A stretch of DNA of 64,000 nucleotides from NCBI GenBank assembly GCA_951804985.1, contig OX638131.1:57938351-58002350 (forward strand). The letters run 5' to 3'. The notes beneath the pieces were generated by a model. That model was not told the DNA's origin and did no database searches. It saw only the letters and a program-made list of their open reading frames with translations. This stretch comes from Dryomyza anilis (lineage: Eukaryota; Arthropoda; Insecta; Diptera; Dryomyzidae). The position numbers were made by a program, and so were the translations under genes. Shown here piece after piece: positions 1 to 64,000 of this stretch (position 1 is the first letter of the stretch; the number at the start of each line of letters is the position of its first letter).

Positions 1-87
1 GTGTTGGCTTCTTCGTGCCCCACACTTCGCGAATTGTTACGCCAAATTCTGCGAAACGCCGACGTTTGAATTTGAAACGTCTGCCGA

Positions 88-3000
88 TCATGCACGAACG
101 TTACGCACACCACCATTTTCGCGTGTGTGTGTCCGCGTCGTGTCTCTCTCGCCGAGAGCGCCTGCGCGTCGCCGTTGATTATTTTCGCGGTGAGTTTTGC
201 CACTCTCGACCGTGGTGTATCTCTCTGTCACGGTTTGTGCGATTTGAGGTGTATTTAAGTTTTTGCGCGACGTCGCCTTCGTCACATTTTTAATGGTTTC
301 TAAAATGTTTGCGATCTTTTCCGTGCGACTTTCCATCTCCCATGGATTTAAATTGCGCTGCACCGAGCGTTGTTGCCTCATGCGACTCTGACTCGAATTA
401 TGCTCCCCTGAGCGTTGATTTTCTACGCGACATTTTAATTTATTATGCTCCCTTGAGCGTTGATTTTCCACGCGACATTTTAATTTATTATGCCCTTTTG
501 TGCGTTGATTTTTCACGCGACAATTTAAATTATTATGCTCCCTTGAGCGTTGATTTTCCACGCGACAATTTAATATATTATGCTCCCCTGAGCGTTGATT
601 TTCTACGCGACATTTTAATTTACTCGTATAGCGGACAGGAATCGTTACCCCCGGTGGCGTCGGAACCCGAAACGGATTCAAAGGTTTCGCTGCATTTTTA
701 CCGCGGTCGTTGCTACTTTGACCACTCTGTGGTGCACTTGGCTGTTGCTGTCTACGTGTTGCGGTTACCGCCGTTGCTATTTGCACCTCCTGGCGCCGTT
801 CGTCTTCGCCATCTCGATGAAACTGCTTCAGTTCCCCTACATGAACTGCTCGTGTCTTCGACTGCCCCAATCCTTTCACTCGTGCTATGACAGGCGAGTC
901 AAAGTTGATTACCCGATACGGTCCGTCGAATTTCGGTGCTAACTTCGCCGCAAATCCGTCGGCCGCCTTAGACAGGTGGTGCTGCTTCACTAGTACCAGT
1001 TCACCCACTTCTGGTTTCCATGCTCTTCGCCGTAGATTGTAGTGGCGCGCTTGATCCTGCGCCGCCCGTGCTAGTTGCCTCTTCACTAGTCCAAATACCT
1101 CTCGTAGCTCGGTTGCTCGTTCATCCCGTGTCGGTGCCTCTGCGCCTGTCCCTATAGTAACCTCGTCGTACAGTGCCTTCGGGAGTCGTGGCTCCCGTCC
1201 TTGAGTCAAATATGCCGGACTGTAGCCCGTAGTCTCAGACACACTTGTGTTGATTGCCAACGCAATCTCCGGCAACTGCTCGTCCCATCTGTTCTGCCGA
1301 TGTCCTGCCAACTGCGCTATTATTGTCTTCAGTGTCCGGTTTGCCCTCTCAGTAGGGTTTTCCTGCGGTGTGTATGGAGCCGTGAACTGCTGTCTCACGC
1401 CCATGTCCTGAAGAAACCGCCTGAACGCCTTGCTAGTAAATTGCGCTCCATTATCGGTGATAAGCACCTTAGGGACGCCATATCTCGCCAGAATACGCTC
1501 CCTAAACGCCCGCTGTAGGCTGTCACTGGTTGCCTTGCGCAATGGCACCATCTCGGTCCATTTTGAAAATTTATCGAAAAATACCAACAGCATTGTGTTG
1601 CCGTGTTTGGAGCGTGGTAGGGGACCCACAAAATCTGCACACAGCCAGGACCATGGCTCCTGAGCGATCCTGGTCAACATCTTGCCTGCAGGTTTCTGCT
1701 GCGACGCCTTGAATTTTTGGCATGATTCACAATTACGCACGTACCGTCGTATTGTCCAACTCATACCCGGCCAGAAATATCGTTTCGCCACGCGTGCGAT
1801 CGTTTTGCGGACACCCATGTGTCCCGCGGTGGCGTCATCGTGATTCTCGCGCATCACTTGTGCGCGTCGCGGTGTTGGGACGCATAGCTTCCAAGCTACC
1901 CCCTCATTGTCTTCGGTGCGTTGCGGTAGGTGCCTATACAAATTACCATCCTCTATGGCATAGTCAGGAAACTTCTCCGGCTGCTCTCGTACCTCGTTCA
2001 TGCGTCTGTCCGTCCATGGACAACGATCCTCGGTTGGTGTCTCCTCTCCGGTCTTCCTCAGTGTCTCCATCGGTTGCCTTGACAGTGCATCAGCCACGAC
2101 GTTCAGCTTCCCCTTGCGGTACTGAATGTCAAAGGTGTGCTGCTGCAGCTCTAGTGCCCAGCGCGCGATCCGCCCAGATGGGCTCTCAATGGAGTTCAGC
2201 CATTTCAGCGACAAATGGTCGGTGATGACTAGGAACCGATATCCCTCCAGGTAGGGTCGCATCTTTCTGATTCCCCACACGATGGCTAAGCACTCCTTCT
2301 CGGTCGGCGAGTAGTTTTCTTCCGCCTTATTTAATCGGCGGCTTGCGTACGCAATGACGCGCTCTTGACCGTCGATGTCTTGCGTCAGCACCGCTCCTAA
2401 TCAATAGTTGCTGGCGTCCGTCTGCAACGTGAATTGTTTTGTAAAGTCTGGGCATCCCAGCACCGGTGCCTCAGTTAACATGACCTTTAGTTGGTCAAAT
2501 GCCAGCTGCTGTTCATCTGTCCAATTGAAATGCTTTCCCTTCTTGAGTAGTTTCGTTAGCGGCTGCACCACATCTGAAAATTCTGGTACAAACCTCCGGT
2601 ACCACGAGGCGATACCTAGGCACTGGCGTAGCTCTCGTACGTTCGTCGGTGGTCGTAACTCCTGGATGGCAGCAATCTTATCTGGGTCCGTATGGATACC
2701 TTGGTTGCTCATCATATGCCCAAGATATCTGATCTCGCGTTTGAAAAAGTCACACTTTTATATGTTCAGCTGCAACTTGGCCCTCCTCAGCCGTCTGAAG
2801 ACCTCCTTCAGGTTCCTCTTGTGCTCCTCGAGCGTAGTTCCGGTGACGATGATGTCGTCTAGGTAGGCGAACGCATGCGGCTCCATGTCAGGTCCTATGA
2901 CACGGTCTAGTGCTCCCTGAAACGTCGCCGGGGCGGAGTGTAACCCAAAAGGCATCACGCGCCATTGATACAGTCCTCGGCCAGGCACTGTAAATGCGGT

Positions 3001-3849
3001 GAGCTTCTTGCTATCCTTGTCCATTGGGATTTGCCAATACCCATTCTTCAAATCCAAACTGCTAATGAATTTGGCATTCCTCAATCGATCCAAAATGTGA
3101 TGGATGCGTGGTAAGGGGTATGCGTCAGGCACTGAGTGCGCGTTCAGCTGCCTGTAGTCGATGCATAGCCGCCACTGCCCCGTCTTCTTTCTCACCAAGA
3201 CGATAGGTGCGCTATGTGGGCTCCTTGATGGCTCTATGCACCCCTTCTCGATGAGCGCGTCGACTTGCTTGTTAATAATCGCCTGCATCGCCGGATTCTT
3301 TGGAAAATAGCGCTGCTTGAGGGGGCGATCATCCTTCATAATTATTTTGTGAGTTGTGAGGTCCGTCGTCCCGCCATCACTCACAAATTTTCCGAGTTCC
3401 TCCTGTAAAAATTCATCAATGATTTCTTGTTCACTGCGTGTGTCCGGTCGCACCACTGTGCACACCGGCAGTTGTTCTGTTGACTGCGTCACTTCTCCTA
3501 AGGTAACGCTCTGTCCACCGCAACTGAAGGTGGTTCCTGCCCGCTGCAGAAAGTCCATCCCGAGGATGATGTGGTCCACCACTGTGGGTAGCACCAGTAG
3601 TGTTAAAGGGCACTCTCTATCTCCGAGTCTGCCGATCGCCACTATCTCCTCGCTAACGTGCCTGGTGGCACCATCCGCCATGCTCACCCTGACATCGGTA
3701 CTCCTACTATTAAATGGTGTGCGTATCATTTTTGCGCAAGCCTCGCTCACGAAACTCCTTGTTGCGCCTGTGTCAACTGTTGCGATCGCCAACTCGTTGT
3801 CGATGGCGATTGTAGCCACTATTCGGGTCGCTTCCTCCTTAAGCGCCAC
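88..3849 (-). pseudogene. pol: pol of element A (protease, RT, RNase H, integrase), two nonsense mutations
   Basis: One continuous minus-strand frame, interrupted only by TAA at 2,758-2,760 and TGA at 2,401-2,403. Domains in order: aspartic protease with DTGA near 3,774; RT with the YLDD active site near 2,835; RNase H starting around the TGA, including the TDH motif; integrase zinc finger with its H-H-C-C residues near 1,720-1,845; integrase core with D (CADFVG, about 1,635), D (TDNGAQF, about 1,455) and E (PTERANR, about 1,350). A C-terminal module (GFAAKLAPKFDGPYRV) follows, then an unusual basic tail with five 15-residue repeats. The polyprotein would process, copy and integrate the element. 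The TAA falls between the RT and the connection to RNase H, so the full product cannot be made without readthrough. Gag is in another frame, consistent with a frameshift-type gag-pol junction. Confidence 0.9.
388..612 (-). repeat. five tandem 45-bp coding repeats in the integrase C-terminal tail of A
   Basis: Five consecutive 45-bp units, each coding 15 residues of the pattern CRVENQRSxEHNxLN on the minus strand, with point differences between units. The last unit degenerates in its final three codons. They lie after the integrase C-terminal module and before the end of the frame at 88. The unit length is a multiple of three, so copy-number change keeps the frame open. Confidence 0.9.
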
Positions 3850-3968
3850 TGCTGGATACGGGGAGCTGTCTTTGGGACCGCCAGCCCTCGCTACTGGCTG
3901 GTCCCTTGGTAGTTTCCCGAACGGCGTCGGCAGCAGTCAACGGTGCGTACGCCTCTGCGTCCGCAATC

Positions 3969-5525
3969 CTAACAAAATACTACCTCACCATGACGGCATT
4001 CTGCCTGGTAATGTCCGTCGCGTCCGCAACGCCTGCATGCGGTCTTCGTGTTGATGTTCGTCTTGGCTGCATCATCTAGTCGCCGCTTATGCTCCTCTCG
4101 TGGCCGTGTTGTGTGTTGTGCCGGTGCGTGCCCCATCTTCTGAATAAGATCATATTCATCCGCCAAATCCACCAATTCCTCCACGGTGGAAAAGTCACGG
4201 CGCCGAATGTATAGCTGGTACTCCTGGCGGCTGTTCCTAAAAATTTTATCCAGCTCCTTCTGCTGATCATAGTGGGCATGCCTCATCATGTCCTTGATCC
4301 CGATGACATAGTCTCGAAATGTCTCCCGCGGTCGCTGCATTCGTTTGCTGATTCCAGCGTCGAGGTCCTCAAAGAAACGCGGTGGCAGGAAGAACCTCAA
4401 AAATCCTTTTTTGAATTCACTCCATACTCGCCACGGCGAGTAGTTGTTCCTGTACCATATAAGCGCTCTTCCTTGTAGCAGATCCGCCAATCCGTATGGA
4501 ACCCAATCGCAGTCAACCCCGTAGACTTGCGTCAGCTCCTCTATCCGTTCGATGAACACCAGCGGATCGCTGCTGCCATTAAAATGCACTGGCCACTTCC
4601 TCATTCGCTCCATCGCGATCTCGTATTTCACTGTTGCTCCTATGTGAGCTGCCTGCCCTTGCTGATGGACTGGCGCCGCGCCTGTCGCCGATGCCCAAGT
4701 CCGTCCGTCCGATGGCTGTGGTCCCATGACCCCGTCATATGACATATGCGCCTGTCGCGCCATATGCGCCTGTGGTGACTGCTGTGCCTGCTGCACCTGT
4801 GGTTGTTCCTGAAGTTCCTGTTGTTGCGCCAATTGCGCCTGTTGTGCCTGTTGAATTCGTTCCTCCCTGTGTATCAACTGCTGCGCCACTTGCGCCTGTT
4901 GTTGCTCTTGTTCCATCAATTGCTGCGCCAATTGTGCCTGTTGAGCCTGTTGCTGAGCCTGTTGCTCCATTTGCTGTCGTAGCTGCTGCGCCATTTGCGT
5001 GATTTGTGCCTGTTGTTGTTCCTGTTGTTTCAACTGTTGCGCCAGTTGAGTAATTTGCGCCTGGTGCGCCATTGGTGCCTGTGTCCCCGTCGTTGAAAAT
5101 GTGTATGGTGACGTCGTCCCTACCGACATTACCGGCCTAGTGACGAACGTGGGCAGTGTCCACGTCTGCTCGCTCGTTGTAAAATTTATTTTAAACTCAC
5201 CCGCAGGTAGTGTTGTTTCGCTCGTTGTCTGTCCAGTGAGTGGTACCCTCAATGATTCCTGTTCTACAGCTCCTGTCGTCGGCAATAGTGAGACACTCTT
5301 GCTGTGTCGCAGCTCCAGTTTCTAAAGCCTCTCCGTCTCATTACTGCCATAGTTTCCTTCGTTGATGAAGGCGACGAAGCTCTTCCGCACCTCCTCTACG
5401 GTGCCAGCGCCGTTGAATCCAAATTCTGCGGCGTACGTAGTTAGGTCCTCCTTCCGGAGACCATACACCCATGTCACCTTGACCATGGCTGTTCTATTTT
5501 TTTTTTCCACTCCTTTTTTTTCCAC
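3969..5525 (-). pseudogene. gag: gag of element A, one nonsense mutation
   Basis: Structural protein of element A on the minus strand. The frame starts at 5,525; an internal ATG near 5,486 (MVKVTWVYG) is an equally plausible start. It is open to a TAG at 5,322-5,324, then open again in the same frame to 3,969. The middle (about 4,740-5,090) is a glutamine-rich, coiled-coil-like repeat of the type QxxQxxQLAQQL. A capsid-like region follows (WPVHFNGSSDPLVFIERIEEL), then one CCHC zinc knuckle (CRRCGRDGHYQAEC) near the C-terminus, expected to bind genomic RNA. The next frame, pol, begins about 120 bases downstream in a different phase. Retrotransposon Gag identity is firm; the family below Ty3/gypsy is not. 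Confidence 0.85.
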
Positions 5526-5976
5526 TTATTCACTCACTGTTTTTCCCCTTTTTGGTTTTTCAATTGTTTTCACTTGGGGTTTTCTCACTTTTGTTCAGGC
5601 TTTTTTTTTTTTTTTTTATCGTTCGCGGGGTTTTCTTTCACTGTCTGTTCTCTTTTTTTTCCACTCTTCATTAGTTTTTATTTTTTTTTTTTAATTTTTT
5701 CAAAGTTTCTTTCTTTTTTTTTTCACTGTCTATATTCACTGTTCATTTTATTCACTGCATTGTTCCCCTCACTGCGACGATCGACGCTCTGCTTATATTT
5801 TCGCTGCTTTGGTTATTTTCGACGCTCTGCTTATTTTTCGCTGCTTTGCTTATTTTCGACGCGACGTGGTGTTTTATTTTTCGCTGCTTTGCTTATTTTT
5901 CGCTGCTTTGGTTATTTTCGACGCGACGTGGTGTTTTATTTGTGTGCAACTCTTTGCTTTTGCGTTGTACTGAGGG
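5526..5976 (-). other. leader of element A: homopolymer runs and short direct repeats
   Basis: No gene. On the plus strand this is T-rich with several T8-T16 runs (5,500-5,720). Four to five imperfect repeats of a TTCGCTGCTTTG-TTATTTTCGACG pattern follow at about 5,795-5,940. On the minus strand it is the untranslated leader between primer site and gag. Plus-strand frames rich in phenylalanine here reflect the T runs. Confidence 0.6.
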
Positions 5977-5994
5977 GTCCCTGCTCGGGCGCCA
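5977..5994 (-). promoter_or_regulatory. primer-binding site of element A, tRNA-Lys type
   Basis: The minus strand reads TGGCGCCCGAGCAGGGAC directly after an LTR end in ...GTTACA. This differs at one base from the well-known tRNA-Lys3 primer site of lentiviruses (TGGCGCCCGAACAGGGAC). Osvaldo and Ulysses of Drosophila are known insect elements with a tRNA-Lys primer site of this kind. It fixes the strand and the U5 boundary of this element. Confidence 0.8.
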
Positions 5995-6760
5995 TGTAAC
6001 GAGCCGGGTTCAGAGCTGGGATAGCTTAGCGGGCTCCAGTGGTCCGTACGTTACAAAATTTATAGTTGACAGGGAACCCCTCAAGACCCCTTTTCAAATA
6101 AATACGCCGTACGCCGAGATTTAATAATATATAGTAGCTCTTTATTTAAATAATTTCTTATTATATAATTAGGGTTATATGCTGCCTCTGCAGCTTAATT
6201 CATGCGTTTCGAATATGGACGCATGTGGCACTTTCTTATAGATTTCAGTATTCGGCTGGCCGCATGTGGCCGTTTCTTCAGGGTTTCAATTATGCGGTGG
6301 CCGCATGTGGCTGCTTGGAGTAATTAAGTAGGATGTCTGGTTATAGGCTGCGTCCGCAGCTCAATTCATGCGTTTTGGATATGGCCGCATGTGGCACTTT
6401 CTGATGGCCGCTTTGGTAATTGAGTAGTATGTTTTCAACCAAACTTACTCCTTGCTGGGGTTGTATTTCCGGTATGCTGTTAGTCCTGCGTGGTGTTGTA
6501 CTTCTGGTATCGCTCTGGTCCTGCGTGGTGTTATACTTCTGGTATCGCTCTAACTGTCGGTACCCATGACCAGGGCGGGAAACTGGGTCAGTCGTTAGTG
6601 ATTTTTCATGTGGTCCCGTAGAATCCGGGGCCCCATGCTAGTCCACAGTATATCCTGTAGAATCCGAGGATACACTGCCACTAGTCACTGTCGTCCGGGT
6701 CGAAGATCTTATCGAAGAGAGACCGATTTTCACTTGTGCTTCGCCTTTTATAGGCGAGCA
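5995..6760 (-). repeat. 5' LTR of element A (upstream edge unresolved)
   Basis: Lies directly upstream of the primer site on the minus strand and ends in ACA. It contains a minus-strand AATAAA (plus TTTATT at 6,141-6,146), fitting polyadenylation near the R/U5 border, and a TATA box at 6,744-6,752. Internal direct repeats sharing the GCATGTGGCACTTTCT motif occur near 6,200-6,240 and 6,360-6,400, and a second pair (TCCTGCGTGGTGTT) near 6,485 and 6,520. U3 probably continues past 6,760; I could not find its TG start. Confidence 0.6.
6744..6752 (-). promoter_or_regulatory. TATA box of LTR A
   Basis: The minus strand reads TATAAAAGG, a strong TATA match, inside the LTR about 750 bases upstream of the primer site. 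It would drive genomic RNA of element A. Position and orientation agree with gag-pol direction; start-site usage is not shown by sequence alone. Confidence 0.6.
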
Positions 6761-7084
6761 CTTGGTGAAGCGTTGGTGCATTGTAGCACGTCGTTGGTGC
6801 TTTGTTGCCCAACTATTTTGTAGCTTTGGCATGTTGGTGTGCCAAAGCTCGCTCACCACTGCGCATGTGTTAGCGATCTCCATGTCGCTTCGCTCACTAG
6901 CGCCTGTATAGTGGTGAGGCACACAGTGGTGATTTCTCTCGTTCGCTCACCACCGTGTGTGTGTAAACGACATACGTTGTAGCTTTGTTGGTGAGCTTTT
7001 GCTCCTCTGCGCCTCGTTGTTTCGGACGGCGTTGCTAGCGCCGTCGATTGGTGTCGTTGTCGCCGATATTGCGCACCGATATTG

Positions 7085-7890
7085 TGCGGTTTCATTTGCC
7101 GCCAAATGTGATCGTCACAAGACATACTTTACTCCCGCTGACTTGCGCATTGTCTACACCATCTATATTCGGCCTAAGATGGAATATAATTCGCACATAT
7201 GGGCAGGGGCAAAATCTTCTTTGGAGTTCCTGGCTGGAATCCGTGCAATATAACGTGCAATATAACGTGCAATATATTTAATAGGGGATGAAAATATTTC
7301 ATATTCTATTGGTTCTCTTGAGCACCGAAGGACCGTAGGGTGTGTAAGCCTGTTTAATAGGTATTACAATGGTAAGTGTTCGAGGGAAATACATGGCCTG
7401 ATTCCACCAGGTCATGTATTCTCTCGTTCTACTCGGGCATCGAACCAAGCCCACCCCTTCGTAGTCCACTCGTTTCTCAATAGAACTACGCATTACAGAG
7501 ATAATTCGTTCTTTAGCCTCACGATACGTTTGTGGAACAATCTCCCTGCGTTTGTTTTTCACGACATTTTTAATATTGGGAAATTTAAAGCAAACATCCA
7601 CCGACACTATCTTCGAACCAAGTCCACCCCTTCGTAGTCCACTCGGTTCTCAATAGAACTACGCATTACAGAGATAATTCGTTCTTTAGCCTCACGATAC
7701 GTTTGTGGAACAATCTCCCTGCGTTTGTTTTTCACGACATTTTTAATATTGGGAAATTTAAAGCAAACATCCACCGACACTACTCCATCTTTCCTCCTCC
7801 CTTTAACATATAATGCTTTCTTACGATCAACACTGTGCATTGCATGAATAGGGGGCATACCCTGAGCGTTGGTTAATTTGAAAAAAAAAA
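7085..7890 (+). pseudogene. LINE reverse-transcriptase 3' remnant
   Basis: Plus-strand frames code the end of a non-LTR element polyprotein: FTPADLRIVYTIYIRPKMEYNSHIWAGA at about 7,130-7,215 (RT thumb), then, after a gap and frame change, HRRTVGCVSLFNRYYNGKCS and LWNNLP...NIGKFKANIHRH (about 7,320-7,610). This order is typical of jockey- or CR1-type LINE C-termini. The piece ends near an A-run at 7,879-7,890. It is 5' truncated, contains frameshifts and has an internal 173-bp duplication. The clade is not resolved. Confidence 0.7.
7441..7786 (+). repeat. 173-bp tandem duplication inside the LINE remnant
   Basis: Two head-to-tail copies, 7,441-7,613 and 7,614-7,786, both starting CGAACCAAG, with only a few substitutions (for example AAGCCC versus AAGTCC and CGTTTC versus CGGTTC). 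The duplication repeats the last coding segment of the LINE. Confidence 0.9.
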
Positions 7891-8454
7891 AATTCACTAC
7901 ATATTTCTGGACGTATAAATAACCAGTTGGGAAGGTTAAATCACATGGGAAATTTTAAAGTAGGTGTAATTATGATAGTTAGGATTATCAATATTATAGT
8001 CGGTCTAAGCCGACTATAAATACCCTACACATATGTGTGGTTACCATTCAAAGTGATATATAGTCACCAGGGTATACAAATCCTGAAATTAACTACAAAC
8101 ATTCAATCGCTGAAGAATTTCCATTAATTTGATACCCATATTTACAAATGGGTAGGTGTACCGAATTTCGATTTTTTTTTTTTGTGAACCACAAGTTTTT
8201 TCGCCGGAAAACATTATTATCATGTATTTGAGCATGATGTCAATATATATTTGACCAAAAAAGTTTACCTAAGCACGTATACATAAAAATTGATCTTTAT
8301 ATGTACATTTTATATGAGGTATTTGAACATAAGTGGTCGGATCATAGGTCACAATGGACCGATCTCGCCATTTTTTTCGCACAGCGTAGTAATCTAAGTT
8401 ATAAGTTTCATTTATCTAGCTCTTCAATTTTAAAAGTAGTAGGGATTTCAACAG
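7891..8454. other. no gene seen; AT-rich repeat-like sequence
   Basis: No frame resembles a known protein. A 9-bp-arm hairpin (TATAGTCGG / CCGACTATA) sits at about 7,995-8,018, followed by a short palindrome CACATATGTG. Poly-T occurs near 8,172. Probably non-autonomous transposon sequence of unknown family. Confidence 0.4.
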
Positions 8455-8625
8455 ACAGACGGACAGACAGACAGACGGACATCGCTAAATCGACTCAGGA
8501 GGTCATGCTGATCAAAAATATATATATACTTTTCCATACCGGAGATGCTTCCTTCTGGGTGTTACCAAGGGCGTACCAAACTGAATATACCCTTTCACTC
8601 TTAGTGTATGGTATAAAACAAAATG
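8455..8625. repeat. dispersed insect repeat tail with CAGA/CGGA tract
   Basis: A run of AGACAGACGGACAGACAGACAGACGG type is followed by ATCGCTAAATCGACTCAGGAGGTCATGCTGATC and an AATATATATAC stretch, ending in a TATACCCTTTCAC...GTATAAAA motif. This whole arrangement is a familiar dispersed repeat in fly genomes. I recognise the pattern but not a specific family name. Confidence 0.55.
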
Positions 8626-8784
8626 TAGGTTTTTTAATACATATGTATTGAAATTTAATATAGAAAACTACATCAGTTTAGTAAAAATAAATACATATGC
8701 TTTTGGACGTAAATCAAATACATATGTATTTATTTTAAAGACATTTTTAGTAATTTTTAATACAGTATTTTTTTCGGTGTACAA

Positions 8785-9835
8785 AGCTGCCTTCGACAGT
8801 CCGATAAGAAGTCGCCTATGCGCCACCATGTCTGAGTTTGGTATACCTGCGAAACTTATAAGGCTTTGCAAGATGACCCCGAGCGACACACGTTGCGTGA
8901 GAATTATGAACAACCTCACCGATACGTTTAATACCGAACCAGGTTTTAGACAAGGCGATTCCCTATCGTGTGACTTCCTCAACCTAATAATGGAGAAGAG
9001 CAGCACAACTCCATCACAATGGCACTATATTCAACAAGAGTTCCATGCTGCTCGGGTATGCTGATGATATCGACATCATTGGGCAGAGCGTACGAGCATT
9101 CTCCAGTTTAGAGAGGGAATCGGGTCGAATGGGTCTTACGGTGAACGAGGACATGACGAAGTACCTAGTGTCAACAAACAAAGAGTCCCGGCGTCTTGGA
9201 CAACACGTCACTATTGACAACCACAACTTCGAAGTTGTGAAGGACTTCGTCTACCTAGGTACCAGCATCAACAAGGAAAACAATGTCAGCCTGGAGATTA
9301 GCCGAAGAATAACTCTTGCCAACAGGTGTTACTTTGGGCTCAGTAGGCAATTGAGGAGCAGAGCCCTGTCTCGGCGGACAAAAATTACGCTGTAAAAGTC
9401 GCTCATCATGCCAGTCCTCCTCTATGGCGCTGAGGCATGGACGCTTGCCAACACCGATGAACGAGCTTTAGGAGCGTTCGAGAGAAAGATTCTTCGGAAT
9501 ATCTAAGGCCCGATATGCGTGGAAAACGAATACATAATCAGATGGAACAACGAGCTGTATGAGCACATTGACATAGTCAGGCGCATTAAGATCCAGCGCC
9601 TACGCTGGCTTGGACATGTCGAGCGTATGGATGAAAGCGCTCCAGCAAAAAAGGTGTTCAATTCTGTACCCAGTGGTGGTCAACGTAGGAGAGGGCGTCC
9701 AAATCTCCGGTGGAGCGACCAAGTGCAAGACAACCTGACAACACTTAGAGGTCAAAACTGGCGCCAGCGCGTGCAATGCAGAAGCGACTGGCGAGGGGTA
9801 ATTGCTGCGGCCGAAACCCATCATGGGTTGTAATT
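8785..9835 (+). pseudogene. non-LTR retrotransposon (endonuclease-RT type) RT remnant
   Basis: Plus-strand pieces in order: KAAFDS...FGIPAKLIRL and FRQGDSLSCDFLNLIME (RT fingers/palm, about 8,785-9,000); YADDID, the RT catalytic box, near 9,060; YLGTSINKENNVSLEISRRI (about 9,250-9,310); LYGAEAWTL (about 9,420); and RLRWLGHVERM...RRRGRPNLRW (about 9,595-9,715). These are hallmarks of the RTE/CR1-like endonuclease-RT elements common in insects. A frameshift lies before YADD and stop codons lie near 9,393 and 9,505. The endonuclease half is missing. It is a dead, 5'-truncated copy. Confidence 0.8.
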
Positions 9836-9849
9836 GCCAAATAAGTAAG

Positions 9850-10219
9850 TGATGACCATTCGGCCGAGATGTCCAAGGCTTCTTGGATTCGCCTAGAAGG
9901 GAGAAGAGGATGTGTTCCGAGGCAAGGATAGAAATATCGTCTGCATAGCAGACATCATGCAAAACAACCTCAGTTAGTCTTCTTAGGAGATTGTTTATGG
10001 TGACGACCCAGACTAGCGGTAAGAGAATTCCGCCCTGTGGGGTACCACGTAACACCCTTTCCTTCCATTAGAGTAATATCGCCCTGCTGACAAGCGATGG
10101 ATCCGTTGCACAACATATGACGTACCCAGTGTTGAATAGTCTACGTCAAAGGAGGCAAGGGACGAAATCAGTGTGTCGGCAACTATGAAGGCTTCTAGAG
10201 GGAGTCCTTTCAGGTCCAT
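9850..10219 (-). pseudogene. R1/jockey-like LINE RT fragment, minus strand
   Basis: The minus strand codes RGTPQGGILLPL, INNLLRRLTEV and CYADDISIL (about 10,050-9,935), which are RT boxes 4 and 5 of R1/jockey-type LINEs. A preceding part, SLASFDVDYSTL, lies in another frame (about 10,150). A frameshift separates the two. Nothing of the endonuclease or zinc-finger parts is present. It abuts the plus-strand LINE end at about 9,840. Confidence 0.7.
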
Positions 10220-10488
10220 AGACCTTTCAATTTTGTAAATTTCAATTGGTCGTTAGGGACAAGGAGACATTATTTGGGATCTTTAGAATCAAACTTGGTG
10301 GGTAGGGTGATGAAGGGATCGCTAATAATATCTATGCGACACCCAATTAATTCATGTTGAGAGATCCATCATTTTTTTTTTTGTTTTTAATTAATATACA
10401 TTGTGGTATTTTAAACTTAGAGAATTCATCTGCATTACCATAATCACCAAGGAAAATATGTTTCTAGGTTGAAGGATAAGGTTGTCAA
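10220..10488. other. no gene seen
   Basis: About 270 bases without a recognisable product. A T-run lies near 10,370. It may be untranslated LINE or older repeat sequence. Confidence 0.3.
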
Positions 10489-10608
10489 GAATGGATCTGG
10501 TGGGTATTCTGCCAGAAACCATTTCAGGAAATAAATACATCTTAACGTTTTAAGACGATTTCTCTAAATGTATGTGCTGGGTGGCTATACCCGATGCGAA
10601 AGCCAACA
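10489..10608 (+). pseudogene. orphan integrase-core fragment of gypsy family B
   Basis: The plus strand codes a close match to the start of the integrase core of families B and C: DLVGILPETISGNKYI, a stop, then DDFSKCMCWVAIPDA. It includes the first catalytic aspartate. It covers a segment that is deleted from the element B copy near 19,280-19,320. Flanks are unrelated. Confidence 0.75.
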
Positions 10609-11149
10609 CCGCACATTGGGATAAAACTCAAATCTAATTGGAGAAAATAAAAAATTTAAAACCAATTCCTTTCGATGTTATATCACAGTACTGAATATTT
10701 AGATTTGTGCAGATGGGCATCTGTGTTGCTATGGCAATGGATAAAGTAGTGTTGTTATCTTACTCGTCTTATATTAATTGTATAGTAAACTTGCATTTTA
10801 AACGTAATATAAATTGAATGAATTTATATTGGAATTGAATTATGTTTGTATTTCATACAACAATGAAACCTTACTGTGAACCATTTTTCTGGTAGCTCTC
10901 ATACAACCGCTTCAAAAACTGTTATAAAAAGACACCAATTATTTTTTTCGGTAAAATTGGGTGTTTTGTACCAACAAAACCTCCTTCATTAGCGATCTTT
11001 CTCTGCAGATTCTACATTTGAAGTCGCTAAAGTTTTCCTTTTCCAATAAACACAATAAGAATTATGTACATTGAAGAAAGAACCAAAAGCAAAGAATGCA
11101 AAAACTGCATCAACTCAAGATTTTGCCAAAGTTGTTGTTGTGGCAGCAA
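10609..11149. other. no gene seen; AT-rich
   Basis: No protein-like frame and no clear repeat. Possibly 3' non-coding sequence of an old retroelement. Confidence 0.3.
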
Positions 11150-11815
11150 TTTGCTGAAAAAAAGACCCTTCTATCCCACTCTACCATAATAAAATGCAAA
11201 CACTTGCATTTTTGCAAATTATAGTAGATTTTGTACAAAAAAATAAAGATATTAGTATTATTTCGTATTTGAAGTGATATTAAAGGAGTTATGCATAAAT
11301 ATGTAACGTCTAACTCATTGTTTCTTATAACGAAAAAATCCCTTCTATCCGACTCATAATAAATTACATACATTCGCATTTTTAACAATTACAGTATATT
11401 TTGTACCAAAAAATACCTAAATTCGTATTAGTTTGTATTTGAAGTGTTATTAAAGGAGTTATGTAAAAATGTGTAACGTCCAACTTATAATTTCTAAAAA
11501 CGAAAAGACCCTTATATGCAACTCTGTCATAATAAAGTGCATACACTTGCATTTTTGAAAATTATTGTCGATTTTGTACAAAAAATACCGAAATTCATAT
11601 TATTTTGTATTTGAAGTGTTATTAAATGAGTTATGCAAAAATGTGTGTTTCTTATAACAGAAAGACCCTTCTATCCGACTCTATCATTATAAATTGCATA
11701 CACTTGCAATTTTGGAAATTATTTTCGATGTTGTACAAAAAAATACCGAAATACCGAATACACCAAATTGTATTTTTAAATGATGCTTAAGTTCGGAAAT
11801 ATGTCATATTCATAA
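11150..11815. repeat. four-copy satellite-like array, period about 157-174 bp
   Basis: A motif A(A/G)A(C/T)CCTT(C/A)TAT begins near 11,165, 11,339, 11,508 and 11,665. Each copy is followed by a similar block: ACACTTGCATTTTT, TTTTGTAC(A/C)AAAAAATA and TTTGTATTTGAAGTGTTATTAAAGGAGTTATG. Copies have diverged, so this is an old array. No coding potential. Confidence 0.75.
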
Positions 11816-11864
11816 AAGGATTATATGGTAAGTTGACCAAACGCTATAATTTTTGTAATGGTGG

Positions 11865-12360
11865 TTAGTACTGACAAAATAATGATTTATTATATTCCTC
11901 CTCTTCCAACCTTGGACTTCGCTGCATAACAGCCTGTACCTTTAAAGCTTCTTCCAACAATGTATCTAATTTTTCTGACTTACTACCCAAGAGTACAACT
12001 TTTATCGTTGGATTCTTCACCCCTACTTTAAAAGAGATCAACACTGAGCTCTGTAATTCCAATATGAATACGTCATCAACACTTATCTCTTTACTGTATT
12101 TTTAACTTGCAATTTCCAAAGCCATGGATTGCAGTCTTCCAAACGCCCTTTACTATTTTGATAGGCCTTTTTAATCTCTTCTTGTAATGAATCTAAAGAA
12201 ATTTCATTTAAGTATGTATTTTTTAACAACTCGTATAATTCAAAACGTAACCTAACGCATTTAATAAATTCCTCACTATCTGATTCTTTAATTTTAAGCT
12301 TTGCAGTTTCACAACATTCAATAAATTTACATAATTCTGTTTCAAATAATGGAGATTACG
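11865..12360 (-). pseudogene. gag: gag capsid fragment of gypsy family B, minus strand
   Basis: The minus strand codes a capsid segment like that of families B and C: an upstream part resembling CKFIECCETAKLKI...YELLKNTYLNEISLDSLQ (about 12,330-12,180) and a downstream part FKVGVKNPTIKVVLLGSKSEKLDTLLEEALKVQA (about 12,030-11,930). The frame is broken between them. Zinc knuckles and pol are missing downstream. The nearest intact relative in this window is gag of element C. It belongs with the minus-strand LTR and primer site at 13.2 kb. Confidence 0.75.
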
Positions 12361-13200
12361 TCCCAGAAAAGTAGGGAACAACGTACCCATAATAATGGTT
12401 TCTTATTTTTCCATTTACTTAATCATATAATTAACTATACCTTTCTTAATTAAATTATTTATTTTGTTTTTCTTTCATATTAAGTAAACTTTTAACCATT
12501 ATTTAATTTATCTATTACATTTTTTACTACATTATTATCCCTTTTTATGTTTCATTATTTAAACTTTTCTATCTTTATTTCAAAACCATATCAACATATT
12601 ATTTATGAATACTGAATTATTTTATTTATTCAATTTAATTTTGTTAAAATATTACAGTTTTGTTATTTAATTAATGTCGCAATATTATGAAAACATTGCT
12701 GTATCAAAATTCTAATGTTATTCAATTTATTTAAATTTACAATTGTCTTTATCATTATCATTTAATGTCTCAAACTATTCTATATTGTTTCACAATTACA
12801 TTAAAAATTTCCTTTAATATAAAAAGACATTTAGATTACTTATTTAGTTTCCTGATTTTATCAAATTTTATCATTTATGTAATTCATTTCACAATTTTAT
12901 TTCACAATTTTATTAAAATTTTATTTAATTCCACAATTTATTTAAAAATGATTAATTATTTTTTTTTTAAATGTCTATTTTCATAATTCCATAATTTTTT
13001 TGCTTATTTAAATTCTCAAATATTTATTTTGTTTTATATTACAAATTCACAAAATTTTATTTTTTAACGCTCACATTTTCTTTCATTATTTTTCACAATA
13101 CACACAAATACAAAAAATATTTTCTCTGATTCAAAATATTTATTTCTTCTAATATTAATCCCCATCCCGTCCTTCTCGTCCCTTGGGAGTTGATGTATGG
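12361..13200 (-). other. AT-rich leader of the minus-strand family B copy
   Basis: About 840 bases of very AT-rich sequence between primer site and gag fragment. No gene is seen. The long AT-rich gag leader resembles the leader of element C (32.2-32.86 kb) in composition. Confidence 0.45.
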
Positions 13201-13220
13201 TTCGAAAACCGGCTGCACCA
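13201..13220 (-). promoter_or_regulatory. primer-binding site, minus-strand family B copy
   Basis: The minus strand reads TGGTGCAGCCGGTTTTCGAA, two bases after an LTR end in ACAACA. It is similar to the element C primer site TGGCGCAGCCGGTTACC, which resembles the tRNA-Ser-type sites of 17.6/297-like elements. Confidence 0.6.
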
Positions 13221-13222
13221 AA

Positions 13223-14195
13223 TGTTGTATTTAAAAAGTCGGTTGCTTTGGCGTGTATCCAAATGTCGCAACGTTCCTTTTATAATTACCCATGATGTCC
13301 TACCAGAAAATGTGCAACGTTGAAGTTCCATTTTTAGTAACCAAAATAATTTAAACAATTTTTTTCTTTCAAGAACTACTTTTATTTAAACTAAAGTTTT
13401 ATTTTAATATTAACATTATTGTTTAACTTATAAAAGAAAAACGTCTTCAACTTCTAACTTATAACTCTAACTCACAACTCTAACTAACTGACTTAAAACC
13501 TAACTTAAACTACTATATGAAGGTATGTTTATAATCTATTACGTTCCATTTGCTTCCGTAAAGAAGCCGTGTTGTTAAGTTAAGTTGATTATTTTAGGGA
13601 TTCGAGATATTTCTATATTCCTTCTCGATATTAGTAGATAATTTTAAATATTATTTAATTAAAAACAATTTTTAGTTTAAAATCGGAAAACACGTTTATT
13701 ACTGTATTACCTCCACTTGAGGTTATTTAAACTACACTCCTTTCAATTGCAACGAAAGGTCTTAACAATACTTTCGTTGCAAGTTTCACTTAAATTCTAT
13801 TTTCACTATGTTCTAGTGAGTTTTCACTTTCATTCAGTTTGGTGTACGTGACTTTTGAAGAAGGTCCGGCTTGCAGTTTTTGGCTGACACCAATTGCGAA
13901 ATAGCGGAATTGTTGGCAAACGCTGCTTTGCTTATTTTAACATAGCCCTCTAATCATGCAATGAAAAATTATATTGCAAGCCTCTGTTAACTGTGCAAGG
14001 TAACTTGAAAGAAGTGTGGTCTAAACAAAGCATTAGCGCCAAATTATTATCATTGTTGCCAACGTGAAGCGTTGGAACATGTTGCTGTACAACATGAGTA
14101 CAACATGATACAAACATGATGCGCTCAACATATGTACAACAAAATTCAAAATTGTGTGAATAGTGAATATCCATAAGGAAAAGAAAAAATATGGA
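13223..14195 (-). repeat. LTR of gypsy family B, minus orientation
   Basis: The inverse of the plus-strand LTR at 24.1 kb over a long stretch. Shared blocks include the GTTGAGCGCATCATGTTT, CAACGCTTCACGTTGGCAACAATGATAATAATTTGGC and CACTAGAACATAGTG motifs. On the minus strand it runs from 14.2 kb to an end in ACA at 13,223, followed by a primer site and gag. Sequence like the family's 3' untranslated region continues to about 14,240. The first 30 or so LTR bases, including the TG start and polypurine tract, are missing. Confidence 0.75.
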
Positions 14196-14448
14196 AAAAA
14201 ATATTATTAATACACATAATAATATTATTTTTATTTTTCCAATGTTATAGAAAACAGATTTAGAAAAAAAATACTTGAAAATAAATTTGAAAAAAAAATA
14301 TAGTTTATAGTTATACTTCATGAATGCCAAAATTGATTTCGTTGTTGTTTGGGTAACATTTTTGTTTCATTGAAATTTTCAATTACAATTAAATGAAATT
14401 TATTTTTTTTAATTAAAAGATAATGTTTAAATTGATTGAAAATATTTA

Positions 14449-16171
14449 ATGGCAGATGCTAATGAATTAAATGCGTATATTCAAAAGCAATCTAGCGAAT
14501 TGGACAAATTTGTTGAAAAATTATGGTCGCAATTTGTACCAACAATACTAAATAAAGATAGTACAGCATTATTAAAAGATAATATATCTAGAATTCTGCA
14601 TTTATCTAAATTAGAGGAGGCAGATAAAATAGTAGAAGAGTTACTAAATTTCCAGAATTTAAAAATTAAATCTGTTTTAGCAGAAAATGTTGAATTAGAA
14701 AGATTAGTTGACTGGTTGAGAAAACGTTTAAACGATTATTGTTTAAAACGTACAGCAGAGTTAGAAGAAACAGCTAAAATAGATGAGGAAAACATGAAAT
14801 TAAGAAATTTATTGAAAGAAAAGAATATTTCTGAGGAATCAATAAATAATTCTGTCAGACGCCAGGCAAGGGAGGAGTACGCAACGTTGGAGGAAGCGAC
14901 CAACAAAATACAGGAGTTGAACGCGCGTATTAGATATTTGAACGAGGAGGTTAAGACAGCGCACGAGACATCCTTATACCATAGAAAGTGACGACATCAC
15001 AACACAGGGCAACATGGGATTAGGCGAAGTCGCGAGATTCGTTAAAAATGCGGTGCCAGAGTTTGCAGGTGCAGACTCATCATCGCTGAGGACGGATCTT
15101 CACCGTTTTATTGAAGGATGTGAAGTGGTGAGGGCAGAACTGAAGCCTGAATAAATGAAGGAGTTTTTTAAAGGCGTTAGGGTTCGTTTACAGGGAGATG
15201 CTTTTGATTTAGTAAGTTCAAAGGAGTTTGACACAATAGATGATTTATACAATCTGTTAATGAATACGTACTTGGAATCTAGGTCAGTAGATGCCATTCA
15301 ATATGACATTGGAAAGGCATCTCAGTATCCGGGGGAAAGTATTAGATTTTTATCGAGGCGTTTGGTCGGCAGCATTAAGCACGATTAAATGTAAATATAA
15401 TGATACGAAAGAAGACGTGTTCGTTAATGAATTGAATAATTTAGTTAAAAGCTCATTTAAGTTAGGACTTCGGGATAACACTTTGCGAATGCTCATGTTG
15501 AGCAGTAAGCAAACAACACTGGAGAAATTGGTGGAAGAGGCATTGGACCATGCGACGATACAAAGGGAGTCAGCAGAGTTAACGGGCATAGACAAGTTTG
15601 GAGTCCATTTCAATGAGCCCTCATCGGCCTTCATGCCAACTAATCGTACTGCATCAGGTAGCCAAGACAATGAAAAAAATGAGACGGAAGCAGCCTATAC
15701 CTAAATGTTCTTTTTGCAAGAAGAAGGGACATCTGAGGGATGAATGTCATACACGGAGAAACACTCCGTATTGCAGTGACTGTCGTACCTATGGACATGA
15801 ACAGTGTGCAGATCGTTCGGGTCGGAATGTTGTTCAAGGACATACTGCTCCCCAAGGAAGTCAGCCACCCGTACCTCAGGTAAATGGTCAAGGTGGTATC
15901 CAGAACCAAGGCCGGGGTGCTCCAGGATTGAGATGCGATTGGTGCCATAGGGGGGACACGTCGAGGTGGCTTGTCGTGTTAAACGCGATACACAAGTTTT
16001 TCAAGGAAATAATGGTAATGGGAGTTTTGCAAACAGGCCTGCTAAATATTGCACTTGGTGCAGAAAGGACGTACATGTTATTATGAATTGTTATGCCAAA
16101 CGCAAATATGATACATGGTACAATAATAGCACTCCGCAGGGAAACTACCAGGGGCCCAGTCAAGGCCACTA
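14449..16171 (+). pseudogene. gag: gag of element B, multiply frameshifted
   Basis: Starts with MADANELNAYIQKQSSELDK (ATG at 14,449), a coiled-coil N-terminal part to 14,991. It continues in other frames through a capsid region (KEFFKGVRVRLQGDAFDLV, about 15,160; FKLGLRDNTLRMLMLSSKQTTLEKLVEEALDHA, about 15,450-15,555) and a CCHC zinc knuckle (CSFCKKKGHLRDEC, about 15,705-15,750). A second Cys/His cluster follows (CSDCRTYGHEQC), then a degenerate knuckle (CTWCRKDVHVIMNC, about 16,050-16,095). At least three frame changes and a stop at 15,151-15,153 are visible. It aligns by eye with gag of element C in the same domain order. Confidence 0.85.
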
Positions 16172-16599
16172 AACTGGGGACCCTTAGCAAATAGTGTAGT
16201 AAGGCCAGTAGTTGTAGAAGTTCCAAATAAAAATGTAGAACAAAAAGTAAAAATACATATTAATGAAGATAGAAATATTCTAACAAATATTAACTTAATA
16301 GTAATAATACACAACTTGACACGAATAATGAACATAATATAGGAACTAAGGAAATTAAAAATAAACAAATTATAAAAAAACAAATAAAGTAAAGAAAGTA
16401 AAACCAATTGAATCGGAAGTTAAAAATATTAAAATCAAGAATAATAATATCAAAAGTAAATCAAATAGAAAGGAAGTCGTAATTAACTGCCCTGAAAATC
16501 TGGGAATTGTAGATCAAACGTCTGGCAAGACTGTGGATACATTCCGTACAGGGGCGAGTATAATTTGTAATTTCAATATTTCTTTTTATTATTAGCGTT
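16172..16599 (+). other. gag-pol spacer of element B
   Basis: AT-rich, with a short coding-like piece near 16,490-16,560 (ENLGIVDQTSGKTVDT) matching the ENIVHQTSGLTVDT segment that precedes protease in element C. No further gene is seen. Confidence 0.5.
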
Positions 16600-19500
16600 A
16601 TGTGCGTTTTATCGTCAGAAATGTATAATAAATTCACGATTTGTAAAATTAAATTGTATTCAATTGCTAATAATTTTAAGAGTAAATTTATGTCGAGAAA
16701 AATAAAATTAACTTCACAATTAGGCATGCATCGTAAAATATTTAACCGGCATGGAGAGTGTTTCAAGATATCCGATATGAGTTATGTGTTCATTGAAGTA
16801 CCTTGTGAGGCAGCAAAAAATGGAAAACTTACTCTGTTAGTGGATTCTGGAGCTGAGGCCAGCCTGATTAAAGAAAATAGGATGGCACATTTGCCGAATT
16901 TTAATAAAAATATTCAGAAAGATCTGAGTGGTGCTTTAGGTGGATGCGTTAGAACCTTAGGCTCCACTAAGATTCAGCACACAAACATAGAAAACCTGAG
17001 TTTAACGCTACACGTTGTGTCACTTGAACAAGGGGTACCAGCAGATGGAATAGTCGGGCGTGACAATCTGTGGAACAGATCTATAATAAATGCGTTAAAT
17101 AAAAAAATTACATTTTTTGATGAAGACAAAAATCATCTTGTTAAATTTCCATTAAAATCATTACAAGACATAGAAAATATTAATTTTAATCAACAAATCA
17201 GGGTCCAGCCCAGAACAACCATGGTTGTATCACTGCCGTTAAGAACAAGAATTCCTATAGTTTTGTTGCACAAACAGGAAATTCAGCCAGGAGTATATTT
17301 GGGAGAGAGTTTAACAAACATTAGAAAAAATAGAATATATGCATCAATTTTAAATGCCACCGATAAGGAGGTAACCATTGATAGAAATTTCAAGCCACAA
17401 TTTTCAAATTTTAACAAATATAAAGAAGCAACAAAGGCGAGTTCTACAATAAATACAATAAACTCGGTTAATATAAAAAATAGAATTGATAAATTATTAG
17501 GGAATGTAAAGATCGATGAATCATTAAATAAAGAAGAAGTTGCATCTTTGCAAAATATTTGCTTGTCATATCATGACGTTTTTCATTTGGAAGGGGATGA
17601 ATTAACATTCACTCCGATATTAAAACATGAAATACCCACACAATGGAATCAGCCACCAATAAATCAGAAACAGTATAAACTTCCTCATATGCATAGAAAT
17701 GAGATTAATAGACAAGTATCGATGGAATTATTTCACCAAGCATGTCGCCTTGGAATTCCCCATTATTATTGGTACCTAAAGAGGGCGATAAAGATGGCAA
17801 TAAGAAATGGAGACTGGTTATAGATTTTCGAAAATTAAATGACGTCACCATCAAACAGGTATTTCCTATATCACGAATATATGAGATTTTAGACCAGTTA
17901 GATCATAGTCGGTATTTTTCAACACTAGATTTAGCCAGTGGTTACCATCAGGTTCTAGTTGAAGATTGTGACAAAGAAAAAACTGCTTTCAGTACAGGTC
18001 TTGGTCATTTCGAATTTAACAGAATGCCATTCGGTTTAACGGGGGCACCTGCCACTTTTCAAAGGATAATGAACCACATACTAACAGGCTGTTTTGACTG
18101 TTTTGTTTATTTAGATGACATAGTGGTTTATGGAAATAATTTAGAAGAACACGAGCATAGGCTATGCAAGGTTTTGCAAAAGCTGAGAGAACATAATTTG
18201 AAATACAGAGAAATGTCAGTTTTTGCGACGCGAGGTTATATATTTAGGACATAAGTGTTCTGAGTTAGGTGCTCTACCAGACCCAGCCAAAGTAAAGTGT
18301 TTAAAAAATATTCCAATTCCGAAAAATTGGATGGAAGTTCATGCATTTTTAGGCTCAATTAATTATTACAGAAAATTTATAGGAGGTATGGCGAAATTGT
18401 CATTACCAATAAACTGTTTGCTTAAAAAGGACGATAAGTTCATATGGAATGATAATTGTCAGAATTCGTTTTTAAAACTTAAAGAGGCAATTATGTCACC
18501 ACCCATACTGGCGTATCCGGATTTTAACGAACCCTTTTTGCTCACGACAGACGCCAGTAACGAAGCAATTGGCGCGGTTCTTTCGCAAGGTGAAGTTGGA
18601 AGCGACAGTCCGATCGCGTTTGCCAGTAGGTCTCTTAACGATGCGGAAACACGCTACTCTACTATAGAGAAAGAATTTTTGGCAATTGTATGGGCGACAA
18701 AAAATTTTAGGGCATATCTTTTGGGAAGACCATTTAAAATTTATACAGATCATCAGCCCCTAAAGGGTATAGCAAACTTAAAAGATCAGACATAACGTCT
18801 TGTGCGTTTCCGACGCAAATTATCGGAATATTATTTCGAAATTCATTATAAACCGGGAAAAAGTAATTTAAACGCGGATGCGCTTAGCCGCGTACCGAAT
18901 AATACTGAAAAAGTAGTTGTAGTACAAACACGTTCGAAAACCATGTAATGAGACAAGGAAGACGATAAGAAACAGTCAGAATGCGATCCTGACGATTTGA
19001 TAACAAAGGAAAATGACAATATAATAATTCTAACTGAACCTCGGGACATAGAGACGGTAATTAAAGATTTTCACGATTCACCGTTAGGTGGTCACCAAGG
19101 GGGCGTAAAAACATTTTTAAGAATTCGACAGCAGTACCGATGGAAGGGTATGCGGAAGCAAATAAAGGATTATGTGAAAAATTGTTCAAAATGCCAGGTA
19201 AACAAGAGTTCAAGGCTGACGAAGATACCAATGGTTCTAACTGATACGCCAGTCAGACCCTTTGACATAGTGTACATGGACCATCTTAACGTTTCAGGAC
19301 GATTTTTCTAAATTTATGGTTCATTGGAACGAAATCATCGTCCACTAGCTGAATATTTACGTAGTTTTGCTAAAGAGGATGGGTCAAACTGGGACCAATG
19401 GTTAAATTCTGCAATGCATGTTCATAATAACACCGTGCATACGTCGACGGGTCAAACACCATTCCGTACGTTGTACGGGTTTGACTTCGACATGCCTACG

Positions 19501-19836
19501 AATTTAAAGCGTAAATGTTCACCTTTATATAACGCAGAAGACTCCAATAAGGTACTAAAGTACCAAATACAGCGATCACACGAGATGGTCAGGCAAAATC
19601 AATGTAGGGCCAGGCAGGTGTCGAAAAAACAATACGACAAGAACTTCAACCCTATACAATTCAAACCATACGACATGGTTTTAATGGAAAACCAAACTAG
19701 GAGGAATAAGTTCTCTCCAATTTGGAAGGGACCGTACGTGGTCGCAGAGGGAAGTGGGCCAGTGACCACGACGATATTGATCAAAAACAAAGATAAGAAA
19801 ATTCACAATAATTTGTTAAAGGCATATCACAAATAG
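16600..19836 (+). pseudogene. pol: pol of element B with frameshifts, stops and integrase-core deletions
   Basis: Protease carries DSGA (LLVDSGAEASLIK) near 16,845. RT fingers begin near 17,730 and change frame at about 17,740. RT motifs LDLASGYHQV, MPFGLTGAPATFQ and YLDDIVVYG (about 18,110) are intact, and a second frame change lies near 18,215. RNase H (TTDASNEAIGAVLSQ) runs to a TAA at 18,793-18,795, after which the same frame continues. The integrase zinc finger (H-H-C-C, about 19,070-19,200) is present. The core is truncated: sequence carrying the first two catalytic aspartates is missing around 19,280-19,320. The part after the catalytic glutamate and the C-terminal module (FSPIWKGPYVV) continue to 19,836. 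Very similar to pol of element C. Inactive. Confidence 0.9.
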
Positions 19837-20145
19837 TGTATGCCGTTAAAACTTAAAATATTATAATATTACCCTAAAATAGAACCCATGAAAGTAAAAA
19901 TATAAAACCAAGTAGCTATGCGTTGACAATTAAACTCGTTGATTGCAACATTATGTTAGACAAAATAAATCTAACCATAAGATAAAGAGTAATCATTAAA
20001 TAAAACATTACATACTTCGTCATTTGGAGAAAAAAATAAATATAAATAGTTTAGGAAAACAGTAAGTAAAAAACAAAGGAAAAATTATAGTAATAAAAAT
20101 AAAGATATAGGACATATTAAAAATAATAATTTAGTAATAAGGAAT

Positions 20146-20149
<4 letters not shown>
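19837..20149 (+). other. post-pol AT-rich sequence of element B
   Basis: Nothing gene-like. Start of the long non-coding 3' region of the element. Confidence 0.4.
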
Positions 20150-20205
<56 letters not shown>

Positions 20206-20206
20206 C
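20150..20206. repeat. (TA)n microsatellite
   Basis: About 28 uninterrupted TA units. Non-coding; the tyrosine-isoleucine reading frames are an artefact of the repeat. Confidence 0.95.
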
Positions 20207-20242
20207 TATTTTAGGAAAAGAACTAATAATTTTAAAGTTAGT

Positions 20243-20614
20243 TAATCATCAATTGAGAAAAGAAATAAATTAAGCACATGCAACCAATTGCATTAATTTA
20301 AATTTAAATCAATGTTAGTCATAAAATTGTCGAATTCAATACAGATAATGCAAAACCAACAATTGCTAATCATCAATTGAGAAAAGAAATAAATTAAGCA
20401 CATGCAACCAATTGCATTAATTTAAATTTAAATCAATGTTAGTCATAAAATTGTCGAATTCAATACAGATAATGCAAAACCAACAATTGCTAATCATCAA
20501 TTGAGAAAAGAAATAAATTAAGCACATGCAACCAATTGCATTAATTTAAATTTAAATCAATGTTAGTCATAAAATTGTCGAATTCAATACAGATAATGCA
20601 AAACCAACAATTGC
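20243..20614 (+). repeat. three identical 124-bp tandem repeats
   Basis: Units begin TAATCATCAATTGAG at 20,243, 20,367 and 20,491. The three copies appear identical by eye, implying recent expansion or homogenisation. Located in the non-coding 3' region of element B. Confidence 0.95.
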
Positions 20615-21240
20615 ATTACTGACCTATATTAATAGCGCAAGCTATCAAACCTTGAAAAGGGTCATTCCCCCAAGTGTTTCATGCAGAAGCACATATGCAA
20701 TTTCTACGAACGTATGTATATCATACACTAAGCAAGCGTTAATAGCTGACATATAAATGCAGATCATGCAGTTTTTTTTTGATACCATAAACAATGCAAG
20801 TAAATATAATTCAATTTTACCGTCATGCCAGTAGGAAGTTTCATATAGTGTGACTTATATAAGTACACAAAAATAATATAATAAAATATTAAACATGTTT
20901 AGAAAACAAATCGCAACTCTAATTATATTTATTTACATGCAGAGAAATTATAGGTACTTTTGTATATTAATATAATTCAATTTGAATAAGTTTGAATATA
21001 ACAAATAAATTTTAAATGAATTTAAAGAACTTATTTATAATAATTTAAATTTCTTAAAGAAGTTAGTAATAAAATTACAAAAAAGAGAGATATATAAATA
21101 TTTAGTACAGTTAAAATTAAAAAACAAGGAACGAAAAAAAAATAGTAGAATAAATAAATATTCAAAAAACAGGTAATAAATAAAAGCAAAGAATTTAAAA
21201 TTAAAAAAAAGCGATTTATGCAATAAAATAATTAGTGCAG
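20615..21240. other. AT-rich non-coding stretch of element B
   Basis: No gene, RNA or clear repeat. Contains a 16-base ATTAATATAGGTCAGT-like block in inverted sense near 20,620, shared with element C near 41,150. Confidence 0.35.
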
Positions 21241-21860
21241 TTAAAATTAAAAAAAAAGTTTTAATAATTGAATCGAAAAAAAAGAGGAAACATATTAATA
21301 TAAATAAAATGGAGAATATATATATATAGGTATTAAATGTTATTTTATTTCTAAAAATTTTAAAGAATAAAAAAGTGAAAAAAAATATAATAAGAAGAGA
21401 TGAAAAAAAAAGAAAAATATGAAAAAAAAAATAATAAACAAGAAAAAAAAATTGGGGAATTGAAATTTAAAAAAAAAAGAGGGAAACAACTTTTTATTAA
21501 AAAGAAAAAAAAGAAAATAAAAAAAAATAACATTAACAATTAAATTTTAAAAGAATAAATAAAAAGAAAAAAAAGAAGACAAAAAAAAATAATTTTAACA
21601 ATTAAATTTTTAAAGAATAAAAAAAAAATAAAAAAATATATATATGAAAAAAGGGGAACTAAAGAGAAAAAAAGGAGGTATGAAAATTTTAATTAAAGAG
21701 AAAAAAAAGAAAGAAAATAAGAAAAGAAAAAAAAGAAGAAGAAAAATAAGAAGAGAAGAAAAAAAATTATAGAAAAAAAAAATAAGAAGAAGATAAAAAA
21801 AAGGAAAAAATATATGAAAAAAAATAAGGGGAATTAAAATTAAAAAAAAAATTAATTAAT
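21240..21860 (+). repeat. purine-rich (A/G) low-complexity tract
   Basis: For about 600 bases the plus strand is overwhelmingly A with some G, with runs such as AAAAGAAAAAAAAG and GAAGAAGAAAAATAAG. C is almost absent. Non-coding. The strong strand bias could form unusual DNA structures, or may simply be slippage expansion. Confidence 0.7.
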
Positions 21861-22620
21861 TTATTTTAATTTTTATCTAACATTTTATTTTGTTTTGGAA
21901 ATTTAAATTTGTATTCGAAATTAAATAAATTAAAAAAAAACTAAATTTAATCAGATTAAAAAAAAAATATATATATATACATATATAATTAACTCAACAA
22001 TTTTTGAGAAGATGTAAAATAATAAATAAATGTATATACAATACATTTAATGTACAATATATTCTATATACATATATAGTTATATAAAAAAAATTTATGA
22101 AATTAAAAAAAAAAATAAATTTATGAAATAATTTTTTTTTTTTAATTTTACGCATCGAAGGGGGATTGAGTCCGCCGTATTGAGTCCCTCCGCATATAAG
22201 ACGACGATCTTAGCCACTGTTCTAAGGACATAATACACTAAAATTACACTAAAGCTAGTGCTACACTAAATAACTGTGTTTCAAATAAGTTAAACACTTA
22301 CAAACAACATTTAATTTCAATGTTATTGCATACATAAACAACTATATATTACATGACACTAAGTTTAGATAAACTAATACCATACTAAATAGTAATAGTT
22401 CAAATAATGTACCATACTTTAATTCAAGTAATTTAAATATCTTAAGATCAATCCTTTTCTTGTGACGAATGTACATAAACCATTATATAATTTACGAAAA
22501 TTATATTAAGTTTATATAAGTTAGTACCACACATATTTGGAAAAGTTTAAAAACAAAATCAAATTACTTGTTTGTAAAATCTAAATTTAAAATATCCGAG
22601 AGCACAAAAAATTGTTATTT
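21861..22620. other. AT-rich non-coding, no gene seen
   Basis: Contains A/T runs, short TA microsatellites near 21,970 and poly-T near 22,130. No protein-like frame. Confidence 0.35.
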
Positions 22621-23510
22621 AGAATGACCAACAGCGCTGAATACTCAGAAGACGCATAGATAATCGTTGGGGACTTGGGACTTTAATGGGGACATGTGGA
22701 AGGAGCTCTGGGTGTTATAAAGAAGAAGAAGAAGTGAAGCAGAGGTCCAGCAGATTCAAATAAAGTAAAGAAAAACGAAGAAATGAAGCAGAGTGGCAGC
22801 ATATTTGAAGACGTAGAAGGATGCACTAGAAGCAAACTTGTTGTTATACCAAGCACAAGTAGATTGCAGTGATTGAATTTTAATCATAAAACTACAACTG
22901 CCAGAAACAAGATGCAGAAAACAATATTCAACATTGATCTTGAAAATATATATAAAAAGTCAAATTATTATGTCTTCCATCGCACATAGAGAAGAAGCGA
23001 TGCAGTAACGATTTTCTGATATCAACAATTCAGAAATCTATAATATTCTAAATAAAACGAGAGGAGCACCAAGATGTTCCGCAAACAAGTAGTGAAGCAG
23101 ATGCCCAGCGGTTTTCTGATATCAACAATTCAGAAATCTATAGGCTACATAAAGTGACATGAGCACCAAGATGTTTTGAAAATGTTTGACAAGATCGCAG
23201 AAAAGAACACTCATCTCGAACGAATCGTCAATCAAGTCAACGGGACCAAAACTCTCTTGACCGACTAAGAGTCCAGCGTATCTACATGACGACGTCTACT
23301 GGAGGTAACACCATTAGCAAATTCCACAAGAACCATCGAAGCCCAAAAGATCCAACACACTACATACAACGAAACATTGAAGATGAACAAAGCAAATCCG
23401 ACCCAACACACGGAAGAGCAAGAGGAGAAATCAGGTCCAACAGTAGAGCATACAAAAGTCACTCATGTAATTATTTACACCTCTCTAACCCAAATATAAA
23501 ATCAATATAA
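22621..23510. other. less AT-rich non-coding segment with a direct repeat
   Basis: Composition shifts to about 40% GC. An imperfect direct repeat lies at about 23,009-23,075 and 23,110-23,175, sharing the block ATTTTCTGATATCAACAATTCAGAAATCTATA and GAGCACCAAGATGTT. Short frames here show no domain that I recognise. In position this is where an env gene could once have been, but nothing env-like is visible. Confidence 0.4.
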
Positions 23511-23582
23511 TCATTTTAAAATACCAACTGCAATACCAAATGCAAAACACGTATAAGTAAAATAATTTGAACAAGTTTATCT

Positions 23583-24104
<522 letters not shown>

Positions 24105-24590
24105 TGTTGTGAATTAGCGCATACATTTTTTCTTTTCTTTATGGTTCTTCACTATTCATTCAGTTTTGGATGTTGCTGTACATATGTTGAGCGCATCATG
24201 TTTTTATATCATATTGTACTCATGTGGTACAGCAACATGTTCATAGCATTGTCCCAACGCTTCACGTTGGCAACAATGATAATAATTTGGCAAAGCGCTA
24301 AGCTTTGCGTAGAACACACCTCTTTCAAGTTAGCTTCCACAGTTAACAAAAGCTTGCGATAATTCGGCAAAGCGCTAAAGCTTTACGTAGATCACAACTC
24401 TTGCAATAGAAATTATCATTGCATGATTAGGGGGTTACGTTAAAATAGGCAGAGCAGCGTTTGCCAACAATTTTGATATTTCACAATTGGTGTCACAATT
24501 GGTGTCGGACTTTCTTCAAAAGTCACGTACGCCAAAATAGAGTGAAAGTGAAAACTCACTAGAACATAGTGAAAATAGAATTAAAGAAAA
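24105..24590 (+). repeat. LTR of element B, plus orientation, 3' truncated
   Basis: Begins TGTTGTGAATTAGCGC after the polypurine tract. Matches the inverted LTR at 13.2-14.2 kb up to the CACTAGAACATAGTGAAAATAGAATT motif, after which the two diverge. BEL/Pao gag-like sequence starts at about 24,590, so the LTR end (R/U5) is lost here. The inverted copy suggests a full length near 950 bp. Confidence 0.7.
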
Positions 24591-24880
24591 GCCTGCAACA
24601 ACATATGTTGCAACAGCAACCATCGCAGCAACAACTGTTACAGCACCCACAAATGTTACAACAGCAGCCATTGCCGGAGCAAATGTTCGAATACGAATAT
24701 TCTTTGCTCCACAACATAATGCGTCTGCGAGACTCGCTGAGAGGGCGTGCTAGAGAAACAGTGGAATCGTATCAGTTATTCTGGAAACTCTTGAGGAGTT
24801 TTTCGGCAGAATTGAGCAAATTAAACAAAGTATCAGAAGAAGTATTAAACTTTTTAAGAAAACCATCATAAAGAGAAATG
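24575..24880 (+). pseudogene. gag: BEL/Pao gag remnant
   Basis: A glutamine-rich stretch is followed by NIMRLRDSLRGRARETVES, then, one frame over, ILETLEEFFGRIEQI. The pairing of a 'LRxSLRGxARExV' segment with 'VxxTLExxFGRxExI' is typical of BEL/Pao Gag. A frameshift lies near 24,775. It is followed directly by RNase H sequence, so the rest of gag, protease and RT have been deleted. Confidence 0.65.
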
Positions 24881-25024
24881 TTGAGTTTAAATATATCGAT
24901 TTTCGATCCGTTCGGTTTTTTAAATAATTTTATGGTGTCAGCAAAAGTGTTAATGCAAAGTGTGTGGAAAATCGTAATTGAGTGAGATGACGTACTGCCC
25001 GACGAACATTATCGCCGTTGGAAA

Positions 25025-26850
25025 ATGATAATAGATGAACTGCCAAAAGTCGAACAGTTTCATGTTTCTCGATGTTACTTTGCAGAATTCGAGGTTGCAA
25101 AAGTAGATCTTCACGTTTTTGGGGACTCGAGCGAGGAAGCATATGCGGCTGTAGTGTACTGGAGTGCGGTAATAGCGGGTAAGGTACACGTTGTATTTGT
25201 AGCATCTAAATGTAGTAGTGCACCAACTCGGTTTCATTCTATACCGAAATTGGAGCTGCAAGCTACAGTAATGAGTGTGCGTTTGATGGTATCCATATCA
25301 GAATGCCACACCATATCTATAAATAAAATTTTCTTTTGGAGTGATTCTCATACGGTGATCAGATGGATAGGTTCCGATCATCGTAGCTACAAACAATATG
25401 TGGCGAACAGAGTGGCTGAAATTTTAGATAGCAGTGGAATCGACGACTGGAGATCGTGCCAGAGCAAGATTTCCATTGCGATACGAACCGACGGTGGAAA
25501 AATGGTCCTGAATTCTTGCAAAAAGAAGAACACGAGTGGCCAGACGAATCATGCATGAACAGCAGCATCGACATCAGCAGTGACGAGCTTCGTGCCAAAC
25601 ATACCTTGCTAGCGGCCCGACAGATATGCCAAATATTAATAGATTTTCAAAATATTACATACTCAAGCGCGCCACTGCATGGGTGCTGAGATTTGTGCAG
25701 AATTTATTACGAAAAATTCGTGGTGAATCTTTTATAATCGGCGAGCTTGGTGTCGATGAGTTGTTCGAGGCTGAGTTGCACATTTGTCGTTGGTCTCATT
25801 CACAGATGTACGCAGACGAGATTTCATGTCTTCGCAATACCAACCATGTCGCAGAGAGTAGCGATTTAAAGACTCTTAACCCGGTCATGGGGATGGTGTT
25901 TTACGAGTCAACGGCAGGATCGAAAGGGGAACATTTTTATCATTAGAGGCGCGACACCCAATTATTTTGCCCAAAAAGTATCCGCTTACACGCCTGATCG
26001 CAGAGAGCTATTACGTCAAGTTCAACCACATCAACGTTTCTACGCTGATAAGCGAGATTCGGCAATGCTTCTGGATTTGTTCTATTCGACGTTTACTGAA
26101 CAGTGTCCAGTCTATCTGCATGGTACGCAAGGTAAAGCGTGCGAAACCGGTGCTGCCGCAAATGGGACTTTGCCAGTGCCTTACAGCACGTGCTGTACAT
26201 CTGGAACTGGCAGCGGACTTATCGAGCGATTCGTGTATGATTTGTATACGTAATTTTGTCAACCGACGTGGGGTGCCAGTGCAGATCCGCAGCGACATTG
26301 ACACCAATTTCATCGGAATCGCCAAAGAGCTTCAAGGAGTTGACGACTTTTTGGATCACGATGACATCACAGCAAGCCTCGCACCACTGGGTATTAAATG
26401 GATATTTAATACCCCAGCTAATCCCAGCGAAGGTCGAGTTTGGGAGCGCCTCGGAGAATATAGTTAACTCCAGACCACTCACGCATTTGCCTGTCACAAC
26501 CCACGATCCAGATCCACTAACTCCTAATCATTTTCTTTTAGGGTGCACGAGTTCAACTCAAACCCCAGCGGAGTTAATGTGTTGCAGGAAACAGTGGCAG
26601 ATAGTAAAAAATCTAAAAAACGGAATGTGGAAACAGTGGATTCGCGAATATCTTCCAGACAGCTGACACGTAGAACGAAGTGGTGTTTGCCTTCTCAACC
26701 AATCAGTCCAGGACGTTTGGTATTTGTATGCGACGTAAATCTTGCCAGAAATCAGTGGAGTAGAGGTCGAGTGTTGAAGCTGCATTTTGGGACAGACGGA
26801 ATAGCCCGATCTGCTGATGTGAGCACTGCTTCGGGTGTTCTGAAATGACC
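25025..26850 (+). pseudogene. pol: BEL/Pao pol remnant (RNase H and integrase)
   Basis: RNase H: LHVFGDSSEEAYAAVVYW (about 25,107-25,160), IPKLELQATVMSVRLM and FWSDSHTVIRWIGSDHRSYKQYVANRVAEI (about 25,335-25,425). Integrase: zinc-finger-like part with EIRQCFWI (about 26,055), TARAVHLELA and RRGVPVQIRSD (about 26,180-26,300), and a C-terminal part with SRPLTHL...LTPNHFLLG (about 26,470-26,540). These are diagnostic of BEL/Pao, not gypsy. The usual SDNGTNF around the second catalytic aspartate reads SDIDTNF. Several frameshifts are visible (about 25,480, 25,690, 25,945, 26,440). Dead copy. Confidence 0.85.
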
Positions 26851-26890
26851 AGTTTCTAAATTGGCTATTTTGGATTTTTGATCCCTCACG

Positions 26891-27340
26891 GGGGTGGAGA
26901 TGTTGTTCAGAGCCAATAACCCGTGGCGAGTGTGACTTATGTTGAAGGTTATACAGATCATGGCTTTGCATCAGATGACGACACCATTCTACCGTAATGT
27001 GGAATGTTGTTTGAAAATAGCATGTGTCTCAACCAAAAAAAAATTGATTCTGTTCTCCGTGCCAAACCTAATGCAATTTTTGTTTTTGAGAATAATACAT
27101 TTTTTTAAAGCAAACAACTTACCCCGATCGGGATTGGCATATTATATGACTGTAGCATGTACAGGAATGCAGAAAAAAGTTTTTCTTTGCTTTTTACTTG
27201 AAATTAATTCGTCTTTACTTTAAATTTCAAACCAAACGATGTATAACTATATAAAATGAATCGAATCACATTTTGAAATAAATTATGAGTAAATTTATAC
27301 TCACATTAACTGGGTCAATAGACCAATTTGACCAATTAAC
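26891..27340 (+). repeat. polypurine tract and LTR of the BEL/Pao remnant (end not fixed)
   Basis: GGGGGTGGAGA ends at 26,900, and an LTR-type start TGTTGTTCAGAGCC follows at 26,901. No second LTR is available, so the 3' edge is a guess. No coding potential. Confidence 0.55.
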
Positions 27341-27712
27341 AATTTTTTTGTAAAATTAGTCAAATATATTTATTTTAGAAAATTATATTGAAATTTCAAT
27401 TCAATACATGCTATAGTTTGGTATCACGTTGCCAAAAAAATGTAGCTGATTAATAAAGATGTAATCGGACTAAAGCAACATTGCTATGCGACGAATTACA
27501 GCAAAAAGAACTAATGCGGTTGCAAAGCAAAGGAAGTGTCGCACACTTTAAATTAGATTTTTACATACCAATTTTGTTAACACTGCAGTGTAACACGCTT
27601 CACAAGTAGATGGCACTGATCTACACGGTTGAAAAACCTATATGGTGTAAAAAAATTAAAATGATAATAAAATTGCAATTCAAATCGCAACAACGCTACA
27701 AGCACCACCACA
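27341..27712 (-). other. possible 3' LTR of element D, unresolved
   Basis: On the minus strand a TGTGGTGGTGC start at 27,712 follows a polypurine tract, as expected for a 3' LTR of D. I could not match it by eye to the sequence upstream of the D primer site at 61.8 kb, so LTR identity is unproven. Confidence 0.35.
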
Positions 27713-27725
27713 TTTCCCCCCCGCC
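27713..27725 (-). promoter_or_regulatory. polypurine tract of element D
   Basis: The minus strand reads GGCGGGGGGGAAA immediately before a TG-start, about 100 bases after the integrase C-terminal module. This is the expected site of plus-strand DNA priming. Confidence 0.55.
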
Positions 27726-27814
27726 AAAATCAGATCTTGGGAGGTGAACGAATCACCTACAAGAGCTGAGGAAAAAAAACGCTTGTAGCGTATTCGAATG
27801 TAGAATCAAGGCTT

Positions 27815-30155
27815 ACTGCTTAATGTCCTTGCCGTGATATACACCAATCAGACGACCTTGCAAATCTTCAAGTTGGTAATAACAATTCCCTAACTTTTTT
27901 CTTACTCTTGATTTTATAAAAGTTGGAGCTAATTTTGCATTAAAGCCTTTTTCGAAACTGCTCTACTGGAAATTTCGGCGAAACACTTCTTGAAGTTCAG
28001 CCAATGAGTTATAAGTATTTTCATTTCGGTTTTGCTGTTTTTTCATCAACTCTGATGCCCTACTACTCATTTTTAAACAGCGAAGATTTAAATTGTGATC
28101 CATTGTCTGAAAGTATAGTTTCACACATTCAAGCGTTCCGAATGTGTGAAACAATTCTTCTTCAAGATACTTGACTATTACATCAGCAGTAAACTTTTTA
28201 ACTGGTTTTAGGTATGGAAATTTTGAATAATGGTCAAGGATGATAAAAATTCCTATATTTCCTGACCGCGTTCGAGGATACGGAGCCAAAAAGTCCACGT
28301 ATAACTTTTGGAAGAAACGCTGCGTAGCTGCAGTTTTACCCAAATGGTGGTCTCAACACATAATTAGGATGTTTAGTACTTTTACATTCTTCGCATGCGT
28401 TAACATATGTTTTTACGTCCGTTACTAAACCGTACCAGAAATAAAATCGTCTAATACGCTCTAAAGTTTTATTTATTCCACCGTGTGACGCTAGCTGACT
28501 GTCATGAGCTTTACGCAAGATATCTTTAGGAAACTCATCGCCCTCCGCATTTATTTGGACCAGTACACTTCCTATACCTGTTTTGCTTGCATCACAATGT
28601 ATGAAAAACGGTTGTGAAAAGTCAGGACTATGCAAAACAGGTGCTGAACTTAAGATAGTTTTTAAGTCTTCAAACGATTTTTCAGCTTTATCGTTCCACT
28701 GAAACTTTTTAGTATTTTTTAAAAGATCGGTAAGAGGTGAAGTCAAAGATGCATAATTTTGAATAAACTTTCGGTACCAACCAGTCATACCTAAAAATCG
28801 TCTTAGTTGCCTCAATGACCTTGGAATCGGAAAATCTACTACTGCCGAACTTTTTCGTTGTCGGTGCGAATAACTCAATTACCTATTATGTGCCCTAAGT
28901 AACGAACTTTTTTCATGCAAAATTTACTTTTTTCGAGATTGATTGTTAGCCCTGCAGATCGTAAATGCATAGCCACTTCACGTAATACGGAAATATGTTT
29001 ATCGAAACTATCTGATACAACGAGAAGATCGTCAAGATAAACGAATACTTCGGACCTCAGATGCGCGGGCACAACCTTATCCATGAGTCTGGACATTGAT
29101 TGTGGAGCATTGCAGAGACCAAATGGCATTACTCTGTAATGATACAGAGGCCTACCGGGAACTGTAAATGCCGTTTTGTCTCTAGATGCTACGTCCAACG
29201 GGATTTGCCAAAAGGCGTCTTTCAAGTCGATACTTGTTATATATTCCGCCTTTGGAAGTCTACTTAAAATCCCGTCTATATTGGGTAAGGGATAAGCATC
29301 TTTTACCGTGACCGAGTTCAGTTTACGACTATCTAAATATAATCTAATTTTTCCGGGTTTACGCACAAGTACTATTGGGGACGACCATGCACTTTCCGAT
29401 TCTTCAATTATACCTACCTCTTTATAAATTAACTTTTCTATAGCTGGTGATACTGGGAAATGGCGCTGTTTAATAGGTTTACTTTCACCAACATCTATTA
29501 AATGAGTTATTAATTTAGTTTTTCCCAGGCCCTCTTTGGCGAAAGATGGAAAATCTTTAATAACGTTTTTTAATTTTTGTTGATTAGTATCCGAAAGTTT
29601 CACCATAGAATCGTCTTTAAAATTTGCACAATTAATTTCGCTAATTAATTCTGACGGGAACAGATTGAATAAATTCCAGAAATCAATACCCAGGTAAAGA
29701 TTTTGGGCTAAGGAAGGAATGATAAAGATAGTTATTGGTTTTGTTTCATTTCGAAAAGATGTTTGCGTTTCAACACTGCCAAGAATATGTTGTGTTTTGC
29801 CATCAGCGGTACGAACGGACGCATTAAACTTTTTGTAGGGAATTTTAGAAGAAATAAATTCTTGAGCAACTGCTCCACCAATACAACTTATTGATGCTCC
29901 TGTGTCTAATAATTCTGAAATAGTTTTATCAAATAAAACTACGTCAGCATAAGGCCTTATGTCATTTGACTTTTCAAAAATTGATGATAAGAATTGTTTA
30001 CGATTTGATTTAATTTTCTTCCAAAATGACGAAATTCTAACACTAGATCGCGTTTTAACATTAACATGTTCCTGTGGCAAATCTCCGAAAATACGATCAC
30101 GTGCATTTTGATACTCCTCTAAATGTATATGTAATGGCTTTATGGGTCTCGTCAT
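27815..30155 (-). pseudogene. pol: pol of element D with internal deletions
   Basis: On the minus strand: protease DTGA (LLDTGASISCIG) near 29,900; RT boxes KDAFWQIPL, MPFGLCNAPQSM and YLDDLLV (about 29,230-29,010), open from 30,155 to 28,875; then a frameshift. RNase H begins (FFIHCDASKTGIGSVLVQIN) but at about 28,530 the frame jumps straight to the integrase zinc finger (HGGINKTLERI...CEECK), so most of RNase H and the linker are gone. The integrase core keeps the first D (LYVDFLAPY, about 28,295). A frameshift disrupts the second D box near 28,110, and the region with the catalytic E is deleted. A C-terminal module (GFNAKLAPTFIKSRV) lies near 27,945-27,900. The RT/RH style is mdg3/micropia-like; this lineage call is tentative. 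Confidence 0.85.
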
Positions 30156-30989
30156 TGAATTATTTTGTGCTAATACATTTGAATTACTGCTAGATAAAAT
30201 TTAAAATTTTACAGACGAAGCTACATTGTGCTCGTCTCCTAATTTTTGAATATCTTCTATTGGGGTGGTTTGAGTGCACCTTTCTGTGCACTCCCTTGCA
30301 AGTTTTTTTCCTCATTGCAGTTATTACAATTTGGCTTATATATGTTTGGCTTACCACAGCCGAAACAAAAAATTTTCCTATCTCCTAAACAATCTTGGTA
30401 ACGATGCCCTGATTTAGCACAATTCCAGCATGTTAGTGAAATTGCAGCAACGTCTTCCGAAAGATCCGGTTCCGAATTAATTTCGTTTTCAGAAAAAGCT
30501 AAATTTTCATTACTTATTTCAGCAATTTGTTTACGTGTTGAATTAGTTTTATAATTGTGATGGCGACGATTTATATCTTGCAAGAAAATTTCTCTTTTGC
30601 TACAAAGATCACGTAAATGTGATACAGAATAAATCTGCAAGTTTAATAATTCGTGTTGAATTTCATGCAGTAAATTGCGTCGCAAAATCTCAACCAGGGA
30701 ATTTTCTGCCAGGGGAGTAAGTAGCCTATCTGTTAAAACAAGAATTGATTCATAAAAGGAGTCGAAAGATTCATTCGTACGTTGCTTTCTATCTCGCAAC
30801 ATCTCTCTGAAATCGACATCGGTTCTTGTGTCCTTATACTGGCTTCGCATTGCCTCACACAATTCTATCCATCTAATTTCATTTACCGATTTGTGATAGC
30901 GCCAGAACCAATCTGATGCTTTCGAGTCAAATAAAATGCTCGCATTGTGGCACAAAAGCTCAAAATTTCCACCTAAAGTCTGATTCGTA

Positions 30990-31139
<150 letters not shown>

Positions 31140-31689
31140 TACTCTATATATAAAACTATCGACAGGTAAACCCTCAGATCCGCCTGTGAATTTTACCTTC
31201 CAGTTATATATTATATGTCCGACCTTTTCGGGGCGTAATGACAAATCACTATGTACTTGAGAAGGTGAAGGATGATGATTTACATATGCTCTGGAGATAT
31301 AATTGTCGGGTATTTGTTATGGTAAATTTCATAATTGTTCAACCGTTTGGTGTTGCACTGGCGGCAGAGTCAATTCGTGTCTACTAGGTGCTGTTGTGAG
31401 TAAGTTAATGTTTTGTGGGGGTGCATGTGCAGCATTCTGCAAATTGATACGCTGGAAACCAGCAGATATGTTACTTTCTATTAGTTGGGTTAGCTGCCTA
31501 CTCATCGCTGAAAGCATTTCGGCCTGCTGAGCGCCTACCGCAGCTGTAACAAGATTCCTAATTGTATGTCTCATTGGCGAGGATATCTGATTTTGTTCAC
31601 CACATGTCGTTGCTTCCGGGTTTGGAGTAGCTTGGTTATGTGTAACAGAAGGAGTCGCATTAGAAACTGGTGCTACATCAGCGTTTTGC

Positions 31690-31693
31690 CTTT
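31690..31693. other. left target-site duplication (CTTT) of the element C array
   Basis: CTTT directly precedes the first LTR and recurs directly after the third LTR at 60,938-60,941. Four bases is within the Ty3/gypsy range. Confidence 0.85.
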
Positions 31694-32188
31694 TGTTGTA
31701 AGTCAACATAGTGTGTTTTGGTAAGTCACCATACGTTGATATTATAAACGTATCGTGACCTACTTACGCGATGACTACTTCATGCAGTTATCGTTACGTT
31801 GCAGTAAAGTGCAACGTAGGACATATGTGTCATAGTCCAGCAAGCCAATGAACTAGCAACAGTATGAGCGAAGCTGGGTCAAACCAGCAGCAGCATGATT
31901 GGCTAAGGGCTTTATCCCTTACGGAAGCAAATAGTGAGTGGAATTTGCGCACGGCATTCTGCCGGAACATGTAGATTTGAAACATGCCTTCTTACAATAG
32001 TTAAGTTAAATTTTAAGTGAGTTGTGAAATAGAATTTAGAGGTGTAACAAGCCAAAAATATTGAGCTAAAAAGAGTTGAAATAAAGTCTAAGTTTAAATT
32101 AAAAGTATTCAAATATATATTATTTATTGGGAAATAATTAAAGTACTAAAGTAGGAGTAAGTATAATTCAACGTTGGAGATACTAACA
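31694..32188 (+). repeat. LTR 1 of element C
   Basis: 495 bp, TGTTGTAAG...TACTAACA, with TGTT/AACA inverted ends. It differs from LTR 2 at two sites (C at 31,730; T in AGTATTC near 32,108), both private to this LTR. Confidence 0.95.
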
Positions 32189-32191
32189 TTT

Positions 32192-32208
32192 TGGCGCAGC
32201 CGGTTACC
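32192..32208 (+). promoter_or_regulatory. primer-binding site, unit 1
   Basis: TGGCGCAGCCGGTTACC starts three bases after LTR 1. It resembles the tRNA-Ser-type primer sites of 17.6/297-like gypsy elements. The same site follows LTR 2 at 46,600 but is absent after LTR 3, which ends the array. Confidence 0.75.
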
Positions 32209-32858
32209 AAGAACCAGATAGAAGAAAAGAAGGAAGGAAGAGACATTTTTTTTTGTTTAAGTAAAGGAAGTTACAAAGGAATTTTAAGTGAGTATTTCTG
32301 AAAATTATAGAAGTTGTAGTAGAAATAGACCGAATTTAGAAACTTTTTTTTTTCTGTCACTCAAAATAATATTCATTTGTCATAATTGATTTTTAATGAA
32401 TAAATTTAAATTTAAATAAAAATTAAATAAAATTTGAAATACTCGGAACATTCATAATAATATTTTAATGGTAAATTTAAATAAAAATAAAATAAAATTC
32501 AGATTCAGTTAAAAATAAAGTAAAATTTAAAATAGTTAGAATATTCAAAAATAAACACTTTAATTGAAAATTCATTTTATTTTACATTCAAATAAAAATA
32601 AAATTTAAAATATTAAGAACATTCAATTAAAAATAAAGAAAAATTTAAAATAATTAGAACATTTAAAATAACATTGGAAATATTTAGAATATTTTTAATA
32701 TTTCTCTAACTAACATGGTCAAATTCATTTAAAATTTAACCTTTTAATGAACGAATTTGGAATTATAGAATTAAAATTTTTGTTTTTTAACATTGGGAAA
32801 CCAGGTGAACTGAGGAGAGTTCTAGGGGTTAAATAATATTTTTTTTTTTGAACATTAT
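32209..32858 (+). other. AT-rich untranslated leader, unit 1
   Basis: About 650 bases of AT-rich sequence with repeated AAATTTAAAAT-like words. No gene. It separates the primer site from gag; a splice donor for the env RNA would be expected here or early in gag but is not identified. Confidence 0.5.
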
Positions 32859-34774
32859 ATGGCGGAATTGGAACAGTCACAGTTAGCTTATAGGAATATA
32901 TTAGGGCAATTGGACAGATTTACGGAGAAATTGTGGGCTCAAATCAGCCTCGAAGTAAATAACAAAGAACATTTACAATTAATAAAAAATAAAGTAAATA
33001 GTACAAAGGTCTTTTCCGAAGTAGAAAGAGTAGATGTCGTGTTAGAAAAACTAATATATTTCTTGGAACACAAGAGTGAAAATAAAATAAAGGAGGTAGA
33101 AAACTGGAAAGGCGAGTTTGCAGCCTTAACGAAAAAAATAAACGATAAATTAGCAGAAAAACAGGAGTTGTTAGATCACGCCTGCGGTTTAGAGTCGGAA
33201 AACGAGAAATTAAGAGCTTTGTTAAAAGAAAAAGATATTTCTGATGACTCAGTAGCTAGAGTACTGCATCAACAACCTAGATTAGAATTTGAATCAGTCG
33301 AAGAGGCAACTAACAAAGTAAGAGAATTAGACTCAAAGATCAGATTTTTAGAGGCGGAGGTAAAATTAGCACAAGAAACTTCGTTATACCATAAAGAAGC
33401 TTTAAGAATAGAAGAAAATTTAGAAAACATAACAACAGATAGAACAATAATTGAAATGCCTACAGGCGATATTTCGAAATGCGTACGAAATCTGGTCCCG
33501 GTGTTCAAGGGCCGTACCTAAAACGGAGCTTCTTAGATTTATAGACGGTTGTAAGGCAGCGAACCTTAATATAAGTGAAGAAAATCAAGAAGAATTCATG
33601 ATATGCGTTAAACTGCGTCTTGATGGAGATGCATATGAATTAGTGAGGACTAAGAAAATCGATGATTTAGAATCCTTATTTGAATTGCTTAAAAACACAT
33701 ATTTAAAGGTAGCTACATTAGATTCCGTACAATACAACATAAGACAAGCATATCAAGGTGGAGGGGAAAGTTTGAGGGCATTTGCAAGACGATTAGAAGT
33801 ATTGCAGTCAAACGCAAACGACATAGCCGATACAATGTACAAAAAGAAGAACCTGCCAACGGACGTTTTTAACACAGAGCTAGTAAATTCAGTGCTCACT
33901 GTATTTAAAGTAGGAGTGAGTGACCCGACTGTAAAGATACTACTGTTGAGTAGCAGGGCGGATAATTTAAATGATTTATTAGATGAAGCATTAAGGGCAG
34001 AGGCTACAATACAGAGGGGGCCGAAACTACCGAAGGAACTGTATAGTTTGGAAAAAACACCGAGTGGAACTTCGAATAGTAAAAATAATCAAGAAAATGA
34101 TATTAGAATTTTAAGACAAGATAGGGGTAAAAATCAAAAAAATAGAAATAATGGGTATACAGGGGGTTCCATGAAAAAAGGGCCAGTCTGTTCTTTTTGC
34201 ACTAGACCAGGACACACAAGGGATGACTGTTATATCCGCAAAAATACATGAATCGAGTTGGCGATGCGGATTAAAAAGATTGGAAGGGTGCCAAGAGCAA
34301 CAACAAAATCAGCAATACAAAGGACTTCAAAATAACGGTTACCAACAGCCGCACCAACAAAATCAGCAATACAAAGAACTTCTAAATAACGGTTACCAAC
34401 AGCCGCAAAATCGTAATCAACAATACCAAGGCTTTCCGGACAACGAATATCAAAGTCAACAGAAACCAAATCAGCCATATCAAGGGGGTAATGGAGGTTT
34501 TCCCAATCATGGAAATAACAGTAATAATTATAATAATAATACTAATAATAATACTAATTATGGTAATGAAAATAATGGAAATAATAATCCTTTTAGAAAT
34601 AACCACAGTAATAACGATAAGCCTAATAGGCCTTACAGAAGTAATAGAGCATGTTATGGGTGCGGTCAAGTTGGCCATATGATAGCGGATTGCCACGCTA
34701 AGCAAAATTTTGGGCCAAACAGTGGTAACAATCACAATAAGGGAAACTACCAGGGGCCCAGTCAAGGCCAGTAA
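32859..34774 (+). pseudogene. gag: gag of element C, unit 1, split over three frames
   Basis: Frame 1 (32,859-33,521) is a long coiled-coil N-terminal region. Frame 2 (from about 33,510 to 34,251) is the capsid (FKVGVSDPTVKILLLSS) and a CCHC knuckle (CSFCTRPGHTRDDC, about 34,188-34,230). Frame 3 (to 34,774) is a Gln/Asn-rich tail ending in a second knuckle (CYGCGQVGHMIADC, about 34,650-34,693). The first break comes from loss of about 11 bases near 33,508 relative to the duplicate gag piece at 36.9 kb. Gag would form the particle and bind RNA; this copy makes only an N-terminal fragment. The same breaks occur in unit 2. Confidence 0.9.
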
Positions 34775-34786
34775 GCTGGGCCAGTA

Positions 34787-34940
34787 AAATGGACGAAAAT
34801 ATTGTTCATCAAACGTCGGGACTGACAGTTGATGAACAATATTTTCGCCCATTTTTTCTCCCTTCACCTTCTCCTTACAGACCAAACACGGTGGCTCAAC
34901 ATATGTATCAACGGTCACTCCCGACGTTTGATGAACAATA
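34787..34940. repeat. inverted duplication after gag, unit 1
   Basis: AAAATATTGTTCATCAA and its complement lie about 16 bases apart (arms about 25 bp with one mismatch, 34,791-34,857). The rest, to about 34,933, is an inverted copy of the pre-protease segment at about 37,000-37,090 that codes EPPCLVCKEKVKGEK. A strong hairpin is possible in the RNA. Confidence 0.8.
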
Positions 34941-34941
34941 T

Positions 34942-35023
34942 TTAACCAAGAAATATATATAAATAAATATATATATAAATAAATATATACATAAAAATAA
35001 ATACAATTTTTACTTACGGCCGA
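34942..35023 (-). repeat. second copy of the antisense gene's intron 1, unit 1
   Basis: About 80 AT-rich bases from ACCAAGAAATATATA to CAATTTTTACTTACGG, nearly the same as 42,963-43,035. On the minus strand the shared block starts at the CC|GTAAGT donor of the antisense gene and ends short of its acceptor. Confidence 0.7.
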
Positions 35024-35270
35024 TGCAGCAAAAACTGGAAAGGCGAGTTTGCAGCGTTAACGAAAAAAATAAACGATCAATTAGCAGAAAAACAGGAGTT
35101 GTTAGATCACGCCTGCGGTTTAGAGTCGGAAAACGAGAAATTAAGAGCTTTGTTTATAATTTGAATCAGTCGAAGAGGCAACTAACAAAGTAAGAGAATT
35201 AGACTCAAAGATCAGATTTTTAGAGGCGGAGGTAAAATTAGCACAAGAAACTTCGTTATACCATAAAGAA

Positions 35271-36797
35271 TAGGGATGTCAATCCCGGACTATTTTTCAA
35301 TCCCGAAATTTCGGGACTAAAAAATTTGAATCCCGGGATCCCGGGATTAGTCCCGGGATTTAAAAAAATAATAGCAAAGACATAAAATAACCATATCTGT
35401 GTTTAAATAATAATCAATTATAATGCTTAAATCAAACTAAAGTCATATATTCAAATGCATCTGTTTTCAGGTTGGGTATTCAAATATGGTATACTAAATC
35501 CGCGATATATAAACCCCGTTGATCATCAAAAATTTTTTTAATACTTTTTATTTAAAATTTATTTTTTAGTACAAATATAAGAAAATTAAAATATTGAATG
35601 AACAACAAAATTTGTTATTGGGATATTGGTTTTTTGTGGAAAACAATATTTAAAAAAAAAAAAAATATAATTTTAAAAAAATAAATAGTTTTACAAATTT
35701 TGAAATATTTAAACTTTTAATTTCAACATTATTTAAGTTGTATGTGATTTAACCGGTTATTGCAACCAAATCTCAAACGACGAAGTTGACTTGTTCATGG
35801 GCAATAACTATTTTAATTTTTATTCAATGGCTGTTTAGTCTTTTTATAAAAAAAAGTTTGTTTTTAAATGCAGTGAAAAATGCAAAAATAATAAATTGCA
35901 TTTTTCTCCAAAACATTACGTATACGGAAAAAACCAAAAACGCAGTTCGAATCAGTACATTAAAATTATATAGGCATGATATGAGAAAATGATTGCCGAA
36001 CAGTGTTATTAGTCGAAAGTGACGTAATTTTTAAAAATGTGTGAATTTGTTCAAAGTCAAAAAGCATGTAATTCATTATTATTTACGGCAGTGTTTTAAG
36101 ATTTTAGTCCATTAAATCCAAGGATTGAAACCGTAGCCGAAACCGAAACCGATATCCGTTTAAAACCGATATCCATTTAAAACCGAAACCGTAATCGAAA
36201 CCGTTATACGAAAATCAGAAATAAACCGTTTCGGTTTTATACCAGTTTAAAACGGTTTTTAAAAAAGCATAAAAAGAAACAGGAAAACATATTTTATTTT
36301 ATATAGAAGATCTTAACTACAAGGCATGTTTAATGTCATTTAATAAAATTATGAATTCCCAAAATAAAATTTTTTTCTTGTACAATTTTCGGCGAGCTAG
36401 ACTAAGCTTATGTCCCATAGTGCAATGTTAAGTTATTTGAAAAATATGGAATTAAAAGAAATTTGATACAAAAACCGAAATCAAAACCGAAACCGTAACT
36501 TGAAATCGGTATACTGAAACCGTTTCGTAATAAAAACCTAAAACCGAAACCAAAACGCGGAAAAAACCGAAATCGAAACCGTTATTCGTTTAGGTTTCAA
36601 ACCTTGATTAAATGTTAGATTTACTTTTTCACAAAATGTGTACACAAACATTGAAAGACTTTTGAATAAACTATTAAAAATTGATCTACTAGCGTTTTTT
36701 GTAATCCCGAAAATCCCGGGATTTAACGATGATCCCGGGATGAGTTTTTCGGGACTGATTGGACTGAAATCCCGGGATCCCGGGATTGACATCCCTA
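35271..36797. mobile_element. non-autonomous hAT-like transposon (outer), unit 1
   Basis: 1,527 bp with inverted ends TAGGGATGTCAATCCCGG / CCGGGATTGACATCCCTA, flanked by the 8-bp duplication ATAAAGAA (35,263-35,270 and 36,798-36,805). The 8-bp duplication and TAGGGATG-type ends are typical of hAT. Both ends carry several copies of the palindromic motif CCCGGGATCCCGGG or its half, likely transposase-binding subterminal repeats. No transposase is encoded. A second, smaller element is nested inside. Confidence 0.85.
36119..36606. mobile_element. nested inner hAT-like MITE, unit 1
   Basis: 488 bp with imperfect inverted ends CAAGGATTGAAACC / GGTTTCAAACCTTG, flanked by ATTAAATC / ATTAAATG (7 of 8 bases match). 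Its subterminal regions hold many GAAACCG/CGGTTTC words, again as in hAT MITEs. No coding capacity. Confidence 0.7.
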
Positions 36798-36985
36798 ATA
36801 AAGAAGCTTTAAGAATAGAAGAAAATTTAGAAAACATAACAACAGATAGAACAATAATTGAAATGCCTACAGGCGATATTTCGAAATGCGTACGAAATCT
36901 GGTACCGGTGTTCAAGGGCGAAGATTCACCGTACCTAAAAACGGATCTTATTAGATTTATAGACGGTTGTAAGGCAGCGAACCTT

Positions 36986-37621
36986 AATATAATTGATACA
37001 TATATTGAGCCACCGTGTTTGGTCTGTAAGGAGAAGGTGAAGGGAGAAAAAATGGGCGAAAATATTGTTCATCAAACGTCGGGACTGACAGTTGATACAT
37101 ATGTTGAGCCACCTTGTTTGGTTTGTAATACAGTAGCAGGTATAATAATTCATTTCATACATTTTATAAGTATTGTGTCGATTACATTAGGGAACAAAAT
37201 AAAAAAACTAGCAGGATATGAAAAATATAAGGGAACATTTGGAGAGGAAGTAGTAAAAGTAGGGTATAGAGTAAACTACTTATTATCAAGAATATCAAAA
37301 AGTTTTGAGAATTTCGTGGTAGAATATAGTAAGAAGATTATATGCAATATGTGTGGGTTTAGTAAAAGAGGGAACCCTATAATATGCAGTAGGCAGAGTG
37401 ATTGTTTCAAACTACCTAATGTAAGTGATGTTTTCATCGAAGTACCTTGTGTGGCTGCTAAAAATGGAAAACTCATATTACTGGTAGATTCGGGAGCAGA
37501 TGCTAGTATAGTAAAGGAGGGGGCGATGACAAAATTTCCTGGTTTTGATAAAAATACTCAGAAGGGCTGCCTTTGGGAGATGCGTAAGGACATTAGGGAC
37601 AATAAACATTCAGCACAGTAG
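36986..37621 (+). pseudogene. pro: pre-protease segment and protease of element C, unit 1
   Basis: Open frame with two near-copies of a Cys-containing segment (EPPCLVC near 37,010 and 37,100; this includes CKEKVKGEKMGENIVHQ). It then reads into an aspartic protease: VFIEVPC...KLILLVDSGADASIV, with catalytic DSGA near 37,487. The frame is lost after NTQK near 37,565, and RT is in another phase. Protease would cut the Gag-Pol precursor. The same break occurs in unit 2. Confidence 0.8.
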
Positions 37622-40600
37622 TATAGAGTGGTTCTGTTTAAAGATGCATGTAGTGGCAATTGAGCAAGGAATACCCGCTGATGGTATAATAGGACGGGAT
37701 AATATATGGAATAGGTCCATAATAAATGCTATAGATAAGAGTTTAATATTTTATGATAAAGATAAAAGCAATACTATACAATTACCTATGAGGACACGGA
37801 CAGATATGGAAAATATTTTTTTAAATCAGGAATTAAAAATAGAACCTAGAACCGCAAAGATAGTATCATTACGTTTAAAAACAAAAATTCCGATCGTATT
37901 AATACATAAACAAGAAATTTGTCCAGGAGTATATTTGGGCGAAAGCATATCGAATGTCAGCAAAAATAGAGTTTATGTCTCAGTTTTAAATGCTACAGAG
38001 AAGGAAATTATAATAGACAGTACTTTTAAACCAAAATTTTCAAATTTTAATCAGTATAAAGAATCGGATACAAATAATTCTACAATAAACAGCATAAATT
38101 CAGTAAACATTACAAACAGAATTAACAGATTATTAGAGAAAATGAAAATTGATGAGACTTTAAATAAAGACGAAATTACATCTTTACAAAATCTGTGTAT
38201 TTCTTATCATGATGTTTTTCATTTAGATGGCGATGAATTAACATACACGTCAGCGCTTAAACATGAAATAATTACACAGTGGAACCAACCGCCAATTAAT
38301 CAGAAACAATGTAAGCTACCCCATACACATAGGGAAGAAATTAATAGACAGGTTGGAAAAATGTTAGATGACGGCATTATATCGCCGAGTATCTCACCTT
38401 GGAATTCACCATTATTGCTGGTACCAAAAAAGAGTGGTAAGGAAGGTAGCAAGAAATGGAGATTAGTAATAGATTTTCGTAAACTAAATGATGTAACAGT
38501 TAAACAAGTATTTCTGATTCCCCGGATAGACGAGATATTAGATCAGTTAGGACATAGTAGACATTTTTCAACTTTAGACTTAGCAAGCGGTTATCATCAG
38601 GTTTTAGTAGAAGAAAGAGATAAAGAAAAAACGGCTTTTAGTACAGGACTGGGTCATTTCGAATTTAACAGAATGCCATTTGGCTTAACAGGTGCACCAG
38701 CTACCTTCCAAAGAATAATGAACCACATATTAACAGGTTTACAGGGTATTGATTGCTTTGTTTATCTTGATGATATAGTGGTGTACGGAAAGAATTTAGC
38801 TGAACATGAGCTTAGGTTGAGTAGAGTATTGCAGAAATTAAAGGAACACAATCTAAAATTAAATACAGAAAAATGTCAGTTTTTGCGCCGCGAAGTTGTC
38901 TATTTAGGACATAAATGTTCGGAACTAGGTGCTCTGCCAGACCCCTCAAAGGTTGAATGCGTGAAAAATATTCCGGTACCAAGAAATAAAAAAGAAGTAC
39001 AAGCGTTTTTGGGATTAATTAAATATTACAGAAAATTTATAAAGAATATCGCAAAATTATCATTACCAATTAATAAGTTACTTAGAAAGGATGTTAAATT
39101 CACTTGGACCGACGATTGTCAAAATTCATTTATTAAACTAAAAGAATCAATAATTTCACCACCCATTCTTGCATATCCAGATTTTACAAAACCTTTTTTA
39201 CTTACAACGGATGCCAGTAATGAAGCAATAGGTGCGGTACTGTCACAAGGCAAAGTAGGGAGCGACCGACCAATAGCATTTGCTAGTAGGGCATTAAGTG
39301 GAGCAGAAAAAAATTACTCCACCATTGAAAAAGAATTTTTAGCTATAGTCTGGGCAACGAAAAATTTTAGAGCTTATCTTCTAGGTCGACATTTTCAAAT
39401 TTATACAGATCATCAACCATTACGTAGCACAGCAAATCTCAAAGATCAAACATCAAGGTTAGCCCGTTTCAGACATAAATTATCAGAATATGATTACGAA
39501 ATATCTTACAAACCAGGTAAACAGAATTTGAACGCAGTTGCTTTAAGTAGAATTCCACATCCAGAACCAGATATTACTACGGTCCAAACACGGTCTAAGA
39601 CCACACAGAATAAATTAGATAATCAAATTTCAAAAACCAAACAACAAGTGAGCACGCCAGTACTGGATGAAATAACAACAGACACCAAGAACGAATTAAA
39701 CTCAAGTCTACTATTAACTGACCCAGAGGAAATTAAAACTGTTATAAAAGACTTTCATGACTTAGCATTAGGGGGTCACCAGGGCGCAGTGAAAACATAT
39801 TTTAGAATCAGAAAACAATTTAAGTGGAAAGGTATGCAGAAACAAATAAAAGATTACGTTAAGAATTGTCAAAAATGCCAAGTAAATAAAAGTTCTAGGC
39901 TTACTAAAATGCCAATGGTTTTAACTGATACGCCTATACGACAATTCGATAAAGTATACAGGGATCTTGTAGGTATTTTACCGGAAAATATATCTGGAAA
40001 TAAATATATATTAACTTTTCAAGATGATTTTTCAAAATACATGTGCTGCGTTGCCATACCTGATGCGGAGGCAAATACAGTAGCAAAAGCATTTTACAAC
40101 GAAATCATTACACGTCATAATATACCGAAAGTATTAGTAACGGACAATGGTTCCAATTTTGTCTCAAAACTGTTTTCAGATACTTGTAAATTGCTAGGAA
40201 TTAATAAATTACATATTACACCATATCATCCACAAGCTAATGGGTCTTTGGAAAGAATCCATCGATCGTTAGCAGAATATTTAAGGAGTTTTGCAAAAGA
40301 AGATGGGTCGAACTGGGACCAATGGTTAAATTCAGCAATGCATGTGCACAATAACACAGTACATATGTCCACGGGGCAAACACCTTTCCGTACTTTATAC
40401 GGGTACGAATTTGAGATGCCAACAAATCTTAAGCGAAAATGTTCACCAGTATATAATACCGACGATTACAACAAGTTATTAATATATCAAATTCAACGCA
40501 CACACGAAATCGTGAGAGAGAATCAAGAAAAAGCAAAAGAAAAATCTAAACAAATCTATGATAGCACATTACACCCAAAAATATTTAGCGTAGGTGATAA

Positions 40601-40787
40601 AATATTGTTAAAAAATCAGAACAGAAAGAATAAATTTTCACCCATTTGGGTAGGACCGTACGAAGTACTTTCGATAGTAAGTCCTGTAACGACGATGATT
40701 TCTATGAAAGGAAAACGGAAAAAATTCCATAACAATTTATTAAAAGCATATAATTTTGAAGCAAATATAACAAAAAAAATAACGTAA
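37545..40787 (+). CDS. pol: pol of element C, unit 1 (RT, RNase H, integrase), uninterrupted
   Basis: 1080 codons without a stop. The first codons (to about 37,570) are out of phase with the true frame, which should continue from protease; the annotated ATG is therefore not a real start. RT: LDLASGYHQV, MPFGLTGAPATFQ, YLDDIVVYG (catalytic DD near 38,770). RNase H: TTDASNEAIGAVLSQ, STIEKEFLAIVWATK, TDHQPL (39,195-39,420). Integrase: zinc finger (HDLALGGHQG...CQKCQ, 39,750-39,890) and catalytic D 39,963, D 40,143, E 40,251, giving D,35-E spacing between the last two. The C-terminal module is FSPIWVGPYEVLS. All catalytic residues are present, but expression would need the upstream frameshift to be bypassed. 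Confidence 0.9.
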   Translation: MIKILRRAAFGRCVRTLGTINIQHSSIEWFCLKMHVVAIEQGIPADGIIGRDNIWNRSIINAIDKSLIFYDKDKSNTIQLPMRTRTDMENIFLNQELKIEPRTAKIVSLRLKTKIPIVLIHKQEICPGVYLGESISNVSKNRVYVSVLNATEKEIIIDSTFKPKFSNFNQYKESDTNNSTINSINSVNITNRINRLLEKMKIDETLNKDEITSLQNLCISYHDVFHLDGDELTYTSALKHEIITQWNQPPINQKQCKLPHTHREEINRQVGKMLDDGIISPSISPWNSPLLLVPKKSGKEGSKKWRLVIDFRKLNDVTVKQVFLIPRIDEILDQLGHSRHFSTLDLASGYHQVLVEERDKEKTAFSTGLGHFEFNRMPFGLTGAPATFQRIMNHILTGLQGIDCFVYLDDIVVYGKNLAEHELRLSRVLQKLKEHNLKLNTEKCQFLRREVVYLGHKCSELGALPDPSKVECVKNIPVPRNKKEVQAFLGLIKYYRKFIKNIAKLSLPINKLLRKDVKFTWTDDCQNSFIKLKESIISPPILAYPDFTKPFLLTTDASNEAIGAVLSQGKVGSDRPIAFASRALSGAEKNYSTIEKEFLAIVWATKNFRAYLLGRHFQIYTDHQPLRSTANLKDQTSRLARFRHKLSEYDYEISYKPGKQNLNAVALSRIPHPEPDITTVQTRSKTTQNKLDNQISKTKQQVSTPVLDEITTDTKNELNSSLLLTDPEEIKTVIKDFHDLALGGHQGAVKTYFRIRKQFKWKGMQKQIKDYVKNCQKCQVNKSSRLTKMPMVLTDTPIRQFDKVYRDLVGILPENISGNKYILTFQDDFSKYMCCVAIPDAEANTVAKAFYNEIITRHNIPKVLVTDNGSNFVSKLFSDTCKLLGINKLHITPYHPQANGSLERIHRSLAEYLRSFAKEDGSNWDQWLNSAMHVHNNTVHMSTGQTPFRTLYGYEFEMPTNLKRKCSPVYNTDDYNKLLIYQIQRTHEIVRENQEKAKEKSKQIYDSTLHPKIFSVGDKILLKNQNRKNKFSPIWVGPYEVLSIVSPVTTMISMKGKRKKFHNNLLKAYNFEANITKKIT

Positions 40788-42311
<1,524 letters not shown>

Positions 42312-42660
42312 TTAGGGGGTGAAGGCACCCAAGTACATGACCACCCGCGGGACGAACAGCGTCCCGATCAGCGCGCCGGCTTCCTTCTCTAAACGCACGA
42401 TTTCGCGGCAAATTAAGAGAAAAACCTCAAATGTTGGGTCATCCTTGTAATATTCGATGAGGCGATGCAGGCGTGTATCAACGCCTTCATCCCACCAATT
42501 CGCCCTGAGCGTTGTCAAATATGCCTCGAAATATTTTAGTTGATTGCTATTCCAGATGATCATAACCTGGCGGTCGCTCATCCTACCTCGAACATACTCG
42601 GTGTTGTCGTCACTGAAGTCATTATCATCAAAATTTGTGAGAATGTCTGAAAAGAACCAA

Positions 42661-42691
<31 letters not shown>

Positions 42692-43220
42692 TAATTTAAA
42701 AAAAAAATATATATATATTTAATAGAAATGAGTAATTTAAAAATCTAAATAAATTTACTAACTGTGCTCGTCTGAATGCTCGATGACTAATCCTTGTTGT
42801 CGTAACGCGTCTAGATCGCGAATTGTTAAAGGATGCTGCCTCACGGCAGGAGGTTGCTGCCTTCGGGCAGCCCGGAGCTCATCCTGCTCCTTGCGCAGTT
42901 TCTCGCGCCTGTCCTCCTGTAAGCCCTGGGCCGCAGTTAAAAACATTTGCTGAAGAATATATAACCAAGAAATATATATAAATAAATATATAATATAAAT
43001 ATATAAATAAAAATAAATACAATTTTTACTTACGGAACATGATTAAAATTGAAGTTGAATATCCAAAGAATAAACTGCAACTTAATAATTGTCGTCCATA
43101 GAAGACAGGTATGAACATTTTTAAAATAAAAAAAAATAAAAAATCGCGAATTTGACTCCGCATTTCGAACGAAGATAGCCGGCGCCGTTTTTGTAAAATA
43201 CTGAATTTGGACACTTTATA
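42312..43220 (-). CDS. antisense, intron-containing gene-like unit between pol and env, unit 1
   Basis: Function unknown. Predicted on the minus strand: 5' exon ending at 43,034 with donor CC|GTAAGT; intron 1; acceptor TTCTTCAG; exon 2 at 42,949-42,763 with ATG at 42,946 and donor A|GTTAGT; intron 2 with a long pyrimidine tract and acceptor TTCTTTTCAG; exon 3 at 42,646-42,312 ending in TAA. Exons 2 and 3 join in phase to about 172 codons. Exon 2 is basic and coiled-coil-like (ends LVIEHSDEH). Exon 3 starts acidic (NFDDNDFSDDN), then is Trp- and Leu-rich, with a hydrophobic end (GTLFVPRVVMYLGAF). Exons are GC-rich against an AT-rich element, which suggests capture of host or other foreign sequence. 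No signal peptide is apparent. An in-frame ATG in the first exon does not connect in phase, so that exon is probably 5' UTR. Confidence 0.6.
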
Positions 43221-43222
43221 AG
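43213..43222. promoter_or_regulatory. TATA-like site between antisense unit and env, unit 1
   Basis: CTTTATAAGT contains the near-symmetric TTATAA core. It reads as TATA-like on both strands, about 180 bases upstream of the antisense donor and about 60 upstream of a plus-strand GTGAGT donor (43,275). It is weak evidence for a bidirectional promoter. Confidence 0.35.
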
Positions 43223-43557
43223 TACTGAGGACAGTTCGTTAACTCACGACACATTGTTTAAATGAGGTTCTACGGTGAGTGTACGACTATAGCAAATTTA
43301 CGTTTGGACAAAATAGATATTAAATATAAAGTTGAGACTAAACGATTAAATTTGGATAAAGAAACGTTAGGTTTTTGAATTTTAAAGTAAAAAAAAAAGA
43401 AGATAAAAAATTTGGACCAGGTGGAAATTAAAATGTAAGTGTATGGAATAATTTTATGTAGTATGCTAAGGTGGGAAAGGTAGATTAACTTAGGACATAA
43501 GTGTAAATAATTATATATATAATAGATATGTATAATTATTTTTGTTTTAGGGACATT

Positions 43558-43926
43558 ATGAATAAGATCCTTATGCTGGTCCTGGTGTTGGCAGCAGCTG
43601 AAGCAGTCAACATCACTCAGACGCCGATGAACGAGACAAGAATATTTTTTGAGAAAACTACTGAGGCATTATTTTATAGTGACGAATGGACAGTGATATC
43701 TAAGTTCATACCACTGCAGTTGACGAATTTTCTGGATCTAACGAAAAAATATATGGAAGCAGCCATTGAAATGTGCCGGAAAATGAGTTCAAGCGTACCA
43801 GGAATGAATTTCGGAAGATCGTGTGAAGCAGCAATGCAAGAAACATCGTCGATAATGAGGACATTACAGAAAATGAGGGGGTTATTAAAAGAACAATTCA
43901 AAAGAATCGCCAAAAGAGGTCGCTAA
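43558..43926 (+). pseudogene. env: env of element C, unit 1, N-terminal segment
   Basis: Start chosen at 43,558 (MNKILMLVLVLAAAEA), a good signal peptide. An upstream in-frame ATG at 43,528 lies before a splice-acceptor-like TTTTTGTTTTAG|G at 43,550 and is less likely. The mature part has N-glycosylation sites (NITQ, NETR) and cysteines, and ends at a basic furin-type R-x-x-K-R site, at which the frame stops (TAA 43,924-43,926). A glycine/phenylalanine-rich hydrophobic stretch follows in another frame, as expected for a fusion peptide of the errantivirus/baculovirus F-like class. The open part corresponds to the short N-terminal subunit. The copy is broken and the same break occurs in unit 2. 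Confidence 0.75.
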
Positions 43927-44205
43927 ATTTCGTAGGTGAGGGCTTTAACTGGGCTTTCGGCGTAATGGACAATCGAGTGATCGAGAAAAGATATACAAAC
44001 ATCTGGAGGACATTGAGAACCGAGAGAGCGAAACCTATGACGTCATGAGGAAACAGGTGACGGTGATGACATCTAATTTTGGAAAACTGTCAGCACCATT
44101 GCTGGATTCTCTAAGGGAGGTGGAAGAACTACAGATGACAACACCATACAACAACAGCAGAAAATAAATAGAGATATAGATAACAAGCTCAACAAAGTAC
44201 AGTTT
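43927..44205 (+). pseudogene. env: env middle part in shifted frames, unit 1
   Basis: About 280 bases that carry coding-like sequence: a hydrophobic segment first, then a charged, coiled-coil-like stretch. It is out of phase with both flanking env frames. The downstream frame is regained near 44,120-44,160. So at least two indels separate the env pieces. Confidence 0.6.
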
Positions 44206-45540
44206 ATGTTACATTTGTTGGAAATACAGTCAACCATAAATGCTAATTTAATGGAGATTCAGGGACAACAATCAATAGAAATGGCAATAATTGACGATCT
44301 CTACAAGGGGGATCTGCATCCTACGATAATAGACCGAAAGGAACTAGACGCAATGTTGGCCCGTCTCAAATTAAGGGGCAAAGCGAATTGGTTTATTCAA
44401 CAGACTTTTGATATGCATCATTTGTCAAAGGTACGAGTTTTTCCGGACGGGGATAGTCTGATGTTCATAATTAAGACACCACTGCCGGATGATGTATTAT
44501 TTGCGTTGTACAGGATTTATCCGATCCCCATTAACATCAATGAGGAATGGGACTCGCTGGTTAAGACAAAGTATGACTACATAGCTGAGGCGGAAGATCG
44601 GAGTAGATTCATAGGATTAACGCACGAGGATCATTTAAGATGTGTTACGGTGAACCAAGAGATGGACAAGGAGATAACGCTATGTAGACGTCCGGGAACG
44701 ATTATGACGAGCAGCAATGTACTTTGTGAGGTCACGTTAATGCTACAAAGGACAGATATAGTGAATACCTGTGAACATGTAGCTATTAGGAAGAGTTCAG
44801 GGTTGGTAGTGAAACTATGGGCTTCAAACTCCTGGTTGTTCAGGTTTGACACGCCAGCGGTTTTCGAAGCGATTTGCGGAACAAACACGGCTACACTGAC
44901 GCTAGCAGGGATGGGGTGGATGTCAGTGAATGAGGCCTGCGACTTGCACAACAGAGAATTAATATTGCCTTATGAATCTGCACCAAGAATGTTCAGGAAT
45001 GTAACCTATAAAAAAGAGGAGTACACCTTGTATATCGAAAATATAAAGGGGGAATGGGGAGCGTTACGCACAGAAAATGCGTCAGTCACACTTTTGCCAA
45101 TACAGACGTCGGACCACAGCAAATTACGGTCAGCACTAAGAGATGGCCAGCGCAGTTTTGAAGATCTGAAAGCGGAAATGAGTCAGAAGCAGGAGCGGCT
45201 AGAATGGCTAAAGCATCAGCACGAGATGAAGACTTTGGGAGCATCGTACGGCGTGGTAGTGTTGGTGTTAATCTTCGTGGTATTAGCGTATTTTTGGTAC
45301 CTTCGAGTAGAATCATCGAGAAAGCTAAAATTAACAGAGTCACTGAAGGATAGGAAGACAGTAGCAACAGTAAATGCCATCAGTAGCGTAAAAATTGAGG
45401 AGAACGAGTTAGCGGAGCATATTGCATTTCGGCCAACCACAAGTCAACGAGCTGAAGTTGTTAAACAGAAACATGAGGACGAAGAGCAGAGTCGAAAACC
45501 AACCATAACGACATTGGGACCAGCTTATGGAATGATTTAG
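44206..45540 (+). pseudogene. env: env of element C, unit 1, C-terminal (membrane-anchored) segment
   Basis: 444 codons from the first in-frame ATG; the open frame actually extends upstream to about 44,101, so this ATG is probably not a native start. It shows an N-terminal helical region, several cysteines (CRRPGT, LCEVT, TCEHVA, ICGTN, ACDLHNR) in an ectodomain, and a helical stretch before a single transmembrane segment at residues about 348-368 (GVVVLVLIFVVLAYFWYL). A charged cytoplasmic tail of about 76 residues follows. The layout fits the long fusion subunit of insect errantivirus Env proteins, which are class I-like fusion proteins related to baculovirus F. Family assignment rests on architecture, position after pol, and the furin-type site upstream. 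Confidence 0.75.
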
Positions 45541-46101
45541 GGGTATGAGTATGAGGGATTCTAGAAGAAAATTCAATATATATTATAAATTAGAATTATT
45601 AATATGAGGGATTGAAAAACAAAAGAGGGATTGAAAAACAAAAAAAAAAATATAAGTATATATAAGAATAAAAAAGTGGGGAAAAAAAATAAAAAAAAAT
45701 TAAGTATTTTAGTTAAAATATCGTCGAATATGCCTAAGTTCAAGTAAACACTTCATTGCACAAAATAAAGCATAATTGCTCGCACATATAAATAAGAATA
45801 ACAACAGAATAATACAAAACAAAGCAATTACAAAGCGGTAACCTAAGAAGCTACTGTTTTGCCAACTGCAATGTTCTGTGCATTATAAACAATGTTCGGT
45901 GGTGGGGTCATTTTAAAATAGAATATGATAAATTGTTATATTTTTACCATATATTTTTTTTTAAGATAATATTCAGATATATTGATAAGACTTGTTAAGT
46001 AAACTGATAAGAGTATAATTTTTAGGCAATATCAATTATGTAAAAGAAAAAACTATTATTCATTTTAATAATAATTTTTTCTTAAAATAAGGGTGGAGGT
46101 A
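45541..46101 (+). other. 3' untranslated region and polypurine tract, unit 1
   Basis: AT-rich non-coding sequence ending in AAGGGTGGAGGTA (46,089-46,101), the polypurine tract directly before LTR 2. Confidence 0.7.
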
Positions 46102-46596
46102 TGTTGTAAGTCAACATAGTGTGTTTTGGTAAGTCACTATACGTTGATATTATAAACGTATCGTGACCTACTTACGCGATGACTACTTCATGCAGTTATC
46201 GTTACGTTGCAGTAAAGTGCAACGTAGGACATATGTGTCATAGTCCAGCAAGCCAATGAACTAGCAACAGTATGAGCGAAGCTGGGTCAAACCAGCAGCA
46301 GCATGATTGGCTAAGGGCTTTATCCCTTACGGAAGCAAATAGTGAGTGGAATTTGCGCACGGCATTCTGCCGGAACATGTAGATTTGAAACATGCCTTCT
46401 TACAATAGTTAAGTTAAATTTTAAGTGAGTTGTGAAATAGAATTTAGAGGTGTAACAAGCCAAAAATATTGAGCTAAAAAGAGTTGAAATAAAGTCTAAG
46501 TTTAAATTAAAAGAATTCAAATATATATTATTTATTGGGAAATAATTAAAGTACTAAAGTAGGAGTAAGTATAATTCAACGTTGGAGATACTAACA
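46102..46596 (+). repeat. LTR 2 (shared middle LTR) of element C
   Basis: 495 bp. Carries none of the changes private to LTR 1 (two) or LTR 3 (seven), so it looks like the ancestral or recombinant form. It serves as 3' LTR of unit 1 and 5' LTR of unit 2. Confidence 0.95.
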
Positions 46597-46599
46597 TTT

Positions 46600-46616
46600 T
46601 GGCGCAGCCGGTTACC
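46600..46616 (+). promoter_or_regulatory. primer-binding site, unit 2
   Basis: TGGCGCAGCCGGTTACC, identical to unit 1. The base change CCAG to CAAG a few bases downstream (46,620 region) distinguishes the units. Confidence 0.75.
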
Positions 46617-47265
46617 AAGAACAAGATAGAAGAAAAGAAGGAAGGAAGAGACATTTTTTTTTGTTTAAGTAAAGGAAGTTACAAAGGAATTTTAAGTGAG
46701 TATTTCTGAAAATTATAGAAGTTGTAGTAGAAATAGACCGAATTTAGAAACTTTTTTTTTTCTGTCACTCAAAATAATATTCATTTGTCATAATTGATTT
46801 TTAATGAATAAATTTAAATTTAAATAAAAATTAAATAAAATTTGAAATACTCGGAACATTCATAATAATATTTTAATGGTAAATTTAAATAAAAATAAAA
46901 TAAAATTCAGATTCAGTTAAAAATAAAGTAAAATTTAAAATAGTTAGAATATTCAAAAATAAACACTTTAATTGAAAATTCATTTTATTTTACATTCAAA
47001 TAAAAATAAAATTTAAAATATTAAGAACATTCAATTAAAAATAAAGAAAAATTTAAAATAATTAGAACATTTAAAATAACATTGGAAATATTTAGAATAT
47101 TTTTAATATTTCTCTAACTAACATGGTCAAATTCATTTAAAATTTAACCTTTTAATGAACGAATTTGGAATTATAGAATTAAAATTTTTGTTTTTTAACA
47201 TTGGGAAACCAGGTGAACTGAGGAGAGTTCTAGGGGTTAAATAATATTTTTTTTTTGAACATTAT

Positions 47266-49181
47266 ATGGCGGAATTGGAACAGTCACAGTTAGCTTATAG
47301 GAATATATTAGGGCAATTGGACAGATTTACGGAGAAATTGTGGGCTCAAATCAGCCTCGAAGTAAATAACAAAGAACATTTACAATTAATAAAAAATAAA
47401 GTAAATAGTACAAAGGTCTTTTCCGAAGTAGAAAGAGTAGATGTCGTGTTAGAAAAACTAATATATTTCTTGGAACACAAGAGTGAAAATAAAATAAAGG
47501 AGGTAGAAAACTGGAAAGGCGAGTTTGCAGCCTTAACGAAAAAAATAAACGATAAATTAGCAGAAAAACAGGAGTTGTTAGATCACGCCTGCGGTTTAGA
47601 GTCGGAAAACGAGAAATTAAGAGCTTTGTTAAAAGAAAAAGATATTTCTGATGACTCAGTAGCTAGAGTACTGCATCAACAACCTAGATTAGAATTTGAA
47701 TCAGTCGAAGAGGCAACTAACAAAGTAAGAGAATTAGACTCAAAGATCAGATTTTTAGAGGCGGAGGTAAAATTAGCACAAGAAACTTCGTTATACCATA
47801 AAGAAGCTTTAAGAATAGAAGAAAATTTAGAAAACATAACAACAGATAGAACAATAATTGAAATGCCTACAGGCGATATTTCGAAATGCGTACGAAATCT
47901 GGTCCCGGTGTTCAAGGGCCGTACCTAAAACGGAGCTTCTTAGATTTATAGACGGTTGTAAGGCAGCGAACCTTAATATAAGTGAAGAAAATCAAGAAGA
48001 ATTCATGATATGCGTTAAACTGCGTCTTGATGGAGATGCATATGAATTAGTGAGGACTAAGAAAATCGATGATTTAGAATCCTTATTTGAATTGCTTAAA
48101 AACACATATTTAAAGGTAGCTACATTAGATTCCGTACAATACAACATAAGACAAGCATATCAAGGTGGAGGGGAAAGTTTGAGGGCATTTGCAAGACGAT
48201 TAGAAGTATTGCAGTCAAACGCAAACGACATAGCCGATACAATGTACAAAAAGAAGAACCTGCCAACGGACGTTTTTAACACAGAGCTAGTAAATTCAGT
48301 GCTCACTGTATTTAAAGTAGGAGTGAGTGACCCGACTGTAAAGATACTACTGTTGAGTAGCAGGGCGGATAATTTAAATGATTTATTAGATGAAGCATTA
48401 AGGGCAGAGGCTACAATACAGAGGGGGCCGAAACTACCGAAGGAACTGTATAGTTTGGAAAAAACACCGAGTGGAACTTCGAATAGTAAAAATAATCAAG
48501 AAAATGATATTAGAATTTTAAGACAAGATAGGGGTAAAAATCAAAAAAATAGAAATAATGGGTATACAGGGGGTTCCATGAAAAAAGGGCCAGTCTGTTC
48601 TTTTTGCACTAGACCAGGACACACAAGGGATGACTGTTATATCCGCAAAAATACATGAATCGAGTTGGCGATGCGGATTAAAAAGATTGGAAGGGTGCCA
48701 AGAGCAACAACAAAATCAGCAATACAAAGGACTTCAAAATAACGGTTACCAACAGCCGCACCAACAAAATCAGCAATACAAAGAACTTCTAAATAACGGT
48801 TACCAACAGCCGCAAAATCGTAATCAACAATACCAAGGCTTTCCGGACAACGAATATCAAAGTCAACAGAAACCAAATCAGCCATATCAAGGGGGTAATG
48901 GAGGTTTTCCCAATCATGGAAATAACAGTAATAATTATAATAATAATACTAATAATAATACTAATTATGGTAATGAAAATAATGGAAATAATAATCCTTT
49001 TAGAAATAACCACAGTAATAACGATAAGCCTAATAGGCCTTACAGAAGTAATAGAGCATGTTATGGGTGCGGTCAAGTTGGCCATATGATAGCGGATTGC
49101 CACGCTAAGCAAAATTTTGGGCCAAACAGTGGTAACAATCACAATAAGGGAAACTACCAGGGGCCCAGTCAAGGCCAGTAA
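47266..49181 (+). pseudogene. gag: gag of element C, unit 2, split over three frames
   Basis: Translations of all three pieces (47,266-47,928; to 48,658; to 49,181) are the same as in unit 1, including both frame breaks, the two CCHC knuckles and the Asn/Gln-rich tail. The only nearby difference seen is one T fewer in the poly-T run just upstream of the start. Confidence 0.9.
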
Positions 49182-49193
49182 GCTGGGCCAGTA

Positions 49194-49430
49194 AAATGGA
49201 CGAAAATATTGTTCATCAAACGTCGGGACTGACAGTTGATGAACAATATTTTCGCCCATTTTTTCTCCCTTCACCTTCTCCTTACAGACCAAACACGGTG
49301 GCTCAACATATGTATCAACGGTCACTCCCGACGTTTGATGAACAATATTTAACCAAGAAATATATATAAATAAATATATATATAAATAAATATATACATA
49401 AAAATAAATACAATTTTTACTTACGGCCGA
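49194..49430. repeat. inverted duplication and intron-like block, unit 2
   Basis: Same arrangement as 34,787-35,023: hairpin arms, inverted pre-protease copy, then the roughly 80-base block ending at a minus-strand GTAAGT. Confidence 0.75.
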
Positions 49431-49437
49431 TGCAGCA

Positions 49438-51392
49438 AAAACTGGAAAGGCGAGTTTGCAGCGTTAACGAAAAAAATAAACGATCAATTAGCAGAAAAAC
49501 AGGAGTTGTTAGATCACGCCTGCGGTTTAGAGTCGGAAAACGAGAAATTAAGAGCTTTGTTTATAATTTGAATCAGTCGAAGAGGCAACTAACAAAGTAA
49601 GAGAATTAGACTCAAAGATCAGATTTTTAGAGGCGGAGGTAAAATTAGCACAAGAAACTTCGTTATACCATAAAGAATAGGGATGTCAATCCCGGACTAT
49701 TTTTCAATCCCGAAATTTCGGGACTAAAAAATTTGAATCCCGGGATCCCGGGATTAGTCCCGGGATTTAAAAAAATAATAGCAAAGACATAAAATAACCA
49801 TATCTGTGTTTAAATAATAATCAATTATAATGCTTAAATCAAACTAAAGTCATATATTCAAATGCATCTGTTTTCAGGTTGGGTATTCAAATATGGTATA
49901 CTAAATCCGCGATATATAAACCCCGTTGATCATCAAAAATTTTTTTAATACTTTTTATTTAAAATTTATTTTTTAGTACAAATATAAGAAAATTAAAATA
50001 TTGAATGAACAACAAAATTTGTTATTGGGATATTGGTTTTTTGTGGAAAACAATATTTAAAAAAAAAAAAAATATAATTTTAAAAAAATAAATAGTTTTA
50101 CAAATTTTGAAATATTTAAACTTTTAATTTCAACATTATTTAAGTTGTATGTGATTTAACCGGTTATTGCAACCAAATCTCAAACGACGAAGTTGACTTG
50201 TTCATGGGCAATAACTATTTTAATTTTTATTCAATGGCTGTTTAGTCTTTTTATAAAAAAAAGTTTGTTTTTAAATGCAGTGAAAAATGCAAAAATAATA
50301 AATTGCATTTTTCTCCAAAACATTACGTATACGGAAAAAACCAAAAACGCAGTTCGAATCAGTACATTAAAATTATATAGGCATGATATGAGAAAATGAT
50401 TGCCGAACAGTGTTATTAGTCGAAAGTGACGTAATTTTTAAAAATGTGTGAATTTGTTCAAAGTCAAAAAGCATGTAATTCATTATTATTTACGGCAGTG
50501 TTTTAAGATTTTAGTCCATTAAATCCAAGGATTGAAACCGTAGCCGAAACCGAAACCGATATCCGTTTAAAACCGATATCCATTTAAAACCGAAACCGTA
50601 ATCGAAACCGTTATACGAAAATCAGAAATAAACCGTTTCGGTTTTATACCAGTTTAAAACGGTTTTTAAAAAAGCATAAAAAGAAACAGGAAAACATATT
50701 TTATTTTATATAGAAGATCTTAACTACAAGGCATGTTTAATGTCATTTAATAAAATTATGAATTCCCAAAATAAAATTTTTTTCTTGTACAATTTTCGGC
50801 GAGCTAGACTAAGCTTATGTCCCATAGTGCAATGTTAAGTTATTTGAAAAATATGGAATTAAAAGAAATTTGATACAAAAACCGAAATCAAAACCGAAAC
50901 CGTAACTTGGAATCGGTATACTGAAACCGTTTCGTAATAAAAACCTAAAACCGAAACCAAAACGCGGAAAAAACCGAAATCGAAACCGTTATTCGTTTAG
51001 GTTTCAAACCTTGATTAAATGTTAGATTTACTTTTTCACAAAATGTGTACACAAACATTGAAAGACTTTTGAATAAACTATTAAAAATTGATCTACTAGC
51101 GTTTTTTGTAATCCCGAAAATCCCGGGATTTAACGATGATCCCGGGATGAGTTTTTCGGGACTGATTGGACTCAAATCCCGGGATCCCGGGATTGACATC
51201 CCTAATAAAGAAGCTTTAAGAATAGAAGAAAATTTAGAAAACATAACAACAGATAGAACAATAATTGAAATGCCTACAGGCGATATTTCGAAATGCGTAC
51301 GAAATCTGGTACCGGTGTTCAAGGGCGAAGATTCACCGTACCTAAAAACGGATCTTATTAGATTTATAGACGGTTGTAAGGCAGCGAACCTT
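49438..51392 (+). pseudogene. gag: duplicated gag fragment, unit 2, split by the hAT-like insertion
   Basis: Same duplicated gag pieces as in unit 1, interrupted at the identical position by the same hAT-like element. Sharing of the insertion shows that the tandem duplication happened after the hAT insertion. Confidence 0.85.
49678..51204. mobile_element. hAT-like transposon (outer, with nested inner MITE), unit 2
   Basis: Same ends and ATAAAGAA duplication as in unit 1. The inner MITE spans about 50,526-51,013. Two substitutions relative to unit 1 were noticed (near 50,908 and 51,174). Confidence 0.85.
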
Positions 51393-52028
51393 AATATAAT
51401 TGATACATATATTGAGCCACCGTGTTTGGTCTGTAAGGAGAAGGTGAAGGGAGAAAAAATGGGCGAAAATATTGTTCATCAAACGTCGGGACTGACAGTT
51501 GATACATATGTTGAGCCACCTTGTTTGGTTTGTAATACAGTAGCAGGTATAATAATTCATTTCATACATTTTATAAGTATTGTGTCGATTACATTAGGGA
51601 ACAAAATAAAAAAACTAGCAGGATATGAAAAATATAAGGGAACATTTGGAGAGGAAGTAGTAAAAGTAGGGTATAGAGTAAACTACTTATTATCAAGAAT
51701 ATCAAAAAGTTTTGAGAATTTCGTGGTAGAATATAGTAAGAAGATTATATGCAATATGTGTGGGTTTAGTAAAAGAGGGAACCCTATAATATGCAGTAGG
51801 CAGAGTGATTGTTTCAAACTACCTAATGTAAGTGATGTTTTCATCGAAGTACCTTGTGTGGCTGCTAAAAATGGAAAACTCATATTACTGGTAGATTCGG
51901 GAGCAGATGCTAGTATAGTAAAGGAGGGGGCGATGACAAAATTTCCTGGTTTTGATAAAAATACTCAGAAGGGCTGCCTTTGGGAGATGCGTAAGGACAT
52001 TAGGGACAATAAACATTCAGCACAGTAG
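51393..52028 (+). pseudogene. pro: pre-protease segment and protease, unit 2
   Basis: Same as unit 1: duplicated EPPCLVC segments, then DSGA protease (near 51,894), with loss of frame near 51,972. Confidence 0.8.
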
Positions 52029-55000
52029 TATAGAGTGGTTCTGTTTAAAGATGCATGTAGTGGCAATTGAGCAAGGAATACCCGCTGATGGTATAATAGG
52101 ACGGGATAATATATGGAATAGGTCCATAATAAATGCTATAGATAAGAGTTTAATATTTTATGATAAAGATAAAAGCAATACTATACAATTACCTATGAGG
52201 ACACGGACAGATATGGAAAATATTTTTTTAAATCAGGAATTCAAAATAGAACCTAGAACCGCAAAGATAGTATCATTACGTTTAAAAACAAAAATTCCGA
52301 TCGTATTAATACATAAACAAGAAATTTGTCCAGGAGTATATTTGGGCGAAAGCATATCGAATGTCAGCAAAAATAGAGTTTATGTCTCAGTTTTAAATGC
52401 TACAGAGAAGGAAATAATAATAGACAGTACTTTTAAACCAAAATTTTCAAATTTTAATCAGTATAAAGAATCGGATACAAATAATTCTACAATAAACAGC
52501 ATAAATTCAGTAAACATTACAAACAGAATTAACAGATTATTAGAGAAAATGAAAATTGATGAGACTTTAAATAAAGACGAAATTACATCTTTACAAAATC
52601 TGTGTATTTCTTATCATGATGTTTTTCATTTAGATGGCGATGAATTAACATACACGTCAGCGCTTAAACATGAAATAATTACACAGTGGAACCAACCGCC
52701 AATTAATCAGAAACAATGTAAGCTACCCCATACACATAGGGAAGAAATTAATAGACAGGTTGGAAAAATGTTAGATGACGGCATTATATCGCCGAGTATC
52801 TCACCTTGGAATTCACCATTATTGCTGGTACCAAAAAAGAGCGGTAAGGAAGGTAGCAAGAAATGGAGATTAGTAATAGATTTTCGTAAACTAAATGATG
52901 TAACAGTTAAACAAGTATTTCTGATTCCCCGGATAGACGAGATATTAGATCAGTTAGGACATAGTAGACATTTTTCAACTTTAGACTTAGCAAGCGGTTA
53001 TCATCAGGTTTTAGTAGAAGAAAGAGATAAAGAAAAAACGGCTTTTAGTACAGGACTGGGTCATTTCGAATTTAACAGAATGCCATTTGGCTTAACAGGT
53101 GCACCAGCTACCTTCCAAAGAATAATGAACCACATATTAACAGGTTTACAGGGTATTGATTGCTTTGTTTATCTTGATGATATAGTGGTGTACGGAAAGA
53201 ATTTAGCTGAACATGAGCTTAGGTTGAGTAGAGTATTGCAGAAATTAAAGGAACACAATCTAAAATTAAATACAGAAAAATGTCAGTTTTTGCGCCGCGA
53301 AGTTGTCTATTTAGGACATAAATGTTCGGAACTAGGTGCTCTGCCAGACCCCTCAAAGGTTGAATGCGTGAAAAATATTCCGGTACCAAGAAATAAAAAA
53401 GAAGTACAAGCGTTTTTGGGATTAATTAAATATTACAGAAAATTTATAAAGAATATCGCAAAATTATCATTACCAATTAATAAGTTACTTAGAAAGGATG
53501 TTAAATTCACTTGGACCGACGATTGTCAAAATTCATTTATTAAACTAAAAGAATCAATAATTTCACCACCCATTCTTGCATATCCAGATTTTACAAAACC
53601 TTTTTTACTTACAACGGATGCCAGTAATGAAGCAATAGGTGCGGTACTGTCACAAGGCAAAGTAGGGAGCGACCGACCAATAGCATTTGCTAGTAGGGCA
53701 TTAAGTGGAGCAGAAAAAAATTACTCCACCATTGAAAAAGAATTTTTAGCTATAGTCTGGGCAACGAAAAATTTTAGAGCTTATCTTCTAGGTCGACATT
53801 TTCAAATTTATACAGATCATCAACCATTACGTAGCACAGCAAATCTCAAAGATCAAACATCAAGGTTAGCCCGTTTCAGACATAAATTATCAGAATATGA
53901 TTACGAAATATCTTACAAACCAGGTAAACAGAATTTGAACGCAGTTGCTTTAAGTAGAATTCCACATCCAGAACCAGATATTACTACGGTCCAAACACGG
54001 TCTAAGACCACACAGAATAAATTAGATAATCAAATTTCAAAAACCAAACAACAAGTGAGCACGCCAGTACTGGATGAAATAACAACAGACACCAAGAACG
54101 AATTAAACTCAAGTCTACTATTAACTGACCCAGAGGAAATTAAAACTGTTATAAAAGACTTTCATGACTTAGCATTAGGGGGTCACCAGGGCGCAGTGAA
54201 AACATATTTTAGAATCAGAAAACAATTTAAGTGGAAAGGTATGCAGAAACAAATAAAAGATTACGTTAAGAATTGTCAAAAATGCCAAGTAAATAAAAGT
54301 TCTAGGCTTACTAAAATGCCAATGGTTTTAACTGATACGCCTATACGACAATTCGATAAAGTATACAGGGATCTTGTAGGTATTTTACCGGAAAATATAT
54401 CTGGAAATAAATATATATTAACTTTTCAAGATGATTTTTCAAAATACATGTGCTGCGTTGCCATACCTGATGCGGAGGCAAATACAGTAGCAAAAGCATT
54501 TTACAACGAAATCATTACACGTCATAATATACCGAAAGTATTAGTAACGGACAATGGTTCCAATTTTGTCTCAAAACTGTTTTCAGATACTTGTAAATTG
54601 CTAGGAATTAATAAATTACATATTACACCATATCATCCACAAGCTAATGGGTCTTTGGAAAGAATCCATCGATCGTTAGCAGAATATTTAAGGAGTTTTG
54701 CAAAAGAAGATGGGTCGAACTGGGACCAATGGTTAAATTCAGCAATGCATGTGCACAATAACACAGTACATATGTCCACGGGGCAAACACCTTTCCGTAC
54801 TTTATACGGGTACGAATTTGAGATGCCAACAAATCTTAAGCGAAAATGTTCACCAGTATATAATACCGACGATTACAACAAGTTATTAATATATCAAATT
54901 CAACGCACACACGAAATCGTGAGAGAGAATCAAGAAAAAGCAAAAGAAAAATCTAAACAAATCTATGATAGCACATTACACCCAAAAATATTTAGCGTAG

Positions 55001-55194
55001 GTGATAAAATATTGTTAAAAAATCAGAACAGAAAGAATAAATTTTCACCCATTTGGGTAGGACCGTACGAAGTACTTTCGATAGTAAGTCCTGTAACGAC
55101 GATGATTTCTATGAAAGGAAAACGGAAAAAATTCCATAACAATTTATTAAAAGCATATAATTTTGAAGCAAATATAACAAAAAAAATAACGTAA
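51952..55194 (+). CDS. pol: pol of element C, unit 2, uninterrupted
   Basis: 1080 codons, the same length and motifs as unit 1. RT YLDD lies near 53,175, RNase H at 53,600-53,830, the integrase zinc finger at 54,160-54,295, and catalytic D 54,370, D 54,550 and E 54,658. One amino-acid difference was seen (NQEFKI here, NQELKI in unit 1, near 52,240); other base changes look silent. A pair of intact, almost identical pol frames against a background of broken genes suggests either a young duplication or late selection on pol; the former is simpler. Confidence 0.9.
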   Translation: MIKILRRAAFGRCVRTLGTINIQHSSIEWFCLKMHVVAIEQGIPADGIIGRDNIWNRSIINAIDKSLIFYDKDKSNTIQLPMRTRTDMENIFLNQEFKIEPRTAKIVSLRLKTKIPIVLIHKQEICPGVYLGESISNVSKNRVYVSVLNATEKEIIIDSTFKPKFSNFNQYKESDTNNSTINSINSVNITNRINRLLEKMKIDETLNKDEITSLQNLCISYHDVFHLDGDELTYTSALKHEIITQWNQPPINQKQCKLPHTHREEINRQVGKMLDDGIISPSISPWNSPLLLVPKKSGKEGSKKWRLVIDFRKLNDVTVKQVFLIPRIDEILDQLGHSRHFSTLDLASGYHQVLVEERDKEKTAFSTGLGHFEFNRMPFGLTGAPATFQRIMNHILTGLQGIDCFVYLDDIVVYGKNLAEHELRLSRVLQKLKEHNLKLNTEKCQFLRREVVYLGHKCSELGALPDPSKVECVKNIPVPRNKKEVQAFLGLIKYYRKFIKNIAKLSLPINKLLRKDVKFTWTDDCQNSFIKLKESIISPPILAYPDFTKPFLLTTDASNEAIGAVLSQGKVGSDRPIAFASRALSGAEKNYSTIEKEFLAIVWATKNFRAYLLGRHFQIYTDHQPLRSTANLKDQTSRLARFRHKLSEYDYEISYKPGKQNLNAVALSRIPHPEPDITTVQTRSKTTQNKLDNQISKTKQQVSTPVLDEITTDTKNELNSSLLLTDPEEIKTVIKDFHDLALGGHQGAVKTYFRIRKQFKWKGMQKQIKDYVKNCQKCQVNKSSRLTKMPMVLTDTPIRQFDKVYRDLVGILPENISGNKYILTFQDDFSKYMCCVAIPDAEANTVAKAFYNEIITRHNIPKVLVTDNGSNFVSKLFSDTCKLLGINKLHITPYHPQANGSLERIHRSLAEYLRSFAKEDGSNWDQWLNSAMHVHNNTVHMSTGQTPFRTLYGYEFEMPTNLKRKCSPVYNTDDYNKLLIYQIQRTHEIVRENQEKAKEKSKQIYDSTLHPKIFSVGDKILLKNQNRKNKFSPIWVGPYEVLSIVSPVTTMISMKGKRKKFHNNLLKAYNFEANITKKIT

Positions 55195-56652
<1,458 letters not shown>

Positions 56653-57001
56653 TTAGGGGGTGAAGGCACCCAAGTACATGACCACCCGCGGGACGAACAG
56701 CGTCCCGATCAGCGCGCCGGCTTCCTTCTCTAAACGCACGATTTCGCGGCAAATTAAGAGAAAAACCTCAAATGTTGGGTCATCCTTGTAATATTCGATG
56801 AGGCGATGCAGGCGTGTATCAACGCCTTCATCCCACCAATTCGCCCTGAGCGTTGTCAAATATGCCTCGAAATATTTTAGTTGATTGCTATTCCAGATGA
56901 TCATAACCTGGCGGTCGCTCATCCTACCTCGAACATACTCGGTGTTGTCGTCACTGAAGTCATTATCATCAAAATTTGTGAGAATGTCTGAAAAGAACCA
57001 A

Positions 57002-57032
<31 letters not shown>

Positions 57033-57561
57033 TAATTTAAAAAAAAAATATATATATATTTAATAGAAATGAGTAATTTAAAAATCTAAATAAATTTACT
57101 AACTGTGCTCGTCTGAATGCTCGATGACTAATCCTTGTTGTCGTAACGCGTCTAGATCGCGAATTGTTAAAGGATGCTGCCTCACGGCAGGAGGTTGCTG
57201 CCTTCGGGCAGCCCGGAGCTCATCCTGCTCCTTGCGCAGTTTCTCGCGCCTGTCCTCCTGTAAGCCCTGGGCCGCAGTTAAAAACATTTGCTGAAGAATA
57301 TATAACCAAGAAATATATATAAATAAATATATAATATAAATATATAAATAAAAATAAATACAATTTTTACTTACGGAACATGATTAAAATTGAAGTTGAA
57401 TATCCAAAGAATAAACTGCAACTTAATAATTGTCGTCCATAGAAGACAGGTATGAACATTTTTAAAATAAAAAAAAATAAAAAATCGCGAATTTGACTCC
57501 GCATTTCGAACGAAGATAGCCGGCGCCGTTTTTGTAAAATACTGAATTTGGACACTTTATA
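56653..57561 (-). CDS. antisense intron-containing gene-like unit, unit 2
   Basis: Same predicted exons and splice signals as in unit 1, at +14,341: exon 3 56,987-56,653, exon 2 57,290-57,104 (ATG at 57,287), 5' exon ending 57,375. I see no base difference in the coding exons. Function unknown. Confidence 0.6.
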
Positions 57562-57898
57562 AGTACTGAGGACAGTTCGTTAACTCACGACACATTGTTT
57601 AAATGAGGTTCTACGGTGAGTGTACGACTATAGCAAATTTACGTTTGGACAAAATAGATATTAAATATAAAGTTGAGACTAAACGATTAAATTTGGATAA
57701 AGAAACGTTAGGTTTTTGAATTTTAAAGTAAAAAAAAAAGAAGATAAAAAATTTGGACCAGGTGGAAATTAAAATGTAAGTGTATGGAATAATTTTATGT
57801 AGTATGCTAAGGTGGGAAAGGTAGATTAACTTAGGACATAAGTGTAAATAATTATATATATAATAGATATGTATAATTATTTTTGTTTTAGGGACATT

Positions 57899-58267
57899 AT
57901 GAATAAGATCCTTATGCTGGTCCTGGTGTTGGCAGCAGCTGAAGCAGTCAACATCACTCAGACGCCGATGAACGAGACAAGAATATTTTTTGAGAAAACT
58001 ACTGAGGCATTATTTTATAGTGACGAATGGACAGTGATATCTAAGTTCATACCACTGCAGTTGACGAATTTTCTGGATCTAACGAAAAAATATATGGAAG
58101 CAGCCATTGAAATGTGCCGGAAAATGAGTTCAAGCGTACCAGGAATGAATTTCGGAAGATCGTGTGAAGCAGCAATGCAAGAAACATCGTCGATAATGAG
58201 GACATTACAGAAAATGAGGGGGTTATTAAAAGAACAATTCAAAAGAATCGCCAAAAGAGGTCGCTAA
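57899..58267 (+). pseudogene. env: env N-terminal segment, unit 2
   Basis: Same signal peptide, glycosylation sites, furin-type site and premature TAA as in unit 1. The preceding splice-acceptor-like site ends at 57,891. Confidence 0.75.
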
Positions 58268-58546
58268 ATTTCGTAGGTGAGGGCTTTAACTGGGCTTTCG
58301 GCGTAATGGACAATCGAGTGATCGAGAAAAGATATACAAACATCTGGAGGACATTGAGAACCGAGAGAGCGAAACCTATGACGTCATGAGGAAACAGGTG
58401 ACGGTGATGACATCTAATTTTGGAAAACTGTCAGCACCATTGCTGGATTCTCTAAGGGAGGTGGAAGAACTACAGATGACAACACCATACAACAACAGCA
58501 GAAAATAAATAGAGATATAGATAACAAGCTCAACAAAGTACAGTTT
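58268..58546 (+). pseudogene. env: env middle part in shifted frames, unit 2
   Basis: Same out-of-phase middle segment as 43,927-44,205 in unit 1, with the same pair of frame changes. It is the third shared env lesion between the two units. Confidence 0.6.
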
Positions 58547-59881
58547 ATGTTACATTTGTTGGAAATACAGTCAACCATAAATGCTAATTTAATGGAGATT
58601 CAGGGACAACAATCAATAGAAATGGCAATAATTGACGATCTCTACAAGGGGGATCTGCATCCTACGATAATAGACCGAAAGGAACTAGACGCAATGTTGG
58701 CCCGTCTCAAATTAAGGGGCAAAGCGAATTGGTTTATTCAACAGACTTTTGATATGCATCATTTGTCAAAGGTACGAGTTTTTCCGGACGGGGATAGTCT
58801 GATGTTCATAATTAAGACACCACTGCCGGATGATGTATTATTTGCGTTGTACAGGATTTATCCGATCCCCATTAACATCAATGAGGAATGGGACTCGCTG
58901 GTTAAGACAAAGTATGACTACATAGCTGAGGCGGAAGATCGGAGTAGATTCATAGGATTAACGCACGAGGATCATTTAAGATGTGTTACGGTGAACCAAG
59001 AGATGGACAAGGAGATAACGCTATGTAGACGTCCGGGAACGATTATGACGAGCAGCAATGTACTTTGTGAGGTCACGTTAATGCTACAAAGGACAGATAT
59101 AGTGAATACCTGTGAACATGTAGCTATTAGGAAGAGTTCAGGGTTGGTAGTGAAACTATGGGCTTCAAACTCCTGGTTGTTCAGGTTTGACACGCCAGCG
59201 GTTTTCGAAGCGATTTGCGGAACAAACACGGCTACACTGACGCTAGCAGGGATGGGGTGGATGTCAGTGAATGAGGCCTGCGACTTGCACAACAGAGAAT
59301 TAATATTGCCTTATGAATCTGCACCAAGAATGTTCAGGAATGTAACCTATAAAAAAGAGGAGTACACCTTGTATATCGAAAATATAAAGGGGGAATGGGG
59401 AGCGTTACGCACAGAAAATGCGTCAGTCACACTTTTGCCAATACAGACGTCGGACCACAGCAAATTACGGTCAGCACTAAGAGATGGCCAGCGCAGTTTT
59501 GAAGATCTGAAAGCGGAAATGAGTCAGAAGCAGGAGCGGCTAGAATGGCTAAAGCATCAGCACGAGATGAAGACTTTGGGAGCATCGTACGGCGTGGTAG
59601 TGTTGGTGTTAATCTTCGTGGTATTAGCGTATTTTTGGTACCTTCGAGTAGAATCATCGAGAAAGCTAAAATTAACAGAGTCACTGAAGGATAGGAAGAC
59701 AGTAGCAACAGTAAATGCCATCAGTAGCGTAAAAATTGAGGAGAACGAGTTAGCGGAGCATATTGCATTTCGGCCAACCACAAGTCAACGAGCTGAAGTT
59801 GTTAAACAGAAACATGAGGACGAAGAGCAGAGTCGAAAACCAACCATAACGACATTGGGACCAGCTTATGGAATGATTTAG
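58547..59881 (+). pseudogene. env: env C-terminal membrane-anchored segment, unit 2
   Basis: 444 codons, the same translation as in unit 1, with one transmembrane helix near residues 348-368 and a 76-residue tail. The break upstream is shared too. Confidence 0.75.
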
Positions 59882-60442
59882 GGGTATGAGTATGAGGGAT
59901 TCTAGAAGAAAATTCAATATATATTATAAATTAGAATTATTAATATGAGGGATTGAAAAACAAAAGAGGGATTGAAAAACAAAAAAAAAAATATAAGTAT
60001 ATATAAGAATAAAAAAGTGGGGAAAAAAAATAAAAAAAAATTAAGTATTTTAGTTAAAATATCGTCGAATATGCCTAAGTTCAAGTAAACACTTCATTGC
60101 ACAAAATAAAGCATAATTGCTCGCACATATAAATAAGAATAACAACAGAATAATACAAAACAAAGCAATTACAAAGCGGTAACCTAAGAAGCTACTGTTT
60201 TGCCAACTGCAATGTTCTGTGCATTATAAACAATGTTCGGTGGTGGGGTCATTTTAAAATAGAATATGATAAATTGTTATATTTTTACCATATATTTTTT
60301 TTTAAGATAATATTCAGATATATTGATAAGACTTGTTAAGTAAACTGATAAGAGTATAATTTTTAGGCAATATCAATTATGTAAAAGAAAAAACTATTAT
60401 TCATTTTAATAATAATTTTTTCTTAAAATAAGGGTGGAGGTA
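59882..60442 (+). other. 3' untranslated region and polypurine tract, unit 2
   Basis: AT-rich, ends in the same AAGGGTGGAGGTA tract before LTR 3. Confidence 0.7.
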
Positions 60443-60937
60443 TGTTGTAAGTCAACATAGTGTGTTTTGGTAAGTCACTATACGTTGATATTATAAACGT
60501 ATCGTGACCTACTTACGCGATGACTACTTCATGCAGTTATCGTTACGTTGCAGTAAAGTGCAACGTAGGACATATGTGTCATAGTCCAGCAAGCAAATGA
60601 ACTAGCAACAGTATGAGCGAAGCTGGGTCAAACCAGCAGCAGCATGATTGGCTAAGGGCTTTTTCCCTTACGGAAGCAAATAGTGAGTGGAATTTGCGCA
60701 CGGCACTCTGCCGGAACATGTAGATTTGAAACATGCCTTCTTACAATAGTTAAGTTAAATTTTAAGTGAGTTGTGAAATAGAATTTAGAGGTGTAACAAG
60801 CCAAAAATAATGAGCTAAAAAGTGTTGAAATAAAGTCTAAGTTTAAATTAAAAGAATTCAAATATATATTATTTTTTGGGAAATAATTAAAGTACTAAAG
60901 TAGGAGTAAGTATAACTCAACGTTGGAGATACTAACA
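60443..60937 (+). repeat. LTR 3 of element C
   Basis: 495 bp. Seven substitutions relative to LTR 2 (for example CAAGCAAAT, GGCTTTTTC, GGCACTCTG, AATAATGAG, AAAGTGTTG, ATTTTTTGG, ATAACTCAA). It is the 3' end of the array; no primer site follows. Confidence 0.95.
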
Positions 60938-60941
60938 CTTT
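60938..60941. other. right target-site duplication (CTTT)
   Basis: Matches 31,690-31,693. The minus-strand gag frame of element D continues from here to the other copy. Confidence 0.85.
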
Positions 60942-61213
60942 GAGCTTCTGAAAATCTAGTATCATAACCATGTTCTACACTCCTCATTGGTGTTGAAGGG
61001 GTATCACTGGGTTTAGGTGGCTTTGTAATCCTAACCCCGCAAACAGGACAATCGCTACTTGTCTGACAATGTCGTGTAATACATGATTTGTGAAAAGAAT
61101 TACTGCAAGTGTTTTAAGTAAATGACCAATGACGGTAATTGCATTGTTGCAAATGTTACAATGTAGACATGATGAACCTGACGCATCAGGTCTTCAGTGC
61201 CTTTAGAAGCCAT
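60942..61213 (-). pseudogene. gag: N-terminal gag part of element D (RING-like Cys/His cluster)
   Basis: The minus strand begins MASKGTEDLMRQ at 61,213. It shows, across one or two frameshifts, a Cys/His cluster of RING type: CNICNN, then SFHKSCI and DCPVCG. A linker follows that leads, across the CTTT duplication, into the rest of gag at 31,693. The frame in the last 100 or so bases is open. An N-terminal RING/PHD-like cluster in Gag is unusual but occurs in some insect gypsy families; exact family not named. Confidence 0.65.
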
Positions 61214-61820
61214 TTATGACAAAATTAAAATTTAACTTGGTTAACTTAAAGTTAATAAAAATATGTAGTGAGAATAATAAAAAAAATGAAACTTATCAAG
61301 CCTCAACAAAAAAAATAATAAGGTATATCGATTTAAACACGAGTTTTGATTTCTATATTCCTAAATCCGACGTAAGCTGTTGACATTGAATGCGTAAAAA
61401 TTCCCAAGAAATAATTTGCAGAAAAAAAAGAAAAAAAGTTCGTAATAGTGTTGGCACAGAGATATAATAAACCTCAAACGTTAATTATCTCCTATGAATT
61501 CCAAACACTAACTACAAGAGGAAAAATATATTATTAATATCATAACTATTTCGGTCAGAACGTAAATCAGAATCACGAATCTGTAATTCCAAAGACAGAT
61601 GAAACTATAAAATATTTTTATGAAAAATTTAAAAGTTATGTAAGTTTATAAGAAATTCACGGAGAGTTCAAAAAAAAAATCTTCTCACGAATAAATAAGA
61701 AAAAAAAGATAATATAGCTGATATTTAAGTAGGACCACACTAATTTAAGCAGACATAAGGAACCTTAGAGGCTATTTATTGTCTTCAAAAAGATGTTAAA
61801 AATTTGAGATACATGTGTGC
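61214..61820 (-). other. leader of element D
   Basis: About 600 AT-rich bases between gag start and primer site. No gene seen. Confidence 0.5.
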
Positions 61821-61838
61821 GCCCCACGTTGGGCGCCA
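61821..61838 (-). promoter_or_regulatory. primer-binding site of element D, gypsy tRNA-Lys type
   Basis: The minus strand reads TGGCGCCCAACGTGGGGC, the classic tRNA-Lys primer site of Drosophila gypsy-type elements. It confirms the minus orientation of D and marks its 5' LTR as lying to the right. Confidence 0.85.
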
Positions 61839-63274
61839 AAAATTATTCTTCTGTAGCATACAACCGTCAGAATTCTTAAATTCACAAACGAAATACTTTT
61901 AGTGCACGTTAAGGAATAAAAATACACGCTGTCCGGCATCGGCTCGTCGGCTTTGAAGGAGGGTTAAAAAAAAATTAAAATCCTTAACTCACGTGATTAT
62001 AGTTGCTACAGTAAAATTACTTTATTTCGCGTGTAAAATATCAAGAAACAGATAAAATAATTAGAAAGAAAAATTGAAGCAAAATATTTCATGTGATATT
62101 TGAACAATTGTTACGATTGATGTTAACGCAACTAAATGTACCCACCCATCCATGATCACTAACAAAATCAAACTATTATTTGTTTCAATGATCCCATACA
62201 TTCTTTAAAGCAACAAAAATATGCGCAGAAATGGATAGAAATCAAAACACCTTTTTTTACCAACTCATTATTACAAAATGAAATTTATTAAATATAAAAC
62301 GAATAATTATTAAATTCATTGAAAAGAAAAAATGTTAACATAATGCAATGAGGGAAGATACATTTTAGTATATTATTTATAAATAAAATAGAAAACATTC
62401 TTATGTTACAAAAATAAGTAATGCATCTCTCTTTTAAATTTCTGCTCTCAATTTTTCTGTTTAAATTTTCTTGCTTTATCAATATGAGAAGTGTAGATCT
62501 AATTTATGCTTTTTACTGCATACTGCTTTTGGTCTTATTTATTTTTTTTTCTTTTTGTTAAGCACCATTGATAAAACAAGAAAAAAAATTACCTTTTCGT
62601 ATATTTTTAATTGTATAGCATATTTTGTTTGTTTTACTCACAATATTAGAGAGACTGTGCGCTCATAATTTATCAATGCGTCGATCCCACGATGAAAGCC
62701 TTTATGTGTACCATCTCTCTTTCGGAGTTAACTCTGCAACAAAATATGTTACCTTAGCAACATGTTGCTAAGCTGAAGTTCGAAAAAGGCTAAAACAACA
62801 TTATGAGAGCAATAGGCTACGATACTTATTTAGAGATGTGCAAATGTAACGAGTAGTTTTTTTATAATTGTTAGAAGTTAAGTAAATTAATTTATAATAT
62901 TTTTTGAAGAAAGTAACGAAAGATAAAACATATGCAAAAGTAAATATGGGCTCATGTTTTTTTTTTCTTTTGTGCAAGTGCGGATCTAAAGCCTACATTT
63001 TACAATTTTACTTTTGCATGTTGTATATTTTTCTTTACACTCTTTTTAAATACTATTAATAAAAAGCACTATTTTACATTATTTTACTGGTTCTTAGGTT
63101 AATTATTAAATTTAACTTTTAAGTGTTGATTTTACTTTAGAATTTATTTCAATTTCTCTTTCTAGTTAGATTTTAAACTTTAGATTTTTAATTTTATGAC
63201 ATTTTTGTTAAGATTTTAACTTAGGAACTTTAATTTGATTTTAAATATAGATTTTAATTGTTCATTTTAAATAT
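61839..63274 (-). other. 5' LTR of element D and AT-rich flank (edge unresolved)
   Basis: The LTR of D must start here, ending next to the primer site. A candidate minus-strand LTR start, TGTTGCTAAGG, lies at about 62,763 within a 20-bp perfect palindrome (62,753-62,772). This is unconfirmed. Beyond it, to 63,274, is AT-rich sequence without genes. Confidence 0.4.
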
Positions 63275-63805
63275 TGTTACGAATATTCAGTCTACGAAAA
63301 ACTGTTCTACGAGTTCGTATCGCTGGATTGTGTACAAAATAAAAACACTTTTATGTTTGGTTTAAATTATAACAATTAACTTTATTAATTCACTTTAATA
63401 AACAACTTTACTAATAACAAATTCTAACAACTGCTGCATGTCCACACTTTAACTTGACATTTATCACACGAGATGCACTCGACCACTTTACAATCACTAC
63501 TGAACTGAAGTACCTCAGATGCGGCTCCCTTATATACGCAAGCATCAGTTCGACACGTTTCGACAAGCTTCGACTTGTTTCGAGAACCTTCTACTCGTTT
63601 CGTGAATAACGCATGATATTGGCATCTCATTCGCACTCATGTGTTTTAATGCGCTGATCTTCCATCACTTTCTCGCACATTGCTTAGTACGCTGAATGAT
63701 CTTCCCTCTCTTTCTAACACATTGCTTAGTGCGCTGGATTGTCTTGCGACTCATTTATTATTGTTGATTGCTTGCACAGTGGGCAAATTACCTCTTTATG
63801 TAACA
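63275..63805 (-). repeat. 3' LTR of gypsy element E, minus orientation
   Basis: 531 bp with TGTTAC / GTAACA inverted ends. On the minus strand it is preceded by a polypurine tract (AGGTGGAGGGCAG, 63,806-63,818) and integrase coding sequence, so it is a 3' LTR; the body lies beyond the window. It has a TATA box and initiator at the proper spacing. Confidence 0.8.
63500..63536 (-). promoter_or_regulatory. core promoter in LTR E (TATA plus initiator)
   Basis: The minus strand has TATATAAGG (63,536-63,528) and an insect initiator TCAGTT with its A at 63,506, exactly 30 bases downstream. A repeat TCAGT follows at once. This is a textbook arthropod core promoter. Confidence 0.65.
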
Positions 63806-64000
63806 CTGCCCTCCACCTAAATCTGTTCGTCCAGAACAGATGTTAATCCTCTCTCTCTCTCTCTGAATGGCGCCAACCTTTCTAAATGTACTACTTTCAT
63901 TTTTCGTCTAACGCCTGCAGTATTCTGAATCCGATACACGACATCGTTAATTCTTTTAATTATCTAATATGGTCCTTCCTGGTGTGTTTGTAGTTTTGGA
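63806..64000 (-). CDS. pol: integrase C-terminus of element E (partial)
   Basis: The minus strand codes a GPF/Y-type module (GPYQIIKRINDVVYRIQ) and RKMKVVHLERLAPF, the usual end of Ty3/gypsy integrase. A CT microsatellite (63,850-63,863, minus GA) follows near the end of the frame. A base change makes the very start read in two frames, so I cannot say whether this copy is intact. Most of the gene lies past the window. Confidence 0.7.

What the first reader, a model, noticed from the sequence alone, without database searches (positions are those of the whole stretch)
42312..43220. Antisense, intron-bearing accessory gene between pol and env
A minus-strand unit has two donor/acceptor pairs, phase-compatible exons (about 172 codons), GC-rich coding composition, a TATA-like site upstream and an AATAAA downstream. 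Introns can persist in a retroelement only if they are antisense to the genomic RNA, and that is the orientation found. Captured host gene or evolved accessory gene are both open. A spliced antisense gene is known in HTLV-1 (HBZ), but no homology is claimed. I do not recognise the protein.
Basis: partly seen in the sequence, partly recalled or inferred. Interest (0 to 1): 0.87.

Follow-up and report, generated by a model that had tools for sequence, protein, structure and literature searches.

The report
Backward spliced gene in retrovirus-like elements
A family of retrovirus-like elements, probably from an insect, carries a small intron-containing gene written backwards between its polymerase and envelope genes; many copies and related families keep it as a protein-coding gene, although what the protein does is unknown.

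Summary
The window holds a tandem errantivirus-like provirus (LTRs, pol, Baculo_F-type env). The own-genome search gave 46 matches to the unit; in 38 fetched places it lies with env, usually between pol and env, in antisense. In 40 aligned copies each splice site is kept in 38-39. Shared differences show purifying selection in the antisense frame (omega-like 0.39, P=2e-4; other five frames 0.63-1.41). Related families (pol pieces 82-90% identical) carry a 52-65% identical protein; exon-3 dN/dS is 0.09-0.14 against 1.4 and 1.8 off-frame.

No homologue, fold or host source was found, and there are no RNA data. Most likely it is a trans-acting accessory protein, HBZ-like in layout but not shown to be related. 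Function is inferred.

The parts
43034..43163 (-). Exon 1: leader and likely start codon at 43040-43038; CDS part 43040-43034 (7 nt). The 5' end is not defined.
   Evidence: ATG 43040 in 38 of 40 aligned copies; donor and ATG also visible in related-family copy L067. Against: L028 and L029 lack it but are open from the upstream ATG 43118.
42950..43033 (-). Intron 1, GTAAGT...CAG, phase 1
   Evidence: GTAAGT in 39 of 40, acceptor AG in 38 of 40 copies
42763..42949 (-). Exon 2, 187 nt here (192 nt in most other copies, 228 nt in the duplication subfamily): frameshifted in this window
42647..42762 (-). Intron 2, GTTAGT...CAG, phase 1
   Evidence: GTTAGT in 39 of 40, CAG in 39 of 40 copies; lengths in all three classes mod 3
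42312..42646 (-). Exon 3, main conserved domain and stop codon
   Evidence: dN/dS 0.09-0.14 in 10 pairs against L063 and L064
43215..43220 (-). TATAAA, candidate promoter of the antisense gene
   Evidence: 33 of 34 rows, one gap; not conserved in L067; no start-site data
43262..43550 (+). Candidate env leader: ATG 43262, strong donor at 43275, acceptor at 43550
   Evidence: donor score and acceptor; donor sequence ACGGTGAGT in 29 of 34 rows, acceptor AG in 31 of 34; donor not kept in L067
37530..40787 (+). pol reading frame (RT, RNase H, integrase)
43558..45540 (+). env, split over two reading frames; Baculo_F domain in the second
31694..32188 (+). LTR 1 of the tandem element (LTR 2 at 46102-46596, LTR 3 at 60443-60937); CTTT on both outer sides
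56653..57381 (-). Same antisense gene in the second tandem copy (exon 3 56653-56987, exon 2 57104-57290, start codon at 57381)
   Evidence: no substitution between copies over 41600-46101
34924..35019 (-). Second copy of the intron-1 stretch, without the exons, in the gag-pol spacer
   Evidence: 91% over 96 columns

Best explanation
The window holds a decayed tandem copy of an insect-type endogenous retrovirus (Errantivirus-like Ty3/gypsy element) whose family carries a protein-coding accessory gene on the minus strand between pol and env: three exons, a start codon in exon 1, two phase-1 introns, and a 177-aa (189-aa in a subfamily) product. Inferred working: the integrated DNA is transcribed leftwards from a promoter near 43.2 kb that diverges from env; the RNA is spliced twice and translated. 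The sense genomic RNA holds the gene only as its complement, so its introns are not removed during retrotransposition, and splicing of env would take the region out of env mRNA. Shown here: family-wide presence, conserved splice signals, purifying selection in the antisense frame, conservation in related families. Inferred: transcription, splicing, promoter. The most likely role (about 0.4 within this explanation) is a trans-acting regulatory or host-antagonising protein.
For: 46 own-genome matches; exon 2 with env in 38 of 38 fetched places, pol end within the stretch in 29. 15 of 40 copies open throughout, splice sites kept in 38-39 of 40 each. Shared changes 25N:22S, omega-like 0.38, P=0.001, other five frames 0.69-2.24; with 40 copies 36N:28S, 0.39, P=2e-4. 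Same count for env 19N:12S, 0.45, P=0.03 and pol end 6N:5S, 0.33, P=0.07. 36-nt in-frame duplication in eight copies. Related families: dN/dS 0.09-0.14 for exon 3 and 0.30 for exon 2; both intron phases kept.
Against: No RNA or protein evidence. Private changes are also skewed (0.65-0.68), so part of the signal may be bias. One opposite-strand frame shows a weaker skew (0.63-0.69 for shared changes, P 0.06-0.15; 0.72 for all changes, P=0.03). The start codon is not certain. The TATA is not kept in L067. No homologue, domain or fold, so the role is unsupported by sequence.
Confidence: 0.88

Rival explanations
1. A host gene fragment captured by the element, or inserted after integration, and carried passively; the open frame is leftover host coding sequence.
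For: Exons are more GC-rich than gag and pol; the gene has introns like a host gene; no viral homologue found.
Against: Present at many scattered places with pol and env; frame constrained among copies and between families; six divergent places are not clearly host loci. An ancient host origin followed by use in the element is not excluded.
Confidence: 0.04
2. An antisense RNA matters rather than a protein: the minus-strand transcript pairs with genomic RNA or feeds small-RNA silencing, and the open frame is secondary.
For: Antisense transcripts without coding capacity are described for Drosophila micropia and TART (passages of PMC7264820); the TATAAA is invariant within the family.
Against: Constraint follows codon structure and introns diverge more than exon 2. 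Both roles could coexist, as described for HBZ RNA (passages of PMC10186651).
Confidence: 0.04
3. Two separate short reading frames (exon 2 unspliced; exon 3 from its internal ATG 42581) instead of one spliced gene.
For: Exon 2 ends in a stop inside the donor, and exon 3 has an internal ATG giving 89 aa.
Against: Donor and acceptor of intron 2 kept in 39 of 40 copies; the same phase and split codon in L064 and L067; the exon-3 part before the internal ATG is also conserved in L063 and L064.
Confidence: 0.03
4. Chance open frames in GC-rich spacer DNA.
For: TATAAA, AATAAA and GT/AG motifs are common in such AT-rich DNA; an A-run on the plus strand lies beside exon 3.
Against: Chance tests and conservation across copies and families; no plus-strand frame is open through exon 3.
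Confidence: 0.01

Closest known systems
HBZ of HTLV-1 and APH-2 of HTLV-2 (deltaretrovirus antisense genes)
   Same: Minus-strand, spliced, protein-coding accessory gene of a retrovirus-like element (passages of PMC10186651).
   Different: Their transcripts start in the 3' LTR; here the best candidate promoter is internal, between the gene and env. No bZIP or other Pfam domain. Different virus family; no homology shown.
Plant antisense aORFs: Grande gene23, Retand TRP28 ORFs, RIRE2
   Same: Antisense accessory ORF of a Ty3/gypsy element downstream of pol; gene23 has its own promoter and a nuclear product (passages of PMC7264820 and PMC11963269).
   Different: The word intron does not occur in the main text of either paper; no TRP28 match here; ours lies before a Baculo_F env.
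sORF1 and sORF2 of Drosophila MDG1-group LTR retrotransposons
   Same: Small accessory proteins of insect LTR elements (passages of PMC11952523).
   Different: Sense orientation, single-pass membrane fusogen (sORF2) or helix-turn-helix (sORF1); ours is antisense, spliced and without a clear membrane segment.
ORF3s of bdelloid rotifer LTR retrotransposons; ORFs captured between pol and env
   Same: Additional ORFs near the env position, typically expressed from spliced messages (passages of PMC5408684); a review notes capture between pol and env in general (passages of PMC6431247).
   Different: The passages seen name no antisense ORF with introns; the rotifer ORF3s carry named domains, which ours lacks.

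Membership tests
Errantivirus-like Ty3/gypsy element (the carrier) | LTRs with short target-site duplication | tested here: met
   Three LTRs; CTTT before the first and after the last
Errantivirus-like Ty3/gypsy element (the carrier) | pol with RT, RNase H, integrase and a Baculo_F-type env | tested here: met
   Pfam matches above cut-off
Errantivirus-like Ty3/gypsy element (the carrier) | Place in the Errantivirus clade of an RT tree | not tested
   No tree was built
Deltaretrovirus antisense genes (HBZ, APH) | Minus-strand spliced coding gene | tested here: met
   By sequence only: splice sites and frame conserved; no RNA
Deltaretrovirus antisense genes (HBZ, APH) | Transcription from the 3' LTR | tested here: inconclusive
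   Conserved internal TATAAA; no start-site data
Deltaretrovirus antisense genes (HBZ, APH) | bZIP domain (HBZ itself) | tested here: not met
   No Pfam match
Plant antisense aORFs (Retand/Grande) | Antisense ORF between pol and the 3' LTR | tested here: met
   Position and strand, though before env
Plant antisense aORFs (Retand/Grande) | TRP28 domain (PF04195) as in Retand | tested here: not met
   No Pfam match
sORF2/FAST-like insect accessory genes | Sense-strand short transmembrane protein | tested here: not met
   Antisense; highest 19-residue hydropathy mean 1.59, borderline at the C-terminus
Captured host gene | Host homologue outside the element | tested here: inconclusive
   185 exon-wise matches, not all listed; six divergent ones fetched, none clearly a host locus, but L066 has neither pol nor env in 4.3 kb and L065 only a 30-residue pol match; follow-up search did not complete

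The most novel reading that the evidence does not exclude
Insect endogenous retroviruses have independently evolved an HBZ-like arrangement: a divergent internal control region drives env one way and a twice-spliced antisense accessory gene the other way. The accessory gene is kept as an old, exchangeable module: its synonymous divergence from related families (exon 3 dS 1.4-2.2, exon 2 1.06) is several times that of their pol (0.28-0.49) and env (0.12-0.25) pieces, as expected if element lineages swap accessory alleles by recombination in an arms race with host silencing.
Probability: 0.3. Interest if true: 0.9.

Novelty: new variant of a known kind. Interest (0 to 1): 0.8.

Why it matters
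In the papers I saw, antisense protein genes of retroelements are described for deltaretroviruses, HIV-1 and plant retrotransposons. My ten answered paper searches listed no spliced antisense protein gene in an insect LTR element; the library lacks most subscription journals. A conserved one shows that env-bearing elements of this kind can have a complex-retrovirus gene layout, gives a way for introns to survive retrotransposition, and offers a testable candidate for a regulator or counter-defence protein. It also warns that antisense reads over such elements need not come only from piRNA precursors.

Tried and rejected
Searches of the large protein database with the antisense protein gave nothing, but neither did the env control, so that absence says nothing. 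Viral-contig scans with exon 3, pol and env gave no relative. PDB sequence searches gave one hit at E 1.5 and none; Pfam and NCBIfam gave nothing above cut-off for the antisense protein. AlphaFold models were poor (pLDDT 46.8 and 53.7); Foldseek against PDB gave 17 matches, best E 3.9. dN/dS between the two window copies was impossible (no substitution in 4.5 kb). The first 43-copy selection count was contaminated by three rows without a true exon 3 (L052, L056, L057), seen and redone. The first codon-usage run had one training piece out of frame and was redone; the expected fractions's env row were likewise redone.

Rows left out of the 40-copy count: L043, L045, L046 (rearranged or missing an exon), L044 (split), L018, L027, L029, L035, L040 (99.5% or more identical to a kept row), L047 and L048 (no exons in the stretch), L059 (no exon 1 found), L052, L056, L057, and the divergent L063-L068. 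L001-L008 are the window's own two copies and six places refetched with longer flanks. Of 22 env places without an antisense match, I fetched 16.

Full report
What is there. The window lies in a 656.6-Mb genome in 69 contigs, organism not named. From 31694 to 60937 it holds a tandem LTR element: three LTRs of about 495 bp, repeat units 99.3% identical over 14.9 kb, and CTTT on both outer sides. pol has RT, RNase H and integrase and env has the Baculo_F domain; by established knowledge this is the layout of insect endogenous retroviruses (Errantivirus), and 'insect' rests on that alone. The outer LTRs differ at 9 of 495 positions. The two copies have no substitution over 41600-46101, only a 13-nt length difference, so the tandem duplication is younger than the insertion. 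gag, pol and env are each split over frames in both copies (my reading of the ORF lists).

The observation. In shuffled introns a consensus donor and acceptor both lie at the boundary in 1.5e-4 (intron 1) and 4e-4 (intron 2) of cases; the two open frames have a joint chance of about 9e-4 in a fixed frame.

Other copies change the model. The own-genome DNA search gave 46 matches (132 candidates, 40 scored, a lower bound), two of them the window's own copies. I fetched 38 places with about 2.2 kb on each side. Exon 2 is found in 38 of 38, exon 3 in 37, env in 38 and the end of pol in 29; the order and orientation are those of the window except in rearranged places such as L046, where exon 2 is inverted. 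Alignment shows that the window copy lacks 5 nt of exon 2 that the others have, which shifts its frame. In other copies the frame runs from ATG 43040 in exon 1 through both introns to the stop, 177 codons. A 36-nt in-frame duplication in exon 2, carried by eight aligned copies, makes it 189 codons. In all, 15 of 40 aligned copies are open throughout: ten with 177 and five with 189 codons. The start is not beyond doubt. Counted from the upstream ATG 43118, 9 of 35 rows are open, including L028 and L029, which lack ATG 43040; counted from 43040, 10 of 35 are open, including L032, L033 and L038, which lack ATG 43118. The stretch between the two shows no clear constraint (15N:5S, ratio 0.83), and in L067 the 43040 ATG and its donor are visible while the 43118 ATG is not and the stretch between carries a one-base gap. 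I prefer 43040.

From the env side, the genome search scored 40 of 664 candidates. Twenty-two places had no antisense match; I fetched 1.2 kb at 16 of them. Fourteen hold antisense exons, three of these without a full exon 3 (L052, L056, L057); L048's stretch ended on the pol side, but an exon-3 match lies just beyond it; L047 shows none. So the gene belongs to the family and travels with it.

Selection. I counted codon variants one base away from the commonest codon, separately for variants in two or more copies (shared) and in one (private). In 30 copies, with mutation weights from introns and flanks, shared changes are 25N:22S where 75% N is expected: ratio 0.38, P=0.001; the other five frames give 0.69-2.24. 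With 40 copies and equal weights: 36N:28S, 0.39, P=2e-4; other frames 0.63-1.41. Against a clean reading: private changes are also skewed (0.68 and 0.65, P 0.02 and 0.01), and one opposite-strand frame is weakly skewed (0.69 and 0.63 for shared changes, P 0.15 and 0.06; 0.72 for all changes, P=0.03). By exon, shared changes are significant in exon 3 (19N:18S, P=0.002) but not in exon 2 alone (6N:4S, P=0.22). Pairwise, close pairs (pS under 0.03) have pN/pS 1.27 and more distant ones 0.39-0.50, as expected if selection acts while the element replicates and insertions then decay. The same count, with equal weights, gives env 19N:12S, 0.45, P=0.03, and the pol end 6N:5S, 0.33, P=0.07, so constraint is of the same order. 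Splice sites are kept: donor 1 39 of 40, acceptor 1 AG 38 of 40, donor 2 39 of 40, acceptor 2 39 of 40. Intron 2 lengths fall in all three classes mod 3, so read-through could not keep the frame.

Related families. The protein search of the own genome gave 185 exon-wise matches (220 candidates, 150 scored, list cut), some only 51-70% identical. Six divergent places were fetched. L063 and L064 have pol pieces 82-90% identical beside them; L067 and L068 have env pieces mostly 75-90% identical (L068 also a pol piece at 28%); L065 has only a 30-residue pol match and L066 neither. The antisense protein there is 52-65% identical. For exon 3, five window-family copies against L063 and L064 give dN/dS 0.09-0.14 in all 10 pairs with dS 1.4-2.2, near saturation; the off-frame control (L010 against L063) gives 1.40 and 1.85. 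Exon 2 gives 0.30 (dS 1.06) for L011 against L064, and in L064 and L067 both acceptors, donor 2 and the phases are kept. L065, L066, L067 and L068 contain stops in the antisense match. dS of pol in L063 and L064 is 0.28 and 0.49, and of env in L068 and L067 0.12 and 0.25. Within the family, the stretch from the end of pol to exon 1 is also more diverse (3.0-4.4% mean pairwise) than pol (2.1%), env (1.8-2.2%) or the env leader (1.8-2.2%). The simplest reading is that accessory cassettes are older than the pol/env combinations that carry them now and were exchanged by recombination; unequal substitution rates are the alternative. No trees were built.

How it probably works. Inferred: the integrated copy is transcribed leftwards from about 43.2 kb, where TATAAA is in 33 of 34 rows (one gap). 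To the right lies a leader with ATG 43262 (32 of 34), a strong donor at 43275 (29 of 34) and an acceptor at 43550 (31 of 34) before the env ATG, so env and the antisense gene may diverge from one control region. In L067 neither the TATAAA nor this donor is kept, so the promoter claim is weak. Because the introns are antisense to genomic RNA they are not spliced from it. The window's version of the protein has pI 5.3, a charged N-terminal part and no clear transmembrane segment; the exon-3 model is all-helical but of low confidence. I place a trans-acting regulator or host antagonist first by analogy with HTLV antisense proteins (passages) and Grande gene23 (passages). That step is inference only.

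Known and new. Plant antisense ORFs and deltaretroviral antisense genes are the nearest kinds; sORF1 and sORF2 show that insect LTR elements have small accessory genes, on the sense strand (passages). Of ten papers opened I saw passages only; all others as listings. I rate it a new variant of a known kind.

Limits. One genome, one family plus a few related copies, no RNA, no outside homologue, no fold. The protein database gave nothing for env either, so the absence of relatives is uninformative.

Noticed in passing
window 34924-35019 and 42940-43035: The intron-1 stretch recurs in the gag-pol spacer on the same strand, 91% over 96 columns, without its exons and joined to an inverted piece like that at 36993-37096. 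It looks like a template-switch patch.
   Followed up: partly
window 35271-36797: Nested element with inverted ends TAGGGATGTCAATCCCGG and an 8-bp duplication ATAAAGAA inside a partial second gag piece; it resembles a hAT element (name recalled).
   Followed up: partly
window 31694-60937: LTR-internal-LTR-internal-LTR tandem with one outer CTTT pair; copies far more alike than the outer LTRs. Recent unequal recombination or an assembly duplication.
   Followed up: partly
window 40788-43163 and matching loci: The pol-to-exon-1 stretch is about twice as diverse among copies as flanking pol and env and much more diverged between families: possible module exchange.
   Followed up: partly
window 14389-19836: A related element (pol 72% identical at DNA level, gag 35% at protein level) with no env or antisense-gene match in the window.
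   Followed up: no
L049, L050, L051, L053, L054, L055, L058, L062: Copies with a 36-nt in-frame tandem duplication of the charged module in exon 2, perhaps a younger subfamily.
   Followed up: partly
window 43262-43558: Conserved short ATG-bearing leader with a strong donor before env, separate from any 5' leader donor: env may have its own internal promoter.
   Followed up: partly
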